Assembly: GCF_000364605.1 (NCBI RefSeq) | Contig: NZ_KB822576.1 | Location: forward strand, 496,001-560,000 | Reading direction: 5' to 3' | Source of the DNA: Nocardioides sp. Iso805N | Lineage (GTDB): Bacteria; Actinomycetota; Actinomycetes; Propionibacteriales; Nocardioidaceae | DNA length: 64,000 bases | Part shown: piece by piece, positions 1 through 64,000 of the stretch | How the letters are laid out: each line of letters starts with the position of its first letter | How positions within the stretch are numbered: position 1 is the first letter of the stretch | The notes under the pieces: generated by a model | Database searches by the model: none | Seen by the model: only the letters and a program-made list of their open reading frames with translations | What the model was told of the DNA's origin: nothing | Made by a program: the position numbers and the translations under genes

Positions 1-404
1 AGCTCCTTCTTGGTGCGGCCCGAGCCGGCCACGTCCTCGAAGTCGAGCTCCTCGAGCTCCTTGAGGCGGTTGATCCGCTGGTGCACCGTCTGGAAGTTGG
101 TGAGCATGCCGCCGAGCCAACGCTGGTTGACGTAGGGCTGGCCGACGCGGGTCGCCTGCTCGGCGATGGCCTCCTGGGCCTGCTTCTTGGTGCCGACGAA
201 CAGGATGGTGCCGCCCTTGGCGACGGTCTCCTTGATGAAGGCGAAGGAGCGGTCGATGTAGGCCAGCGACTGCTGCAGGTCGATGATGTAGATGCCGTTG
301 CGCTCGGTCATGATGAAGCGCTTCATCTTCGGGTTCCACCGACGGGTCTGGTGTCCGAAGTGGACGCCGCTCTCGAGGAGCTGGCGCATGGTCACGACTG
401 CCAT
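1..404 (-). CDS. rpsB: 30S ribosomal protein S2 (N-terminal part, cut by window edge)
   Basis: Only the first 134 codons are inside the window; the C-terminus lies beyond base 1. The protein starts [20 protein letters not shown], followed by [10 protein letters not shown], the highly conserved opening of ribosomal protein S2. S2 binds the 30S subunit late and helps hold S1 or the mRNA leader. The ATG at 402-404 follows an AAGAAGA purine stretch on the minus strand. The gene is divergent from the M23 peptidase at 732, and tsf would be expected next, outside the window. Confidence 0.97.
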
Positions 405-731
405 GATGTCTTCTTTCCTTGTTTCCAGTTCTGCCTGGCGTCCGCGCGCGACCCGACCCTGCGAGAGGGACTGGAGGCCGCGCCCGTGTGCGGTCAGGAA
501 CGGAGAGCTCCTGCACGGTCTGCGGACACGCGAAGTCAGCCCGGGTGGGCTGCTGCGCTCAGACTAGTCGTTCCGGCGACGGCGGGCGAATCGATGCGGA
601 GCGGTCCTGGGTGAGGTCCGCGGCGATCCCCGATGGCCGCTTGTCGTCCACAGACCAGCTCTCTGGCGGCCGTGTCCACAACGCGTACGACGGGCGCTGC
701 GCGCCACCGCTCGACCGGCGAGGCTGAGCCC
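405..731. other. Intergenic region between divergent rpsB and M23 peptidase
   Basis: This 327-bp stretch holds no credible gene. It must contain the 5' leader and promoter of rpsB on the minus strand and the promoter of the peptidase on the plus strand. I could not pick a convincing promoter for either. A sequence one base from the actinobacterial DnaA-box form (GTGTCCACA, near 671-679) is present, but alone it means little. Confidence 0.5.
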
Positions 732-1394
732 ATGAACCGCGCCACCACCGATCGGATCCGTCGCTCCGGCGTACGCCTCCTCGCCGTCCTGGCGACCGTG
801 TTGCTCGCCCTTCTGCTGACCGGCACGGGGCGTGCAGCGGTCGCCGGCGACGCCGGGGCGGCGGTTCCGAGCGGTGCGTGGCCGCTGCAGCCAGAGCCCA
901 CGGTGGTTCGGGGCTTCGACCCACCGTCGTCCGCATGGGGCGCGGGTCACCGCGGGGTGGATCTGGCGGGCGCCGTGGGCCAGGCGGTGCACGCGGCTCT
1001 CGCCGGCACGGTGACCTTCGCCGGCACACTTGCCGGACGCGGCGTCGTGGTGGTGGACCACGGCGCGACACGGACGACCTATGAGCCCGTCACGGCGAGT
1101 GTGACGGTGGGCGACGTGGTCGCCCAAGGCGCGAGGATCGGCACGCTCACTCTCCTGCGGTCCCACTGCCTGCCCGCCGCCTGCCTGCACTGGGGCCTGG
1201 TGCGAAACGCCGATGACGTCTATCTCGATCCACTCCAGCTGGTAGGGCTCGACGCGCCCGTTCGGCTGCTCCCGCTGTCATCTGCGCCCACGACAGCGCG
1301 GCCGGTCTCCAGGGTCGCGTCAGGGTCGGGCATCGCCTGGCCGACCCCCTATGCGGCGTGGCATCCGCCGATCGCACTGCACCTGGGGGAATGA
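732..1394 (+). CDS. Secreted M23-family (LytM-like) peptidase
   Basis: This 220-residue protein starts at the ATG at 732 behind a GAGG purine stretch; a longer upstream reading frame lacks protein-like sequence. Residues about 14-35 form a hydrophobic signal segment after an Arg-rich start, so export is likely. The mature part is a short LytM domain with the zinc-site motif GHRGVDL (HxxxD) and a terminal CLHWG. The usual second motif is HxH; here the first position is Cys, a variant I believe is common in actinobacterial relatives. The role is probably cell-wall hydrolysis or activation of an amidase. It converges with xerC 29 bases downstream. Confidence 0.85.
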   Translation: MNRATTDRIRRSGVRLLAVLATVLLALLLTGTGRAAVAGDAGAAVPSGAWPLQPEPTVVRGFDPPSSAWGAGHRGVDLAGAVGQAVHAALAGTVTFAGTLAGRGVVVVDHGATRTTYEPVTASVTVGDVVAQGARIGTLTLLRSHCLPAACLHWGLVRNADDVYLDPLQLVGLDAPVRLLPLSSAPTTARPVSRVASGSGIAWPTPYAAWHPPIALHLGE

Positions 1395-1423
1395 GCCCGG
1401 CGCTGACGGCAGGGCGCCCGCTC

Positions 1424-2365
1424 TCAGGCCCGCGGGTGCGCCTGCTGGTAGGCCCGCCGCAACCGGTCGGTGCTGACGTGGGTGTAGAGCTGCGTCGTCG
1501 CCAGCGACGCGTGCCCCAGCAGTTCCTGCACCGAGCGCAGATCGGCCCCACCCTCGAGCAGGTGGGTCGCGGCCGTGTGGCGCAAGCCGTGCGGTGCCAG
1601 GTCGGGCACGCCCGGCACGGCGCTCACCGCCTTGTGCACCAGGGTGCGCACCGCGCGCTGGTCCATCCTGGCCCCGCGGGCACCCAGGAACAGCGCCGGC
1701 CCCGAGCCGGCCCGTGCGATCTGGGCACGCCCTGTCGCCAGCCAGCCGTCCAGGGCCTGCGCCGCAGGCATACCGAACGGCACCGTGCGCTCCTTGCGCC
1801 CCTTGCCGAGCACGCGCACGACGTTGCGCTGCCGGTCGACGTCGTCGACATCGAGCCCGACCAGCTCGCCGACCCGGATTCCCGTCGCGTAGAGCAGTTC
1901 GAGGATCGCCAGGTCGCGCAGTCCCAGCGGGCTGTCGACGGTGGCCGCCGCCTCGATGGTCGAGCGCAGGACCGATTCCGCTTCGTCTGCTCGCAGCACC
2001 GGGGGCAAGGTGCGGTGTGCCTTCGGTGAGCGCAGCGCTGCGCCGGCGTCCACGGCCGCCCGGCCAGTGCGAGCGAGCCACGAGGTGAAGACCCGCGCGG
2101 CCGTCGCGCGTCGCGCGATGGTGGTGCGGCTGCGGCCCATCGACTGCTGCTTGGCCAGCCAACTGCGCAACGTGCGCAGGTCGAGCTGGTCGGGCATGCT
2201 CATGCCGAGCCTGCTGGCGTGGTCGAGCAGGGCGAGGATGTCACCGACGTACGCTCGGACGGAGTGAGCGCTGAGGTCGCGCTCTGAGACGAGGTGGCGC
2301 TCGTAGTCCGCAAGGACCACGGCGAACGACTCAGGCAGCTCCGTCACCTCCGCCTCATCCGTCAC
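1424..2365 (-). CDS. xerC: Site-specific tyrosine recombinase XerC
   Basis: This is a 313-residue phage-integrase-family protein with an N-terminal SAM-like core-binding domain (about 13-100) and a C-terminal catalytic domain. The active-site set can be read directly: Arg164 (TGIRVGE), Lys188 (GKGRKE), His259 and Arg262 (PHGLRHT), His285 (LLGHAS) and the nucleophile Tyr294 (QLYTH). With XerD it resolves chromosome dimers at dif. The start is GTG at 2363-2365 with no ribosome site but a TAGACT hexamer 6 bases upstream, which suggests a leaderless transcript. Its position after dprA is typical for actinobacteria. Confidence 0.95.
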
Positions 2366-2371
2366 ACCGCG

Positions 2372-2377
2372 AGTCTA
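2372..2377 (-). promoter_or_regulatory. -10 hexamer for a leaderless xerC transcript
   Basis: TAGACT on the minus strand fits TAnnnT and lies exactly 6 bases before the GTG start of xerC. This would place the transcription start at or next to the start codon. No clear -35 was seen. The same geometry recurs at several other genes in the window. Confidence 0.5.
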
Positions 2378-2434
2378 GGCGTGCAGCCGATCCGCGAGGT
2401 GGAACCCGGGCGAGGCGGATGCGTCCCGCCGCCG

Positions 2435-3589
2435 TTACGACCTCGTGTCCGTGGTCGACTGAAGTGCTATCGGAGTCAGTCGCCAGCCGTCGCCTGCAAG
2501 CAGCGCAAGTCCGCGCTCCTGGAGGATGCGAAGCGCGCCTTGCACGGCGAGAACGCTCATCCCTGCCGTCACGGCGATCGAGTCGACGCGAGCGCCTCTG
2601 CCCACCGGTACGGCGTCGAGGACCTGCTGCTCGCGCAAGGTCACCTGGTCACGCGGAAGCACGGGAGCGGACTCCTCGAACGGCAGGTACTCCCCAGCCG
2701 AGCCCACCATCTCCAGCACCTCCTCCCCCGAGGTCACGACCACGGCCTCCCCCGAGCGCAACATCCGGTGGACACCCTCGGACGCAGCGCTCGTGACCGG
2801 CCCCGGCACCCCCATGAGGGGTCTGCTGAGTCGGGAGGTCCACGTCGCCGTGTTGCGGGCGCCGCTGCGACGGCCGGCCTCGACGATGACGGTTCCTCGT
2901 GCCACGCCCGCGATGATGCGGTTGCGGCTCAGGAAGCGCAGCCGGGTCGGCGGCAGGCCGGGTGCCACCTCGGCGACGATCGCTCCCTCTCGGGCCAGGA
3001 TCTCGAAGAGTCGGCGATGACTGGGCGGATAGACGCGGTCCGCGCCACAGGCGAGCACGGCGACGGTGGGCGTGCCTGCGGCCAGCGCCCCGCGGTGAGC
3101 AGCGATGTCGATGCCATACGCCCCGCCGGAGACGACGGCATATCCGGCTCTACCCACCTCGGCCGCGATGAGGGAGGCGGTGTCGGCGCCATAGCTGGTG
3201 GCGGCGCGAGCGCCGACGATCGCGACCGACCTCTCGAGCGTGTCCAGCGTCAGGGGGCCGCGGACCCACAGGCCCGGCGGGCAGCCGGTCCGTTCGTGGA
3301 GTGGCGAGACATGGTCGAGCGGTGCCAGCTGGCTCGGCCACTCCGGGTCCCCCGGTACGACGTAGCGCATCCCCCGCTGCTGTCCGAGCTCTAGCTGATG
3401 TGCCGGATCGACGCGTGCCAGCCTCGCGGCGACGTCGACCTGCGGCAGATCGTGCTCGCCGGTGCGCAGCATCTCCAGGAGCCTGATGCCGCCGAGCTGA
3501 TCGACCAGACCGGCGATGCGGTGGTCGCCCGGCTCCAGCACCTGGCTCAACGCAAGCCTGGCGAGGCGTTCTTCATCGGTGACGCTCAT
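2435..3589 (-). CDS. dprA: DNA-processing protein DprA
   Basis: This 384-residue protein has an N-terminal SAM-like helical region, a central Rossmann-like DprA/Smf domain and a C-terminal winged-helix segment (about 315-384). Visible motifs are VGARAATSYG (about 125-134, the GS/GA-R-T phosphate loop) and SGGAYGIDIAAH (about 154-165), where the family usually has SGxAxGID. DprA loads RecA on single-stranded DNA taken up in transformation. Its ATG overlaps the comM stop by 4 bases (ATGA), so the two are coupled. Some residues in the GSL-TA stretch differ from textbook forms, but the fold signature is intact. Confidence 0.94.
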   Translation of the reverse strand: MSVTDEERLARLALSQVLEPGDHRIAGLVDQLGGIRLLEMLRTGEHDLPQVDVAARLARVDPAHQLELGQQRGMRYVVPGDPEWPSQLAPLDHVSPLHERTGCPPGLWVRGPLTLDTLERSVAIVGARAATSYGADTASLIAAEVGRAGYAVVSGGAYGIDIAAHRGALAAGTPTVAVLACGADRVYPPSHRRLFEILAREGAIVAEVAPGLPPTRLRFLSRNRIIAGVARGTVIVEAGRRSGARNTATWTSRLSRPLMGVPGPVTSAASEGVHRMLRSGEAVVVTSGEEVLEMVGSAGEYLPFEESAPVLPRDQVTLREQQVLDAVPVGRGARVDSIAVTAGMSVLAVQGALRILQERGLALLAGDGWRLTPIALQSTTDTRS

Positions 3590-5169
3590 CCCGCTCGCTC
3601 CATCACCACCGCGACGGGCAGGGAGTCACCCTGACGTAGCGCGAGCGCCACCTCGGCCTCGCCCCGCCCTGGAGACAGGAGGCCACGGAGATCGGCGATC
3701 GTCCAGGCCAGCCGGTGAACCTTCACCGCACCTCGCCGGCTGAGTCGCCCTCGTCCGATGGCGTCGTCGACCAGCGATTGCGCCTCGGTGCTCATCGGCC
3801 AGCGCTCACGCAGCGCGGCACTCGGGGCCTGGGCATTGAGCCGCCAGTCGTGCTCGGCGTACCGGCGGGCCTGCCGGGCCCTTGCCTCGTGCACCCGCGC
3901 ACGGATGGTCTCGCTGTTCTCCTTCAGCCCGAGCGGGTCTCGGGTGAACACGGCCGGCAGCAGATGGCGAGTGATGTCGATGCGGTCCGCGATCGGCCCG
4001 CTGACCTTGCTCTGGTAGTCCCGACGCTGGACCGAGGTGCAGGTGCAGGCGGCGTGGTTCTTGCCGACGTTGTTGCCGCAGGCGCACGGGTTTGCGGCGA
4101 GGACGACCATGCTGCGCGCGGGCAGGGTGACCGCCTCCTCACCTCGGGCCACGGTGATGTCGCCGTTCTCGAGGGGCTCGCGCAACGCCTCGATGACGTC
4201 GGTCCGGAACAGCGGGAACTCGTCCAGGAAAAGCACGCCTCCATGGGCCAGGCTCAGCTCGCCCGGGCGCACCCTGCCCGTGCCGCCGCCCACCACACTG
4301 ACCTTGCTGGCGTCGTGGTGCGGCGCCGAGAAGGGCGGCCGAGTCGCCATCCCGAGGTCGGGATCGAGCAACCCTGCCAGCGAACGGATGGCCGTCAGCT
4401 CGACCGATTCGGTGCCGGTGAGGTCGGGCAGGATGGTGGGTATCCGCTCCGCGATCGAGGTCTTCCCACAGCCCTTCGGGCCATCGATCAGCAGGTGGTG
4501 CCCGCCTGCAGCTGCCACCTCCGCGGCGAACTTCACCTCCTCGAGGCCCACCAGGTCGGCCATGTCCACCTCCTCGAGTCGGGCAGAGCCCCGCCAGGCG
4601 AGGAAGCGGCCGCCCGACAGGGGCGGGACCGGCGGCGCTTCGGGCACGTCGGCGTCGGTGAGCGCTGCCACCACCTGATGGAGGGATCGCAGCCCGAGGA
4701 CCGTCATTCCGGGCACCATCGTCGCCTCCCTGGCCTGCGGCTCGGGCACGAAGACCTGCCGGATGCCGCGCTTGGAGGCCGCCAGCACCATCGGCAGTAC
4801 GCCGCCGACAGCGCGCAGCCCGCCGCCGAGCGTGAGCTCACCGATGAAGGCGGTGTCCTCCAGCCGGCGTGGGTCCACCTCTCCGCTGGCCGCGAGGATC
4901 GCGACCGCGATGGCGAGATCGAAATGCGCGCCCGACTTGGGCAGGTCTGCTGGTGAGAGCAGCACGGTGACGCGCTTGGTGGTGCCGGGCCAGGTGAGCT
5001 GCGAGTTCTCGATTGCCATCCGCACCCGATCACGAGCCTCGTGCAGCGCAGCGTCGACCCGGCCGACCAGCGTGGTGCCGACCTGCCCCGGTGAGACATC
5101 GGCCTGGACGTCCACCAGATGCCCGACAGCGCCGCGGAGAGCGACGCAGTGCGCGGATGCGACGGCCAT
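3586..5169 (-). CDS. comM: ComM/YifB family Mg-chelatase-like AAA+ ATPase
   Basis: The product has 527 residues. It has an N-terminal Lon-protease-like ChlI domain (about 20-150), then a Mg-chelatase AAA+ core with Walker A GPKGCGKT (230-237), Walker B GGVLFLDEFP, and a Cys-rich insert around NPCACG and CTC typical of ComM. The C-terminal part is the Mg_chelatase_C helical domain. ComM is a hexameric helicase that promotes branch migration during natural transformation, and in actinobacteria it sits with dprA. The ATG at 5167-5169 shares one base with the yraN stop (TGATG), and a much longer upstream frame is a shadow of yraN. Confidence 0.95.
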   Translation of the reverse strand: MAVASAHCVALRGAVGHLVDVQADVSPGQVGTTLVGRVDAALHEARDRVRMAIENSQLTWPGTTKRVTVLLSPADLPKSGAHFDLAIAVAILAASGEVDPRRLEDTAFIGELTLGGGLRAVGGVLPMVLAASKRGIRQVFVPEPQAREATMVPGMTVLGLRSLHQVVAALTDADVPEAPPVPPLSGGRFLAWRGSARLEEVDMADLVGLEEVKFAAEVAAAGGHHLLIDGPKGCGKTSIAERIPTILPDLTGTESVELTAIRSLAGLLDPDLGMATRPPFSAPHHDASKVSVVGGGTGRVRPGELSLAHGGVLFLDEFPLFRTDVIEALREPLENGDITVARGEEAVTLPARSMVVLAANPCACGNNVGKNHAACTCTSVQRRDYQSKVSGPIADRIDITRHLLPAVFTRDPLGLKENSETIRARVHEARARQARRYAEHDWRLNAQAPSAALRERWPMSTEAQSLVDDAIGRGRLSRRGAVKVHRLAWTIADLRGLLSPGRGEAEVALALRQGDSLPVAVVMERAG

Positions 5170-5537
5170 CAGCTCAGCCCTCGAACATGCTCGACGCGGG
5201 CGGCGCCGCGGCGCGGCCTGTGCACGGCGACGAGGTCCACCCGCACCTCGGCCGGACGCAGTCCGCGCGCCGTGATCCAGCGCTCGGCAAGACGGTGCAG
5301 CCGGTCGAGCTTGGCCTGGGTCACCGCCTGCTGCGGTGTGCCGAAGGCATCGTCGGACCGAGTCTTCACCTCGCAGATAACCAGGGTGTCGCCCTCGCGG
5401 AGGACGAGGTCGATCTCGCCCTCGGTGCAGTGCCAGTTGCGCTCGAGCACGACCAGGCCCTGCGCGGTGAGATGTCGCTCGGCGATGGCCTCGCCATAGC
5501 GCCCCATCGCCTGTTTGCTCGCTGCTGTCGTCGTCAT
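5169..5537 (-). CDS. yraN: UPF0102 (YraN) family nuclease-like protein
   Basis: This 122-residue protein has the restriction-endonuclease-like pattern of UPF0102: GRYGEAIAERHL at the start, then EGEIDLVLREGDTLVICEVKTR, which carries the E-x-D ... ExK active-site residues. Its cellular role is not established. It always travels with dprA/comM and rnhB in this neighbourhood. The ATG at 5535-5537 has a GGAGG ribosome site; an upstream in-frame start would add 24 unconserved residues. The stop overlaps the comM start. Confidence 0.9.
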   Translation of the reverse strand: MTTTAASKQAMGRYGEAIAERHLTAQGLVVLERNWHCTEGEIDLVLREGDTLVICEVKTRSDDAFGTPQQAVTQAKLDRLHRLAERWITARGLRPAEVRVDLVAVHRPRRGAARVEHVRGLS

Positions 5538-5610
5538 GGTGCCTCCGTCCGAGATCGGAGAGCCAGCATCGAACGTCGCCCCGACAGCCCGCGACGCACG
5601 GCAGCCCACC

Positions 5611-5647
5611 TGTGGACAAGCGATACGGGAGCCCCAGCTGTGGACAG
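5611..5647. promoter_or_regulatory. Pair of DnaA-box-like 9-mers upstream of yraN
   Basis: TGTGGACAA (5611-5619) is the exact complement of TTGTCCACA, the GC-rich actinobacterial DnaA box. TGTGGACAG (5639-5647) is one base away from it, in the same orientation. They lie between the yraN start and the pseudogene stop. They might allow DnaA-dependent control of the yraN-comM-dprA unit, or be chance. Confidence 0.3.
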
Positions 5648-5669
5648 ATTGGGCCCGGATCGACCCCGG

Positions 5670-6427
5670 TCAGTTGTTCAGCTTGGGGGTGCCGCACCCG
5701 GGAGTCGGAAGCGGCGTGTAGGTCGAGCCCGCAATCGTCACGCCGAGCAGAGAGTTGAGAGCCGACGTCACGGCCGAGAGCAACGGCGTCAGGACAGCTG
5801 TCTCCAGCGGCGTGATCAAGTTGTTGTCGACAGCGTTGGTCACCCAGGCGATCCCACCGAGGATGTCACCGACGAGGTACCTCCCGTAGTCACCCGGAAC
5901 CTGGAGCGTCCCGGTGACCGACTGTGGCGAGGCCGGCACCGTCGTGAGGGTGATCGCCAACTTGGTCGTGAGGTTCTCCGACTGCGAGCCGAGCGCCCCC
6001 CACGAGTGCTTCACCGTCACCGTCAGCGGGACGATGATGGTGGTCGGCGCGAGCGCCGACTGCTCCGAGGCGGAGATCGACTGCGGCGTCGCGTCCGACC
6101 AGTTAAGCGCGAGAACCTTGCCGGACGCCTGCGCGAGTCCCACCGATGCGGTGATCGGGTCGGGGAAGGTGATCTGCGGGATGCCGTACGTGTCCGCCGC
6201 GAGAGGAGACCGAGGACGCTCGACAGGACGCCGCTCAGCCCGTTCGCCAGGTTGGTCACCGCGCTGGTCACCCCGCCGCTGACGTTCGCACTCAGCCCGA
6301 CCGAGGTCTGTGCCATCGACCTGGTGTCCTCACCCAGGCAGACAGGCGTCGGCCGGCTGCCGACGGCGGACACGGCCAGCGGGACGATGTTGCTGCTGGA
6401 GAGAGGATTCTGCAGGTTGTGGTGCCT
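5670..6427 (-). pseudogene. Decayed secreted-protein gene, frameshifted and without a signal peptide
   Basis: Two minus-strand frames together give one protein-like sequence. The upstream piece (about 6427-6195) ends in a run of SGVLSSVLGLLS; the downstream piece continues as AADTYGIPQITFPDPITAS in the next frame and runs to a stop at 5670. One missing base in the CTCTCGCGGCGGAC region near 6196-6206 explains the break. The composition (Ser, Thr, Val, Gly-rich, few charges, paired Cys) suggests a secreted or surface protein. There is no ATG or signal peptide: the frame runs back to the DUF2469 stop codon, and the first GTG (6373) lies inside the conserved-looking part. No family was recognised. 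A sequencing error could explain the frameshift but not the missing N-terminus. Confidence 0.6.
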
Positions 6428-6451
6428 AGTCCTTTCGGGCCATGCGGCTGC

Positions 6452-6760
6452 TCAGTCCTTGGGCAGGTCGAGCTCGGAGGGGCTCAGCTCCTCGACGTTG
6501 ACGTCCTTGAAGGTGAGGACCTTGACGTTCTTGGCGAAGCGGGCGGGTCGGTACATGTCCCACACCCAGGCATCGGTCATCGAGACCTCGAAGAAGACGT
6601 CACCTGCCTCGGTCCGAGCCTTCACGTCGACCTGGTTGCACAGGTAGAACCGCCGGTCCGTCTCGACGACGTACTTGAAGATGCCGACCACATCGCGGTA
6701 CTCGCGATAGAGGGTCAGCTCCATCTCGGTCTCGTACTTCTCGAGATCCTCGGCGCTCAT
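6452..6760 (-). CDS. DUF2469 family protein
   Basis: This is a 102-residue acidic protein that matches the DUF2469 family in length and sequence. It starts MSAEDLEKYETEMELTLYRE, with a central FYLCNQVDVKAR strand and an RPARFAKNVKVLTFKDVN stretch. The family is almost confined to actinobacteria, sits next to rnhB and has no established function. The ATG at 6758-6760 has no ribosome site but a TAGGAT hexamer 6 bases upstream, which suggests a leaderless transcript. Its stop is followed in frame by the decayed gene below it. Confidence 0.92.
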   Translation of the reverse strand: MSAEDLEKYETEMELTLYREYRDVVGIFKYVVETDRRFYLCNQVDVKARTEAGDVFFEVSMTDAWVWDMYRPARFAKNVKVLTFKDVNVEELSPSELDLPKD

Positions 6761-6766
6761 GCTGGG

Positions 6767-6772
6767 ATCCTA
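6767..6772 (-). promoter_or_regulatory. -10 hexamer for a leaderless DUF2469 transcript
   Basis: TAGGAT (minus strand) lies 6 bases before the ATG of the DUF2469 gene. This would give a transcript starting at the initiation codon. It separates expression of this gene from rnhB upstream. Confidence 0.45.
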
Positions 6773-6840
6773 GAGCCACCCCGGGTACGACGCCTCGCCG
6801 CCTCCACGACCGACGCGCCTCGATGGGACTTCGCCACGTT

Positions 6841-6876
6841 CGCCGAGCTTCGAGGCGCGCCTCGACAAGGTCGGCG
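6841..6876. repeat. Imperfect copy of the palindromic element found inside fpg
   Basis: The 36 bases start CGCCGAGC and end GTCGGCG around a central CGAGGCG...CGCCTCG core. The two ends and the core match the perfect palindrome at 48532-48567 apart from small changes. It lies in the 138-bp gap between rnhB and DUF2469, so two copies of one element family are probably present. Confidence 0.5.
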
Positions 6877-6898
6877 TACGACGCGCCGACTGGCCCGA

Positions 6899-7591
6899 TC
6901 AGCCGGCGGCCGCGACCCCGGGCAGGCTCCACGAGCGCCGGTGATGGATCGAGGGGCCGTGGGCGGCCAGCGCTGCGATGTGGGCCGGCGCGGAGTAGCC
7001 CTTGTTCTCCGCCCACAGGTACGCCGGAAACTCCTCGTGCAGCTGCGTCATCAGCGCATCGCGGGTGGTCTTCGCCAAGATGGAGGCCGCCGCGACCCCG
7101 GCGCACTTCATGTCGGCCTTGATCAGCGTGGTGACCGGCGGCACCGTCGGACCTGTGGCGTCGCACCCGCCGAACTCGATCGGTGCCCCGAACAGCGCGT
7201 CCTGCAACGGCGCACTGAGGTAGTCGTGGTTGCCGTCCAGCAGCACCGCGTCGGGAACGATGCTCAGCTGGACCAGCGCTCGGTGACCGGCGAGGCGGAG
7301 CGCCGCCATGATGCCGTAGGAGTCGATCTCGGCCGGGCTGGCGTGGCCCACGGCATGGCACAGCGCCCAGCGGCGTACCTTCGGAGCGAGCCGCTCCCGG
7401 GCCTCCGGCGTGAGCAGCTTGGAGTCGCGCACGCCCTGCGGAGCGGTCCGGGTCTCGGCCGAGATCACCACCATGCCGATGCTGACCGGCCCCGACAACG
7501 CGCCGCGACCGACCTCGTCGGCGCAGGCGAGGTGGACCACCCCGTCGCGCAACAGGGTGCGCTCGAACCGCAGGCTGGGCGCTGTGCTCAC
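6899..7591 (-). CDS. rnhB: Ribonuclease HII
   Basis: This 230-residue enzyme degrades RNA in RNA-DNA hybrids and removes single ribonucleotides from DNA. The catalytic start [14 protein letters not shown] carries Asp25-Glu26, LLDGNHDYL carries the third acid, and the conserved helix [12 protein letters not shown] follows. The GTG at 7589-7591 overlaps the lepB stop by 4 bases (GTGA), which fixes the start; an upstream extension would run inside lepB. Placement after lepB is typical. The usual D-K in the DxK strand is kept as KADMK. Confidence 0.94.
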
Positions 7592-8436
7592 GGCTTCGGG
7601 ATGTCCTTGAAGTCGGCCGGCCGGTGGATGACGTGCGCCCTGCCGAGCGGCCAGACCAGGGAGACGACCTTGCCCACGACGTTGTCGACCGGCACCCACG
7701 GAGACTGCGAGCAATCGGTCTCGGCATCGGTGCACAGGTGATAGCTGGAGTCGGCGGAGTTGTCCCGGTTGTCGCCCATCACGAAGACGTAGCCCGCCGG
7801 GACCGGGCCGGCCTTCCAGTGCGGGGTGCGGGCCATCGGCCCGTAGCAGACGGCTGTCCCGACGTCGTTGTCGTCGCAGCCGCGCTGCGCGGGCTTGGCG
7901 TAGCTGGACTCGTCCAGCGCCTTCCCGTTGACCCTGATGCGGCCCTGCTTGTCACAGCACACGATGGTGTCGCCGCCGACCCCGATCACCCGCTTGACCA
8001 GGTGGCCGCCGGTCGGGAACAGCCCGATCCGGGCCATGAACTTCGAGACCACGTTGGTCGCCTGGGTGTCCTCCTCGGCGCTGAGCCAGCCGCCCGGGTC
8101 GGAGAAGACGACGATGTCGCCGCGCTGCGGTGTACCGCTCCCCCAGTACGACGGCTTCTCCACCAGCACCCGGTCGTCCGACTTCACACCGGGGCCTCCC
8201 TGCAACCCCGGCTCCATCGACGCGGAGGGGATGTAGAACGCCTGGACGAAGAACGACTTGATCACCAGCGCGATGATCACCGCCAAGACGAGCAGCAGGA
8301 TCGACTCCTGCCACACCGGCAGGTTGCGGGACGGCTTGTTCTGGTGATCCGCGCCGTTGTCGGGAGAAGCAGAAGACCGCGACCCCTCCTGTTCCTCGTC
8401 GAGGAAGGTGGAGAGATCGCGGTCTTCGGAAGTCAC
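7588..8436 (-). CDS. lepB: Signal peptidase I
   Basis: The protein has 282 residues, with an acidic 38-residue N-terminal tail and one membrane segment (about 44-62). A periplasm-side catalytic domain follows. The Ser/Lys dyad is visible: Ser73 in SASMEPGL and Lys148 in [28 protein letters not shown] is the family's box E. It cleaves signal peptides of exported proteins such as the GH3 enzyme and M23 peptidase here. The GTG start (8434-8436) has a TAGGCT hexamer 6 bases upstream and no ribosome site, so it may be leaderless and separate from rplS. Confidence 0.96.
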
Positions 8437-8442
8437 GCGCAG

Positions 8443-8448
8443 AGCCTA
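8443..8448 (-). promoter_or_regulatory. -10 hexamer for a leaderless lepB transcript
   Basis: TAGGCT on the minus strand sits 6 bases before the GTG start of lepB, with no Shine-Dalgarno sequence between. It would allow lepB-rnhB expression apart from the ribosomal-protein operon upstream. Confidence 0.5.
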
Positions 8449-8488
8449 GAACAGGCTGCCCCGCGATCGCGCTTCGACTCGGCTCACG

Positions 8489-8568
8489 CCTCGCGACCGG
8501 TCAGACCGCGAGGGCTCACACCTCGCAACTGGTCAGATCGGGCGTCGCTTCGCTTCGCCGATCAGACC
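8489..8568. terminator. Two adjacent hairpins with shared repeat arms between rplS and lepB
   Basis: The first hairpin is 8531-8568: GGTCAGATCGG pairs with CCGATCAGACC around a CTTCG-rich loop. The second is 8489-8513: CCTCGCG pairs with CGCGAGG. Between and around them are repeats of GGCTCACxCCTCGC and GGTCAGA. They lie directly after the rplS stop and before the lepB promoter, so transcription termination is a reasonable role. No U-tract follows, as is common in high-GC actinobacteria. Confidence 0.5.
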
Positions 8569-8577
8569 GTGCGCGGC

Positions 8578-8931
8578 TCACGCCTCGCGGCGCTCCTTGA
8601 TCTTGGCCTTCTTGCCGCGCAGGTTGCGCAGGTAGTAGAGCTTGGCGCGGCGGACGTCGCCGCGGCTGACGATCTCGATCTGCTCGAAGATCGGGGAGTG
8701 CAGCGGGAAGGTGCGCTCGACACCGACGCTGAAGGAGACCTTGCGGACGGTGAAGGTGCGGGAGATGCCGGCGCCCTGGAGCGCGATGACGACACCCTGG
8801 AAGACCTGGACACGGGAGCGGCTGCCCTCGACGACCTTGACGTGCACCTTGACGGTGTCACCGGCCTTGAAGTCGGGAACGTCGGTGCGCTTGGCGGCAT
8901 TGCCGAGCTCGGCAAGCAGGTGGTTGCTCAT
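8578..8931 (-). CDS. rplS: 50S ribosomal protein L19
   Basis: This 117-residue protein matches L19 over its full length: [20 protein letters not shown], then [34 protein letters not shown] and the C-terminal [21 protein letters not shown]19 sits at the 30S-50S interface. The ATG at 8929-8931 has a GGAGCAACC ribosome site. It follows trmD by 200 bases, which contain no gene and may hold its promoter. Confidence 0.98.
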
Positions 8932-9131
8932 GGTTGCTCCTCACGGATGCCACAGGTCGGCCGCGGGTGTTCGGATCTTCAGCGGGAGGTCGTCGCCTGG
9001 TGGCCGGCGGCGTCAGGCTCCCCCTGTGGCAGAAGCCCGTCGCAGGCCCTCCGCGTGCTTTCACCGGAGCTGCCCTTCGGCCGACGATGACCAAGTAGGG
9101 ATTCTGCCACAGTGCCGATGACGGGCGGAAA

Positions 9132-10307
9132 TCACTCAGCCCGACGGCGCCGCTTGGTCAGCACGACAGTCCCCGGCACGCTCGCCAGGTCGGGCCGGAT
9201 CCGGAAGCCCGCCTTCTTGTAGAACCGCTGGTTGCGACCGGCGTTCGCGCCGGTGAAGAGCCAGTACGTCGAGGCCGTCGGCGGCGCAACCTTCTCGATG
9301 TGCTCCAGAAGCACCCGGCCCAGACCCCGGCCCTGCAGATCCGGAACCACGCACAGCCGACCGATGTCCCACCACTGGCTCTCGCCGTCGGGGGCCTCGA
9401 CGAGCCGACCGCGCACCGACCCGACCAGGCGACCGCCCTCGCGCACCACGTAGGTGTCCCAGGAAGTGAGGTTCTCGACGACCTCCTCGAGGGACTCGTG
9501 CAGTGCCGGCACGTCGAACGACTGCTCCTCGACCGCCACCTGCGACCAGCAGGCCCGCATCAGCGTCATCAGCTCGCCCGCGTCGCCTCGGGTGGCCCGT
9601 TCGATCGTCCACTCGGTCGCGGCGGCGCTGGCGTGCAGCAGATCCGGGCGTCGCGAGGCGGTCCGCTCCAGCTGGCGCTGGTGGCGCCAGGACGCGATCC
9701 GGCCGTGGTCGCCCGACAACAGCACGTCCGGCACCTCGTGACCGCGCCACTCCTGGGGCTTGGTGTAGACGGGGTATTCCAGCAGACCGTCCTCGTGGGA
9801 CTCCTCGACCAGCGATGCCGCGTTGCCCATGAACCCCGGCAGCAGCCGCACCACGGCCTCGGTGATCGCCAGCGCGGCGACCTCACCGCCGTTGAGCACG
9901 TAGTCGCCCAGGCTGACCTCGCGGACCTCGGTGCGCGCCCGCGCGTGGTCGATCACGCGTTGGTCGATGCCCTCGTAGCGGCCGATCAGGAACAGCAGAC
10001 GCTGTCGCGTCGCCAGCTCGCGCGCCAGCGACTGCGTGAGCGGCTCCCCGCTCGGCGTCGTCACGATCACGGTGGTGCCGTCGAGGCCGAGCTCGTCGAA
10101 GGCCTCGCCGTACGGCTCGGGCTTCATCACCATCCCGGCACCCCCGCCGTAGGGGGTGTCGTCGACGGTCCGATGCCGGTCGCGCGCCCACGACCGCAGG
10201 TCGTGGACGTGGATCTCGAGCAGCCCCGAGGCGATCGCCTTCCCGGGCAGGCTCAGCTGCAGCGGGGCGAGGTAGTCGGGGAAGATCGTGAGGTAGTCGA
10301 GCCGCAT
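9132..10307 (-). CDS. trmD: tRNA (guanine37-N1)-methyltransferase fused to a GNAT acetyltransferase
   Basis: Residues 1 to about 230 are a complete Trm[14 protein letters not shown], the [12 protein letters not shown] motif, the SAM-binding knot [11 protein letters not shown] (106-116) and [17 protein letters not shown]. TrmD methylates G37 in tRNAs reading CNN-type codons and prevents frameshifts. Residues about 231-391 form a GNAT domain with the acetyl-CoA loop [15 protein letters not shown] (about 320-334) and a FYKKAGF strand. No stop or shift lies between them. The start shares one base with the rimM stop. The acetyl acceptor is unknown; a separate GNAT gene fused by loss of a stop is the simplest origin. 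Confidence 0.95.
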
Positions 10308-10858
10308 CAGGCCTCGTCCTGATCGGGCTCCAGCAGCCCGGGACGGTCGGCGACGACGACCTTGCCTCCGTCGAGATCGACCTCGGGCACCAGCGCGGCC
10401 ACGAACGGGACGAGTACGTCGCGACGCGTCGGCGTCCTGATGCTCAGCAGATCCTGGGCTCCGCCGTGGACGAGACCGGTGACCTCGCCGCGCCGCGTCC
10501 CGTCGGCGTCGTAGACGGCCAGCCCGATGAGCTGGTGGTCGTAGAACTCCTCCGGGTCCTCGGGGCGGTCGTCGGTGTCGATGTCGGTGTAGAGCAGCAC
10601 CCCGCGGACGGTCTCGGCCGCGTTGCGGTCGGGGATCTCCTCGAACAGGACGTGCAGCACACCCTGGTGCCAGCGGATGCCCTCGACGGTCAGCGCACTC
10701 AGCTGCAACGCCGAGCCCTTCGGCGGAACCGCCCGCAGCCGGGCGCCGACTGCGAAACGGCGCTCCGGCTCGTCGGTGCGGACGTCAACGGTCAGGTGGC
10801 CGCGGATCCCGTGCGGCTTGCCGATGCGGCCGACCAGGACCTCGATGGAGTCGCTCAT
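10307..10858 (-). CDS. rimM: Ribosome maturation factor RimM
   Basis: This 183-residue protein has the N-terminal RimM beta-barrel ([29 protein letters not shown]) and a C-terminal PRC-barrel ([18 protein letters not shown] to [20 protein letters not shown]). It binds S19 and helps mature the 30S head. It is translationally coupled to trmD by a one-base overlap. A TAGCCT hexamer (10868-10873) 9 bases before the ATG, just after a strong hairpin, suggests that rimM-trmD has its own promoter with a very short leader. Confidence 0.96.
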
Positions 10859-10867
10859 GATGGCAGA

Positions 10868-10873
10868 AGGCTA
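10868..10873 (-). promoter_or_regulatory. Candidate -10 hexamer for rimM-trmD
   Basis: TAGCCT (minus strand) lies 9 bases before the rimM ATG. A start point 6 to 7 bases downstream would leave a leader of about 3 bases. It lies right behind the hairpin at 10896-10941, consistent with a transcription-unit boundary. Confidence 0.4.
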
Positions 10874-10895
10874 TCGGCTCGGCGGGCCGGCGCAG

Positions 10896-10941
10896 AACGC
10901 AGGACGCCCTGGCTGCCGGAGCAGCCAGGGCGTCGTGCGTT
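10896..10941. terminator. Strong hairpin between khpA and rimM
   Basis: A 14-bp perfect stem (GACGCCCTGGCTGC with GCAGCCAGGGCGTC, loop CGGA on the plus strand) is extended by a further 6 bp (AACGCA with TGCGTT) after one G-G mismatch. It lies 14 bases after the khpA stop. No T-run follows, but the stability makes termination or RNA processing likely. Confidence 0.7.
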
Positions 10942-10955
10942 GTGTTGCTGTGGGC

Positions 10956-11198
10956 TCAGCGCCGACGGTCCACGTCGACGAAGTCGACCCGTGCGCCACC
11001 CTTGCCGGCCAGCGCGCTGATGACCGTGCGGAAGGCCGTGGCGGTGCGACCGTTGCGGCCGATCACCTTGCCGAGGTCGTCGGGGTGCACCCGGACCTCG
11101 AGGACCGATCCGCGTCGCATCTGCTTGTCGCGCACGACGACGTCGTCGGGGTGGTCAACCACACCTCGGACGAGGTGCTCGAGAGCCTCGGCGAGCAT
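10956..11198 (-). CDS. khpA: KH-domain RNA-binding protein KhpA
   Basis: The protein has 80 residues, almost all of it one KH domain with the GxxG loop in GKVIGRNGRTATAFRTVI. It matches the small KH protein that sits between rpsP and rimM in Gram-positive bacteria. Homologues bind many RNAs, often with KhpB, and influence cell division and sRNA function. It begins 2 bases after the rpsP stop, so the two are in one operon. Confidence 0.93.
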   Translation of the reverse strand: MLAEALEHLVRGVVDHPDDVVVRDKQMRRGSVLEVRVHPDDLGKVIGRNGRTATAFRTVISALAGKGGARVDFVDVDRRR

Positions 11199-11200
11199 GC

Positions 11201-11668
11201 TCAGGCCTCGGCCGGAGCCTCGGCCGGAGCCTCGGTCGTCTCGGCGGCGGCAGCAGCCGGAGCCTCCTCGACCTTCTCCTCAGCCTTCTTGGCCTTCTTG
11301 GTGACGGCCTCGGCGGCCGGCGTGGAGTGAGCCTCGGCGAGCGCCTTGTTGAACAGCTCGAGCTTGTCGGGCTTGGGGGCAGCGGTCCTCAGCGTGCCCT
11401 CGGTGCCCGGGAGGCCCTTGAACTTCTGCCAGTCGCCGGTCACCTTGAGGATGGCCTCGACGGCCTCGGACGGCTGCGCGCCGACACCGAGCCAGTACTG
11501 GGCACGGTCGGAGGTCACCTGGATGAAGGAGGGCTCCTCCTTCGGGCGGTACTGACCGATCTCCTCGATGACGCGACCGTCGCGCTTGGTGCGCGAGTCG
11601 ACGACGACGATGCGATACTGCGGAACCCGGATCTTGCCCAGGCGCTTGAGGCGGATCTTGACGGCCAC
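11201..11668 (-). CDS. rpsP: 30S ribosomal protein S16 with a long Ala/Glu-rich tail
   Basis: The first 80 or so residues are a normal S16: [20 protein letters not shown], then [19 protein letters not shown] and the [19 protein letters not shown] segment. S16 is needed for 30S assembly. The total of 155 residues exceeds the bacterial norm of about 80-90. The extra C-terminal 60 or so residues end in repeated Glu/Ala/Pro/Lys-rich units such as [10 protein letters not shown], a low-complexity tail that occurs in some actinobacterial S16 proteins. The GTG start has a GGAGAC site upstream. Confidence 0.96.
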
Positions 11669-11866
11669 GGTTGTGGTGTCTCCTTGAAATTCGGTAAGTG
11701 GGTGAGACGCCGTCGCCAGGTGGGGAACACCGGTCTCGGACTCTCGATGAACACTGCGACACCCGGTGAGAGGGTCCGGAATGCGCAGGACTCAGCCAGC
11801 AAGTCTGCCAGAGCGGGCCGATCAGGTGAAATCCCGAACGGGGTGCGCCCTGACCGTCCTCGCGAC

Positions 11867-12940
11867 TCAGCCTCGCACGATGTTGCCGCGAAGCACGATC
11901 GCAGTCGGGCGGTCGAGCACGCTGAGGTCGTGGCGCGGGTCCGCTTCGTAGACCACGAAGTCGGCCGAGGCCCCCTCCTCGATGCCCGGGAATCCGAGCC
12001 AGGCCCGCGCGTGCCAGGACGCCGCGCCCAGGGCGTATTCGGCCGGCAGCCCCATCTCGACCATCGCGCGGATCTCCCCGGGCAGGTTGCCGTGCCTCCG
12101 TGCGCCTCCCCCGTCGCTGCCGGCGTACAGGGCGACCCCGGCCTCGAAGGCACTCATGATCGTCTCGCGACGGCGCTGGTAGAGGTCGGTCATGGTGGTC
12201 GCGTACGTCGGGAACCTCGCGCCGCCCTGCTCGGCGAAGGTCGGGAACCTCTCGGTCTGCATCACCGTGGGCACCACCGCGATGCCCTTCTCGGCGACCA
12301 GCTCGACCAGGTCCGGCGTCAGCCCCGTGCCGTGCTCGATGCAGTCGATGCCGTGCTCGATCAGGCCGGGTAGGACGTCGCGCCCGAAGCAGTGCGCGGT
12401 CACCTTGGCGCCGTGGTTGTGGGCGACCTTGATCGCCGCGGCGAACTCATCGATCGAGAACGACGGACGCAGGTCGCCCTCCTCGCGGGAGATCCAGTCG
12501 CCGACCAGCTTCACCCAGCCGTCGCCGCGCTCGGCCTCGCGGGCGACCGCCTCGGCCAGACCGGTCGGCTCGACCTCGTCGGCGTAGCCGCGCATGTAGC
12601 GCTTGGTCCGGGCGATGTGTCGGCCCATCCGGATCAGGCGGGGAAGGTCGGCGCGCTGCTGGATCCAGCGGGTGTCGATCGGCGAGCCGCAGTCGCGGAT
12701 CAGCAGCGCGCCGGCGTCACGGTCCTCGAGCGCCGTACGCTCGGTCTCCTCGACGCTGATCGCACCGTCGTCGCCCAGGCCGAGATGGCAGTGCGCATCG
12801 ACCAGGCCGGGGACGATCCACCCCTGGACCGCGCTCTCGGACCCGGCCTGCGGTTCGAAGGTGACGTTGCCCTTGACGACGTAGACATCTGTGGCCTCAC
12901 CGTGGGGCAGCACCGGTCCGTGGAAGCGCAGCGCGGTCAT
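11867..12940 (-). CDS. Metal-dependent amidohydrolase
   Basis: This 357-residue amidohydrolase-superfamily protein has the N-terminal beta-sandwich strand, the first metal motif VDAHCHLG (HxH), a Lys in WVKLVGDW that may be the carboxylated bridge, TAHCFG and CIEHGTG carrying further His ligands, and AGSDGG carrying the catalytic Asp. The barrel type resembles prolidase or imidazolonepropionase-like amidohydrolases; the substrate cannot be told. It lies between the GH3 gene and rpsP but has its own TAGCCT hexamer 7 bases before the ATG. Confidence 0.85.
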   Translation of the reverse strand: MTALRFHGPVLPHGEATDVYVVKGNVTFEPQAGSESAVQGWIVPGLVDAHCHLGLGDDGAISVEETERTALEDRDAGALLIRDCGSPIDTRWIQQRADLPRLIRMGRHIARTKRYMRGYADEVEPTGLAEAVAREAERGDGWVKLVGDWISREEGDLRPSFSIDEFAAAIKVAHNHGAKVTAHCFGRDVLPGLIEHGIDCIEHGTGLTPDLVELVAEKGIAVVPTVMQTERFPTFAEQGGARFPTYATTMTDLYQRRRETIMSAFEAGVALYAGSDGGGARRHGNLPGEIRAMVEMGLPAEYALGAASWHARAWLGFPGIEEGASADFVVYEADPRHDLSVLDRPTAIVLRGNIVRG

Positions 12941-12947
12941 GACCCGG

Positions 12948-12953
12948 AGGCTA
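12948..12953 (-). promoter_or_regulatory. -10 hexamer for a leaderless amidohydrolase transcript
   Basis: TAGCCT (minus strand) lies 7 bases before the ATG of the amidohydrolase gene, with CCGGGTC between and no clear ribosome site. This fits a leaderless start. Confidence 0.45.
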
Positions 12954-12990
12954 CTCCGGGGCCATGGCCGCGCTGCCCCTCCTCTACGAC

Positions 12991-15012
12991 TCAGTCACGC
13001 AGCCCGTAGCCGAAGCGGAACAGCGGGTTGTAGTTCGCATCGCCGACGTTGATCGGCTCCTGGGCCACGGTGCGCGGCCACGAGACCGGGAGCTTGCCGG
13101 TGAAGCGGTGGTGCCCGAACAGGTCGTCGGCCACGCCGATGCCCTCACTGCCCGGCAGCCAGCCGGCGACGAGGGAGTCGATCTGACCGAGCAGGTCGGG
13201 CGGGATGATCATCGGCCGACCCGAGATGACGACCACGGTGCAGCTGCGCGCTGCGGCACAGACCGTCTTGATCGCCTGGGTGTCGGCGTCGGAGAGCATC
13301 ATGGTCTTCGCCGGGCGCGGCACGTTGTTGTCGCCCGGGTCGAAGGCCCACTGTGGGCCACCGACGTCCCCGTAGCCCTCGGCGTACGGCGTCTCGCCGA
13401 CCACGACGATGCCGTCGGCACCGGCCGGGACCGGAGTGGAGGCGTCGACGCTGTAGGTCACGGGTGCCTTGGCCTCGGCCTCGATCCCGTCGAGGATGGT
13501 CGTGCCCGGGATCACGTTGGTCGAACCGCCCTGCCAGGTCAGCGTCCAGCCGCCGGCCTGGTTGCCGATGTTGTCGGCGTTGCTGCCGGCGACGTAGACC
13601 GGGTGGCGCCCCGGCTTGAGCGGCAGCGTGCGGGACTTGTTGGTGAGCAGCACCTGCGACTCGGCAGCCGCTTGGCGGGCCACCTCATGGTGCGCCTTGT
13701 CGCCGATCGTGTTGGCCAGCGAGCGGTTGGTGTAGGGGTGCTCGAAGAGTCCGAGCTCGAACTTCACCCGCAGGATCCGCGAGACCGCGTCGTTGATCCG
13801 CGCCATGGAGACGGTGCCGTCATTGACCAGCGAGGTCAGCGTCGCCTCGAACTGCGGGGCGCCGGTCGCGCTGCCCGAGTAGGGCTCCATGAACATGTCG
13901 ATGCCGGCGTTGACGCCCGTCGCGACCTGGTCGGAGTAGGTCCCCGGCAGCTGCCGGATCGCCTGCCAGTCGGAGATCACCAGCCCCTTGAAGCGCTGCT
14001 GGTTCTTGAGCCAGCCGGTGATCAGCGCCTTGTTCGCGCTCATCTTGACCGGGTTGCCCAGGCCGTCGTTGGTGAAGTCGACGCTGGAGAAGGACGGCAT
14101 CACCGACTGCACGTGGTGCTTCTTGATCGCCGGGACGTACGGCGCCAGCGCCAGCTGGGCGAACTGGGCCTTGCTGACCTGGTCGACCCCCTGGTCGATC
14201 GGGTAGGCACCGGTGCCTGCCTTGGAGGCGTCATAGGTGGTCAGGCCGTCGCCGGCGAAGTGCTTGGCGGTGGCGAGCACGTGGTCGGGGTGCGAGAGGT
14301 CCTTCACCGACTTGCCCTGGAAGCCGTCGATCGCGGTCTCCATCCGCTCCACCAGCTTGGGGCTCTCTCCGAACGACTCGTAGGTGCGGCCCCAGCGGTC
14401 GTCACGTGCGACGCAGATACACGGCGCGAAGGCCCAGTTCGGCCCCGACGCGCGGGTCTCGATGGCGGTGACGTGCTCGACCTTCTCCACCAGCTTCGGG
14501 TCGCGGGTGGCGCCGAGCCCGATGTCGTGCGGGAAGACCGTGGAGCCATAGATGTTGCCATCCCCGTGGACCGCGTCGATCCCGTAGAGCAGCGGGATGC
14601 CGAGGCGCGTCTTCAGCGCCTGGGCCTGGAAGCCGTCGACCATGTCGGCGAAGGCCGTCGGGGTGTTCGGGGTGGGGACCGACCCTCCTCCGGACAGGAC
14701 GCTGCCGAGATTCCACTGGGCGACCAGCGTCGGATCGGCGGTGACGTCGGCCCGCTCGGCCTGGGTCATCTGACCGATCTTCTCCGCGAGCGTCATGCGG
14801 GAGAGCAGGTCGCGGACGCGGACGCTCACCGGCAGGCGCGGGTTCTTGTACGCCGGCTTGTGGCTCTGCTGATGCTGGGACTGGTGCTGCCCGTGGTGCT
14901 GGGGCGCCGGTCGTGCGACGGCCGGCGAGCCGGCCGCGAGAACGCCGAGCGCGAGTACGCCGGCGGCACCGGCCGCGACGACGCGACCGGAGGTGGGGAT
15001 GTGATGCGGCAC
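12991..15012 (-). CDS. Secreted glycoside hydrolase family 3 beta-glucosidase
   Basis: The protein has 673 residues from the GTG at 15010-15012, chosen because AAGGAG lies 6 bases upstream. Residues 9-34 form a signal peptide ending around SPAVARPAP. A His/Gln-rich linker follows (39-51). The GH3 N-domain shows RDDRWGRTYESF, KHFAGDG (Lys250-His251) and the nucleophile Asp348 in GLVISDWQA; the C-terminal domain holds VVVGETPYAEGYGD. Relatives act as exo-glucosidases on cello-oligosaccharides or beta-1,3/1,4-glucan. The upstream region carries CebR-type and CRP-type sites, so induction by cellobiose-type sugars and cAMP control are likely. The gene sits oddly inside a housekeeping series. Confidence 0.93.
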   Translation of the reverse strand: MPHHIPTSGRVVAAGAAGVLALGVLAAGSPAVARPAPQHHGQHQSQHQQSHKPAYKNPRLPVSVRVRDLLSRMTLAEKIGQMTQAERADVTADPTLVAQWNLGSVLSGGGSVPTPNTPTAFADMVDGFQAQALKTRLGIPLLYGIDAVHGDGNIYGSTVFPHDIGLGATRDPKLVEKVEHVTAIETRASGPNWAFAPCICVARDDRWGRTYESFGESPKLVERMETAIDGFQGKSVKDLSHPDHVLATAKHFAGDGLTTYDASKAGTGAYPIDQGVDQVSKAQFAQLALAPYVPAIKKHHVQSVMPSFSSVDFTNDGLGNPVKMSANKALITGWLKNQQRFKGLVISDWQAIRQLPGTYSDQVATGVNAGIDMFMEPYSGSATGAPQFEATLTSLVNDGTVSMARINDAVSRILRVKFELGLFEHPYTNRSLANTIGDKAHHEVARQAAAESQVLLTNKSRTLPLKPGRHPVYVAGSNADNIGNQAGGWTLTWQGGSTNVIPGTTILDGIEAEAKAPVTYSVDASTPVPAGADGIVVVGETPYAEGYGDVGGPQWAFDPGDNNVPRPAKTMMLSDADTQAIKTVCAAARSCTVVVISGRPMIIPPDLLGQIDSLVAGWLPGSEGIGVADDLFGHHRFTGKLPVSWPRTVAQEPINVGDANYNPLFRFGYGLRD

Positions 15013-15121
15013 AGGGGTCTCCTTGCCCGAGAGGTTCCCCGACGTGCACACGCCGCCGGCCCGAGGTGGCGCCGGCGACATGTCGCCGGGCTGCGCATGC
15101 GCGCACTTGTCAACGTAGAGA

Positions 15122-15137
15122 TGTGATGCAGATCACG
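15122..15137. promoter_or_regulatory. CRP/GlxR-type cAMP-receptor site upstream of the GH3 gene
   Basis: TGTGA-TGCAGA-TCACG matches TGTGA-N6-TCACA in 9 of 10 defined positions. It lies 110 bases upstream of the GH3 start and 35 bases from the CebR-type operator. Global carbon control of a sugar hydrolase is the expected role. Confidence 0.6.
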
Positions 15138-15171
15138 TCAACGCCGACCGGCGCGTAACTTCGGCTTCCCC

Positions 15172-15185
15172 TGGGAGCGCTCCCC
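15172..15185. promoter_or_regulatory. CebR/CelR-type LacI-family operator
   Basis: TGGGAGCGCTCCCC differs only in its last base from the published palindrome TGGGAGCGCTCCCA, bound by cellobiose-responsive CebR/CelR repressors of actinobacteria. It lies about 160 bases upstream of the GH3 start and 12 bases past the stop of the NYN gene. The repressor gene is not in the window. Confidence 0.75.
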
Positions 15186-15196
15186 CATCTGGGTGA

Positions 15197-15562
15197 TCAG
15201 AGCTGGTCGAGCAGCCAGGTCGGGCTCAGCGTCTGGCCCCATGCGCCCGCGCGGGCCTGCAGCATCCGGTCCGCGGTGACGACCGTGACCCGCGCACCGC
15301 GCTCGGCGGCGGCCTTCGTCTCGGCGACGATGGTGGCATCGCCGTCCTTGGGCGCGTGCACCGTGCGCACATGCCCGTCACGCCCCGCCCGGACACCGGC
15401 CTTGGCCGCACCCTCGAGCACGAGGACGATCTCGTCGTACGGCGTGTCGGCGACCAGCAGACCCTCGTGCAGACGCCGTGCGGCGCCCGCGCGGTCCTTC
15501 CACCAGCCGTCGGGGCGAGCACCGACCACGTTGGCGCCATCGACGACCAGGACTGTGGTCAT
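15197..15562 (-). CDS. NYN-domain (YacP-like) RNase-fold protein
   Basis: This 121-residue single-domain protein starts MTTVLVVDGANVVGARPDGWW, which has the first conserved Asp and Asn of NYN/PIN-like nucleases. Further acids occur in DEIVLVLEGAAK, DGDATIVAETK and TVVTADRMLQ. Bacillus YacP (Rae1) relatives cleave mRNA on the ribosome; whether this one does is inference. Its ATG lies 10 bases after the ffh stop, so it probably shares the ffh transcript. Confidence 0.8.
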   Translation of the reverse strand: MTTVLVVDGANVVGARPDGWWKDRAGAARRLHEGLLVADTPYDEIVLVLEGAAKAGVRAGRDGHVRTVHAPKDGDATIVAETKAAAERGARVTVVTADRMLQARAGAWGQTLSPTWLLDQL

Positions 15563-15572
15563 GGTCGCGCCG

Positions 15573-17156
15573 TCACTTCAGGAACTTGCTGAAGTCCTTC
15601 GGCAGGTTGAGCTGCGCGGCCGCTGCCGCGTAGTCAATGTCGCCAGCGTCGACGTCGTCGGCACCGGGCTGGGCGAAGGGGTTCGGCTTCGGCTTGGCCG
15701 CCTCGAGCTCGGCCGCGGTCTTGGCCGCCTGCGCCGCCTTGGCCGGGTTGCCCGACTTGCGGGCGCCCTTGCCCTTCTTCTGCTGCGGCGCTTGGCGGGC
15801 TCCCGCCCGCTTGCCGAAGCCGGCACCCGGCATCCCGGGCATGCCCGGCATCCCGCCGCCGTTGGCCAGGGACTGCATCATCTTGCGAGCCTCGGTGAAC
15901 CGATCGACGAGCTGGTTCACGTCCGAGACCTGGCGGCCCGAGCCCTTGGCGATGCGCAGCCGGCGGGAGCCGTCGATGAGCTTGGGATTGGCCCGCTCGG
16001 CCGGCGTCATCGACTGGATGATCGCCTGGATCCGGTCGACCTCGCGCTCGTCGAAGTTGGCGATCTGGTCTCGGAACTGACCCATGCCGGGCAGCATCCC
16101 CATCAGCTTCGACATCGAGCCGAGCTTGCGGATCTGCTGCATCTGCTTGAGGAAGTCGTCGAGGGTGAAGTCACCGCCGGCCAGCTTCTCGGCGGCCTTC
16201 GCCGACTCCTCGGCGTCGAACGTCTTCTCGGCCTGCTCGATCAGGGTGAGCACGTCGCCCATGTCGAGGATGCGCGAGGCCATCCGGTCGGGGTGGAAGA
16301 GGTCGAAGTCGGTCATCTTCTCGCCGTTCGAGGCGAAGATGACCGGCTTGCCGGTCAGGCTGACGATCGAGAGGGCGGCGCCACCGCGCGCGTCGCCGTC
16401 GAGCTTGGTCAGGACGACGCCGTCGTACCCGACACCGTCGAGGAATGCCTGCGCGGTGCTGACCGCGTCCTGGCCGATCATCGCGTCCACGACGAAGAGG
16501 ACCTCGTCGGGCTGGACCGCGTCGCGGATGTCCGCGGCCTGCTGCATCAGCTCCTGGTCGATGCCGAGCCGGCCGGCGGTGTCGACGATGACGACGTCGT
16601 GCAGCTTGCGCTTGGCCTCCTCGATCGAGGCCTGGGCGACCTGGACCGGGTTGCCGACGCCGTTGCCGGGCTCAGGCGCGAAGACGGGAACCCCGACGCG
16701 CTCGCCGTTGACCTGGAGCTGGTTGACGGCGTTGGGTCGCTGGAGGTCGCAGGCGACGAGCAGCGGGCTCTTGTCCTGCTCCTTGAGCCACAGCGCCAGC
16801 TTGGCGGCCAGGGTGGTCTTGCCCGCACCCTGCAGACCGGCGAGCATGATGACCGTCGGGCCGGACTTGGCGTAGCGCAGCCGCCGGGTCTCGCCACCGA
16901 GGATGGCGACGAGCTCCTCGTTGACGATCTTGACGATCTGCTGGGCCGGGTTGAGCGCCTGGCTCACCTCGGCGCCGCGCGCCCGATCCTTGACCTTCGC
17001 GACGAACTCGCGCACCACGGGCAGCGCAACGTCGGCCTCCAGCAGCGCGATCCGGATCTCGCGTGCGGTGGCGTCGATGTCGGCTTCGGAGAGCCGACCC
17101 TTGCCCCGGAGGTTCTTGAAGGTGTCGGCGAGCCGGTCGGAGAGGGTGGCGAACAT
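15573..17156 (-). CDS. ffh: Signal recognition particle protein Ffh
   Basis: This 527-residue SRP54-type GTPase has an N-domain (1-85), a G-domain with GLQGAGKTT (107-115), DTAGRLGIDQELM and TKLDGDARGGA, and a Met-rich M-domain containing LDDFLKQMQQIRKLGSMSKLMGMLPGM that binds SRP RNA and signal sequences. The C-terminus has a GGGMPGMPGMPG run followed by a Lys/Ala-rich tail, longer than in E. coli. The ATG at 17154-17156 starts the canonical MFATLSDRL; an upstream in-frame start was rejected. It acts with FtsY, encoded at 32941. Confidence 0.97.
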   Translation of the reverse strand: MFATLSDRLADTFKNLRGKGRLSEADIDATAREIRIALLEADVALPVVREFVAKVKDRARGAEVSQALNPAQQIVKIVNEELVAILGGETRRLRYAKSGPTVIMLAGLQGAGKTTLAAKLALWLKEQDKSPLLVACDLQRPNAVNQLQVNGERVGVPVFAPEPGNGVGNPVQVAQASIEEAKRKLHDVVIVDTAGRLGIDQELMQQAADIRDAVQPDEVLFVVDAMIGQDAVSTAQAFLDGVGYDGVVLTKLDGDARGGAALSIVSLTGKPVIFASNGEKMTDFDLFHPDRMASRILDMGDVLTLIEQAEKTFDAEESAKAAEKLAGGDFTLDDFLKQMQQIRKLGSMSKLMGMLPGMGQFRDQIANFDEREVDRIQAIIQSMTPAERANPKLIDGSRRLRIAKGSGRQVSDVNQLVDRFTEARKMMQSLANGGGMPGMPGMPGAGFGKRAGARQAPQQKKGKGARKSGNPAKAAQAAKTAAELEAAKPKPNPFAQPGADDVDAGDIDYAAAAAQLNLPKDFSKFLK

Positions 17157-17211
17157 CAGGTCCTTCTCGAGCAGGTGGATCGTCGCGGGCAAGCCTAACC
17201 GGCCAACCCCG

Positions 17212-19431
17212 CTAGTCCCCCGCCAGCGCCGATCTGACTGCTGTGGCGGCGGTCGCGGCGCGCTCCTCGCCGAGCGCTCCGGCCGAAGCTTCCTGGAGGT
17301 AGAAGACGTCGACCGCCTGTGGACCGAGGGTGTCCACGTGCGCGCTGCGTACGGTGATGTCGAGTCGGGCGAGCGCGGCGGCGACCAGGTAGACGACGCC
17401 TGGGCGGTCGGCCGTGCGAACCTCCAGCACGGTCGCCCGAGTGCCCGCGTCGGGACGGATCACGACCGAGGGCGCGAGCGTGCCCGCAGCTGCCGGCTTG
17501 AGCCGCGTCGACGGGTCGATCCGGCCGTCGCTGATCGCCTCGAACCGCTCGCGCAGCACCCGTGGATCCAGATCCGCGTCCGCGACCTCCCACACCGTGA
17601 TGGCGTACGGCTCCTGCATCCACACCCGCGCCGAGCGGACCGCGACCCGCTGCAGCCCGAAGGTCGCCGCCATGTCCGCCAGCAGGCCGACCCGGTCCTG
17701 GGCCACCACCGTGACCCGCGAGCCGTCCGGCAACGACTCGACGTCGAAGGAGAGACCTCGCTTGCGGGCCTCGCGAGGGATCTCGAGATGCTCGTCGGGA
17801 ACGCCTGCAGCGCGAGCGCTCGCTCCGCCCTCCAGCTGTCGCTGGGCACGTGCCGCGAGGCCGAGGATCAGCCGCGAGCGCCACGACGACCACGCCTTCG
17901 GGCTGGTGGCACGGGAGTCAGCCTCGGTGAGCGCGGTCAGCAGGCTCAACGCCTCCGGGTCGTCGATCCGCTCCAGGACAACGTCGACGGTCGCCGGGTC
18001 CTCGGGGTCGCGCGTGGTCGCCGTCATCGCCAGCAGCAGGTGCCAGCGCACCAACGTGGCGATCAGGTCGACGGCGCGCGCGTCGAAGCCCATCCGCCCC
18101 GCGATCACGCGCGCGATCGGCGCACCGGCCACGGAGTGCTCGGTGAGCTCGCCCTTGCCGATGTCGTGCAGCAGCGCGGTCACCAGGAGGACGTCGGGGC
18201 GACGTACCGAGCGGATCAGGCCGGCTGCCTCGATGCAGGTCTCCACCGAGTGCCGGTCGACGGTGAAACGATGGATCACCGACGCGTGCGGCAGCAGTCG
18301 GATCCGCTCCCACTCCGGCAGGATCCGGTCCAGCGCGCCGGTCTCCTCCAGCGTCTCCCAGACGTCGCGAAGACCGCGGCCGGCGGCGAGCAGCCGGACC
18401 AGCAGGTTGCGGGCCTCCTCCGGCCACGGCACCGGCAGCGGAGCGCACTCGCGTGCCAGCCGGGCGGCGGTCGCCGGAGCGAGTACGACGTCGTGCTCGG
18501 CGGCCTCGGCTGCCGCACGAAGGAGGAGCAGCGGATCGCGGTCGGGACGGGCATTGCGATCGAGGACGACCTCGTCGTAGGCCAGCGCGACGCCCGGCGC
18601 CAGCGGGATGAGCTGCGGACGACGCGGCGAGGCCGCGCCGCGCTGCCGGAAGTAGGCATCCACCCGTCGCCAGGTCAGGCGCGAGAGGTGGGTGATGCGT
18701 CGACCGAGCTCGCGCACGAACGCCTGTGCGGCCCGCGCGTCGCCCAGCTCGAGGCGGGCCGCGAGCTCGTCCCACATCTCCGGCGCGATCCTGTCGACGG
18801 CGCGTCCCGCCAGCTCGTGCACCACGTCGCGCACGTCCAGCAGGGAGAGTCGGCAGCGCTCGAGCTCGACCTGGGGTACGTCGACCAGCCACGTGGCGAC
18901 GACCGCGTTGAGCACGGTGGCGTCTCGCAGGCCGCCGGACATCTCCTTGAGATCCGGCACGCTGGCGTGGGCGAGCTCGCCGAGCAGCTCGTGCCGGGCG
19001 AACGTGAGCTGTCGCAGGGCGGGCAGCTGCTGAACGGCGTTCTTGCGCCAGTGCGCCAGCATCGTGGCCCGCAGCCGCAGCGTCAGGTTGGTGTCGCCCG
19101 CGAGGTGGCGCACGTCGAGCAGGCCGAGCGCCACCCGAGGGTCGCCGTCGGCGGCGCCGAGCATCTCGGGCAGCGAGCGCACCGAGTGGTCGATCTTGGC
19201 GCCGTGATCCCACAGCGGGTACCACAGCTTGGTCGCCGTCTCGCCCAGGTCGATGCCCTCGTCGTGCACGAGAACGACGTCCCAGTCCGAGTACGGCGCC
19301 AGCTCCCCGCGGCCATAGCCCCCGACGGCGACGAGTGCCGCTCCGCTCTCGGGGCCCGCGGCATCGGCGTAGGCACGGGCACAGACCTCGTCGGCCTCCG
19401 CCGTACGCCTGCTGCGGTCGGTGGCGCTCAC
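17212..19431 (-). CDS. glnD: PII uridylyl-/adenylyltransferase GlnD
   Basis: The protein has 739 residues from the GTG at 19429-19431. Domains in order: nucleotidyltransferase with GGYGRGELAPYSDWD (37-51, Asp49 and Asp51), an HD phosphohydrolase domain with LLHDIGKGELTEHSV, and two C-terminal ACT domains that sense glutamine (VVAQDRVGLLADMA and VRTADRPGVVYLVA). In actinobacteria this enzyme adenylylates Tyr51 of PII under nitrogen limitation. It follows the PII gene at 19469 by 37 bases. A long upstream extension of the frame is a shadow of that PII gene. Confidence 0.95.
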   Translation of the reverse strand: MSATDRSRRTAEADEVCARAYADAAGPESGAALVAVGGYGRGELAPYSDWDVVLVHDEGIDLGETATKLWYPLWDHGAKIDHSVRSLPEMLGAADGDPRVALGLLDVRHLAGDTNLTLRLRATMLAHWRKNAVQQLPALRQLTFARHELLGELAHASVPDLKEMSGGLRDATVLNAVVATWLVDVPQVELERCRLSLLDVRDVVHELAGRAVDRIAPEMWDELAARLELGDARAAQAFVRELGRRITHLSRLTWRRVDAYFRQRGAASPRRPQLIPLAPGVALAYDEVVLDRNARPDRDPLLLLRAAAEAAEHDVVLAPATAARLARECAPLPVPWPEEARNLLVRLLAAGRGLRDVWETLEETGALDRILPEWERIRLLPHASVIHRFTVDRHSVETCIEAAGLIRSVRRPDVLLVTALLHDIGKGELTEHSVAGAPIARVIAGRMGFDARAVDLIATLVRWHLLLAMTATTRDPEDPATVDVVLERIDDPEALSLLTALTEADSRATSPKAWSSWRSRLILGLAARAQRQLEGGASARAAGVPDEHLEIPREARKRGLSFDVESLPDGSRVTVVAQDRVGLLADMAATFGLQRVAVRSARVWMQEPYAITVWEVADADLDPRVLRERFEAISDGRIDPSTRLKPAAAGTLAPSVVIRPDAGTRATVLEVRTADRPGVVYLVAAALARLDITVRSAHVDTLGPQAVDVFYLQEASAGALGEERAATAATAVRSALAGD

Positions 19432-19468
19432 GCTGCGCTCTGTCCTGCTCGACGGATCCGGCGGTGAC

Positions 19469-20011
<543 letters not shown>

Positions 20012-20019
20012 TCAGCGGG

Positions 20020-21623
<1,604 letters not shown>

Positions 21624-21720
21624 TGGACCTCCAGGATCACATCTCGGGAGGCGGGCGGCCCTGCGACACCGATGTCGCGCAGGTCCCCGCCGTGATTGGA
21701 TGCAACCTTCGAGGGCCGAG

Positions 21721-21758
21721 GTTTCGGTCCACGCAGTGGAATGTTGCGGTGCTGTAAC
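21721..21758 (-). promoter_or_regulatory. Double GlnR box upstream of amtB
   Basis: Read on the minus strand, four 5-mers are spaced by exactly 6 bases: GTTAC, GCAAC, CTGCG and GAAAC. This is the arrangement gTnAc-n6-GaAAc repeated twice, known for GlnR at actinobacterial amtB promoters. The third element (CTGCG) is weak. The site ends about 97 bases before the amtB ATG and begins 4 bases after the upstream DUF2304 stop. Confidence 0.75.
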
Positions 21759-21761
21759 GCG

Positions 21762-22127
21762 TCAGTTGATCGTGTTACGAGTTGCGTTCTTGACTCCCTC
21801 GACCTCGAGGCGCAGGAGTGCAACCTCTTCGGCGAGCGTGCGGACCTGTTCCTCGGTACGCCCGAGCTCATAGCTGAGCTGAAGCGTGAGCCCAAGGAGC
21901 ACGACAATCGATAGGAAGAACAGCAGGTTCGACGGAACCTGCAGGCCAAGAGCACCCGCTGCACCGGTGAGCAGAGCGGGAAACAACGCGCCGACGATCG
22001 CGGCAAGCGACAGCAGGCCCCAGATCACCGCGTACTTCTCCCGCAGGCGGTGCCTCCGGAGCAACTCGAACAGCATCGCCATAATTGCGAGCGCCGAGAT
22101 GAGACTCACCAGCTGGGGCCCGTTCAT
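21762..22127 (-). CDS. DUF2304 family membrane protein
   Basis: This 121-residue protein has three predicted membrane helices (about 5-22, 34-55, 66-84). A charged, coiled-coil-prone C-terminal tail (ELGRTEEQVRTLAEEVALLRLEVEGV) follows. The length, topology and coupling to a GT2 gene fit the DUF2304 family, which occurs beside polyprenyl-sugar transferases in surface-polysaccharide loci; function is not settled. Its ATG overlaps the GT2 stop by 4 bases. Confidence 0.85.
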   Translation of the reverse strand: MNGPQLVSLISALAIMAMLFELLRRHRLREKYAVIWGLLSLAAIVGALFPALLTGAAGALGLQVPSNLLFFLSIVVLLGLTLQLSYELGRTEEQVRTLAEEVALLRLEVEGVKNATRNTIN

Positions 22128-22903
22128 CGCAGCACCGCCGGCTCTTCGGACGCAAGATAGGACTCGGCGCCGTCATCGAAATGAGCCGGCCAGCGGCGAA
22201 CGAGTGCCAGCCCCAGGGCGACGACGGCCCGGAACAGATAGATCGCGGCGCGCACCGGGGACTGCGACGCTTGACCTGCCGCGCGAACGCGCATGTCGAC
22301 CGGCACTTGCTCGACGCGACAGCCCGTGCGAACGGCGATGACAAGGGACTCGACCGTATCGCCGAGGTACTCCGCGGGGTAGTGCGCGGCGAAGACGTGG
22401 ATCGCGCGCCGATTGGCCGCCCGGAAGCCCGAGGTGACGTCGGTGAGTCTTGTGCCGGCGATCCTGCTGAGCACCCGGGCGAGCAGCGTCATCGCCCAGC
22501 GACGCGGGCCTCGGGCCTCGTACGTGTCGCCTTCGTGAGCGAACCGAGCACCGATGACGACATCTGCGCTCGCCAGCCCGTCCAGAAGGAGGGGAAGGAA
22601 ACGCGGATCGTGCTGACCGTCGGCGTCAATCTGTACCGCTACGTCGTAGCCATGTCGATCCGCATACCGATACCCAGCCCGCATCGCCCCGCCGACCCCA
22701 AGGTTGAACGGAAGCCTCAGCACACTTGCGCCTGCTTGCTCGGCGACGGCGGCTGTCGCGTCGCCCGAGCCATCGTCGACAACGAGCACCGTCACCGTCG
22801 GATTGGTGCTTCTGATCTCTTTGATGGTCGTCCCCACGCTCGCCTGTTCGTTCCAAGCCGGCACGATCACGAGCACCCGCTGCGCGGCTCCCTGTCCAGA
22901 CAC
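22124..22903 (-). CDS. Family 2 glycosyltransferase, DPM1-like polyprenyl-phosphate sugar synthase
   Basis: The protein has 259 residues: a GT-A fold with VIVPAWNEQASV at the start, VVDDGSGDATAAV, and the metal-binding DxD in QIDADGQHDP. The middle SGFRAANRRAI matches dolichol-phosphate-mannose-synthase-like enzymes. It probably moves a sugar from a nucleotide donor to polyprenyl phosphate for use outside the membrane by GT-C enzymes encoded nearby. Two GTG codons are possible; the second (22901-22903) lies 6 bases after TAGGAT, so a leaderless start there is favoured. It is coupled to the DUF2304 gene. Confidence 0.9.
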   Translation of the reverse strand: MSGQGAAQRVLVIVPAWNEQASVGTTIKEIRSTNPTVTVLVVDDGSGDATAAVAEQAGASVLRLPFNLGVGGAMRAGYRYADRHGYDVAVQIDADGQHDPRFLPLLLDGLASADVVIGARFAHEGDTYEARGPRRWAMTLLARVLSRIAGTRLTDVTSGFRAANRRAIHVFAAHYPAEYLGDTVESLVIAVRTGCRVEQVPVDMRVRAAGQASQSPVRAAIYLFRAVVALGLALVRRWPAHFDDGAESYLASEEPAVLR

Positions 22904-22909
22904 CACCGC

Positions 22910-22915
22910 ATCCTA
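22910..22915 (-). promoter_or_regulatory. -10 hexamer for a leaderless GT2 transcript
   Basis: TAGGAT (minus strand) is followed by GCGGTG and then GTG, the 6-base spacing seen at other genes here. It points to the second of two adjacent GTG codons as the start. Confidence 0.4.
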
Positions 22916-23093
22916 ACAAGCAGAAGGCGCGACTCAGACCATCGCGCTCGCGGTCAGGTGCGCGGCTGCCGAGGGTTCCACATCCGTCAGGTCCGTCGTG
23001 TTAACGTCGCCCACCGAAATCGCAAGGTCCGATAGAGCCGTCCGCAGTGATCGGTCCGAGCGCAAACGCGGCACCGGACGGTGGGGACGAACA

Positions 23094-23612
23094 ATGGCAG
23101 ATCAGACAGTCGAGCTCGTCAAACTACGCGAATCGCTCCGACTGTGTCAGGCCGAACTGGCATCGCTGCGCTCTGCCGAAGAGAGCTGGGCCGAGCGGCT
23201 TGCCCCGCTAGAGCACGAGCGGAGCCAGTTCATCGCACTCTCCGAGGGCCTCGCGGAGCGTCTCGCCGAGGACGACGTCGCGCCGACAGGCCTCCGGTCA
23301 CGCCTACGCAACGCCTTGGCAAGGACACTGCCCTCGGAGCACGAGGCTGAACAAGTCGCGCAATTGCACGCGACGCCTCTTTTCGATGCCGCCTGGTACC
23401 TGCGCCAGTATCCGACCGTCGTCACCAGTGGCATGAGCCCCACACTGCACTATCTGCGGCGCGGTGCGAAGAACGGCCGCAATCCGGGTCCGAACTTCGA
23501 CACCGCCGCCTACCGGGCCGCCCATCCCGACCTTCCCCGCCGCGCCAATCCGTTGCTGCACTTCGTCGCGACGCTCGGCTATGACAACAACAGGACGAGC
23601 TCCCGGTCGTGA
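23094..23612 (+). CDS. Small repeat-module protein of the surface-polymer locus
   Basis: This 172-residue protein from the ATG at 23094 has a GGGGA site upstream. The N-terminal 70 residues look coiled-coil-forming (VKLRESLRLCQAELASLR). The C-terminal half holds two copies of a module: LFDAAWYLRQYPTVV...HYLRRGAKNGRNPGP and FDTAAYRAAHPDL...NPLLHFVATLG. The same paired module begins the three large transferases of this locus. No enzyme motif is present, so a scaffold or targeting role is possible. Its stop overlaps the GTG of the next gene by 4 bases (GTGA). Confidence 0.75.
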   Translation: MADQTVELVKLRESLRLCQAELASLRSAEESWAERLAPLEHERSQFIALSEGLAERLAEDDVAPTGLRSRLRNALARTLPSEHEAEQVAQLHATPLFDAAWYLRQYPTVVTSGMSPTLHYLRRGAKNGRNPGPNFDTAAYRAAHPDLPRRANPLLHFVATLGYDNNRTSSRS

Positions 23613-26083
23613 CCCACCAGCCACAGAGCGAAATGGTCGAGTTGGATCATCTGCTCGACCTACCCGAGCAAGACAGACTTCGCCTCGAAGAGATCGTCGT
23701 GGAACACCTCGTCGACCGCGCCTTCTACGTCCAGACCAGCGGGGCGTATCTCGAGGACGGCGAAGACCCTGTTGCGCACTTCTGTCGAATCGGGTGGAGG
23801 CTCCTGCTGAAGCCGAACCCGACGTTCGATGTCTGGTGGTACTGGACCAACCATCTCGATCCGAGCTCGGCCGAGATCAATCCTTTGGTGCACTACGCGT
23901 TGTCCGGTCAGCAGGCGGGCGTCTCAACCCACCCGACGCCGAGGCAGCGCCCTGACGCTGAGTCGCTGCCTTCAGACCGCGCACCGCGCCGTGCCTGCCT
24001 GTTCGCAGCGTTCGACGCCGAGGGAACCGTCGATGAGGCAACCCGCCTCCTCATTGCTGAGCTCGATCGCCATTGCGACGTCTTCGTCCTCTACGACAAC
24101 TACATGTCGCCAGACGAGCTCGCCAAGCTCGCAGACATCACTGTCGGCGCTTGGGCCGTTCGCCACGGAGCCTACGACTTCGGCTCCTACTCGATGCTCG
24201 CGCGAGACCTCGTGGGCTGGGACCGCTTGGCGGCCTACGACGAGGTGCTGTTCGTCAACGACAGTTGCTTCCTTGTCCGTCCGCTCGACGCAGTCTTCGG
24301 GCAGATGGATCGACGCAACTGCGACTGGTGGGGGTTGCAGGCCACCAAGGGACTGGCGAGCACCAAGGACCAGGTCTCGAACTCATTCACCGAGCCCATT
24401 CCGATCGAGCGCGTCAGAGCAGAGATGCTCGAGGGCTTCGAGCACGACCCCGTTTATGACTTCCACATCGGTTCCTATTTCCTAGCATTCCGCCGACCCG
24501 TCCTCGAGGACCCGGGGTTCAGGAGGCTGATCGACTCGGTGGGGCCGGCAGGCAACAAGCTCCTGGTCATCCTCAAGTACGAGGTGGGGATCACCCACCT
24601 GCTGCTCGGGCACGGGTTCACCTTCGACACGTTCATGCCGTCCTTGGACCCGTTCCATCCCTTGTTCACCCTGCGCCACTTCGCGCTCCTGGAGCAGGGC
24701 TTCCCGCTCCTGAAGCGCTACCTCATCTACCAGAACCACTACGACGTGCCGGGTCTTGATCAATGGCATGAGTTGGTCAGGGCTGCTTGCGCGGAGGCAC
24801 CTGTCGATGTCTTCGAGAGTTCGCTACAACGCACCGCGCCCGACGACCGTCTGCAGCGAAGCATGTCGATCCATGCGGATGCCGATGGCAGAGTCAAGGT
24901 CCCGCGTGTCCTGCGCGGCAACGCCTACCGGCGCCGCGACGCGGCGGTGGACAAGAACAGCGACACGTGGGTCTTCGCCGTCGATGTGTCCGATCATCGG
25001 TTGCCGCCCAACAGCCGCGCGATCTTCGAAGCCGTCAAAGACGACCCGTCGATCACGAAGGTCGTGCTGACTCGGTCGAAGCGGATTCACCTCGACGGTG
25101 TCAACGTCGTGACCGAGCCACTCCTAAGTCCTCGGGGCCGCCAACTCTTGCTGCGCGCCGGAACGCTGTTCCTCAACCGCCGACCCCGCGCGACGTTCCG
25201 CGCTCCGTTGGACCCTGAGCGCCAGACCATCGTGGCCGTACGCGATGGCCTGCTCCTGGAGCGAACCGGCAGAACAGCCGGCAAGCCGCTAGCCCCCGAG
25301 ACAACCAACAGCGAACCCAATGAATTGATTCACCCTGCCCCGCTGCCGGCGTACAGCGGCCTGCTCGTCGCCTCGGATGTTGACGCTCTCGCCGCTGTGG
25401 CCTCGCACTGGCCGGCGACCTACTCACAGAGCTGGCGAACAGGGATCCCCGCTCACGACTTTCTCTTCTGCGCACCGGAGGCGCTGCCCGCCGACATGCG
25501 TGAAGAACTGCAGCGTCTCCGGGCGCAGGTCGCGGGTCGTACGCTGGTGTTGTTCGCTCCGAGCCTTCGCCGCACCGGGGCCGATTACGAGCCATATCGG
25601 TTCTCGAACGCCGAAATTGCGTGGCTGCGTTCGTGGACCGAGCGTGACGACATCGCACTCGGCATCCGCGAGCACCCCCTCGACCTCGAGCGCCCTTACA
25701 TGACTCAGCTCGGCGAGTTCGCGCTCGACCTGTCCGTCCGCCACTATCCGTCCGACCATGTCGTCCTGCGGGCAGCCGACGCACTCATGACCGACTTCTC
25801 GGGCTCAGCTCTTGACTTCGCCGTGACGGGCAAACCCGTGCTCAGCTTCGCTCACGATCTCGAGGTCGCGCAGGACCGACTGCTCTACGACCTGGAGCAC
25901 TTCTTCCCGGGGCCGGTCGCCTGCACGTTCGATTCTCTCGCCGTCGACCTGGAATACCTACCGACCCAGCAACGCTCTCCCCGCTATGACCGGATCAGGG
26001 AGATGTTGACCGACTATCACGACGCTCAGAACACAAATCGCGTGCTGGCGCGCTTGACGTCGACCGCAGGAGAACGAGGCTGA
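23609..26083 (+). CDS. RgpF-like / degenerate CDP-glycerol glycerophosphotransferase fusion
   Basis: The protein has 824 residues. Residues about 30-115 are the WY/HY module. Residues about 127-400 resemble rhamnan synthesis protein F (RACLFAAFDAEG, DFGSYSMLARDLVGWDRL, FVNDSCFLV, CDWWGLQ, HIGSYFLAFRR). Residues about 480-815 have the fold pattern of TagF-type glycerophosphotransferases (IREHPLD, DALMTDFSGSALDFAVTGKPVLSF). The motif WHGxPLK, which carries a catalytic His in that family, is replaced by VRDGLLLERTG (about 543-553), so the second domain may be inactive or altered. It lies between two coupled genes, with a GTGA overlap before and a one-base overlap after. Confidence 0.82.
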   Translation: MTHQPQSEMVELDHLLDLPEQDRLRLEEIVVEHLVDRAFYVQTSGAYLEDGEDPVAHFCRIGWRLLLKPNPTFDVWWYWTNHLDPSSAEINPLVHYALSGQQAGVSTHPTPRQRPDAESLPSDRAPRRACLFAAFDAEGTVDEATRLLIAELDRHCDVFVLYDNYMSPDELAKLADITVGAWAVRHGAYDFGSYSMLARDLVGWDRLAAYDEVLFVNDSCFLVRPLDAVFGQMDRRNCDWWGLQATKGLASTKDQVSNSFTEPIPIERVRAEMLEGFEHDPVYDFHIGSYFLAFRRPVLEDPGFRRLIDSVGPAGNKLLVILKYEVGITHLLLGHGFTFDTFMPSLDPFHPLFTLRHFALLEQGFPLLKRYLIYQNHYDVPGLDQWHELVRAACAEAPVDVFESSLQRTAPDDRLQRSMSIHADADGRVKVPRVLRGNAYRRRDAAVDKNSDTWVFAVDVSDHRLPPNSRAIFEAVKDDPSITKVVLTRSKRIHLDGVNVVTEPLLSPRGRQLLLRAGTLFLNRRPRATFRAPLDPERQTIVAVRDGLLLERTGRTAGKPLAPETTNSEPNELIHPAPLPAYSGLLVASDVDALAAVASHWPATYSQSWRTGIPAHDFLFCAPEALPADMREELQRLRAQVAGRTLVLFAPSLRRTGADYEPYRFSNAEIAWLRSWTERDDIALGIREHPLDLERPYMTQLGEFALDLSVRHYPSDHVVLRAADALMTDFSGSALDFAVTGKPVLSFAHDLEVAQDRLLYDLEHFFPGPVACTFDSLAVDLEYLPTQQRSPRYDRIREMLTDYHDAQNTNRVLARLTSTAGERG

Positions 26084-28653
26084 TGGACCTGGAGGAGTAT
26101 CGGACCCGATGGCATGCGTTCGCCCAGGCGTGGCAGACCGAGCGGTCAGAGGACCCCGACTCAGCAGATACGTTGCTCACAGATGCTCTGCGCGGCGGCC
26201 TCACGTCACTGTCACTGCCAGAGACCTCCGCGGAGCCGACACCTCTCACGCTGCTTGACTGTGCGACAGCACTCGTGCGGGCCGCTGACGTGTTCGAGAC
26301 GGAGGGATACCTCAACGCCAACCCAGGTGTGCGCCGAGCCGGCGTCGACCCGGTGCGGCACTATTGCGAGCACGGGTGGCGTGAGCTGCGAAATCCGAGT
26401 CTGGAATTCGATGGGTGGTGGTACACAGCTGAGTACCTCGATCCCACCCAGCCACCGGAGAATCCGCTCATCCATTTTCTGCTGGTCGGTCGACCTGACG
26501 GTCTACTAGGGATCCCGCAGCGAATCTCACGGACTCCTATCTCGTATGCGCCGGGCCATGTGGTCCGTCGGGTCTGCCTGTTCGCCGCCTATGACATCGA
26601 CGGAATCGTCGATGACTACGTCCTTGCGTACCTGCGGGAGCTGAGCAACTACGCCGACATCTATTACCTCGCAGATGGGCAGATGGCCCGCGACGAACTA
26701 GCAAAGCTCGACGGCATCACCAAGGGAGCGTGGAGCATTGCCCACGGCCGCTACGACTTCGGCTCGTACTCCTTGCTTGCACGGGATCTGGTCGGATGGG
26801 ACGTCATCGAGACCTACGATGAGCTGCTGCTCGCCAACGACAGCTGCTATCTCCTGCGAGAGCTTGCCGACGTCTTTGCCGAGATGGACCGGAAGGCGTG
26901 CGATTGGTGGGGGCTCCAGGCGACTGCTCGCCAGTTCGAGGAGACCCCCGAGACGGGGCCGCTCGCGCCGATGCCGTTGACCGAGGTCAAGGACCGGATG
27001 CTGCCGCACGCGGTCTTCGAGTACAACCAATTCATCCACGTCGGGTCGTACTTTCTCTCCGCCCGCAAATCGGTCATCACGGATCCGGGCTTTCGCAAGC
27101 GCATCAATGAGGTCGCAAAGCAGGACAGCAAGATCGGCATCATCTACCGATACGAGACCGGGACGACGCAATATCTCGTTGGGCAGGGTTTCGACTTCAG
27201 CACCTATGTGCCCGATCTGTTTCCGTATCACCCGATCTACGGTCCGCATGCGTTCGACCTTATCGCTCGGGGATTCCCGCTGCTGAAGCGACAGTTTCTG
27301 TCCGATAATCCCTATGACACGCCGGATCTGATCGACTGGAAGGAACGGATCACGGCTCTGATCCCCCAGGCGCCAGTCGAGATGATCGAGCGTAATCTTC
27401 GACGCGTCGCGCCCGCCGATCGACTCGCCCGAAGCTTCGCAATCCGCACCAACCCAGACGGCTCCATCGACGATCACCAGCCGCTCAGTCGCAAAGCCTT
27501 CCGTGCTCTGGATCGGGTCACTCCGAAATTCAATCATTGGTGGGCGTTCCCGGTGTGTCGCTACGACCACACCTTCGCAGGTAACGAGCGCGCCGTCTTC
27601 GAAGAAGTGCGCGATGATCCCTCCATCAAGAAGATCATCCTGACCCGTTCACGCCGGGTCGACGTCTCAGGCGAGAATGTCGCGGTCGTTCCTCTCGAAA
27701 GCCCAGAAGGGCAGCATTACCTAGCGCGCTCGCGCCAGATCTTCGTGAAGCACGGGCCTACCATCAACGTCCCATGGCCACTTTCGACCACAACGCACAA
27801 CTTCGTGAATCTTTGGCATGGCATTCCGCTCAAACGCTTCGGGACAGCCGCCCTCGAGCTCAACGCTGCTCAGCACGACGTGGTGATCCGTAACAACGGC
27901 GGCTCGCGAGCCATCGTCACGTCAAGCCGGATGGACGCGCTGGCGATGAACGCCTCGTTCTTCCCAGCGTCGTATCCGGACCTGTGGCAGACCGGCCTTC
28001 CGCGCAACGACTTCATCGTGCGCGATGACGCAGCGCTGCCGCCAGACCTTCTGGCCGCGGCCGACCGTCTCCGAGACGAGGTCGCCGGACGGCGGCTCGT
28101 CCTCTTTCTGCCGACCTTCAAGGACGGACAGGCCGACTCCTACTACAAGTTCACCGACGCCGATATCGCCACCCTGGCCGATTGGGCGGAGCGACACAAC
28201 GCGGTCCTCGGCGTCCGCGAGCACATGGCAGATCGCGCTCGTACCTATTCACGGATGCTGGCTCCCCTCAACCCGATCAACGTCTCCTCGCGCCGTTATC
28301 CGGACCTGGAAGTCCTCTACCGCGTGGCCGATGCCTTGGTCAGCGACTACTCCAGCTGTCTGGTCGACTTCATGATGACCGGGCGTCCCGTGATCAGCTT
28401 CGCCTACGACCACGACAGGTACGCCCAAGCCGAGCGCGGACTGGTGTACGACCTGGAACGCGTTCTGCCGGGACCCGTGTGTCGCAACTTCGACCAGTTC
28501 GCCCATGCCCTCGGCGACGTCTTCCGGGAGCGTACGCCCGACGAGCTCGAGGAGTATGACTGGAAGCGTGGAATCTTCTTCGACTACATCGACGACCAGG
28601 CCGCGGCCCGGGTTGTCGAACGGGTGAAGCGTCTCTACATCGACGTCGACTGA
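26083..28653 (+). CDS. RgpF-like / CDP-glycerol glycerophosphotransferase fusion
   Basis: This 856-residue paralogue of the preceding gene has the same order. The paired WY/HY module spans about 70-150, the RgpF-like domain about 163-430 (RVCLFAAYDIDG, DFGSYSLLARDLVGWDV, NDSCYLL, CDWWGLQ), and the glycerophosphotransferase domain about 515-850. Here the catalytic motif is intact: NLWHGIPLKRFG with Trp578-His579-Gly580, followed by VREHMAD and DALVSDYSSCLVDFMMTGRP. It probably builds a glycan and adds polyol-phosphate or a related phosphodiester unit. It ends 2 bases from the convergent gene at 28656. No membrane segment is apparent. Confidence 0.87.
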   Translation: MDLEEYRTRWHAFAQAWQTERSEDPDSADTLLTDALRGGLTSLSLPETSAEPTPLTLLDCATALVRAADVFETEGYLNANPGVRRAGVDPVRHYCEHGWRELRNPSLEFDGWWYTAEYLDPTQPPENPLIHFLLVGRPDGLLGIPQRISRTPISYAPGHVVRRVCLFAAYDIDGIVDDYVLAYLRELSNYADIYYLADGQMARDELAKLDGITKGAWSIAHGRYDFGSYSLLARDLVGWDVIETYDELLLANDSCYLLRELADVFAEMDRKACDWWGLQATARQFEETPETGPLAPMPLTEVKDRMLPHAVFEYNQFIHVGSYFLSARKSVITDPGFRKRINEVAKQDSKIGIIYRYETGTTQYLVGQGFDFSTYVPDLFPYHPIYGPHAFDLIARGFPLLKRQFLSDNPYDTPDLIDWKERITALIPQAPVEMIERNLRRVAPADRLARSFAIRTNPDGSIDDHQPLSRKAFRALDRVTPKFNHWWAFPVCRYDHTFAGNERAVFEEVRDDPSIKKIILTRSRRVDVSGENVAVVPLESPEGQHYLARSRQIFVKHGPTINVPWPLSTTTHNFVNLWHGIPLKRFGTAALELNAAQHDVVIRNNGGSRAIVTSSRMDALAMNASFFPASYPDLWQTGLPRNDFIVRDDAALPPDLLAAADRLRDEVAGRRLVLFLPTFKDGQADSYYKFTDADIATLADWAERHNAVLGVREHMADRARTYSRMLAPLNPINVSSRRYPDLEVLYRVADALVSDYSSCLVDFMMTGRPVISFAYDHDRYAQAERGLVYDLERVLPGPVCRNFDQFAHALGDVFRERTPDELEEYDWKRGIFFDYIDDQAAARVVERVKRLYIDVD

Positions 28654-28655
28654 CC

Positions 28656-30776
28656 TCAGGACGACGTCGTGGCGCCGGTCGAGGACACCGTGCCGACGTG
28701 GCAGGCCATGTCACCCACCGAAAGCGCTACTCGACCCGTGGCAGCTCGGAGGGTTCGACGGGCCGTGCGATCGGCTGCGGGAACGCAGGCCAGCGACACG
28801 TCCAAACGCCGCAAGGCTTCATTCACCCGTTTTGCGGTCGGCGAGCCCCGACCGGTCACCAACCTCAGCAGGATCCGTCGGTCCTTGAGGTTCTCTGCCG
28901 GTAGGTCGAGGTAGGGAAGGTAGTCGTCCCGGGCGACGACGGGGAAAGAACGTCCACCGGTGATGGCGAGGACCTGCATCTGAATCTCGGGCAACAGCCA
29001 TCGTCCCTTGGGCACGGGCAGTCGCTCGGCGTCACGGACGTCACTCAGAGCGTTTTGATCGACCTTCCACGTCGGATGAGATGTCAGTCTGGCACCAGCC
29101 TCTGGGGTCCAGATCCATCGCCCGGAGGTGAAGAGAACGGACCCGATCAAACCAGCGACTGCCGCCATCACCACCGTTTGGGGCCAGGCAGCCGACCGCC
29201 CCCAGCTCACCAGTCGCGGGATGGGCACCGTGATGAGCATGCCCACCATCACCCCGGTCGGCGCCTCGATCGCCAGTCGCCAGACGATTGCCCCGGCATT
29301 CGTCGCCGCGTTGGCGATGGCGAGAACTCCTGGGATGTAGGCAGCGAGCACCGCCACCGACGCCATGGCGGCAACCACACCAGCGCGCCCCACCACCAGG
29401 CGTGGACCGAACACAACCGCAAGCACGCCGAGGACCGCGAGCAGATCGACCGAACCGAATGCGATGTTGAAGACGTGCGACAGCGGCGCGACGGCGGAGC
29501 TCGCTGCCCCTACCTGCGCCGGCCCGAAGACCTGGGCGGCCCCGTTGATCAGAGGCGCGACGAGCAGCGCCAGTGCCCCGATCAGGAGCGCCCGCGAACG
29601 CAGGACAGCAGCGGCTAACAGGCCGGCGCCGACGATGACCGGCCCCAGCAGCGCTGATGTCGTGGTGAACCCGACGAAGCACACGCCGGCCACCAGAAGC
29701 ATGAGCTGATCGCGGCGGGCCCGATCGTTGGGAGCGGCGAGCCGACTCAGATACATCCAGATGAGCGGGAGAAGGACCGTGTAAGCCGTGACCTTCCCCT
29801 GCCAGATACGCCCGATCGAGTAGGTGCCTGTGATGGACGCGCCACTGGCAAGCACGAACGCGATCGCGACGACGTAGACGGCCCAGTGCGATCGGCCGGC
29901 CCAGGTCCGAACCAGGCGCCAGGTGGCCCAGCCGAAGACAGCGGAGAGCAGCGGGACCCACACCACGTAGGCGATGGTGGGTGCGTCGAGACCGAGTGCG
30001 TGCGCGATCGACCCCTGCAGCGCCTCGATCGAGGGAGTGGGGAGTCCGCCGTTGTAGGGGACGGGGAGTTTCCCGGGGCTGAACATCGTGTCGTGGACGA
30101 CCGGAGTGCCATGCTCAGCGATCCAGGCCGCGCGATTGACGTAGAAGACGTCGTCCGCGTCCGGCTTGAGCATGAATGAGGCCAGCGTGCCGAGGCCGAG
30201 GCTGACCAGGACAGCGATGGCGTGTTCCCAGGTATGTGGCTCAGCCCGAGCCTCGGAGGCATCACCGGCTTTGGTCCTCGCGCGCGGTACATCTCTGGAG
30301 ATCAAGCGGGCAGATGTCCATCGCAACCATGGCCAGACCTGTGCGCCGAGCACGACGAGCCCGACCGCCGCCAGAACCACAACGCCGAGTCCGTCTCGCA
30401 ACAGGACCGCCACGATGACCGCGAGGATCGCAACCACGACGATCGCTGGTCGTACCCGGACTGCGGGCCCTGAAGAGGCGGGCCCTTGGCGCTGTCCGGC
30501 ATCGCCACGCGAAGCCGAGAGTCCGAAGGCGATGACCAGCACCACCGTCGCAAGAAGCCATGGCCAAGCGGCCCAGCGCACGGAACGCTGCGCGGCGAGC
30601 ACAACCTGGTAGAGGAGGGTCCACCCGGCGAAGGCGACCAAGAACCCGTCGACGGCACCATCGAGAAACAATGGCCAGCGCGCCCTCACCTGCTCGCTCT
30701 CGGCTACCTGCACGACGTCACCCGTCACGTTCCTGGTCCTGAGCGCTCGCCAGACAAGTCCCGCGCGATCGCTCAC
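28656..30776 (-). CDS. Polytopic membrane protein, GT-C-like (possibly DUF6077)
   Basis: The product has 706 residues with 14 or more hydrophobic segments. An extracytoplasmic stretch follows the first group (about 208-260) with DADDVFYVNRAAWIAEHGTPVV, whose acidic pair after the first helices is reminiscent of GT-C transferases. A soluble C-terminal part (about 560-706) contains two Cys. Relatives I recall are annotated DUF6077, but I am not sure. A role in polymer assembly using polyprenyl-linked sugars is inferred from position. The GTG start overlaps the stop of the upstream glycosyltransferase by 4 bases. Confidence 0.65.
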   Translation of the reverse strand: MSDRAGLVWRALRTRNVTGDVVQVAESEQVRARWPLFLDGAVDGFLVAFAGWTLLYQVVLAAQRSVRWAAWPWLLATVVLVIAFGLSASRGDAGQRQGPASSGPAVRVRPAIVVVAILAVIVAVLLRDGLGVVVLAAVGLVVLGAQVWPWLRWTSARLISRDVPRARTKAGDASEARAEPHTWEHAIAVLVSLGLGTLASFMLKPDADDVFYVNRAAWIAEHGTPVVHDTMFSPGKLPVPYNGGLPTPSIEALQGSIAHALGLDAPTIAYVVWVPLLSAVFGWATWRLVRTWAGRSHWAVYVVAIAFVLASGASITGTYSIGRIWQGKVTAYTVLLPLIWMYLSRLAAPNDRARRDQLMLLVAGVCFVGFTTTSALLGPVIVGAGLLAAAVLRSRALLIGALALLVAPLINGAAQVFGPAQVGAASSAVAPLSHVFNIAFGSVDLLAVLGVLAVVFGPRLVVGRAGVVAAMASVAVLAAYIPGVLAIANAATNAGAIVWRLAIEAPTGVMVGMLITVPIPRLVSWGRSAAWPQTVVMAAVAGLIGSVLFTSGRWIWTPEAGARLTSHPTWKVDQNALSDVRDAERLPVPKGRWLLPEIQMQVLAITGGRSFPVVARDDYLPYLDLPAENLKDRRILLRLVTGRGSPTAKRVNEALRRLDVSLACVPAADRTARRTLRAATGRVALSVGDMACHVGTVSSTGATTSS

Positions 30777-32926
30777 GGACGCAGGCCACCACTGGTTGCC
30801 GGGCCGCCGACTCCAGAGCGGACCTCGTGTGCCATCTCGACGAGCGCTTGGGCACGAGCCCTGAAGGAATGCTCACGCCCGATTCTCCGTGCCGTTGCGA
30901 GCCGCACGCTGTCGTGGCCGAAAGCGTCGGCGCGATGTTCCCACATCTGTACCAGCTCCTCGTACTCGCGATAGACGAGAACCGAGTCACCGAACAGCTC
31001 ACCGAGACCCGCCACGTCGTCTGTGACTACCCGCGCGCCGGACGCGACCGCATCGAAGAGCCGGTTGGAGAGGAAGCCCTCGCGCCGCATGTCCTCGAAG
31101 TGGTCGTTGAGCACGATCCCCGCCGATGCGTAGGCGATACCCACCTGGTCGTTGGGAAGGTAGTTGTCAACGACGTACGACGGCGGTATCAAGCCGTCCC
31201 AGTTGGCGCCGTACACGCTCAACGGCAGCCCAGCTTTGATGGCGTCGCGAACGATGGCGCGATACTCGCCCCGGGAGCTGCCGACGAAGAGCACCTCCGC
31301 CCCGGAGTCCGGCTCTGCGCGCCCCGGATGGAACAGTTCGGGATCGGTGGCCTGCAGCAAGGGCTCGATCCGCAACCCCCACTCGGCAGAGCGCCGCTGC
31401 GCCCAGGGCACGCTCGCAGCCACCACCCGATCGTAGCGACGGGCCTCCTCGGCCGTCACCGTCTCCGGGTGACTGATCACCCACGCGATCGAGGGATGCT
31501 CCGGTGTCGGGTCGAACGGGTGCGGACCCCGCAGGACCAGGTCGATGTCGTCGTGCCGCGACGTACGGCGCCCCCATGCGCCATGGTGATCGACGACCGC
31601 CTCCTGGCCGAGGTCGCGCAGGGCGCGGGCGAGGGCATGGGCGAAGTGGGTGTCACCCCAGCGTTCGTCGGGGTTGCTCGGCGCGGGGTTCTTGATGGCC
31701 CAGCGCAGCGGGCGTGGCGCCTCGCTGACCTCGAGTCGTGCGGCGCGCACCACCACCGGCTCGATCACACCGATCCGGCGCGGGGCGCCGTTCGGGGGCG
31801 GTTGCACCTCGTGACCGACGATCTCGTAGCCGCAGGCCGCCCAGATGCGGTGCTCCTCCCCCTCCGAGGCGACGACGTGCTCGCGCTCGTCGAACAGCGC
31901 TCGCGTTTCGAGGTCCACCGGGTGGGGCCGATGCCGAACTCGAGACTCGGTCACGACCCGGAACCGACCCTGTCGCGCCGCCGCCAACCGTCGGCACAGA
32001 TCGATCTCCGCGAGCTCACCCAGCTCCTCGACCACGCCGAGCTGCGCCCAGTCCTTCCGGCGCAAGGCCAGTGCCCCACCGCTCAAACCAGGCATCCGAA
32101 GCGCTCCGACCGCTCCGGCGTCCTCGGCCGGGAAGTCGGCCAGCAGGGGGTAGGGCAACCCGCCCGGAGCCGGATAGACCGCCCCCGCGGACTCGATAGC
32201 GCCTGATGGCGCGATCAGCAGCGACGAGGCGGCGAGGACAGCCGGCGTGTTGAGCGCCGCAACGAGCGGAGCGAGCCAGCCATGCTCGGGCGCAGCGTCG
32301 TCGTGCAGGAGTACGACGAGCTCCGCTGCCGGATCCGCACTCCCCCGTGTCACCCGGAGGCCGGGCAGACCAATCAGCGCGTCCAGCACGATCCCGTCGG
32401 TCATCGAGCCAGTGGCGTCGATGACCAGGATCTCGGCGGCGTCCCCGGCTGCGGCTGCCGTCTCAGCGGCGGTCCGGGCGGCCACCAGCGCGTTCTCCGG
32501 CGCCGAGTAGCAGGTGATCAGCACCGAGGCGACCGCGTCGGGTGTGGGCGCGCCATCGGGCTGCTGCGGCCACGCGGCGTACCGCCGCTTGATCCAGGTG
32601 GCGAGATCGCCCTCGCCCAGCCCAGCGGCTCGGGGCGCCAACAGCGGATGGGTGGCGAGCTTGAGTCCGCGTCGCAGCACGAACGTCAGCGGGTCGCCGT
32701 CGCCGAGCATGGCCAGGCGTTTCGGGCTGAGCCGGCGACGGACGTAGGCCGGGTCGAACAGCGGGTGCGGCGCGAGCCCCGAAGGCACGCCGTGCTCGAG
32801 GTAGTGCCGCACCGCCTCTCCACGATCGAGCCGTACGCCGGCGCGTTCGCCGTACCACTGTTCGTCGAAGAGGTCCGAGTCGAGCAGGAGCTGCTCCTGC
32901 TCGCTGGCCCGCCTGCGCAGACGCAC
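30773..32926 (-). CDS. Two-domain glycosyltransferase with N-terminal WY/HY module
   Basis: The protein has 717 residues. Residues about 18-95 hold the module shared with the neighbouring genes (LFDEQWY, HYLEHG, LFDPAYV). Residues about 130-360 look like a GT2-type domain (VASVLITCYSAPENA, VVLLHDDAAPEHGWL, SGGALALRRKDW). Residues about 400-700 look like a GT-B/CgeB-type transferase (VLFVGSSRGEYRAIV, LPLSVYGANWDGL, IVLNDHFEDMRREGFLSNRLFDAVASGARVVTDDV). It is probably a cytosolic polymer-elongating enzyme. The GTG start has GAGGG upstream, 14 bases after the ftsY stop. Confidence 0.85.
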   Translation of the reverse strand: MRLRRRASEQEQLLLDSDLFDEQWYGERAGVRLDRGEAVRHYLEHGVPSGLAPHPLFDPAYVRRRLSPKRLAMLGDGDPLTFVLRRGLKLATHPLLAPRAAGLGEGDLATWIKRRYAAWPQQPDGAPTPDAVASVLITCYSAPENALVAARTAAETAAAAGDAAEILVIDATGSMTDGIVLDALIGLPGLRVTRGSADPAAELVVLLHDDAAPEHGWLAPLVAALNTPAVLAASSLLIAPSGAIESAGAVYPAPGGLPYPLLADFPAEDAGAVGALRMPGLSGGALALRRKDWAQLGVVEELGELAEIDLCRRLAAARQGRFRVVTESRVRHRPHPVDLETRALFDEREHVVASEGEEHRIWAACGYEIVGHEVQPPPNGAPRRIGVIEPVVVRAARLEVSEAPRPLRWAIKNPAPSNPDERWGDTHFAHALARALRDLGQEAVVDHHGAWGRRTSRHDDIDLVLRGPHPFDPTPEHPSIAWVISHPETVTAEEARRYDRVVAASVPWAQRRSAEWGLRIEPLLQATDPELFHPGRAEPDSGAEVLFVGSSRGEYRAIVRDAIKAGLPLSVYGANWDGLIPPSYVVDNYLPNDQVGIAYASAGIVLNDHFEDMRREGFLSNRLFDAVASGARVVTDDVAGLGELFGDSVLVYREYEELVQMWEHRADAFGHDSVRLATARRIGREHSFRARAQALVEMAHEVRSGVGGPATSGGLRP

Positions 32927-32940
32927 TCGCCGGCCCTCGG

Positions 32941-34077
32941 TCAGCTCAGCAGCGCGTCGACGAACGCCTCGGGGCTGAACGGCGCCAGGTCGTCGGGCCC
33001 CTCGCCGAGGCCCACCAGCTTGACCGGCACTCCCAGCTCGCGCTGCACCTGGACCACGATGCCGCCCTTGGCGGAGCCGTCCAGCTTGGTCAGCACGATG
33101 CCGGTGACGTCGACAGCCTCGCTGAAGACGCGGGCTTGGATGAGGCCGTTCTGCCCCGTCGTCGCGTCGAGGACGAGCAGCACCTCGGTGACCGGCGCCT
33201 GCTTCTCGATGACGCGCTTGACCTTGCCGAGCTCGTCCATCAGGCCCTGCTTGTTCTGCAGGCGGCCGGCGGTGTCGACGATCACGGTGTCGGCCTGCTT
33301 CTCGGCGCCGGACTTCACCGCGTCGAAGGCGACGCTCGCCGGGTCTCCGCCCTCCGGGCCGCGGACCACCTCGACGCCGACCCGCTCACCCCACGTCGTC
33401 AGCTGCTCGGTAGCGGCGGCACGGAACGTGTCGGCCGCCCCGAGCACCACCGTGCGGTCCTCGGAGACGAGGATGCGCGCGATCTTCCCGACGGTGGTGG
33501 TCTTGCCCGCGCCGTTGACGCCCACGACCAGTACGACGCCTGGGTTGCCGTCGGTGCCGCTGACCTGGAGTCGGCGGTCCATGGTCGGGTCGACCAGCTT
33601 CACCAGCTCCTCGCGGAGCACGGTGCGGGCGTCAGCGCTGCCCTCGACCCGCAGCCGGGTACGCAGGCTCTCGACCAGCTCCTGCGTCGGCGCGACGCCG
33701 ATGTCCGAGGTGATGAGGACGTCCTCGATGCCCTCCCAGGTGTCCTCGTCGAGCTTGTCGCGCGAGATCAGCGCCAACAGGCCGCGACCGAGGGCGTTGT
33801 TGGTGCCCGCCAGACGCTGCCGCAGACGAACCAGGCGCGACGAGGTCGGCTCGGGCTTCTCCAGGGTCGGCGCGGTCTCCTGGCCGAGGACCGGCTCGGC
33901 CCGTGGGGCGGTCTCGACCGGGGTCTCGGCACCCGTCTTCGGCGGCGCCTGGCTCGGCGCCGACGGCGCCGATGTCGGCGGAACCTGCCGGGTGCGACGG
34001 CTGAGCAGACCGAACGTCACGCCGACAGCGATGAGCGCGAGGACAGCGATGGCGACGATGATGAGGAACAGCGTCAT
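32941..34077 (-). CDS. ftsY: Signal recognition particle receptor FtsY
   Basis: The 378 residues include an N-terminal membrane segment (3-25), as in actinobacterial FtsY, a Pro/Thr/Glu-rich linker (30-80), the N-domain (80-165) and a G-domain with GVNGAGKTTT (176-185), DTAGRLQNKQGLMDEL and TKLDGSAKGG. It docks Ffh-ribosome complexes at the membrane. The ATG at 34075-34077 begins directly at the hydrophobic segment; a longer frame was rejected. It is usually next to smc and amtB; here polymer genes flank it on both sides. Confidence 0.97.
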   Translation of the reverse strand: MTLFLIIVAIAVLALIAVGVTFGLLSRRTRQVPPTSAPSAPSQAPPKTGAETPVETAPRAEPVLGQETAPTLEKPEPTSSRLVRLRQRLAGTNNALGRGLLALISRDKLDEDTWEGIEDVLITSDIGVAPTQELVESLRTRLRVEGSADARTVLREELVKLVDPTMDRRLQVSGTDGNPGVVLVVGVNGAGKTTTVGKIARILVSEDRTVVLGAADTFRAAATEQLTTWGERVGVEVVRGPEGGDPASVAFDAVKSGAEKQADTVIVDTAGRLQNKQGLMDELGKVKRVIEKQAPVTEVLLVLDATTGQNGLIQARVFSEAVDVTGIVLTKLDGSAKGGIVVQVQRELGVPVKLVGLGEGPDDLAPFSPEAFVDALLS

Positions 34078-34229
34078 GACGCCATCCAACCAGAGCACAT
34101 GTCGAGCCGCGCAACGCGCGCCGGGTTCGGCAACGGACGTACGAACAGGGATACTTCATCCCCAACGGCTCGGCGCTCGGAAGCGTCTTGCGGCGCAACC
34201 TTGTGTCTTGACCAGTTGAGGAGAATTGC

Positions 34230-35852
34230 ATGACCGACGTCGTGGCAGCGCCGATCCCCCAACAGGATATTTCCTCGCGTCGCAGGCGCATTGCTCGGCG
34301 ACTTCGGCAAGGAGGGTGGCCACTGTCGCTGGCGGTGGGCATCGTCGGAGCGCTCATCGCCTTCTGGCTGCGCACGATCCCGATCGTCTCGGACCCCTTC
34401 AACTACGTTCTCGCCGGACAGACATTCCCGCAGATCACGTGGAACATGATCGGCCTGACGAGGTACGGGATCATCCTTCCTCTCATTCCGATCACGCGGC
34501 TTTTCCATGACTCTGAGCTGACGTTCTACCTCACCCCGACGATTGCGACGGCGACGCTGCTCGCATGCACGCACTGGCTTACCACTCGCTTCTTCGGTCG
34601 CGCCGCGGGCGTCGCCGCGGCGATCATGCTGCTGGCTTGCAGCCCGGTTCTGACCTTTTCGATGCGGCTCTATCCCGACATCTTCTCTGCGAGCAGTACG
34701 GCGCTTGCTGTCACCCTCGCCGTCGCCAGCCGCGACCTGGCACAGCGGGCTGAGCGACGACGGTTCGCGCTGCCGACCCTTCTCGCAGCTACAGGCCTGG
34801 CAGTGGGCGCCAGCTGGTGGATGCGTGAGACGTCGATCTTTGCGTGGCCCATCGTCGCCTATCTGTTGCTCCGCCGCGGTGGGCCAGCGCGCCGCATGGT
34901 CCTGCTTTACACGGCGAGCACGGCTCTGGCGATGTTCGTCCTGGAACTCGTCGTCAGTCAGCTGGCCTTCGGCAACTGGTTCGCGCGGATCCACGCCCTC
35001 CTGGGCGTGGACATGGCTGCAACCACAAACGTCAACGACCTGCCCTATCTGAACCAGAGCCGCGTCACCTATCTGTTGATGATTCCGAGGGTCCTGTTGC
35101 AACAGCCCGATGGCGTCGTGATGCTGGCAGAGGCATGTGTGGCCGTTCTTGGACTCATCTTCTTTCGCCGTACGGTGGGCCTCTTCACCGTTTGGTTTAT
35201 GAGCATCACGGCGTTCTTGATCCTCGCCGGCGGCGCCCTCGACCCCGCCTCGCCATCGATTCGGCTGGACTTGGTGCGCTACTGGATGCCGTTTCTCGTG
35301 CCGATGATCATCGCCGCCGTCGGAACTGTGTCCACGACGCTACGCCTAGCGGCGCGTGGCCTGACGGGGTGGTGGAGCGAGACGCCCCGACGCCGCGTGG
35401 GAGCAGCAGCCGTGGTCATCGCCGGTTTCACCCTCGTTGCGGCGCTACCGACAGCGAACTACGTGCGGCACGACCCGGAGTTCGTCGTCACCAACGGCGG
35501 AGTGATGAACGACTTCCGTGATTGGGCTGAGAAGAACGACACGAAGATCAACGTCCTCTACACCGACCTCGCCACACAAAGGCAGCTTCCCACTTACACC
35601 CGTAGTTTCGCTGGCCGCCAACTCGCCAACATCGCCATCGAGCGGTTCCCCGCGGACGCGCCACCGCCTCCGGGCAGCTATGTCATCCTTTTCAGTGATG
35701 GTCAGCGGGTCTGCGGTTTCTGCGCGCAATATATCGCTCAGTTCCGAGCAGCACACCCGCACGCCGTCGCGCACTGGATTCCGATCTGGAAGTCGCCGGG
35801 CGGCACCTTCAAGGTCTACCAAGTCCCCAAGCGCGGCGCTGCCGCATCCTAG
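34230..35852 (+). CDS. GT-C-type polytopic membrane glycosyltransferase
   Basis: The protein has 540 residues: a Arg-rich cytosolic N-terminus, a first helix (about 31-48), then an extracytoplasmic loop with IVSDPFNYVLAGQTF, and about 10 more membrane segments. The C-terminal 130 residues are outside the membrane with a Cys pair (RVCGFCAQY). The pattern fits the PMT/GT39-like GT-C class, but the usual early acidic pair is reduced to a single Asp (SDPF), so identity is uncertain. The ATG has GAGGAGAATTGC upstream. It is divergent from ftsY and less GC-rich than its core neighbours. Confidence 0.7.
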   Translation: MTDVVAAPIPQQDISSRRRRIARRLRQGGWPLSLAVGIVGALIAFWLRTIPIVSDPFNYVLAGQTFPQITWNMIGLTRYGIILPLIPITRLFHDSELTFYLTPTIATATLLACTHWLTTRFFGRAAGVAAAIMLLACSPVLTFSMRLYPDIFSASSTALAVTLAVASRDLAQRAERRRFALPTLLAATGLAVGASWWMRETSIFAWPIVAYLLLRRGGPARRMVLLYTASTALAMFVLELVVSQLAFGNWFARIHALLGVDMAATTNVNDLPYLNQSRVTYLLMIPRVLLQQPDGVVMLAEACVAVLGLIFFRRTVGLFTVWFMSITAFLILAGGALDPASPSIRLDLVRYWMPFLVPMIIAAVGTVSTTLRLAARGLTGWWSETPRRRVGAAAVVIAGFTLVAALPTANYVRHDPEFVVTNGGVMNDFRDWAEKNDTKINVLYTDLATQRQLPTYTRSFAGRQLANIAIERFPADAPPPPGSYVILFSDGQRVCGFCAQYIAQFRAAHPHAVAHWIPIWKSPGGTFKVYQVPKRGAAAS

Positions 35853-36283
35853 TGGCGCGGATCTGACGACGTTGGACGGTTGGCCTTCCCCAGAATCCCC
35901 GAGCAGGCAGCTCGATCAGCGCGTCACTCCGAGCTTCTTCGGTGCGGCTCCAAAGTCTCGGGCCTCGACCACCGGGTGATCGAGCTGCCGCGGCCGGCCT
36001 GAACGAGGAGCTTCGGCCAGGCCCGCCAGGCGCTTGGCCTGGTACCAAGAGCGCCATGCCAGCACCGTGGTCAGGGTGGCATCGACCAGCCACCATCCGC
36101 GTGTTCGCCAAGCCATCAGCAGTCAGCAGCGCGATCCGCGCCCGTTTCGCGGACGCAGCGGCCTCTGCGGGACGCTCATTTCGACGCGATACCGCGTCTA
36201 CCGGGGCGAAGGGTGCCCAGCTTGCCCCTAAAGTGACATCGCCGATCCGACACCCGAAGCTGATGCCGACTCGAAGGACAGAA
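35853..36283. other. Intergenic region holding an IS remnant
   Basis: The 431 bp between the GT-C gene and the methyltransferase contain no intact gene. Most of it is the IS630-type transposase fragment listed separately. The final 60 bases must carry the methyltransferase ribosome site (AAGGA). No promoter was identified. Confidence 0.6.
35880..36195 (-). pseudogene. IS630-family transposase remnant
   Basis: On the minus strand, RARIALLTADGLANTRM (one frame) continues after a shift as VDATLTTVLAWRSWYQ and then GLAEAPRSGRPRQLD, ending APKKLGVTR followed by a TGA. This is the HTH and linker part of IS630-family transposases, where VTxWSxR follows; the TGA stands where the Trp codon should be, and SSCLLGD continues after it. 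So there is one frameshift and one nonsense change, and the DDE catalytic domain is missing. No terminal repeats were found. Confidence 0.8.
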
Positions 36284-37156
36284 ATGACCTGTTGCGTGTG
36301 CCAGACGACGATGGAGCCCCGCCTCACCAACTGGTGCTTCCGCTGCCCCTCGTGCGGAACGTGGGCATCAAATCTGCCGATGGGCATCAATACCGACGCC
36401 CATGCCGGTCTGGACGAGGACCTTCGGGAGACCGGCTTAGCCGATCTACGGCACCACAACCTCGCGCTTGTTGTCGATCGCCTCATCGACCAGGGTCTGC
36501 CGAGGGCGAGCCGAGTCCTCGATGTCGGCTCAGCCCATGGCTGGTTCCTGCAGGCCGCAAGCGAGCGCGGCTTGGACGCCGAAGGCATCGAGCCCGACGA
36601 GGCCGTCGCTGCACGTTCTGCTGACGGCACCAAGGTTCGGGTCGGCTTCTTCCCAGATGTCCTCGCGCCCGACGAGGCCTACGACGCCATCGCTTACAAC
36701 GACGTGCTTGAACACATCCCGGACGTGAGCGCCGCGATCGCGGCCTCATCGGACCACCTCAACGGTGGAGGCTTGCTGTCGATCAACATCCCCAACAGCC
36801 GGGGCTTGTTCTACCGGCTAGCGGTCATCTGCCACCGGCTCGGGCTGCGAGCCGCGTTCGAGCGACTATGGCAGGTCGGCATGCCGTCGCCGCATCTATG
36901 GTTCTTCGACCGCAGGGGCTTGGTGCAGTTGTGCCGGCAGAACGGACTTGAGTTGGTCGCTGCTCAGAGCTTGGACAGCGTCCGACGCCGCGGCCTGTGG
37001 CAGCGGGCGCACTCAGATCGGCGCCCGTCCCCGACCAGCATTCTCGGGGTCGGCGTCGTCTGGATCCTGGCGCCATTATTCAATGCACCAGCCGCCAGCG
37101 ACATCATCCACCTGGTCTTTCGCAAGCCGCAGAGCGAGCCTGAAACGGCGAGCTGA
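36284..37156 (+). CDS. SAM-dependent methyltransferase with N-terminal zinc-ribbon motif
   Basis: The protein has 290 residues from the ATG at 36284, preceded by AAGGA. The N-terminus has two CxxC pairs (Cys3/Cys6 and Cys21/Cys24), as in many sugar- or polymer-acting methyltransferases. The class I SAM fold follows with VLDVGSAHGWFLQ, GIEPDE, then YDAIAYNDVLEHIPD and LSINIPNSRG. The substrate is unknown; the neighbours suggest a polysaccharide methyl group. A longer upstream frame runs through the IS remnant and is not coding. It converges with the small membrane protein 5 bases away. Confidence 0.85.
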   Translation: MTCCVCQTTMEPRLTNWCFRCPSCGTWASNLPMGINTDAHAGLDEDLRETGLADLRHHNLALVVDRLIDQGLPRASRVLDVGSAHGWFLQAASERGLDAEGIEPDEAVAARSADGTKVRVGFFPDVLAPDEAYDAIAYNDVLEHIPDVSAAIAASSDHLNGGGLLSINIPNSRGLFYRLAVICHRLGLRAAFERLWQVGMPSPHLWFFDRRGLVQLCRQNGLELVAAQSLDSVRRRGLWQRAHSDRRPSPTSILGVGVVWILAPLFNAPAASDIIHLVFRKPQSEPETAS

Positions 37157-37160
37157 ACGC

Positions 37161-37352
37161 CTAGGGCCGCAGTGACCAGTCCCGCTGCTCCTCGGCCTGC
37201 AGCGTGGGCATCGCGTCTGCGGCCTTCTCCATCGCATCGCCCAGCCAGGGAGCGTACGGCGTCTTCTGACCACGGGACGGGTAGGCGGCGTAGACGGCCA
37301 CAAGCCCCGCGAGCAGCAGGATGACGAACATGGCGATGACGATGAAAATCAC
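37161..37352 (-). CDS. Small single-pass membrane protein
   Basis: This 63-residue protein has one N-terminal membrane helix (MIFIVIAMFVILLLAGLVAVY) and a soluble tail rich in Pro and charged residues (SRGQKTPYAPWLGDAMEKA). The GTG at 37350-37352 has a GGGGAGG ribosome site 8 bases upstream, which supports real expression. No named family was recognised. It follows the thioesterase gene on the same strand. Confidence 0.65.
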   Translation of the reverse strand: MIFIVIAMFVILLLAGLVAVYAAYPSRGQKTPYAPWLGDAMEKAADAMPTLQAEEQRDWSLRP

Positions 37353-37423
37353 GGGTGGGCCTCCCCGAGTAGGCGGTCACGACGACTCCACCCTGCCATT
37401 GGCATCAAGCCAGATGAGGGATC

Positions 37424-37864
37424 TCAGCGCAGGAGTTTGGTCACAGCGTCCCGGATTACGTCCGGCATCGGTGTGACCGGCCGCGCTGCATCGGTGTTGT
37501 CGACGTACACGTGCACGAACCTGCCCTCGGCGGCGGCCTCGTCCCCGGGGCCTTGGAAGAGCCCGATCCGGTAGACGATCGAGGAGGTGCCGACCTTGTC
37601 CACCACCAGCCCGGCCTCGACCGGCTCCGGGAAGCCGATCTCGCGTAGGTAGCGGCACGACGTCTCCGCGACCACGCCGATCTGCGGCAGCAACCGGACG
37701 TTCGTGCCGGTCGCCTCGAAGAGGTAGGCGTTCACCGCGGTGTCGAAGTATTCGTAGTAGGTGGCGTTGTTGAGATGTCCGTAAGCATCGTCGTCGCGCC
37801 AGCGGGTGGTGATCGTGCGCCAGTGGACGTAGTCGGCTCGGACGGGGATGGAGCGATCAGTCAC
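37424..37864 (-). CDS. Hotdog-fold acyl-CoA thioesterase
   Basis: This 146-residue 4HBT-type protein shows HWRTITTRWRDDDAYGHLNNATYYEYFDTAVNAYL, in which the Asp of the D-x-x-GHLNN motif is the usual catalytic residue. It probably hydrolyses acyl- or aroyl-CoA. The GTG at 37862-37864 has AGGA 9 bases upstream; an ATG 54 bases earlier (37918) is also possible and would add MAVCHLAVITRTDTGRPQ. It has no clear link to the polymer genes. Confidence 0.85.
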   Translation of the reverse strand: MTDRSIPVRADYVHWRTITTRWRDDDAYGHLNNATYYEYFDTAVNAYLFEATGTNVRLLPQIGVVAETSCRYLREIGFPEPVEAGLVVDKVGTSSIVYRIGLFQGPGDEAAAEGRFVHVYVDNTDAARPVTPMPDVIRDAVTKLLR

Positions 37865-37938
37865 CTGCGGCCGTCCTGTGTCAGTACGAGTGATGACTGC
37901 GAGGTGGCATACGGCCATCGCAGCGCAGCCACGCTACC

Positions 37939-39993
37939 TCACCGCCCCCCACCATCCGGCCCAGGGATCACCCGATAGATCTGTTCTGGAACGTTGCCCT
38001 CGCGGTACGAACCGACCTCCTCCAGACAGCTCTGTTGCAGCGCGCCGCCGGCATTCAGGACGTAGGTGACGTAATGCTGCGCGAACGCTGCGCAACTGTC
38101 GAAAGTCATCTCGACGACGTCGATCTGAGGATTGCGTGGCGCCGGACCACCGGTGCCCGCGAGCCATTCGATGTGCGCAAGACGGTTCCAGGCTGGCTTA
38201 TACGCCCCGCTCGGGTCGATCTGCTGCCACATCGTCTTGGAGGGGTAGGTCTGCACCCCGCTATAGCCCGGGACGCCACCCTCGAATACGGTCGCCTGGG
38301 CAGCCCAGCCGACGCCTACTCCTACCCATCGCGCGTTGGGATGGGCAGCATGCAGGCGGAGCATCTGGCGCCCCGCCTGGGTGTCATGGGCGGGATCGAA
38401 CATGTCGTGATACAGGGGGTTGACACCCAAACCAACTGCGAGCGTGCAAGCCAACGAGAGGAAAGCCCCGGTCAACGTGAAGCCGCGGGCCCACGCCGCG
38501 AGCCCCACGGCGAAGGCGACGATGAGGACCATCGCAATATGGGACGGAACCGCAGGCGACCCGACCTGCGACAACCGTGTCCAAACCAGGGCGCCAGCCA
38601 CCAGCGCCGCGAATCCGGTGCCGAAGGCGATTTTCCAGGGCGCCCCCATGTTCATATCCCGCTGCCGCTCGACGAGCAGGACCACGGCGACCGCACCCAG
38701 CATGACGAAGGCGATCTTCACCCCGGTCGGGTTCGAGCGTCCTACCAACAGCAACGCTGCAAGGAAGTCCCAGCCGGGGATGAACATCAGTGCGAATAGA
38801 AAGATATGGACCGCGACAAGAGCCACTACCGGCCAGTCCATGCATCGCCGCTGCCGCCAAAGCCGCCCAGCGAACCAGACCAGCGGAACGAGGAGGAACA
38901 CGCTGATGAGATAGGCCGAGGACCCGCCGGACTGATTGCCACCGAGTCCAGTCGAGATTCCCTTCTGAAGCGAGTGCTCGAAAGGCGCACCGAACAGGCT
39001 GACCAGGTAGTCGAGGCCGAGCGTGCCGGGACGTTCAACCCGATGGCCGGGATAGACCGTGTCGAATACGGCGCGCACCGTGTTGCGGCGGGTCAACACC
39101 CAGACCACCATGATGAGTCCCGAAACCGCTCCCGCTGCCGCCAAGGGAAGCAGTCGCCGCACCACGTCACGGCCAGGCATGCCGTCGCGACGCCATGCCT
39201 GAAGCGCAAGACCTGCGACGAATGGCGCAGCGACATACAAGGCATCGAGCATGAACGGCACGTAGATGCTCATCGCCATGGCCGTCGCTAGGTAGCAGGT
39301 CACGAGGGCGGCGATGACACGCGGACGTAGATCGTTTGCGCGCAGACACCACACGCTCGCCGTCATGGTCACGAACGCGAAGATGATAGCGAGCGTTAGG
39401 ACTGGCATGTAGGTCCATTGGACGTACGGCTGGAAGAGCGCAATGAACGCCAGCGCGACCGCGAGCAACGGCCTGCGAGGCAGGATGCTGACGACGAAGG
39501 CATACACCGAAGCGAGCAGTGCCCCGGCCGGCAACCACCATCGCCATGCCTCACCACGATCGAGATCGAGGAACAGCGAGCCCCACAGGTGCGGGCGGAA
39601 CGCCGTCGACCAATCCCAGGTAGGCGTGTCATTCATGACTGTGGCGTCAGCCCCACCGGGGAAGACGGTGTTGTCCGGTTTGAAGCCCTGTGCCTTCTCC
39701 GAGATCAGCCAACTTCCCTGGACGAGCCATTCGTCCGTACGGATCGATCGCGGTTCGCCGGCGATCACGTGGGAACCTTGCTGACCGTAGAGGGCTTCGC
39801 GCCAGATACCGTTCGAAGTGCCGGACACACCTGATGCAACCGCCAGTAGGAACAGCAGGAGCAGAACGAGCGGGAATGCCCACATGACCGCTCTGTTCGG
39901 TAGCCCGTCGCTTCGCGGCTCTACCCGAAGTGTCCATTTGCCGAAGGCGCGGGCTCCGCGTGGGGCGATTGACTCACGTGTAGGCGATGGCAC
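37939..39993 (-). CDS. Large polytopic membrane protein of the surface-polymer region
   Basis: The protein has 684 residues. After a 35-residue cytosolic start there are about 12 to 13 hydrophobic segments. A first external loop (about 58-150) contains GTSNGIWREALYGQ and RSIRTDEWLVQGSW, whose IRTDEW core recurs in a conserved actinobacterial membrane family. The C-terminal 140 residues are outside the membrane and carry two Cys (FDSCAAF and QQSCLEE). A GT-C-type or polymer-modifying role is inferred from topology and neighbours. The GTG start lies 6 bases after TAGGAT. Confidence 0.65.
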   Translation of the reverse strand: MPSPTRESIAPRGARAFGKWTLRVEPRSDGLPNRAVMWAFPLVLLLLFLLAVASGVSGTSNGIWREALYGQQGSHVIAGEPRSIRTDEWLVQGSWLISEKAQGFKPDNTVFPGGADATVMNDTPTWDWSTAFRPHLWGSLFLDLDRGEAWRWWLPAGALLASVYAFVVSILPRRPLLAVALAFIALFQPYVQWTYMPVLTLAIIFAFVTMTASVWCLRANDLRPRVIAALVTCYLATAMAMSIYVPFMLDALYVAAPFVAGLALQAWRRDGMPGRDVVRRLLPLAAAGAVSGLIMVVWVLTRRNTVRAVFDTVYPGHRVERPGTLGLDYLVSLFGAPFEHSLQKGISTGLGGNQSGGSSAYLISVFLLVPLVWFAGRLWRQRRCMDWPVVALVAVHIFLFALMFIPGWDFLAALLLVGRSNPTGVKIAFVMLGAVAVVLLVERQRDMNMGAPWKIAFGTGFAALVAGALVWTRLSQVGSPAVPSHIAMVLIVAFAVGLAAWARGFTLTGAFLSLACTLAVGLGVNPLYHDMFDPAHDTQAGRQMLRLHAAHPNARWVGVGVGWAAQATVFEGGVPGYSGVQTYPSKTMWQQIDPSGAYKPAWNRLAHIEWLAGTGGPAPRNPQIDVVEMTFDSCAAFAQHYVTYVLNAGGALQQSCLEEVGSYREGNVPEQIYRVIPGPDGGGR

Positions 39994-39999
39994 TGCCGG

Positions 40000-40005
40000 A
40001 TCCTA
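40000..40005 (-). promoter_or_regulatory. -10 hexamer for a leaderless transcript of the 684-residue membrane protein
   Basis: TAGGAT (minus strand) is followed by CCGGCA and then the GTG start, the same 6-base spacing seen at core genes. It lies 96 bases past the smc stop. Confidence 0.45.
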
Positions 40006-40100
40006 TGGCACCCGCATCCGGTCGCTGAATCCCCACGCATGGCGCCGACGCCGGCGTGCGGACGTCGTCTGTGGTGCGCTCCGCAGCGGCCAGCCGCCCC

Positions 40101-43100
40101 TCAGCTGACCTCTCGAAGTCGCTGCGAGATCACCGTGGAGACACCGTCGCCACGCATCGTCACACCATAGAGGGCATCGCCGACCTCCATGGTCCGCTTC
40201 TGGTGGGTGATCACCAGGAGCTGGGATGCCTCGCGCAGCTCCTCGTAGATCTCCAGGAGCCGGCCCAGGTTGGTGTCGTCGAGGGCGGCCTCGACCTCGT
40301 CGAGGATGTAGAACGGGCTCGGCCGGGCCTTGAACAGCGCCACCAGGAAGGCCACCGCGACCAGGGAGCGCTCGCCGCCGGAGAGCAACGAGAGTCGCTT
40401 GACCTTCTTGCCCGGCGGACGTGCCTCCACCTCGATGCCGGTGGTGAGCATGTCGTCGGGGTTGGTCAGGATCAGCCGTCCCTCACCACCGGGGAACAGT
40501 CGCGAGAAGACGTGGTCGAAGGCGACGCGCACGTCGTGCCACGCCTCGGTGAAGACCTGCTCGACGCGGGTGTCGACCTCCTTGACGATGTCGAGCAGGT
40601 CCTTGCGGGTGTTGCGCAGGTCCTCGAGCTGCTCGGTGAGGAACTTGTGTCGCTCCTCCATCGCGCTGAACTCCTCCAGCGCGAGCGGGTTGACCCGCCC
40701 CAGCTGGCTCAACGCGCGCTCGGCCGACCGAAGTCGCTTGGCCTGCTCGTCACGGTCGTAGGGCAGCGGCTCCCGCTCGGTGCCGTCGTCGGCAGGAGTC
40801 TGCGGCACCAGCACGTCGGGGCCGTACTCGGCGATCAGCGCGCCCGGCTCGGTGCCGAGCTCCTCGATCGCCTTCTCCTCGAGCTGCTCGATCCGCATCC
40901 GCTGCTGGGTCCGCGCCATCTCGTCGCGGTGCACCGAGCTGACCAGCTCCTCGAGCTCCTTGGCCCGGTCCCGCAACGATGCACGTACGGCGACCAGCTG
41001 CTCCTCGCGACCGCGCCGGGCCAGCTCGATCTCGGTCCGGGCGGCCGTGGCCCGCTCGATCGACACCTCCAGCCGGACGAGCACGTGCGCCACCGCGACG
41101 GTGACGGCCTCGGCGGCGCGCGCCTCGCGCTGCAGCCGCTGGCGCCGCTCGGCAGCCTTGGCCCGAGCCTCGCGCTCCTGCTGGGCAGCGCGGCGCAGCG
41201 AGTCGGCCCGACCGTGCAGGGCCCGCGACCGCTCCTCGGCGGTGCGCAGCGAGAGCCGTGCCTCCATCTCGGCCTGCCGTGCACCGCGGGCAGCCTCGGC
41301 GAGCCGCTCCCGCTCGCCGGTGTCGGGCTCCTCCTCCGGGGCCTCCTCGGCTCGGGCGAGGCGCTCCTCCAGCTCGGTGAGCCCGGCGACGGCCTGCTCC
41401 CGTGCCTCCTGGGCCTTCTGGATCGCGGTGGCCAGGCGCTCGGCCTCGCCGCGGGCGGCTCGGGCCTGAGAGCCGTACTGGCCCAGCTCCTCGGCTACGG
41501 CCGCGAGAGTCGCGTCGGACTCGTGCAGCTTCGCCAGCGCCACGTCGACCCGCTTCTGCGTCTCCAGCCGCTCGGCCTCGAGTCGCGAGGTCTCGAAGGT
41601 GCCCCGCTCGGAGGCAGCGATCGCTTGGGCGAGCTGGTCGGCGGCCTCGTCGACGGCGGCCTGGATCTCGATCAGGCTCGGAGCACTCGCCGAGCCACCG
41701 GCAGCGAGATGGGCACCGAGCACATCGCCCTCGCGGGTGACGGCGGTCAGCGTCGGGTCGGCGTCGACCAGCGTCCTGGCTCCGGCCAGGTCCTCGACCA
41801 CGACCACCCCGGCGAGGAGCCGCTCGACAGCGGGGCGCAGGGAATCCGCGCACTCGACCACCTCGATGGCGTAGACGCCGGTCTCCAGCGCGGGCGGCGC
41901 GGCGCCTTCCGCGGGGGCGCCGCCGAGCAGGAAGCCGGCTCTGCCGAGATCCTCGACCCGGAGGTGGTCGATGGCCGCGACGGCGCTGTCGGCGTCGGCG
42001 ACTGCCACCGCGTCTGCCACGCCGCCGAGAGCGGCGGCCACGGCCGTCTCGTAGCCCTGTCGCACCGCAAGCAGAGCCGCCACCGAACCGAGTACGCCGG
42101 TGAGCGCGCCCTCGGCGGACGCACCGAGCAGCGCCCCCGCCCCGTCCTTGCGGTTGAGCCCCAGCTCGAGCGCCTCCTTGCGCGCCGCGAGCGCCGAGCG
42201 ATCGCGGTCGGCTTGGGCCGTCGCCGCTTGAAGCTTCGCGAGCCGGGCCTCGAGGTCGTCCAGCTCCGCGGAAGCCGCCTCGTGCTCGGCGTCGAGGCCT
42301 TCCTCACCGGCATCGAGGCCGGCGACCTTGGTCTCGAGTGCCGTGAAGTCACGCTGAGCACGCTCTGCACGTGCCACCACCTCCGCGCGGGCCTGGGTGA
42401 GTCGGCCGACCTCGTCGTCGGCAGCGGCAGCGCGCGACTTGAGCGCATTGACCTGCCCGGAGAGCCGTGCCACGCCCTCGCGACGATCGGCGGCGGCGCG
42501 CTGGAGCGAGGTGATCCGGCGCTCCTCCTCGGCCGCAGCGTCCTCGGCAGCCTTGCGCGCGTTGACCGCCGTCTCGAGCGCCGTGCGCTGGGCCTCGACC
42601 TCGGCCTCGATCGCCTGCTCCTGCTCCTGCGCGCGGGCCGCCTCCGCCTCCAGGTGCTCGGGGTCACGACCGGTCCGTGCCTCGACCTCGTTGCTGGAGG
42701 TCGCGTTGCGCAGCCGTTCACCAGCCAGCGACTGGGTGCCCCGGAAGCGCTCCTTGAGCCCGGAGAGCGCGAACCAGGTCTCCTGAGCCTGGGTCAGCGC
42801 CGGGAGGTCCTCCCGCAGCGCTGCCTCGAGCGTGGACTCCTGCTCACGGCCTGCCTCGATCGCTGTCTCGACCTCTGTCCGCCGGGCGAGCAGCACTGAC
42901 TCGTCGGCCAGCTCTTGCTCCAGGGTGGTGCGCGCCGTGACCAGGTCGTCGGCCAACAGCCGGGCCTTCGCGTCACGCACGTCGGCCTGCACCGTTGCGG
43001 CACGGCGGGCCACCTCGGCCTGACGACCCAGCGGCTTGAGCTGGCGGCGGATCTCCACCAGCAGGTCGTTGAGCCGGTTGAGGTTGCCCTCGGTGGAGTC

Positions 43101-43643
43101 CAGCTTCCGCAGCGCCTTCTCCTTGCGCTTGCGGTGCTTGAGGACGCCGGCCGCCTCCTCCACGAAGCCACGCCGGTCCTCCGGCGTGGCGTGCAGGATC
43201 GTGTCGAGCTGGCCCTGACCGACGATGACGTGCATCTCCCGGCCGATGCCGGAGTCCGAGAGCAGCTCCTGGACGTCGAGCAGCCGGCAGGACTGGCCGT
43301 TGATCGCATAGTCCGAGCCGCCGGAGCGGAACATCGTGCGCGAGATCGTCACCTCGGCATACTCGATCGGGAGCGCGCCGTCGGAGTTGTCGATGGTCAG
43401 CACGACCTCGGCACGGCCGAGCGGAGGCCGCCCCGACGTACCGGCGAAGATGACGTCCTCCATCTTGCCGCCGCGCAGCGACTTCGCGCCCTGCTCCCCC
43501 ATCACCCACGCGAGCGCATCGACGACGTTGGACTTGCCCGAGCCGTTGGGCCCCACGATGCAGGTGATGCCGGGCTCGAGCTGGAGCGTCGTGGCGGACG
43601 CGAAGGACTTGAACCCCTTGAGGGTCAGGCTCTTCAGGTACAA
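40101..43643 (-). CDS. smc: Chromosome segregation protein SMC
   Basis: The protein has 1180 residues. The N-terminal ATPase half has Walker A GPNGSGKSN (31-39), and long coiled coils (about 170-500 and 670-1000) flank a Gly-rich hinge (about 505-660). The C-terminal half has the signature LLSGGERSL (about 1083-1091) and Walker B FYILDEVEAALDD. With ScpA/ScpB it organises and separates chromosomes. The start is a TTG at 43641-43643 with GGGAG 7 bases upstream. Normally it is directly followed by ftsY; here about 6 kb lie between. Confidence 0.98.
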   Translation of the reverse strand: MYLKSLTLKGFKSFASATTLQLEPGITCIVGPNGSGKSNVVDALAWVMGEQGAKSLRGGKMEDVIFAGTSGRPPLGRAEVVLTIDNSDGALPIEYAEVTISRTMFRSGGSDYAINGQSCRLLDVQELLSDSGIGREMHVIVGQGQLDTILHATPEDRRGFVEEAAGVLKHRKRKEKALRKLDSTEGNLNRLNDLLVEIRRQLKPLGRQAEVARRAATVQADVRDAKARLLADDLVTARTTLEQELADESVLLARRTEVETAIEAGREQESTLEAALREDLPALTQAQETWFALSGLKERFRGTQSLAGERLRNATSSNEVEARTGRDPEHLEAEAARAQEQEQAIEAEVEAQRTALETAVNARKAAEDAAAEEERRITSLQRAAADRREGVARLSGQVNALKSRAAAADDEVGRLTQARAEVVARAERAQRDFTALETKVAGLDAGEEGLDAEHEAASAELDDLEARLAKLQAATAQADRDRSALAARKEALELGLNRKDGAGALLGASAEGALTGVLGSVAALLAVRQGYETAVAAALGGVADAVAVADADSAVAAIDHLRVEDLGRAGFLLGGAPAEGAAPPALETGVYAIEVVECADSLRPAVERLLAGVVVVEDLAGARTLVDADPTLTAVTREGDVLGAHLAAGGSASAPSLIEIQAAVDEAADQLAQAIAASERGTFETSRLEAERLETQKRVDVALAKLHESDATLAAVAEELGQYGSQARAARGEAERLATAIQKAQEAREQAVAGLTELEERLARAEEAPEEEPDTGERERLAEAARGARQAEMEARLSLRTAEERSRALHGRADSLRRAAQQEREARAKAAERRQRLQREARAAEAVTVAVAHVLVRLEVSIERATAARTEIELARRGREEQLVAVRASLRDRAKELEELVSSVHRDEMARTQQRMRIEQLEEKAIEELGTEPGALIAEYGPDVLVPQTPADDGTEREPLPYDRDEQAKRLRSAERALSQLGRVNPLALEEFSAMEERHKFLTEQLEDLRNTRKDLLDIVKEVDTRVEQVFTEAWHDVRVAFDHVFSRLFPGGEGRLILTNPDDMLTTGIEVEARPPGKKVKRLSLLSGGERSLVAVAFLVALFKARPSPFYILDEVEAALDDTNLGRLLEIYEELREASQLLVITHQKRTMEVGDALYGVTMRGDGVSTVISQRLREVS

Positions 43644-43764
43644 CGCAGGCTCCCTAGGTCCGTGAGTGGGACGCGCAGATCCTGTCAGACTCCACTGACA
43701 TCGTGGCCCGCGCGGGGGAAGCTCGGCGGTCCCACCCTAACAAGCGCGTACGCCGCTACGGCCC

Positions 43765-44514
43765 TCATCGGTCTGCGCGCGCCGACATCGCCTTGAGCCC
43801 CTCGACCATGATCTCGACCGCGAACCCGACGCGGTCGTCGCCGTCACCGGTCGTCATCACGGCTGCGAGCGACCTGAGCAGCGGGAACTCGTCGACGGGC
43901 AGCGCGGCGAAGTGATCGTGCACGGCAGCCACGACCGCGTCCTCGCCGTACGGCTCACCACTCTCCGAGGCCGTCGCGGCGCGCGTTCGCCAGACGTCCT
44001 CCTCGATCGCGACGGCGCCGATGTAGAGGGCGAACATGTCGCACGACCACGCGGCGAGCTGGTCCGGTACGCCGCCGGCGCGGCACAGCGCGAGCACGCC
44101 TTCGGCGTTGCGGAGGGCGCCCGGGGAGGTCGGGATCATCCCCAAGCTGGCGCGGGCGACGCCGGGGTGCGCTCGATAGACCGTCAACATGTCGAGGAGC
44201 GCCTGCTTGAGCTGCTCGTCCCATCGCGACGGGTCGGGCTCCGGCATCGGGAACTCGCGGGCCACCCGGTCGACGAGCAGCTGGTCCAGCTCGTCCTTGT
44301 TGGCCACGTGCGCGTAGAGCGAGGCCGGCCCGGTGCCGAGCTCCTTGGCGATCGAGCGCATGCTCACCGCCTCGTAGCCCCGCTCCGTCATCTGCGCCAG
44401 CGCGACGTCGACGATCCGATCCTGGCTCAGCCGCTCCTTGGCCGGGCCCGGGTCGCCAGAGGTGTGCACCCGGACCTTCACCGGCCCGAGCTGGAAGGTC
44501 TTCTCCCCCGCCAT
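43765..44514 (-). CDS. TetR family transcriptional regulator
   Basis: This 249-residue protein has an N-terminal HTH (about 30-75: RIVDVALAQMTERGYEAVSMRSIAKELGTGPASLYAHVANKDEL broken here for length) that is typical TetR. The C-terminal ligand domain is of the tetracycline-repressor type. It is divergent from an MFS drug exporter, with three palindromes between them, so it very likely represses both genes and is released by an exporter substrate. The ATG has GGAGG 7 bases upstream. Confidence 0.92.
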   Translation of the reverse strand: MAGEKTFQLGPVKVRVHTSGDPGPAKERLSQDRIVDVALAQMTERGYEAVSMRSIAKELGTGPASLYAHVANKDELDQLLVDRVAREFPMPEPDPSRWDEQLKQALLDMLTVYRAHPGVARASLGMIPTSPGALRNAEGVLALCRAGGVPDQLAAWSCDMFALYIGAVAIEEDVWRTRAATASESGEPYGEDAVVAAVHDHFAALPVDEFPLLRSLAAVMTTGDGDDRVGFAVEIMVEGLKAMSARADR

Positions 44515-44532
44515 GCCCTAACCTCCTTGACA

Positions 44533-44583
44533 CGAACACCGTTCGATCGTAGAACAGTGTTCGTAACCGGCGAACACTGTTCG
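44533..44583. promoter_or_regulatory. Three TetR-type operator palindromes
   Basis: Three 13-bp near-palindromes occur: CGAACACCGTTCG (44533-44545), AGAACAGTGTTCG (44551-44563) and CGAACACTGTTCG (44571-44583). Centres are 18 and 20 bases apart. They fill the gap between the divergent TetR and MFS genes and so can block both promoters. Confidence 0.8.
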
Positions 44584-44609
44584 CAATTCAATCACAGGAG
44601 CCCAAACCC

Positions 44610-46064
44610 ATGTCGTCCTCCGAAACGACGTCCGCGCATCCGGGCGCCGCTCAAGCCGGCGGCAAGCTGCCGATCGGCTACCAGCACCGCTGGTTCGTGA
44701 TGGCGGTGGTGATCATCGCCGACGTCATGGACCTGATCGACAGCACCGTCGCCCAGCTCGCCGGCCCGTCCATCCGTCGCGACATCGGCGGCTCGGAGAC
44801 CACACTGCAGTGGATCCTCGCCGCGTACACGCTGACCTTCGCCGTCGGCCTGATCACCTCGGCGCGCCTGGGCGACATCGTGGGACGCCGCCCGATGTTC
44901 ATCATCGGCATGGCGGGCTTCACGCTCGCCTCGCTGGCCTGTGGTCTGGCGCCGACGGCAGGGATCCTGATCGGGTGCCGCGTGCTCCAGGGCCTCTTCG
45001 GCGCGACCATGATCCCGCAGGGCTTCGCGCTGGTGAAGCAGTCCTTCCCCGAGGACGAGCTGCAGAAGGCGTTCATCCCGTTCGGGCCGATCATGGGCCT
45101 CTCAGCGGTACTGGGCCCGATCCTCGGCGGCTTCCTGATCGACGCCGACATCGCCGGCACCGGCTGGCGTGCCATCTTCTTGATCAACGTCCCGATCGGC
45201 CTTGTCGGCACCTACATCGCGTGGCGCCGGCTGCCGCACATGCCCACCACGCCGGGCACCAAGCTCGACCCACTCGGCTCGGTGCTGATCATGGTCGCCT
45301 GCGCGGCGCTGATCTACCCGCTGGTCCAGGGTCGCGAGCTCGGCTGGCCCGCCTGGCTGTACGGCGTGGTCATCGCGGCGCTGGTCGTCTTCGCCATCTT
45401 CGTCTGGAACGAGCGGCGCAGCGCACACCCGATCATCGAGCCCACGCTGTTCAGCCACCGCGGCTTCGTGGCCGGCCTGGTCTTCCTCGGCACGTTCTTC
45501 ATCTCCATGGTCGGCCTCGGCCTGGTGATGAGCCTGTTCATGCAGCTCGGGCTCGGCTACACCGCACAGCACGCCGCGATCGCGCAGACGCCGTACGCGC
45601 TGGGGCTCTCGGTCGGCGCCGCGCTCTCCGGTGCCCTGCTCGGCCCGAAGCTCGGGCGGCACGTGCTGCACATCGGCCTCGGCATCGCGATCGTCGGCCT
45701 GGTCTGGTTCGGCAGCGTTGCCGGCGGCCTGGACCACGGCGCCAGCGCCTGGCACCTCTCGGGTCCGTTCCTGATCGTCGGCTTCGGCAGCGGGCTGATC
45801 TTCGCGCCGTTGTTCGACATCGTCCTGGCCGACCTCGGCGACAACGAGGTCGGCTCAGGCTCCGGGCTGCTCAACGCCGTCCAGCAGTTCGCCGGCGCAC
45901 TCGGCGTCGCCGTGCTCGGCACGATCTTCTTCCACTGGCTGCCGGCGCACGGCTACTCGATCGCCACCCGCTGGGTGTCCTGGGTGACGCTCGGCTGCTA
46001 TGCGGTCAGCTTCCTCGCCGTCTTCATGCTGCCGATGCGGGCGCGGGAGAACGCCGGGCACTGA
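44610..46064 (+). CDS. MFS drug exporter, DHA2 (14-TM) type
   Basis: The protein has 484 residues with 14 hydrophobic segments. Motif A-like GLITSARLGDIVGRRPMFI follows helix 2, and helix 1 carries DVMDLIDSTVAQLAGPSI, the D-x-T pattern of EmrB/QacA exporters. It probably pumps out a toxic compound using proton motive force, under control of the divergent TetR protein. The ATG has AGGAG upstream. A hairpin follows the stop. Confidence 0.92.
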   Translation: MSSSETTSAHPGAAQAGGKLPIGYQHRWFVMAVVIIADVMDLIDSTVAQLAGPSIRRDIGGSETTLQWILAAYTLTFAVGLITSARLGDIVGRRPMFIIGMAGFTLASLACGLAPTAGILIGCRVLQGLFGATMIPQGFALVKQSFPEDELQKAFIPFGPIMGLSAVLGPILGGFLIDADIAGTGWRAIFLINVPIGLVGTYIAWRRLPHMPTTPGTKLDPLGSVLIMVACAALIYPLVQGRELGWPAWLYGVVIAALVVFAIFVWNERRSAHPIIEPTLFSHRGFVAGLVFLGTFFISMVGLGLVMSLFMQLGLGYTAQHAAIAQTPYALGLSVGAALSGALLGPKLGRHVLHIGLGIAIVGLVWFGSVAGGLDHGASAWHLSGPFLIVGFGSGLIFAPLFDIVLADLGDNEVGSGSGLLNAVQQFAGALGVAVLGTIFFHWLPAHGYSIATRWVSWVTLGCYAVSFLAVFMLPMRARENAGH

Positions 46065-46081
46065 GTGCTCCCGACAGCGCA

Positions 46082-46116
46082 AGAGCCGCCTCCGACATGT
46101 GGTCGGGGGCGGCTCT
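46082..46116. terminator. Bidirectional hairpin terminator
   Basis: AGAGCCGCC (46082-46090) pairs with GGCGGCTCT (46108-46116); an inner CCGAC/GTCGG stem extends it. It lies between the MFS gene and the convergent small gene at 46138, so it can end both transcripts. Confidence 0.75.
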
Positions 46117-46137
46117 GTCGTGACGGGCGGCTGCCCG

Positions 46138-46335
46138 TCAGGCGGGCTGCATCTCCTGGATCGACGACTCGAGCAGGTCGGCGTGTGCCTTGACCAGCGA
46201 GTCGTTCTCCGTCTTGAGGGTGAGCACGAGCTCCTCGAGCTCCTGGACGCGCGCACGCAGCCGAGCGTTGTCGGCAGTGAGGTGGTGCGGCGTCCGGAGG
46301 TCGCTGTGCATGTAGCCGATCAGCGCCTTGGCCAT
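46138..46335 (-). CDS. Small coiled-coil protein
   Basis: This 65-residue protein starts MAKALIGYMHSDLRTPHHL, followed by a heptad-like helix (ADNARLRARVQELEELVLTL). An AAGGAACG ribosome site precedes the ATG at 46333-46335. Short proteins with this start and a coiled coil occur widely in actinobacteria (I recall DUF6752, unsure); no function is known. It lies 76 bases behind the glycerophosphotransferase-like gene. Confidence 0.7.
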   Translation of the reverse strand: MAKALIGYMHSDLRTPHHLTADNARLRARVQELEELVLTLKTENDSLVKAHADLLESSIQEMQPA

Positions 46336-46411
46336 GAGGGAACGTTCCTTCGTTGGATCGCGGTGGGCCCGGACGGGCCGTCTACCAGAGTCCCACCGAT
46401 CATGCGCATGG

Positions 46412-47983
46412 TCAATCCGAGGTGGCCGCGACGACCTCGTCACGGTAGTCGCGCACGATCGCCTCGATGATCCTGGCACCGGCGCCGAGGTCGTCCTGGC
46501 CGGGTGCGGTGGCCCGAGCCGGGCGCCGCAGCGGATCGAGGAACCGGACAAGATCGATCTCGTCGTCGATCGCGGTCGTCACCTCCAGCCAGTCCTGGTC
46601 CTCGTTCAGCGCGAGGCCCGGCCCGGGCCTGAGCAGCCCGATCGGCCGGCCGAGGACGTGGTACTCGGCGACCAGGGAGCTCAGATCACTGATCATCGCG
46701 TCCGCCGCGAGCAGGGCCGGGGTGGCATCCATCGACTCGTCGAGCACCACGTTGGGCAACTGGGCGCAGGCGACGCGGAAGTCGTCGACATGCTCCTGAA
46801 GCCCTGACGCGAGGTACTCCGGGATCAGGCGCGGGTGCGGGCGCACCACCAGACCGAGGGACGGATGCTCGGCGACGTGGCGCAAGATCGGCTCGACCAA
46901 CTCCTGGAACGTGCTGAGCCGTCGATCACCCACGAAGTGCGGGTTCCACAGGACCACGTCCTGCGTGCGCAGCGCGCGACGCAGCTCGGTGGCCTGCGCC
47001 GCCGCCACCTCGTCGGTGAGCAATCGCTCGCGCTTGGCGCTGCCCACGTAGCGGATGTGATCGGTCCCGGCGCGGCAGCACCGGGCGAAGTTCGCCACGG
47101 CACCACGACTCGGAGCGAAGATCCGCCAGGCCATGTTGTGCAGCGGCTGGTTGTGCAGCATGCCCAGGTTGACCGGATCGCCGGAGAGCGCCTGGGCATA
47201 CGGCGCGAGCACCAGCCGGACGCCCGACTCGGCGATCTCCTGCGGGCTCAGGCCGGGCGGGGTGTTCCAGCGGGCGATGTAGGGGTCTGGCACCACCAGG
47301 ACGTCGAGGTCGGCGAGTCGTCCTCGCAGCCACGCGGCGTCACGCAGCCTCACACCGCGCGAGGCGACGAAGGCCTCGACCTCCTCGCGGGGGTGCTGCT
47401 GGAAGTTCGCCGCCTCCTCCGGCACCAGCACCACATCGAGCTCCACGTCCGGGCGCTCGAGCGCAGCGCGCACGATCGAGTCCACGGCGCTCCAGACCTG
47501 GATGTGCTGCACCATCACCACGAAGCGCAGCGGCCGGGTCGGCCGGTGCACTGCGCGGATCTGCCGGGCGCGCGCCGAGGCATCCAGCTCGGTGCGGATC
47601 AGCTCCGGTGTGCCGCGCAGCCAGGAGGTGCCCGCGCCGTACGCGCTGCCGAAGCGCCGCCCGATGCTGCCGAGCATCAGGATCGTCCGAGCGTCCTGCC
47701 CAGGCTCACCCGTCACCTCGAGGCGGGCGATGGCCGGGAGCGCAGCGGCAGTCTCGGCATCCACCACCCGGGCCACCGGCGGCTCGCCATGGGGCAGCGC
47801 CAGCTCATCCCAGAGCCGGATGACGTCGCCGACCGCGTCCTCACCCGGCATCCCGCTCCTCGCGGAGAGGACCAGCTCGACCGGATCGCCGGCGCCGAAC
47901 AGTGCAAGGGCCGCGGCCAGCACACCGGCACCCGAGGCGACATCGTGGAACGGGTACTCCAGATGGATGAGGACGGCGCTCAC
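46412..47983 (-). CDS. CDP-glycerol glycerophosphotransferase-like protein
   Basis: This 523-residue protein has a GT-B-like architecture. Residues about 150-260 form an N-terminal Rossmann half (RPLRFVVMVQHIQVWSAVDSI, VLVVPDPYIAR). The C-terminal half has VVLWNPHFV, VVRPHPRLIPEYL and ADAMISDLSSLVAEYHVLGRPIGLL, the pattern of TagF/TagB-type transferases. The substrate is unknown; surface-polymer assembly is likely. The GTG start has GGAGGTGA upstream, which overlaps the fpg stop, so the two are in one transcript. Confidence 0.8.
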   Translation of the reverse strand: MSAVLIHLEYPFHDVASGAGVLAAALALFGAGDPVELVLSARSGMPGEDAVGDVIRLWDELALPHGEPPVARVVDAETAAALPAIARLEVTGEPGQDARTILMLGSIGRRFGSAYGAGTSWLRGTPELIRTELDASARARQIRAVHRPTRPLRFVVMVQHIQVWSAVDSIVRAALERPDVELDVVLVPEEAANFQQHPREEVEAFVASRGVRLRDAAWLRGRLADLDVLVVPDPYIARWNTPPGLSPQEIAESGVRLVLAPYAQALSGDPVNLGMLHNQPLHNMAWRIFAPSRGAVANFARCCRAGTDHIRYVGSAKRERLLTDEVAAAQATELRRALRTQDVVLWNPHFVGDRRLSTFQELVEPILRHVAEHPSLGLVVRPHPRLIPEYLASGLQEHVDDFRVACAQLPNVVLDESMDATPALLAADAMISDLSSLVAEYHVLGRPIGLLRPGPGLALNEDQDWLEVTTAIDDEIDLVRFLDPLRRPARATAPGQDDLGAGARIIEAIVRDYRDEVVAATSD

Positions 47984-47990
47984 CGCACCC

Positions 47991-48914
47991 TCACCTCCGG
48001 GCGGATCGCGGCGCGGGCTGGCAGACCGGACAGAAGTAGGACGACCTGTTCATGAACGCCACCCGCCGGATCAAGGTCCCACAGCGCCGGCATGGCTCGT
48101 CCTCACGGCCGTAGGCGGCCAGCGAGCGGTCGAAGTAGCCCGACTGGCCGTTGACGTTGACGTAGAGCGCGTCGAAGGAGGTGCCGCCCTGGGCGAGCGC
48201 GTCGTTCATCACCTCGCGCACGTTCGCGAGCAGCTCGAGCACGTGGGCGCGGGTCAGTCGGTTGCCCGGTCGCTCGCCGTGCAGTCGGCTGCGCCACAGT
48301 GCCTCGTCGGCGTAGATGTTGCCGACCCCGCTGATGACGGTCTGGGTCAACAGGATCCGCTTGATGCCGCTGCTCGAGCGGCGTACGCGGGTGACGAAGG
48401 CGGCCTCGTCGAACAGCTCGTCGAGCGGGTCCGGCGCGATGTGGGCGATCTCCGGCGGCAGCTCCGCTCCCCCGGCGGAGAGCGCGAGGCCACCGAACAT
48501 GCGCTGGTCGACGAAGCGCAGCTCGCTCGTCCGCCGAGCCTGTCGAGGCGCCTCGACAGGCTCGGCGTCCGACACGACAGGCTCGGCGGCCGAGAGGGTG
48601 AACCGCACCCGCAGGTGCCGCTCATCGGGTACGCCGACGGGCTGCACCAGCATCTGGCCACTCATCCCCAGGTGCGCCAGCAGGGCGTCGTCCGCCTCCG
48701 AACCAGGCGCAGCCAACGGCAGCCAGAGGTACTTGCCGCGACGCCGGGCGGCGGTGACCGTCCGCCCGGTCAGCGCCGAGGCGAAGTCGGCCGGCCCCGG
48801 TGCGTGGCGACGTACGGGGCGGGGGTGGAGGACCTCGACGGCGGAGATCGTGGCGCCCACGACGTGCCGCTCGAGGCCGGCGCGAACCACCTCGACCTCG
48901 GGCAGCTCGGGCAC
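47991..48914 (-). CDS. mutM: Formamidopyrimidine-DNA glycosylase (Fpg/MutM)
   Basis: The 307-residue product keeps the catalytic N-terminus PELPEVEVV (Pro1 after Met removal, Glu2), Lys61, the helix-two-turn-helix ([12 protein letters not shown]) and a C-terminal zinc finger ([10 protein letters not shown]...YFCPVCQ). It excises 8-oxoguanine. Residues about 109-130 ([22 protein letters not shown]) are an insertion not expected in the family; it corresponds to a palindromic DNA element at 48532-48588. The GTG start shares one base with the rnc stop (TAGTG). Confidence 0.95.
48532..48588. repeat. Perfect 36-bp palindromic element inside fpg, plus a third arm
   Basis: Bases 48532-48567 are a perfect 36-bp palindrome with half-sites CGCCGAGCC-TGTCGAGGC. 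A further arm copy, CGACAGGCTCGGCGG, follows at 48574-48588. On the minus strand it is read in frame as [13 protein letters not shown] related imperfect copy lies at 6841-6876. This looks like a mobile palindromic repeat that landed in a surface loop of the protein. Confidence 0.85.
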
Positions 48915-49687
48915 TAGTCGACCGAGGACGGAGCGGGCGGCGCAGCCTGCTCGGTGAGCTCCAGGTAGGCGGTCTCCGCGGCGGCCTGCTCGGCCTCCTT
49001 CTTGGAGCGCCCGACGCCGTTGCCGTAGAGCTTGTCGCCGACCCGGACCTTGGCGGTGAAGACCTTCATGTGGTCGGGGCCCTCGCCGCTGATCACATAG
49101 TCGGGTACGCCGAGGCCACGCTCGGCGGTGATCTCCTGCAGCGACGTCTTCCAGTCCAGCCCAGCACCCATCGCCGACGCCTGCTCGATGAGCGGGTCGA
49201 AGAGCCGGTGCACGACGGCAGAGGAGACCTCGATGCCGCCGCTGAGATGGATCGCGCCGATCACCGCCTCGACGGTGTCGGAGACGATCGATGCCTTGTC
49301 GCGACCACCGGTCGCCTCCTCGCCGCGCCCCAGCTTGATGTGCCGACCCAGACCGATGCCGCGGCCGACGCCGGCGAGGGCGCGCGCGTTCACGACCGCT
49401 GCCCGCAGCTTCGCCAGCCGGCCCTCGGAGAGGTCGGGGTGGGTGCAGTAGAGAGCCTCGGTCACCACCACGCCGAGCACGGAGTCCCCCAGGAACTCCA
49501 GCCGCTCGTTGGTGGGGATGCCACCGTTCTCATAGGCGAAGGAACGGTGCGTCAGCGCAAGCTCGAGCAGCTCGGGGTCCAGGATCGGATCCCCGAGCGA
49601 TGCTCGAAGCTCGGCGTAGTTTGTCAGGAGACCAGGAAGGGTCAGAGGACCTGACGACGGTCGGCGCGGGCGCCGTACTGGCCGCAC
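48914..49687 (-). CDS. rnc: Ribonuclease III
   Basis: The RNase III domain shows the signature [16 protein letters not shown] and the second acidic site [15 protein letters not shown]-terminal dsRNA-binding domain (about the last 75 residues) ends [16 protein letters not shown]. It processes rRNA and structured RNAs. The start is uncertain: homologous sequence begins near [13 protein letters not shown], where the codon is CTG (49625-49627). Another CTG (49643-49645) overlaps the rpmF stop, and the first standard codon is the GTG used here, 46 bases inside rpmF. No good ribosome site marks any of them. Confidence 0.9.
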
Positions 49688-49827
49688 TCGCCGCACGCGC
49701 GGTGCGGAAGGTGCTTGGCACCGCAGGCGGGGTTCGCGCAGGTGGCCAGCGTCGGGGCGACGGCCTTCCAGGCCGAACGACGGTGACGGGTGTTGCTGCG
49801 CGACATCTTCCGCTTCGGGACAGCCAC
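49642..49827 (-). CDS. rpmF: 50S ribosomal protein L32 (zinc-ribbon form)
   Basis: This 61-residue protein has [21 protein letters not shown] and four Cys in a zinc ribbon (CANPACG ... CGECG). This is the C+ form of L32, which needs zinc. The GTG at 49825-49827 has GAGGAGA upstream. It precedes rnc, as in many bacteria. Confidence 0.96.
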
Positions 49828-49842
49828 TGTTATCTCCTCGTG

Positions 49843-49869
49843 AAAAAAAGTCCGAACGCCCTTGCGGGC
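49843..49869 (-). promoter_or_regulatory. Small hairpin and T7 tract in the rpmF leader
   Basis: On the minus strand GCCC-GCAA-GGGC is followed after 8 bases by seven T residues, then CACGAGGAGATAACA and the rpmF start. A T7 run is unusual at this GC content. The gap makes it a poor classical terminator; an attenuator or RNA-stability element is possible. Confidence 0.35.
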
Positions 49870-49970
49870 AACCCGGGAAGTCTAACGGGATCGGGGTGTT
49901 CGGCTCCAATCGGCCCGATCCCGGGGCGGGCACGCGGGTGGTTGCGACCCCCAGGAGTCACGACCGTTGC

Positions 49971-50516
49971 TCAGTCTTCGTCGCCCTTGAGCGAGGCGAG
50001 CCCAGCCCAGCGCGGGTCGATGGCCGCGTCGTGCGTGTGCCCCGGATCCTCCTTGAGCGAGGCACCGCACTCCTGGCACAGGCCGGGGCAGTCCTCGGAG
50101 CACAGCGGCTGGAACGGGATCTCCAGGACGATCGCGTTACGGATGGCGGTCTCGAGGTCGATGTGCTCATCGACCACGACGCTGAGGTCGTCGTCCTCCT
50201 CGTCGTCCCGTTCGGGAGCGTCGTAGAGGTAGAGCTCCTGGAAGTGGGCCTCCACCTCGTCCTCGATCGGGTCGAGGCAGCGGACGCACTCCCCCTTCAG
50301 CCCTGCGAAGGCACTGCCGGTGGCCAGGACGCCGTCCACGACCGCCTCCAGTCGCACCTCCACCTCGACCGGGTCGCCCTCGGGCACGGCGAAGACGTCG
50401 ATGCCGAGGTCCGGCGGGGCCGGCACGGTCCGGGTGTACTCACGCTGGTTGCCCGCGCGACGGCCGAGGTCGCGGGTGTCGAGGACGAAGGGACCACGAA
50501 GGTCGATGCTGCTCAC
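49971..50516 (-). CDS. DUF177 (YceD) family protein
   Basis: This 181-residue protein is encoded upstream of rpmF, as in most bacteria. It has GECVRCLDPIEDEV and a C-terminal CSEDCPGLCQECG cluster, so metal binding is likely. In plants and E. coli relatives affect 23S rRNA accumulation. The Asp/Glu-rich stretch ERDDEEDDD is a variable loop. The GTG start lies 6 bases after TAGGAT, which suggests a leaderless transcript. Confidence 0.9.
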   Translation of the reverse strand: MSSIDLRGPFVLDTRDLGRRAGNQREYTRTVPAPPDLGIDVFAVPEGDPVEVEVRLEAVVDGVLATGSAFAGLKGECVRCLDPIEDEVEAHFQELYLYDAPERDDEEDDDLSVVVDEHIDLETAIRNAIVLEIPFQPLCSEDCPGLCQECGASLKEDPGHTHDAAIDPRWAGLASLKGDED

Positions 50517-50522
50517 CCGACC

Positions 50523-50528
50523 ATCCTA
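50523..50528 (-). promoter_or_regulatory. -10 hexamer for a leaderless DUF177 transcript
   Basis: TAGGAT (minus strand) overlaps the coaD stop codon and is separated from the GTG start of the DUF177 gene by GGTCGG. It would start transcription at the initiation codon. Confidence 0.45.
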
Positions 50529-51008
50529 CGAGCGCGGGGGCAGCTTCTCCCCAAGCGCGGCGAGCACGTACGGCGGCACGAACGCCGACACGTCGCCTCC
50601 GAAGGAGGCGACCTCCTTGATCAGGCTGGAGGAGACGAACACGTTGCCGGTCGCACCGGCCAGGAAGACCGTCTCGACACCGGTGAGGTGGACGTTCATC
50701 TGCGCCATCGGCAGCTCGTATTCGTAGTCCGTCGCCCCGCGGATGCCCTTGACGATCGCGACGGCGTCGATCTCGCGGCAGAAGTCCACGATCAGACCGG
50801 TGAACCCCGCCACCCGGACGTTCGGCAGGTCGGCGGTCGCCTCGCGCAACATCGCCATCCGCTCGTCGGGCGAGAACAGCCGGTTCTTGGAGACGTTGGT
50901 GCCGGTCGCGACCACCACCTCGTCGAAGAGCCGCGCCGCCCGCCGGAAGATGTCGATGTGCCCGTTGGTCACCGGGTCGAACGAGCCCGGGCAGACGGCA
51001 CGGCGCAT
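50526..51008 (-). CDS. coaD: Phosphopantetheine adenylyltransferase
   Basis: This 160-residue nucleotidyltransferase makes dephospho-CoA from 4'-phosphopantetheine and ATP. It starts RRAVCPGSFDPVTNGHIDIF with the GH motif of the superfamily; KGIRGATDYEYELPMAQMN and FVSSSLIKEVA (ISSTxxR position) complete the active site. The ATG has GGAGGTATGAG upstream and lies 21 bases behind rsmD. The rsmD-coaD pair is common. Confidence 0.96.
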   Translation of the reverse strand: MRRAVCPGSFDPVTNGHIDIFRRAARLFDEVVVATGTNVSKNRLFSPDERMAMLREATADLPNVRVAGFTGLIVDFCREIDAVAIVKGIRGATDYEYELPMAQMNVHLTGVETVFLAGATGNVFVSSSLIKEVASFGGDVSAFVPPYVLAALGEKLPPRS

Positions 51009-51029
51009 CTCATACCTCCAGAGGTCGAG

Positions 51030-51593
51030 TCAGGGTCCGGCGTGACCGTACCAAAGCGTCGACTCGCCGTACTTCCTGCTCCGCACGTCCTCGAACGTGG
51101 CCGGCCAGGTCGGCTCGGGGCTACGGGCGGATCGCTCCACCACCACGAGCGCACCCGGCACCAGCCAGCCGTTCTCGGCCAGGGCGGCCAGGTCGGCGTC
51201 GAGCGCCTCCTCGACCAACGGGTAGGGCGGATCCAGGAAGACGATGTCGTACGGCGCCGCAGGCGACTTGGCCAGCGCCGTCGCCACCGCGGAGGTGATC
51301 ACGTTGGCCCGACCGAACCCGAGCGTCGCCGCGTTGCTGGCGATGATCCCCGCCGTCTTCTTGTCCTGCTCGACCAACGTCACCACGCCCGCGCCACGCG
51401 ACCACGCCTCCAGCCCGACGGCACCGCTGCCCGCATAGAGATCGAGGAAGCGCAGCCCCTGCAGCGAGCCGCACCACGACTCGATCGCCGAGAAGAGCGC
51501 CTCGCGCACCCGGTCGCTGGTAGGCCTGGTCTGGGCACCACGTGGTGTGGTGAGACGACGTCCGCCCGCGGTACCCCCGATGATCCGCGTCAC
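51030..51593 (-). CDS. rsmD: 16S rRNA (guanine966-N2)-methyltransferase
   Basis: The 187-residue protein begins MTRIIGGTAGGRRLTTPRGAQ, then has RPTSDRVREALFSAI. The SAM motif is FLDLYAGSGAVGLEAWSRGA, and the catalytic motif is FLDPPY. It methylates G966 of 16S rRNA. The GTG start lies 3 bases past the recG stop, so recG, rsmD and coaD form one transcript. Confidence 0.94.
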   Translation of the reverse strand: MTRIIGGTAGGRRLTTPRGAQTRPTSDRVREALFSAIESWCGSLQGLRFLDLYAGSGAVGLEAWSRGAGVVTLVEQDKKTAGIIASNAATLGFGRANVITSAVATALAKSPAAPYDIVFLDPPYPLVEEALDADLAALAENGWLVPGALVVVERSARSPEPTWPATFEDVRSRKYGESTLWYGHAGP

Positions 51594-51596
51594 GCC

Positions 51597-53849
51597 TCAG
51601 CCCTTCTCGATGTAGTCGGCTTGCACCGAGCTCTCGATCCCCGAGACCTCCCGGGCGAGCAGCGGTGCCTGGTGCAGGTGCACATCTTCGTCCAACAAGG
51701 CGTTCGCAGCAGCGCGGGCCTCGGTGATGGTGTCCTCGTCGCGCAGCACCCGCAGGTTCTCCAGGCTGGAGCGACCGCCGGACTGGGCAGCACCGAGGAC
51801 ATCGCCCTCACGGCGCTGCTCGAGGTCCACGCGAGAGAGCACGAAGCCATCGGTCGTGCTGGCGACGGCATCGAGACGCTCGCGTGCCGGCGTACCGGGT
51901 TCTGCGTGGGAGACCAGCAGGCACAGGCCGGGCAGGCCGCCGCGGCCGACCCGGCCGCGCAGCTGGTGCAGCTGGGAGACACCGAAGCGGTCAGCGTCGA
52001 CGATCACCATCGCCGTCGCATTGGCGACATCCACGCCGACCTCGATCACGGTGGTGGAGACCAGCACGTCGATGTCGCCGGCGGCGAAGGCCCGCATGGT
52101 GCGGTCCTTCTCCTCCGGTGCCAGCCGACCGTGCAGTACGGCGACCCGCAGCCCGTGCAGCGGACCCGTGGACAGGTGCTCGGCCAGCGCGACCACCGAG
52201 GCCAGCTGGGTCGGCTGCGCCTTGATCGCGTTGCCGTCCTCGTCGAGGTCGACCGCGTCGGTCTCACCCTGCTCGGAATCGTCGCCGGTGATCCGAGGCG
52301 CGACCACGTAGGCCTGGTGGCCCTTGTCGACCTCCTCGCGCAGCCGCTCCCAGACCCGGTCGATCCATTGCGGCCTCTCCGCGAGCGGCACCAACGAGGT
52401 CTGGATCGGAGCACGACCTGCCGGGAGCTCGGTCAGGGTGGAGACCTCGAGGTCTCCGAAGACGGTCATCGCCACGGTCCGCGGGATCGGCGTCGCGGTC
52501 ATCACGAGCACGTGCGGCGGCGTACCGGCCTTGTCGGTGAGCGCCGCGCGCTGTTCGACGCCGAAGCGGTGCTGCTCGTCGACCACCACCAGGCCGAGGT
52601 CGTCGAAGATCACCTGGTCCTGCAGCAGCGCGTGGGTTCCGATGATGATGCCTGCCTCGCCGATAGCGATCCGGCTCAACGGCTCCGTGCGCTGGGCCTT
52701 GGTCATCGAGCCGGTGAGCAGCTCCACCGTCGTACCGCCGCCGAGCAGCCCGCCCCCGGCCAGCTCCCCCAGCATTGCGCTGATCGAGCGGAAGTGCTGC
52801 TGCGCGAGCACCTCGGTCGGCGCGAGCAGCGCGGCCTGGCCTCCGGAGTCGACCACCCGCAGCATCGCGCGCAGCGCGACCAGCGTCTTGCCCGACCCGA
52901 CCTCGCCCTGGAGGAGGCGGTTCATCGGGTGTGGCTGCGCCAGGTCGTGCTCCAGCTGCTCCCCCACCTCCCGCTGGCCCGCGGTGAGCTCGAAGGGCAG
53001 CGTCGCGTCGAACCGCTCGAGCAGGCTCTCTCCGGCAGGATGGCTTCCTCCGGTGCGGGCCTGGGCGCCCTGCGCCATCAGAGCACGTCGGCGCCTGCCG
53101 AGGACGAGCTGCAGCGTCAACGCCTCGGCGAACCGGAACCGTCGCTGTGCCTCCTCCACCTGCTCGAAGTTCGAGGGTTGGTGGATCTGGGCGAAGGCGG
53201 TCCGCAGATCGATGATCTGGTGATCGTGACGGATCGACTCCGGGAGCACGTCCTCGATCCCGGTGACCACCTCGCGGGCGAACCTGATGGCACGCTGCAG
53301 GTCCCAGGACAGGACACCGGCCGTGAGTGGATAGATCGGGAAGACGTCGGTAAGCGCCTCGATCGTCATGGCGGCGTCCTCCGGGACGCCCTCGCCACCG
53401 GCATCGGAGGCGTCGGCGAAGAGCACCATCTGCGGGTTGGTCAGCTGCCACTGGTTGCGGAACGAACCGGCCTTGCCGATGAAGACGCCACGCGTCCCCG
53501 GCGCGAGCCGGGCGGCGTTCCACTCTGCGATGTGCTTGCGCTTGGCGAAGAAGGTCATCGACAGGCGCGGACCGTCGGTCTGCAGCATCGTCTCGACACG
53601 GTACGCCGGACGCCCCGTCCGACGGTCGGTGTAGCTCGCCATCCGGGTGCCCACGATCTCACCGAGCACGGTGAGCATGAGGCCCTCCTGCAGCTCGGAG
53701 ACCTGGGTGAGCTTGGCCGTGTTGAGGTAGCGCCGCGGGAAGTGGTGGAGGAGATCGCCGACCGTACGCAGGCCGAGCCCACTCACGATCCTCTCTGCTT
53801 TCTTGTTGTCGCCCAGGACGGACTGGACGGGCGATTCAAGCGTGATCAC
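51597..53849 (-). CDS. recG: ATP-dependent DNA helicase RecG
   Basis: This is a 750-residue superfamily 2 helicase. The N-terminal wedge domain carries an OB-fold (about 50-150). The helicase core has RLLQGEVGSGKTLVAL (Walker A about 316-323), VVVDEQHRFGVEQR (DEQH box), TATPIPRT and a second RecA-like domain ending in VGRGGLPGLCLL. It rescues stalled forks and Holliday junctions. The GTG start overlaps the stop of the FakA-like gene by 4 bases (GTGA). Confidence 0.96.
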   Translation of the reverse strand: MITLESPVQSVLGDNKKAERIVSGLGLRTVGDLLHHFPRRYLNTAKLTQVSELQEGLMLTVLGEIVGTRMASYTDRRTGRPAYRVETMLQTDGPRLSMTFFAKRKHIAEWNAARLAPGTRGVFIGKAGSFRNQWQLTNPQMVLFADASDAGGEGVPEDAAMTIEALTDVFPIYPLTAGVLSWDLQRAIRFAREVVTGIEDVLPESIRHDHQIIDLRTAFAQIHQPSNFEQVEEAQRRFRFAEALTLQLVLGRRRRALMAQGAQARTGGSHPAGESLLERFDATLPFELTAGQREVGEQLEHDLAQPHPMNRLLQGEVGSGKTLVALRAMLRVVDSGGQAALLAPTEVLAQQHFRSISAMLGELAGGGLLGGGTTVELLTGSMTKAQRTEPLSRIAIGEAGIIIGTHALLQDQVIFDDLGLVVVDEQHRFGVEQRAALTDKAGTPPHVLVMTATPIPRTVAMTVFGDLEVSTLTELPAGRAPIQTSLVPLAERPQWIDRVWERLREEVDKGHQAYVVAPRITGDDSEQGETDAVDLDEDGNAIKAQPTQLASVVALAEHLSTGPLHGLRVAVLHGRLAPEEKDRTMRAFAAGDIDVLVSTTVIEVGVDVANATAMVIVDADRFGVSQLHQLRGRVGRGGLPGLCLLVSHAEPGTPARERLDAVASTTDGFVLSRVDLEQRREGDVLGAAQSGGRSSLENLRVLRDEDTITEARAAANALLDEDVHLHQAPLLAREVSGIESSVQADYIEKG

Positions 53850-55495
53850 TCGACCGCCACCAGCAGTGGGTAGCGGGTCTGGCCGCCGGCGTAGCAGACC
53901 ACGTCGACGCTGGGATGGCGCTCCTCCACCCAGTCCCGAGCTGCCTGCGCGAGAGTGCCCTCGGCATCTTCGGCACCGGACACGAGGGTGACCATCTCGC
54001 CACCGCCGCCGAGGAGTCGGCTGATCACGTCGAGCGCCACTTCGTCGAGTGTCCCGCCGACGCGGACGAACTCGCCGTCGATGACGCCCAGCGTGTCCCC
54101 GGGCTCACACGGGCCGGCGAGGGTGAGCGCACGCCGGTCGGCCGTCGTGACAGCGCCGTGGCGCGCATGCCGCGCGGTCGCCGTCATCTCCAGCACATCC
54201 CTGTCGAACGGCGTCGCCGCGTCGTGCACCGCCATCGCGGCCAGGCCCTGGACCTGCGCGATGGACGGGATCACAGCCACCCGCAGTCCGTGGTCCTGCT
54301 CGACCGTGCGTGCGGCCGCCTCGGCGTACCGCATCGTGCGGAAGTCGTTGGGCAGCACGATCACCTCGGCCGCACCTGTCGCCACCAGTGCCGCGACCAG
54401 GTCGGCGGTCGTCGGCCGGTCTTCCAGCACGACGGCTCCGGCAGCCTCGAACAGCTCGCGCAGGCCGGGGCCGCTCGCAGCGGCGACGACCGCGCGGCCG
54501 GTACGGGTGGGTGTTGCCTCCTCCGGGTTCTGCCGCATCAATTGCTCCGCACCGTGCCGCATCAATTGCTCCGCACCGTGCCGCATCAATTGCTCCGCAA
54601 AGTGCGTCACCCTCACCCGATACGGCCGCCCGGCGGCGATGCCAGCCTCGATCGCCGCGCCGACGTCGTCGACGTGCACGTGGACGTTCCACAGTCCCTC
54701 GCCGCCGACCACGACCAGGGAGTCGCCGAGCGGGGCGAGAGCGCTGCGCAGCGTCGGGATCGAGGTGTCGGGCGCATCGAGGAGGAACATCACCTCGTAC
54801 GCCGGCCCGTCCTCGGTCAGGTCGGCCTGTAGCCCGGCCGGCATGGGTGCGCGCTGCCGCAGCGGCGCCTCGAACGGCCGCCTGCCCGTCAGCGCACGGT
54901 CGATCGCGTCGAAGATGACGCTGACGCCGCGGCCACCTGCGTCGACCACGCCCGCCTCGGCCAGCCGGGCGAGCTGGTCCGGGGTGCGCTCGAGTGCCTC
55001 GCGCGCGGCATCGGCCGCCGCGGCCACCACGTCACGGGTGCGTGCGGTCAGGTCCAGCGCCCGCTCCACCCCTGCTTCCGCGGCCACCCGGCAGACGGTC
55101 AGCATGGTGCCCTCGACCGGCGTACCGACAGCGGCGTACGCAGCCGCGCTCGCCAGGCGCAGCGCATCGGCGAAGACCGACGCCCTGCGCTGGCCCTCGT
55201 CGGCACCCGCCAGCCGACGCAGGGCCGCGCCCAGCATCTCCGCCAGGATCACGCCGGAGTTGCCACGTGCTCCCAGCAGGGCGCCGCGCGCGTAGGCGGC
55301 CAGCGCATCGTGAGCGTCGTCGGTCTCGACCTGGTAGAGCGCATCGCGCGCCGACGTGGCGGTGAGGAAGAGGTTGGTGCCGGTGTCGGCGTCCGGAACG
55401 GGATAGACGTTGAGCTCGTCGATCTCCTCGCGGTGCGCGCCCAGCGCGTCGGCCGTCACGTCGGCGAACCGGCGCAGCAACGCCAGGTCCAGCAT
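53846..55495 (-). CDS. FakA-like DAK2-domain fatty acid kinase
   Basis: The protein has 549 residues from the ATG at 55493-55495 (two GTG codons precede it). The N-terminal DAK2 domain has LNVYPVPDADTGTNLFLT, ARGNSGVILAEM and DAGGRGVSVIFDAI, as in FakA and the former DhaL-like proteins encoded beside recG. The middle and C-terminal domains match the rest of FakA. FakA phosphorylates fatty acids bound to FakB (DegV) proteins. Residues about 298-321 are three copies of AEQLMRHG from a 24-bp repeat. It is coupled to recG. Confidence 0.88.
   Translation of the reverse strand: MLDLALLRRFADVTADALGAHREEIDELNVYPVPDADTGTNLFLTATSARDALYQVETDDAHDALAAYARGALLGARGNSGVILAEMLGAALRRLAGADEGQRRASVFADALRLASAAAYAAVGTPVEGTMLTVCRVAAEAGVERALDLTARTRDVVAAAADAAREALERTPDQLARLAEAGVVDAGGRGVSVIFDAIDRALTGRRPFEAPLRQRAPMPAGLQADLTEDGPAYEVMFLLDAPDTSIPTLRSALAPLGDSLVVVGGEGLWNVHVHVDDVGAAIEAGIAAGRPYRVRVTHFAEQLMRHGAEQLMRHGAEQLMRQNPEEATPTRTGRAVVAAASGPGLRELFEAAGAVVLEDRPTTADLVAALVATGAAEVIVLPNDFRTMRYAEAAARTVEQDHGLRVAVIPSIAQVQGLAAMAVHDAATPFDRDVLEMTATARHARHGAVTTADRRALTLAGPCEPGDTLGVIDGEFVRVGGTLDEVALDVISRLLGGGGEMVTLVSGAEDAEGTLAQAARDWVEERHPSVDVVCYAGGQTRYPLLVAVE
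54533..54604. repeat. Three tandem 24-bp repeats inside the FakA-like gene
   Basis: Units 54533-54556 and 54557-54580 are identical; 54581-54604 differs at two bases. Each adds the 8 residues AEQLMRHG (last unit begins FAEQLMRHG). As 24 is a multiple of 3, gain or loss of units would keep the frame. Confidence 0.9.
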
Positions 55496-55629
55496 CACCA
55501 CCGCCTACCCCTTCCGAGCTCATCCGCGGACGAGGGCACGGTTCGCCCAGAGCCGCGTCACTCGATACGCTTGGAAGGCATCAGAGTAGTGGGGTCACCC
55601 GCGATTTCCGCCGGGGACCGTAGATCGGC

Positions 55630-55635
55630 TACTCT
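55630..55635 (+). promoter_or_regulatory. Candidate -10 hexamer for rpmB
   Basis: TACTCT fits TAnnnT and lies 93 bases before the rpmB start in the gap behind the divergent FakA-like gene. No convincing -35 was seen, so this is tentative. Confidence 0.3.
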
Positions 55636-55728
55636 CGTTCGGTTGCCAGCGCCAGTTCACGGTGTGTTCGCACAGAGATTGCGCGAGGCGACATCAGACC
55701 TAGACACACGATTTTTCAGGAGTTCACG

Positions 55729-55914
55729 GTGGCTGCCGTCTGCGACATCTGCGCCAAGAAGCCGGGCTTCGGCAACAACCGGCCGTGGTCCCGCAAGATC
55801 ACGAAGCGCCGCTTCGACCCCAACATCCAGCGCGTGCGCGCCGTTGTCAACGGCACCGCCAAGCGCCTCAACGTCTGCACCGGCTGCCTCAAGGCCGGCA
55901 AGGTCACCCGCTGA
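55729..55914 (+). CDS. rpmB: 50S ribosomal protein L28
   Basis: The 61-residue protein reads MAAVCDICAKKPGFGNN, then SRKITKRRFDPNIQRVRA and VCTGCLKAGKVTR. Two CxxC pairs mark the zinc-binding form. The GTG start has AGGAG 7 bases upstream. It is divergent from the FakA-like gene, a classic arrangement, and is followed by a strong hairpin. Confidence 0.97.
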   Translation: MAAVCDICAKKPGFGNNRPWSRKITKRRFDPNIQRVRAVVNGTAKRLNVCTGCLKAGKVTR

Positions 55915-55930
55915 CCCGTCGCTGACTTCG

Positions 55931-55965
55931 ACGAAGGCCGCTGCCCCACGGGCAGCGGCCTTCGT
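55931..55965 (+). terminator. Hairpin terminator after rpmB
   Basis: ACGAAGGCCGCTGCC pairs perfectly with GGCAGCGGCCTTCGT (15 bp plus one inner C-G pair, 3-base loop). It starts 16 bases after the rpmB stop and is followed by GCTTCCTCT. Confidence 0.85.
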
Positions 55966-56008
55966 GCTTCCTCTCCGAGAATCTCCACGCGGCGGGGCCG
56001 CTCCCCTC

Positions 56009-56014
56009 TACGCT
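56009..56014 (+). promoter_or_regulatory. -10 hexamer for a leaderless RDD-protein transcript
   Basis: TACGCT is followed by CACCCGC and then the GTG start at 56022. The 7-base spacing and lack of a ribosome site fit a leaderless transcript. Confidence 0.4.
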
Positions 56015-56021
56015 CACCCGC

Positions 56022-56741
56022 GTGAGCGACGTACCCGCCGGCTGGTATCCCGATCCGGCCGCTGTCCCCGGTTTCTCGATCCTGCGCTACTGGGACGGGC
56101 TGCGGTGGACCGAGCATGTGCACCACCAGGCCGTCGTCGCCGTACGACAGACGCCGACGACTCCCGACGGTCAGCCGTTGGCAGGCTGGTGGCACCGGGT
56201 CGGGGCCACCGTCATCGACGGCATCTTCGCGATCATCGTCGGCACCGTCCTCACGCTGCCGGTCCAGATCTCCATGCAGCGCGAGCAGCGGGTGCTGAAC
56301 GAGGAGTTCCAGCGGCGCCTCGACGCGGGCGACCCGCATGCGCTCTCGTGGTTCGTCCACCATTTCCTGGACCAGTACCGGGACCACGCATGGATCTACG
56401 TGCTCTTCGGCCTCGTCCTGATCGTCGCGCACAGCGCGTTCCTGCACCTGTGGGGCGGTACGCCGGGGCAGCTCGTCACCGGCCTTCGAACCCGGCTGCG
56501 CGAAGCGCCTGGGCCGCTCTCGTGGGCACGTGCGTTCGTCCGAGTGATGGCCTACAGCGGCGCGACGGCCATCCTCCAGGTCATCGCACTCGCGTCAGGC
56601 TCACTCGCCGTGGTGGGCGTCACCTTCCTGGTCATCAACGTGTGGGCGGTGCTCAACCCGCTGTGGGCCGCCTGGGACGGCAAGCGCCAGGCGCTGCACG
56701 ACAAGCTGGTCGGCAGCAACGTGGTCCGCGTCCGCCGCTGA
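56022..56741 (+). CDS. RDD-family membrane protein with N-terminal DUF2510 motif
   Basis: This 239-residue protein starts with a DUF2510 motif (PAGWYPDPAAVPGFSILRYWDG), followed by TEHVH. An RDD domain (about 50-235) comes next, starting LAGWWHRVGATVIDGIFAII with three to four membrane helices and ending HDKLVGSNVV. RDD proteins are of unclear role; some act as ion exchangers. The GTG start is supported by the -10 just upstream. It converges with thiL. Confidence 0.85.
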   Translation: MSDVPAGWYPDPAAVPGFSILRYWDGLRWTEHVHHQAVVAVRQTPTTPDGQPLAGWWHRVGATVIDGIFAIIVGTVLTLPVQISMQREQRVLNEEFQRRLDAGDPHALSWFVHHFLDQYRDHAWIYVLFGLVLIVAHSAFLHLWGGTPGQLVTGLRTRLREAPGPLSWARAFVRVMAYSGATAILQVIALASGSLAVVGVTFLVINVWAVLNPLWAAWDGKRQALHDKLVGSNVVRVRR

Positions 56742-56756
56742 CGCCCCGGGCAGCCC

Positions 56757-57701
56757 TCAGAAATGCGTCCAACCGGTGGCACCCTCGTAGGTGCCACCGT
56801 CGACGGTCACCCCGGAGCCCTCGGCCACCGTGCCGATGGCGCGGAAGCCGGCTGGCAGCGCCGTACCTGCGGGGAAGGTGGCCAGCAGCGCGTGGTCGTC
56901 TCCCCCGCCCAGCACGAAGGTGATCGGGTCCGCGCCGGTGGCGGCGGCCACCGCGTGCAGCGGCTCGGGCACCTCGAGATCGGCGGTGCGGACGTCGATC
57001 GCCACTCCGGAGGCCACCGCCAGGTGGCCGGCCTCGGCCAGCAGCCCGTCGGAGACGTCGATCATCGCGGTCGCGCCGGCGGCGGCGCCCAGGGCGCCGG
57101 CCTCGTACGGCGGCTCCGGGCGGCGATAGGCCTCGACGAGCACCCGCGGTGAGCGGAACCCGCGGCCCAGCACCGCCAGTCCACCGGCCGCCCAGCCCTG
57201 GCGGCCGGCGAGGGCGAGCACGTCCCCTGGGTGCGCGCCGCTGCGCAACACCGGCGCCTGGGCGACCGCACCCAGGACTGTCACCGCGACCATGACCTGA
57301 TCGGCCCGGGTCAGGTCGCCGCCGATCACCGAGGCGCCGACCAGCGCGCACTCCTCGGCGAAGCCGGCGGCCAGGTCCAGCGCCCACGCGACCGGCAGAT
57401 CGGCCGGTGCCGCCAGGCCGATCGTGAGCGAATGCGCTCGGCCACCCATCGCATTGATGTCGGAGAGGTTCTGGGCGGCGGCGCGACGGCCGACGTCGTA
57501 CCCGCTGGCCCAGTCGCGTCGGAAGTGCCGTCCCTCGACCATGAGGTCGCTGGAGACAACCACGTGGCCCTGCTTGATCCGCAGCAGCGCGGCATCATCG
57601 CCGGGCCCGACCAGGACGTGCTCGCCCTGGGGGAAGCGCTCCACCAACTGCGCGATCAGGCCGAACTCACCGACGTCCGCGAGAGTCTGCTCCGAGGTCA
57701 T
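56757..57701 (-). CDS. thiL: Thiamine-monophosphate kinase
   Basis: The 314-residue ThiL/PurM-type kinase makes thiamine diphosphate from the monophosphate. Motifs: VGPGDDAALL, SSDLMVEGRHFRRDW, GRRAAAQNLSDINAMGG, GGDLTRADQ and MIDVSDGLLAEAGHLA. The ATG at 57699-57701 begins MTSEQTLADVGEFGLI; an earlier GTG adds four residues. It is divergent from the Lrp-type gene. Confidence 0.94.
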   Translation of the reverse strand: MTSEQTLADVGEFGLIAQLVERFPQGEHVLVGPGDDAALLRIKQGHVVVSSDLMVEGRHFRRDWASGYDVGRRAAAQNLSDINAMGGRAHSLTIGLAAPADLPVAWALDLAAGFAEECALVGASVIGGDLTRADQVMVAVTVLGAVAQAPVLRSGAHPGDVLALAGRQGWAAGGLAVLGRGFRSPRVLVEAYRRPEPPYEAGALGAAAGATAMIDVSDGLLAEAGHLAVASGVAIDVRTADLEVPEPLHAVAAATGADPITFVLGGGDDHALLATFPAGTALPAGFRAIGTVAEGSGVTVDGGTYEGATGWTHF

Positions 57702-57826
57702 GGCCCCATCCAACCGCGTGCCTCGAACGGGTCGGCCATCGCCGTCCGCCTACCGGCTCCCTCAGCAGGCGGTATAGGTTGATCGACGGACCGGCGACGA
57801 GGCCGGAACGACGTGAGGAGAGCGTG

Positions 57827-58063
57827 ATGGTCGTCCAGGCCTACATCCTGATCCAGACCGATGTCGGCAAGGCCGCCGACGTGGCCGCGCAGATCGCCCA
57901 GGTCAAGGGCGTGACCCAGGCCGAGGACGTCACCGGTCCCTACGACGTGATCGTCCGCGCGGAGGCCAAGAACGTCGACGAGCTCGGCAAGCTGGTCGTC
58001 GCCAAGATCCAGACGCTCGAGGGCATCACGCGCACGCTGACCTGCCCCGTCGTGCACATCTGA
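57827..58063 (+). CDS. Stand-alone Lrp/AsnC-type RAM domain protein
   Basis: This 78-residue protein is a single RAM (Lrp effector-binding) domain: MVVQAYILIQTDVGKAADVAAQI to VTGPYDVIVRAEAKNVDELGKLV. The HTH part of Lrp is absent, so it may bind an amino acid or pair with other regulators rather than bind DNA. GGAGAGCG lies 5 bases before the ATG, which excludes an upstream start. It is followed 37 bases later by the Ddl-like gene, probably in one transcript. Confidence 0.87.
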   Translation: MVVQAYILIQTDVGKAADVAAQIAQVKGVTQAEDVTGPYDVIVRAEAKNVDELGKLVVAKIQTLEGITRTLTCPVVHI

Positions 58064-58100
58064 TCCCTGATCCACCTCAACCCTGATCTGGAGTCTTTCC

Positions 58101-59042
58101 ATGAGCGGTCTGGTCGCCGTCATCGCCGGTGGTCTCTCCCACGAGCGCGACGTCTCCCTGGCGTCGGGTCGCAACCTGGTGCGTGAGCTGCGCGCCGAGG
58201 GCGTGGACGTGACCGCCTACGACTTCGATCGCAATCTGCTGCACAACCTCGAGCGCGACAAGGCCACCGTCGCGCTGTCCGCGCTGCACGGCCAGTTCGG
58301 CGAGGACGGCGAGATCCAGACCCTGCTCGAGCTGATCGACCTGCCCTACGTCGGCAGCACCTCGCGGGCCTGCCGGGTCGCGTTCGACAAGGGCACGGCA
58401 CGGGAGTTGCTGCGTCGCGCCGACATCCCGGTCCCCGACAGCGTCGGCCTCTCGGCACAGACCTTCCGCGACATCGGTCCGACCGCGCTGATGGAGCACG
58501 TGCTGGACCGGCTCGGCGAGCGGGTCGTGGTCAAGCCGACGCGGGGCGGCTCCGCCCTCGGTGTCAGCGGCGTGGACGGCCTCATCGAGCTGCCGTCCGC
58601 CCTGGTCGGCACCTACGCCTACCACGACGACGCGCTGATCGAGCGGTTCTACCAGGGGATCGACGTCTCGGTCGTGGTGCTCGAGACAGGCGAGAGCCTG
58701 ACCTCGCTGGACCCGATCGCGATCGACTTCACCAAGGGCCACGAGTTCGACTTCGCCGCGCGTTACACGGCCGAGTTCGTCGGCCTCGCCGTACCGGACC
58801 TGCCGGCGGACCTGCTCGACCAGCTCGGCGAGACAGCCCGCACGGCTCACCGGGTGCTGGGCCTGCGTGACGTCTCCCGCTCGGACTTCATCGTGTCCAA
58901 GGACGGCTCGTTCGTGCTGCTGGAGACCGCCATCACCCCGGGCACCACCGAGACCTCGGTCTTCCCCTTCGCCTGTACGGCCGCCGGCACCTCGCTCGGC
59001 AAGGTGGCACACGGCTTGGTCATGCAGGCCGCCGATCGTTGA
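58101..59042 (+). CDS. D-alanine--D-alanine ligase-like ATP-grasp protein, altered metal site
   Basis: The 313-residue protein has the Ddl plan: AGGLSHERDVSLASG (substrate loop), ALHGQFGEDGEIQ, VVVKPTRGGSALGV (ATP-grasp loop) and SRSDF (Arg-x-Asp). In the last motif the usual E-x-N-T-x-PG reads ETAITPG: the Glu is kept but the metal-binding Asn is Ala. A canonical Ddl is encoded in the same region at 59709, so this one may ligate another pair or be weak. The first 22-bp repeat of the downstream array overlaps its stop codon. Confidence 0.82.
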   Translation: MSGLVAVIAGGLSHERDVSLASGRNLVRELRAEGVDVTAYDFDRNLLHNLERDKATVALSALHGQFGEDGEIQTLLELIDLPYVGSTSRACRVAFDKGTARELLRRADIPVPDSVGLSAQTFRDIGPTALMEHVLDRLGERVVVKPTRGGSALGVSGVDGLIELPSALVGTYAYHDDALIERFYQGIDVSVVVLETGESLTSLDPIAIDFTKGHEFDFAARYTAEFVGLAVPDLPADLLDQLGETARTAHRVLGLRDVSRSDFIVSKDGSFVLLETAITPGTTETSVFPFACTAAGTSLGKVAHGLVMQAADR

Positions 59043-59103
59043 GTCGGGCCTCCGTCCGGGTTGAGTCGGGTCTCCGTCCGGGTTGAGTCGGGTCTGCGTC
59101 TCA
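59038..59103. repeat. Three tandem 22-bp repeats overlapping the end of the Ddl-like gene
   Basis: Units 59038-59059, 59060-59081 and 59082-59103 share GTTGAGTCGGGxCTCCGTCC; the third is diverged at its end. Each unit holds a TGA; the first one is the actual stop codon of the Ddl-like gene. Each unit offers a stop codon. Confidence 0.85.
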
Positions 59104-59123
59104 GGTGGGTGACGTCCCGACTG

Positions 59124-59702
59124 TCACGGACCGACGTCTCGACCCTCGTCGAAGGCCATCTCGATCTCGATGCCAGCCTCGAGCGGGACGGTGGCTCCGG
59201 TAGGCGTGAACCCCAGCTTCCGGTACGCCGCCCGCGCGCGAGCGTTGTCCTCGTGCACCAGCAGCCGCACTCGGTGCACGCCGTGCTCCGACCCCCAGTC
59301 GCGCACCGCATCCACGAGGCGCCCCAGCAGGCCCACTCCGCGATGGTCCGGGTGCACCCACACCCCGACGACATGCACCTGGAGGTGCTCGATCGGGTGG
59401 CCGGCCCAGTCATCGGTGCCAGGCTCCTCGCGCAGCCCGCTGGCGCTGCCGACCCACGCGACGGCGTCGGAGATGGCGACGAACTGAGCGACCCCGGCAC
59501 CTGACGACGCCCCGGCCGCACGGTCACGCCAGAACGCGTCCGGCCGCGCCGCCGCCTGCTCATGGGTCTCCAGGAACGCGATGCTGGCCGCCTCGTCGCG
59601 CAGCGCCTCCAGGCGCATGCCGCGAAGCGCGGCCCAGTCATCGGGGACGACCCGACGTACAAGAGGAACGGAGTGCTCATTCAACACGGACGGATCCATC
59701 AT
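59124..59702 (-). CDS. GNAT family acetyltransferase
   Basis: This 192-residue protein has one GNAT domain: VRRVVPDDWAALRGMRLEAL at the start and the acetyl-CoA loop GVWVHPDHRGVGLLGRLV. LLVHEDNARARAAYRKLGF is the C-terminal motif. The substrate is unknown. Two adjacent ATGs are possible; AGGTTGA lies just upstream, 6 bases after the ddl stop, so it is read with ddl. Confidence 0.88.
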   Translation of the reverse strand: MMDPSVLNEHSVPLVRRVVPDDWAALRGMRLEALRDEAASIAFLETHEQAAARPDAFWRDRAAGASSGAGVAQFVAISDAVAWVGSASGLREEPGTDDWAGHPIEHLQVHVVGVWVHPDHRGVGLLGRLVDAVRDWGSEHGVHRVRLLVHEDNARARAAYRKLGFTPTGATVPLEAGIEIEMAFDEGRDVGP

Positions 59703-59708
59703 TCAACC

Positions 59709-60824
59709 TCAGCGCAGGCCGGTGGGGCGCTCGAGGGCGAGCTGGATGAGCTCGTCGATCAGCTCGGGGTAGGTCAGGCCGCTGGCCTCCCACATCTTGG
59801 GATACATCGAGATGGGGGTGAAGCCGGGCATGGTGTTGATCTCGTTGATCACCACCTCGCCCTCGGCGCTGACGAAGACGTCGACGCGGGAGATGCCCTC
59901 GCCGCCGATCGCCTCGAACGCCCGAACCGCGATGTCGCGCACCTTGGCGGCGACCTCGGCCGGAAGGTCGGCAGGGGCCTGGGTGCGAGCGTGCGACGCG
60001 GAGGAGTACTTCTCCTCGAAGTCGTAGAAGTCGGCTGTCCCGTGGTCGACGACGATCTCGCCTGGCACGGACGCGCGCGGCCTGGAGCCGCCTCGGCCGC
60101 CGAGCACGGCGCACTCGATCTCGCGGCCCTCGAGGCCCTGCTCGATCAGCACCTTGGGATCGTGGAAGCGGGCCACCTCGACCGCCTCCGCGAGTCGCGA
60201 GATGTCGTCCACCCGCGTCACGCCGAGCGAGGACCCGGCGCGGGCCGGCTTGACGAAGACCGGGAACTTCAGCTCCTCGCTGACCCGCGCGACCACCTCG
60301 GACTGACGCTGCTCCCAGTCGCGCGGCTGCACCACGACGTAGGGGCCGACCGGCAGTCCGTGTCCGGCGAAGACCAGCTTCATGTAGTGCTTGTCCATGC
60401 CGACCGCCGAGGCGAGCACGCCGCAGCCGACGTAGCGGACGTCGGCCAGCTCGAGCAGGCCCTGGATGGTGCCGTCCTCGCCGAAGGGCCCGTGCAGGAC
60501 CGGAAAGACCACGTCGACCTCGCCGACGTCACTGAGTCCCACGACCTGCCGACCCGAGTCCGTGGTCACCTCCGGCAGGTTGCCGGCGGTCAGCTCGAAG
60601 CGCGCCGGGTCCCCGGCCGTGAGCACCCACTGGCCGGCACGGGTGATCCCGACGGGCAGTACGTCGTACTTCTCCCGGTCGATGGCCTTCATCACGCCGG
60701 CCGCGGTGGCTGCCGAGATGGCGTGCTCACCGGAGCGGCCGCCGAAGAGCAGGGCGACCCGGACCTTGCGGCTCGCACCCGGCTCGGAGGTGCCGGCGGG
60801 GCTGGACTGGGGAGCGTCGACCAT
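59709..60824 (-). CDS. ddl: D-alanine--D-alanine ligase
   Basis: This is the canonical enzyme of 371 residues that makes D-Ala-D-Ala for peptidoglycan. Motifs: LLFGGRSGEHAISAATA, LHGPFGEDGTIQGLLEL, FVKPARAGSSLGVTRV and INEINTMPGFTPISMYPKMW, with the metal-binding Glu and Asn intact. Residues 1-20 are a variable leader. The ATG lies 11 bases after murF, the next enzyme in the pathway, so the pair is a small cell-wall operon. Confidence 0.96.
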   Translation of the reverse strand: MVDAPQSSPAGTSEPGASRKVRVALLFGGRSGEHAISAATAAGVMKAIDREKYDVLPVGITRAGQWVLTAGDPARFELTAGNLPEVTTDSGRQVVGLSDVGEVDVVFPVLHGPFGEDGTIQGLLELADVRYVGCGVLASAVGMDKHYMKLVFAGHGLPVGPYVVVQPRDWEQRQSEVVARVSEELKFPVFVKPARAGSSLGVTRVDDISRLAEAVEVARFHDPKVLIEQGLEGREIECAVLGGRGGSRPRASVPGEIVVDHGTADFYDFEEKYSSASHARTQAPADLPAEVAAKVRDIAVRAFEAIGGEGISRVDVFVSAEGEVVINEINTMPGFTPISMYPKMWEASGLTYPELIDELIQLALERPTGLR

Positions 60825-60835
60825 GGTGGAAGAGC

Positions 60836-62209
60836 CTATAGAAGAGCGTCTGCGACCTCGTACAGGCGCGCCCCGTTGGAGGCCTTGAAGAGAACCGCGT
60901 CACGTGCCCCGAGGTGCTCGCGCACCCACGCAGTCGCCGCGGCGTTGTCCGCCAGCACGACGCTCGCCGTGCCGCCCTCCCGAGCACCCAGGTCGATCCC
61001 CCGCGCTGCCTCGCCGACGACCACGACCTGGTCGATGCCGCGCTCGGCTGCATAGCGACCCACCGCGACGTGCTCCTGCTCGGCGTCGGGACCGAGCTCC
61101 TTCATCTCGCCCAGGACGGCGACGGTGCGCTGGACCGCGGTGTCGGCACCGATCACCGCGAGCGCGTCGATGCCCGCGCGCATCGAGTCGGGGTTGGCGT
61201 TGTAGGCGTCGTTGAGCACGATCGCACCACCGGGCAGCTCGTGCAGCTCCATCCGCCACTTCGAGAGCGTGGCGACGCCCGCGAGCGCCTGGCCGATCTG
61301 CTCGATGGTGAGCCCGGCCGCCATCGCGGCGGTGGCGGCGGCCGCCGCGTTGAGGGCTTGATGGGCACCGACCAGCTGCAGCGTGACTGGGACGGCCGTG
61401 TCAGCGGTGGCGAGCGTGAACGACGGTCGCCCGAGCCGGTCCAGCCGTAGGTCGCGCACCCGGACGTCGGCCTCGCGCTCCTGCCCGAAGGTGATCACCC
61501 GCGCATGGGTCCGAGCCGCCATCGCGGCGACCCGATCGTCGTCGGCGTTGAGCACCGCGGCCCCGCTGCTCGCCTCGATCAGCTCGCCCTTCGCCTCGGC
61601 GATGGCCTCCCGCGACCCGAACTCGCCGATGTGGGCGTGCCCCACGTTGAGCACCACGCCGATGTCGGGCGCGACCAGCTCGGCGAGCTCGGCGATGTGG
61701 CCCTTACCGCGAGCACCCATCTCCAGCACGAGGTAGCGGGTGCCGGTGTCGACCCGCAGCGCTGTCAGCGGCATGCCGATCTCGTTGTTGTAGGAGCCGC
61801 GGGTGGCCACCGTCGGCGCGGCCTGCCCGAGGACGGCGCTGAGCAGGTCCTTGGCCGACGTCTTGCCCTGCGAGCCGGTGATCCCCAGCACCGTCAGCCC
61901 GCCCGCTGCGCGGACCCGTGCGACGACCGCCTTGGCGAGCCGCTGCAGCGCCTGCTGCACGTCCTCGACGATGACCGTCGGCAGCTCGGTCGGGCGCTTG
62001 CCGAGGACCGCCACGGCACCGACGGCAGCGGCCTGCGGGACGTGGAGATGACCGTCGGTGTGCTCGCCGACGAATGCCACGAAGAGGCTGCCGGCCTCGG
62101 CCTCGCGGCCATCGATCACGACCGGTCCGTCCACCACGACCGGATGCTCGGCGCCGGTCACCGAGCCGCCGGTCAGAGCAGCGATCTCGGCGAGGGTGAG
62201 CGCGATCAT
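60836..62209 (-). CDS. murF: UDP-MurNAc-tripeptide--D-alanyl-D-alanine ligase
   Basis: This 457-residue Mur ligase adds the D-Ala-D-Ala made by Ddl. The N-domain starts [15 protein letters not shown], the ATP loop is [15 protein letters not shown] (109-123), and [11 protein letters not shown] and [12 protein letters not shown] follow. The C-domain ends [18 protein letters not shown]. Its location next to ddl, away from the dcw cluster, is seen in several actinobacteria. Confidence 0.95.
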
Positions 62210-62262
62210 GAGGCGGTCCAGGGAACGACGATCATGATCCCCGAGCCTAGTGGGCCAGGCCC

Positions 62263-62268
62263 TAGTCT
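62263..62268 (+). promoter_or_regulatory. -10 hexamer for a leaderless trans-sulfuration gene transcript
   Basis: TAGTCT is followed by GTGGAC and then the ATG at 62275. No ribosome site is present, so the 6-base spacing points to a leaderless transcript. Confidence 0.5.
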
Positions 62269-62274
62269 GTGGAC

Positions 62275-63342
62275 ATGGCCGACCAGACCAAGCCCGCGAC
62301 CCGCGCCGTACATGCCGGACGGCCGGCGCACGAGCCCGACCAGCCGCTCAACGTCCCGATCACGATGGCCTCTACCTACGTGGGCGGCGGCGAGAAGGAG
62401 TACGGCCGCTACACCAACGACGCGTGGGTGGCGTTCGAGACCGCCCTGGGCGAGCTCGAGGGCGGCAAGGCGCTCACCTTCAGCAGCGGCCTGGCCGCGA
62501 TCGCGACCATGCTCGACCTGGTCAACGACTCGGTCGTGGTGGCCGGGCAGTCCTACCTCGGCACCGTCGGGCAGCTCGCCGACCTTGAGGCCCGCGGCCG
62601 GCTGACCACCCGCCTGGTCGACATCACCGACACCGCCGCCGTGGTCGCGGCGCTGGACGAGGACGTCGCGCTGCTGTGGATCGAGTCGCCGACCAACCCG
62701 GGCATGGCGGTGGCCGACCTGCCCGCCCTGATCACGGCTGCGCACGCCGTCGGCGCTCGCGTCGTGGTCGACAACACCTTCGCCACTCCCCTGCTGCAGC
62801 AGCCGTTGGCGCTGGGAGCGGACGTGGTGGTGCACTCCGCGACGAAATACCTCGCCGGTCACTCGGACGCCGTGATGGGTGCCATCGTCGTACGCGACGA
62901 CGAGGGCGGCCAGGCGCTCTGGGACGTGCTCAAGGGCCGCCGCGACCTGATCGGCGCCATCCCGGGGACGCTGGAGGCCTGGCTCGCCCTGCGTGGCCTA
63001 CGCACGCTGGCGTTGCGGGTCGAGCGCGCCTCGGCCAACGCCGTCACGCTGGTGCAGCGACTCGAGGACCACCCGGCGGTCGAGAAGGTGCTCTATCCCG
63101 GCTTCGGCGGCATGCTCGCGATCGTGCTCGGCTCGGCCGAAGCAGCCGATGCGGTGACGCACGCGACGTCGCTGTGGGTGCACTGCACCTCGCTCGGCGG
63201 TGTCGAGTCGACCTTCGAACGACGCCGACGCTGGAAGGGCGAGGACAAGGACGTTCCCGACGGCCTGATCCGGCTCAGCGTCGGCATCGAGGACGTCGAC
63301 GACCTGTGGGCCGACCTCGCGGGCGCCCTCAACGGGCTCTGA
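62275..63342 (+). CDS. PLP-dependent trans-sulfuration enzyme (cystathionine gamma-synthase/lyase family)
   Basis: The 355 residues match the Cys/Met metabolism PLP family: [16 protein letters not shown], the cofactor-contact FSSGLAA and the PLP-lysine motif [11 protein letters not shown]. The C-terminal [12 protein letters not shown] holds the substrate-binding region. Synthase, lyase or methionine gamma-lyase activity cannot be told from sequence alone. The length is slightly below the usual 380-400. The ATG at 62275 was chosen over a GTG 6 bases upstream because of the -10 spacing. Confidence 0.88.
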
Positions 63343-63350
63343 GCCTGCCG

Positions 63351-63818
63351 ATGGATGACGTGGAGGTCCGCCGCGCCACGCCTGCCCACCTGGCATCGCT
63401 GCTGGGCATGCTCGGCGAGTTCTACGCCGAGGACGGACACGAGTACGACGAAGGCCGCATCCGGGCTGCCCTCGACCCGCTGCTGACCGACGACGCCCTT
63501 GGCCAGGTGTGGGTCCTGCAGCGGCGCGTCGACGACCTCGACAGCGGCCTGCTCGGCTACGCCGTGCTGACCTGGGGCTGGAGCCTGGAGTCCGGCGGCC
63601 GCGAGGGTCTGCTCGACGAGTTCTTCGTGGTCACTGGCCGGCGCCGAGGTGGGCTCGGCGGCCTGCTGATCGAACGCGTCATCGCCGAGGCTCGCACGGC
63701 GGGCTGCCGGGCACTGTTCCTGGAGACCGAACGCCCCAACCACAAGGCACGGGCGTTCTACGACCGGCACGGTCTGGAAGAGCAGGAATCGATCTGGATG
63801 AGTGCGCAGCTCGACTAA
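63351..63818 (+). CDS. GNAT family acetyltransferase
   Basis: The 155-residue protein opens MDDVEVRRATPAHLASLLGM. The acetyl-CoA loop is in VTGRRRGGLGGLLIERVI, and LFLETERPNHKARAFYDRHGLEE is the C-terminal motif. The substrate is unknown. It lies 8 bases after the trans-sulfuration gene and is probably co-transcribed. Its stop codon overlaps the stop of the convergent gene at 63815. Confidence 0.87.
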   Translation: MDDVEVRRATPAHLASLLGMLGEFYAEDGHEYDEGRIRAALDPLLTDDALGQVWVLQRRVDDLDSGLLGYAVLTWGWSLESGGREGLLDEFFVVTGRRRGGLGGLLIERVIAEARTAGCRALFLETERPNHKARAFYDRHGLEEQESIWMSAQLD

Positions 63819-64000
63819 CGCCCGACGTGGGCGGTTCCTCGCTCGATGCCGTCGCCACGTCGCTCCCGGTCGTGCGTACCGACCCGACGCAGCAGGGCGG
63901 CCGCGGCAGCCAGCACCAGTTCGCGGTCGTAGGTGACGACGTAGTCGAAGCGGCGGTCCGTGTCCGGTCCCGAGTCGCCGAGATCTCGGGCCAGGACCGC
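63815..64000 (-). CDS. C-terminal part of an unidentified protein (cut by window edge)
   Basis: A minus-strand frame is open from base 64000 to a TAG at 63815-63817. It encodes 61 residues with RRFDYVVTYDRELVLAAAA in the middle and an Arg/Gly-rich end. The codon pattern looks coding, but no family was recognised. The two convergent stop codons overlap by 2 bases. Confidence 0.6.
   Translation of the reverse strand, partial: AVLARDLGDSGPDTDRRFDYVVTYDRELVLAAAAALLRRVGTHDRERRGDGIERGTAHVGR

Follow-up and report, generated by a model that had tools for sequence, protein, structure and literature searches.

Four proteins of Nocardioides sp. Iso805N, here called A to D, carry a paired repeat module that, as judged by profile searches, belongs to a family undescribed in the libraries searched. 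They are encoded in one cell-surface-polymer locus of a 64,000-nucleotide stretch of DNA (the window), where the module stands at the N-terminus of three transferases (B, C, and D) and, in the small protein A, alone behind a probable coiled coil (Table 1). The reading favored here, held tentatively, is that the module is a non-catalytic part with which surface-polymer enzymes hold their polymer.

Table 1. Proteins and modules of the window, with exported relatives of the repeat in other genomes
Feature	Position	Strand	Description or basis
Protein A, 172 aa	23094..23612 incl. stop	+	coiled-coil helix, then C-terminal paired module (stand-alone form)
A, long N-terminal helix, residues 2-59, probable coiled coil	23097..23270	+	AlphaFold2 model, heptad period
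A, paired module, residues 95-159 (or to 161)	23376..23570	+	profile matches, predicted helices
GTGA four-base A/B overlap, probable translational coupling	23609..23612	+	junction sequence
Protein B, 824 aa	23609..26083	+	module + RgpF + CDP-glycerol-type transferase
B, paired module, residues 33-101	23705..23911	+	64.6 bits, independent profile
Protein C, 856 aa	26083..28653	+	module + RgpF + CDP-glycerol-type transferase
C, paired module, residues 65-137	26275..26493	+	67.8 bits, independent profile
Protein D, 717 aa	30773..32926	-	module + GT2-like region + Glyco_trans_1_2
D, paired module, residues 15-87, second repeat degenerate	32666..32884	-	36.2 bits, independent profile
RTX-type proteins with repeat (M10/RTX proteases and calcium-binding protein)	L143 2147-6228, L145 3030-6164, L144 5986-8745		

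The initial annotation had proposed, from the sequence alone, that one paired repeat is common to the four proteins. The four open reading frames are present with the positions and sizes it gave, and the common repeat is borne out. The pairing itself holds in all four proteins, with the qualification that one copy is degenerate in B (the first) and in D (the second). A profile built from 43 modules of other bacteria, and from zero Nocardioides sequences as a guard against circularity, scores A at 86.8 bits, B at 64.6, C at 67.8, and D at 36.2 (E values from 9e-26 to 5e-10); the next open reading frame of the window reaches 4.1 bits and the best reversed decoy 9.2. Because a Nocardioides-free profile places A to D far above decoys, chance is excluded as the source of their likeness. 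Used as a single query against the genome, the A module finds C (E 2e-7), B (2e-4), and, weakly, D (0.012), which is the most divergent of the four members. A profile of the four modules matches A, B, C, and D only, and no further copies, in the whole 4.43-Mb genome.

The repeat unit is ~37 residues long, with the consensus LFDxxWYLxxxPDVxxxGxxPLxHYLxxGxxEGRxP. In a 52-sequence alignment, the Tyr of WY, the Pro after EGRx, and the second Phe show little or no variation, and both His residues of HY are conserved at 96%. The conserved FD, WY, HY, Gly, and Pro are mostly at positions expected in the repeat core or in helix caps; they look structural, and thus alone do not indicate a sugar-binding surface. 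The AlphaFold2 model of A (mean pLDDT 91.7, 44-row alignment) predicts module helices at residues 99-105, 108-112, and 116-124, then a short bridge and helices at 137-143 and 153-161. Similarly, in the model of a seven-repeat Phenylobacterium protein of 407 residues (L131 7542-8765; pLDDT 82.5), each repeat comprises a beta bridge and helices of ~7, 6, and 9 residues, the same pattern as in A. Both models predict one three-helix repeat.

No curated Pfam-A or NCBIfam model convincingly covers the module in a search with 52 diverse modules, each weak match hitting at most two of them (best E 0.009). A tetratricopeptide (TPR) repeat has 34 residues folded into two antiparallel helices, each roughly a dozen residues long. 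Identity with TPR was rejected on the ~37-residue unit, the 7/6/9 helices with a beta bridge, and the lack of any TPR profile match among the 52 modules (E up to 1) or A to D (E up to 10). Sequence searches of the PDB returned no significant relative of the module. Foldseek with VIA-align, run on both models, gave no Z of 2 or above among the few PDB chains proposed, a result with which a missed fold is compatible; the lack of a library match does not prove the fold to be new. No description of the motif was found in the literature, although one may exist in subscription papers. For protein A itself, neither Pfam nor NCBIfam gave a family above cut-off, and PADLOC returned nothing convincing for A to D.

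The repeat may be present in viruses. PHROGs contains a family of unknown function, phrog_9978, that weakly matches 9 of the 52 modules (best 1.5e-4), and structure matches in BFVD, several of them giant-virus glycosyltransferases, are non-significant. A viral origin was rejected on these non-significant matches and on the absence of module relatives in viral contigs or phage records.

A search with one peptide pattern retrieved 152 relatives from GTDB genomes, the best 78 loci coming from Alpha-, Beta-, and Gammaproteobacteria, Cyanobacteria, Chloroflexi, Acidobacteria, Planctomycetes, Verrucomicrobia, Elusimicrobia, and Actinomycetota. Genomes positive for the module number 33 of 116 relatives, most of which belong to the same genus, 15 of 396 Actinomycetota, and at least 33 of 299 Pseudomonadota, for which no more than 20 candidates per genome were scored. 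Outside Nocardioides, the module is N-terminal in 79 of 120 open reading frames, C-terminal in 15, and makes up most of the protein in 26, with up to 14 repeat hits per protein. Two transferases of 1757 and 1690 aa (L146 712-5985, minus strand; L147 2946-8018, plus strand) start with 11 or more degenerate copies, which form super-repeats of ~335 residues. Twelve Escherichia plasmid records also match the module.

The catalytic parts joined to the module are diverse. Among 58 module proteins outside Nocardioides, these parts are GT2 (26), GT4-type (~19), RgpF (7), and WbsX (7), and more rarely WsaF (4), GT61 (2), GT8 (1), PIG-L, and methyltransferases. Within Nocardioides the module is found on RgpF/CDP-glycerol fusions and on GT2 + Glyco_trans_1_2, WsaF, and GT4 + RgpF proteins. 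Since it occurs on several unrelated enzyme families, it belongs to no single catalytic domain. A restriction to one known catalytic domain, which would have spoken against a common part, was looked for; unrelated transferase families and stand-alone forms were found instead. The more specific idea that the module is part of the RgpF catalytic domain was rejected on the same distribution and on the existence of module-free RgpF in the genus Nocardioides.

Some carriers appear to be exported. M10/RTX (serralysin-type) proteases of Pseudoroseomonas and Azospirillum contain the repeat, as does an RTX-type calcium-binding protein of Aureimonas encoded beside a type I secretion system; the repeat is thus not restricted to cytoplasmic enzymes. 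A secreted-type wall hydrolase of an actinobacterium (L148 13340-18757, minus strand), composed of Amidase_3, GBS_Bsp-like repeats, Glucosaminidase, and CotH domains, has two module copies, one of them directly after the amidase domain.

In the window, B and C share one architecture, in which RgpF (PF05045, first ~200 of 503 positions) is followed by Glyphos_transf (PF04464). Pfam places these at residues 159-378 (6e-21) and 446-816 (7e-31) of B and at residues 196-409 (2e-19) and 495-848 (3e-50) of C. The module lies outside both models and is also found on many proteins with neither. Protein D ends in Glyco_trans_1_2 (PF13524, residues 560-696, 2e-15, Pfam) and has a weak MftF-like GT2 match in NCBIfam; its orthologs in relatives are PF00535 + PF13524 proteins. 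Three other minus-strand proteins of the window were noted. Between C and D lies an uncharacterized DUF6077 protein (28656-30776), which, like an uncharacterized DUF7657/DUF7654 protein (37939-39993), may be a membrane glycosyltransferase of the same locus. A 523-aa protein (46412-47983) with a weak Glyphos_transf match (E 1.8e-5) is possibly a further teichoic-type transferase.

In the AlphaFold2 model of protein A, a 58-residue helix is followed by two short helices and then by the module. The hydrophobicity of 12 homologous small proteins, averaged, has a period of 3.5 residues that one of 5000 shuffles equals in strength; the heptad test is weak for the single sequence of A (219 of 2000 shuffles), and the family average is needed. 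The model and the period support a coiled coil in the N-terminal helix, and with it the initial view that one module sits on different enzymes and also alone behind a coiled coil. Both stand-alone and fused forms, which a profile search had been suggested to find, recur across bacteria. Genes for stand-alone proteins that have a helix or an additional region at the N-terminus lie beside those for module transferases in Halomonas (L075), Tropicibacter (L057), and an Acetobacteraceae genome (L130). In Maritimibacter (L149) the stand-alone protein lies 5 bases from a 949-aa GT2/GT4 protein, and in Caulobacteraceae a seven-repeat form accompanies module transferases. An Enterobacter IncY plasmid (L142 4750-9574) encodes a 498-aa coiled-coil-like protein with the module at its C-terminus and an N-terminal region ahead of the coiled coil; its neighbor in this ABC-exporter polysaccharide locus is a 1103-aa glycosyltransferase with the module at its N-terminus.

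In Nocardioides the small proteins are encoded on the same strand as, and directly upstream of, an RgpF-type fusion. Most junctions in relatives overlap by 4 bases (GTGA or ATGA) or by 1 base (TGATG); the A/B and B/C junctions of the window are of these two types, the start of C sharing one base with the stop of B. In 13 pairs of small protein and fusion, both partners divide into the same three clades, and their distances correlate with r 0.93, a value that 0 of 5000 permutations reach. This parallel divergence shows a stable pairing and is not a sign of contact, because the genes are linked and linkage alone can yield it. By gene order and divergence, A is a tightly linked partner of B and C. 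The proposal that the small protein organizes the three enzymes is partly supported: its tie to B and C stands, a tie to D is not demonstrable, and an organizing role for all three is not supported.

Several observations favor a role in handling the polymer. Nearly all module partners build glycans, which makes the surface polymer, and not a catalytic fold, the common factor; on this ground polymer holding, although still short of an even chance, is preferred to docking between proteins. A single module protein is present in 30 of 50 full-flank loci outside Nocardioides and, among the candidates scored, a single match in 10 of the 33 positive Pseudomonadota genomes, so that the module must be able to do its work where no other module protein is present. 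Carbohydrate binding by the module would be consistent with its presence on polymer enzymes, RTX proteases, and a wall hydrolase, and the arrays of up to 14 hits resemble, by analogy, multivalent binding parts. On the other side, exported versions make up a minority whose function may have changed, and a protein-protein dock would likewise lead stand-alone and fused forms to recur together. Polymer holding fits slightly better than pure enzyme docking.

If the module holds polymer, the presumed ligand of its N-terminal copies in B, C, and D is the growing polymer, probably lipid-linked, which these copies would retain close to the active sites, either as a whole or by its acceptor end. Protein A, made together with B and C, would form an oligomer through its coiled coil and thereby add several binding modules in trans. 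It would then act as a cytoplasmic scaffold and as a processivity factor for the RgpF/CDP-glycerol fusions, with a presumed effect on chain growth.

The closest comparison is with the TagF-like capsule polymerases. Truncation of the TPR in Cps3D and Cps7D of Actinobacillus pleuropneumoniae impairs processivity, and poly(Gro3P) is not extended; in all CpsD homologs analyzed, TPR and catalytic modules are found in the same enzyme (PMC11666461). B and C resemble the CpsD type in combining a PF04464 transferase, a second transferase, and a helical repeat, and by analogy a non-catalytic role of the module in acceptor use and processivity would be expected. Their putative product is, as for the CpsD type, a glycerol- or ribitol-phosphate polymer. 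The differences are that the repeat here is not a TPR and that there is a separate stand-alone partner protein. The module may work most like the TPR domain of these polymerases. As cited in PMC11666461, a true TPR of a synthase-dependent system binds both polysaccharide and a partner protein.

A second comparison underlies the main alternative, a protein dock, in which the coiled coil makes A an oligomer and homotypic or heterotypic module-module contacts bring B and C into one assembly with it, much as WbdD recruits its polymerase. Coiled-coil proteins are known membrane-associated polymerase scaffolds (PMC11231755). Protein A resembles the WbdD-type terminator/ruler proteins of ABC-transporter O-antigens (PMC11231755) in its predicted extended coiled coil, its C-terminal part, and its position near polymerase genes, and its gene pairing would fit a C-terminal polymerase recruitment site like that of WbdD. 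Stand-alone forms almost always accompany module enzymes: 38 of 42 complete stand-alone open reading frames share a fetched locus with another module protein, a count that takes in seven frames fetched in duplicate and one set of orthologs from Caulobacteraceae. The overlapping, jointly diverging gene pairs and the Enterobacter neighbors argue in the same direction. Docking is weakened by the many loci, and some genomes, with one module protein only, by the D-type transferases of many relatives, which retain the module where the stand-alone form was not found, and by the modules of A and B, which are only ~31-36% identical. In addition, exported proteases and the wall hydrolase carry the module and cannot dock to cytoplasmic enzymes, which counts against pure docking. 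Docking is possible but doubtful.

It is unlikely that the module is a structural extension only, a helical cap that stabilizes or spaces catalytic domains, binds no ligand, and persists in A as the leftover of an ancestral fusion. The structural look of the conserved residues, the freely varying repeat number, and the module-free RgpF enzymes of the same genus would all suit such a cap. A useless leftover would hardly be kept as a gene partner in several separate lineages, and many unrelated folds carry the module, at one terminus or the other.

A chain-length ruler, in which the coiled coil of A sets polymer length and the module is a polymerase recruitment site, is very improbable: the probable coiled coil and recruitment-type module of A resemble the C-terminal half of WbdD-like proteins, and its Enterobacter relative has a region ahead of the coiled coil, but in A the long helix begins at residue 2, with no family match there above cut-off and no N-terminal catalytic domain. 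For the same reasons A was rejected as a WbdD-type terminator, from which it differs also in its Gram-positive actinobacterial host.

Auxiliary helical repeats on polymerases are known; what this case adds is a repeat family that the libraries searched do not list. Tentatively, and with less confidence than the polymer-holding role itself, this family may be a general surface-polymer handle used by glycan enzymes, exported proteins, and small coiled-coil adaptors made one-to-one with polymerases, in which module swapping would pass polymer holding or enzyme assembly between unrelated pathways. The repeat, for which neither a Pfam or NCBIfam model nor a relative of solved structure was found, is present in at least roughly a tenth of the Pseudomonadota genomes sampled; it would mark proteins that handle surface polymers, and naming it would aid the annotation of many 'hypothetical' proteins and of N-terminal glycosyltransferase extensions. 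It also makes it possible to test concretely what holds polymerases together or keeps them on their polymer, for which the stand-alone coiled-coil form, small, predicted with high confidence, and with a known enzyme partner, is a practical entry point.
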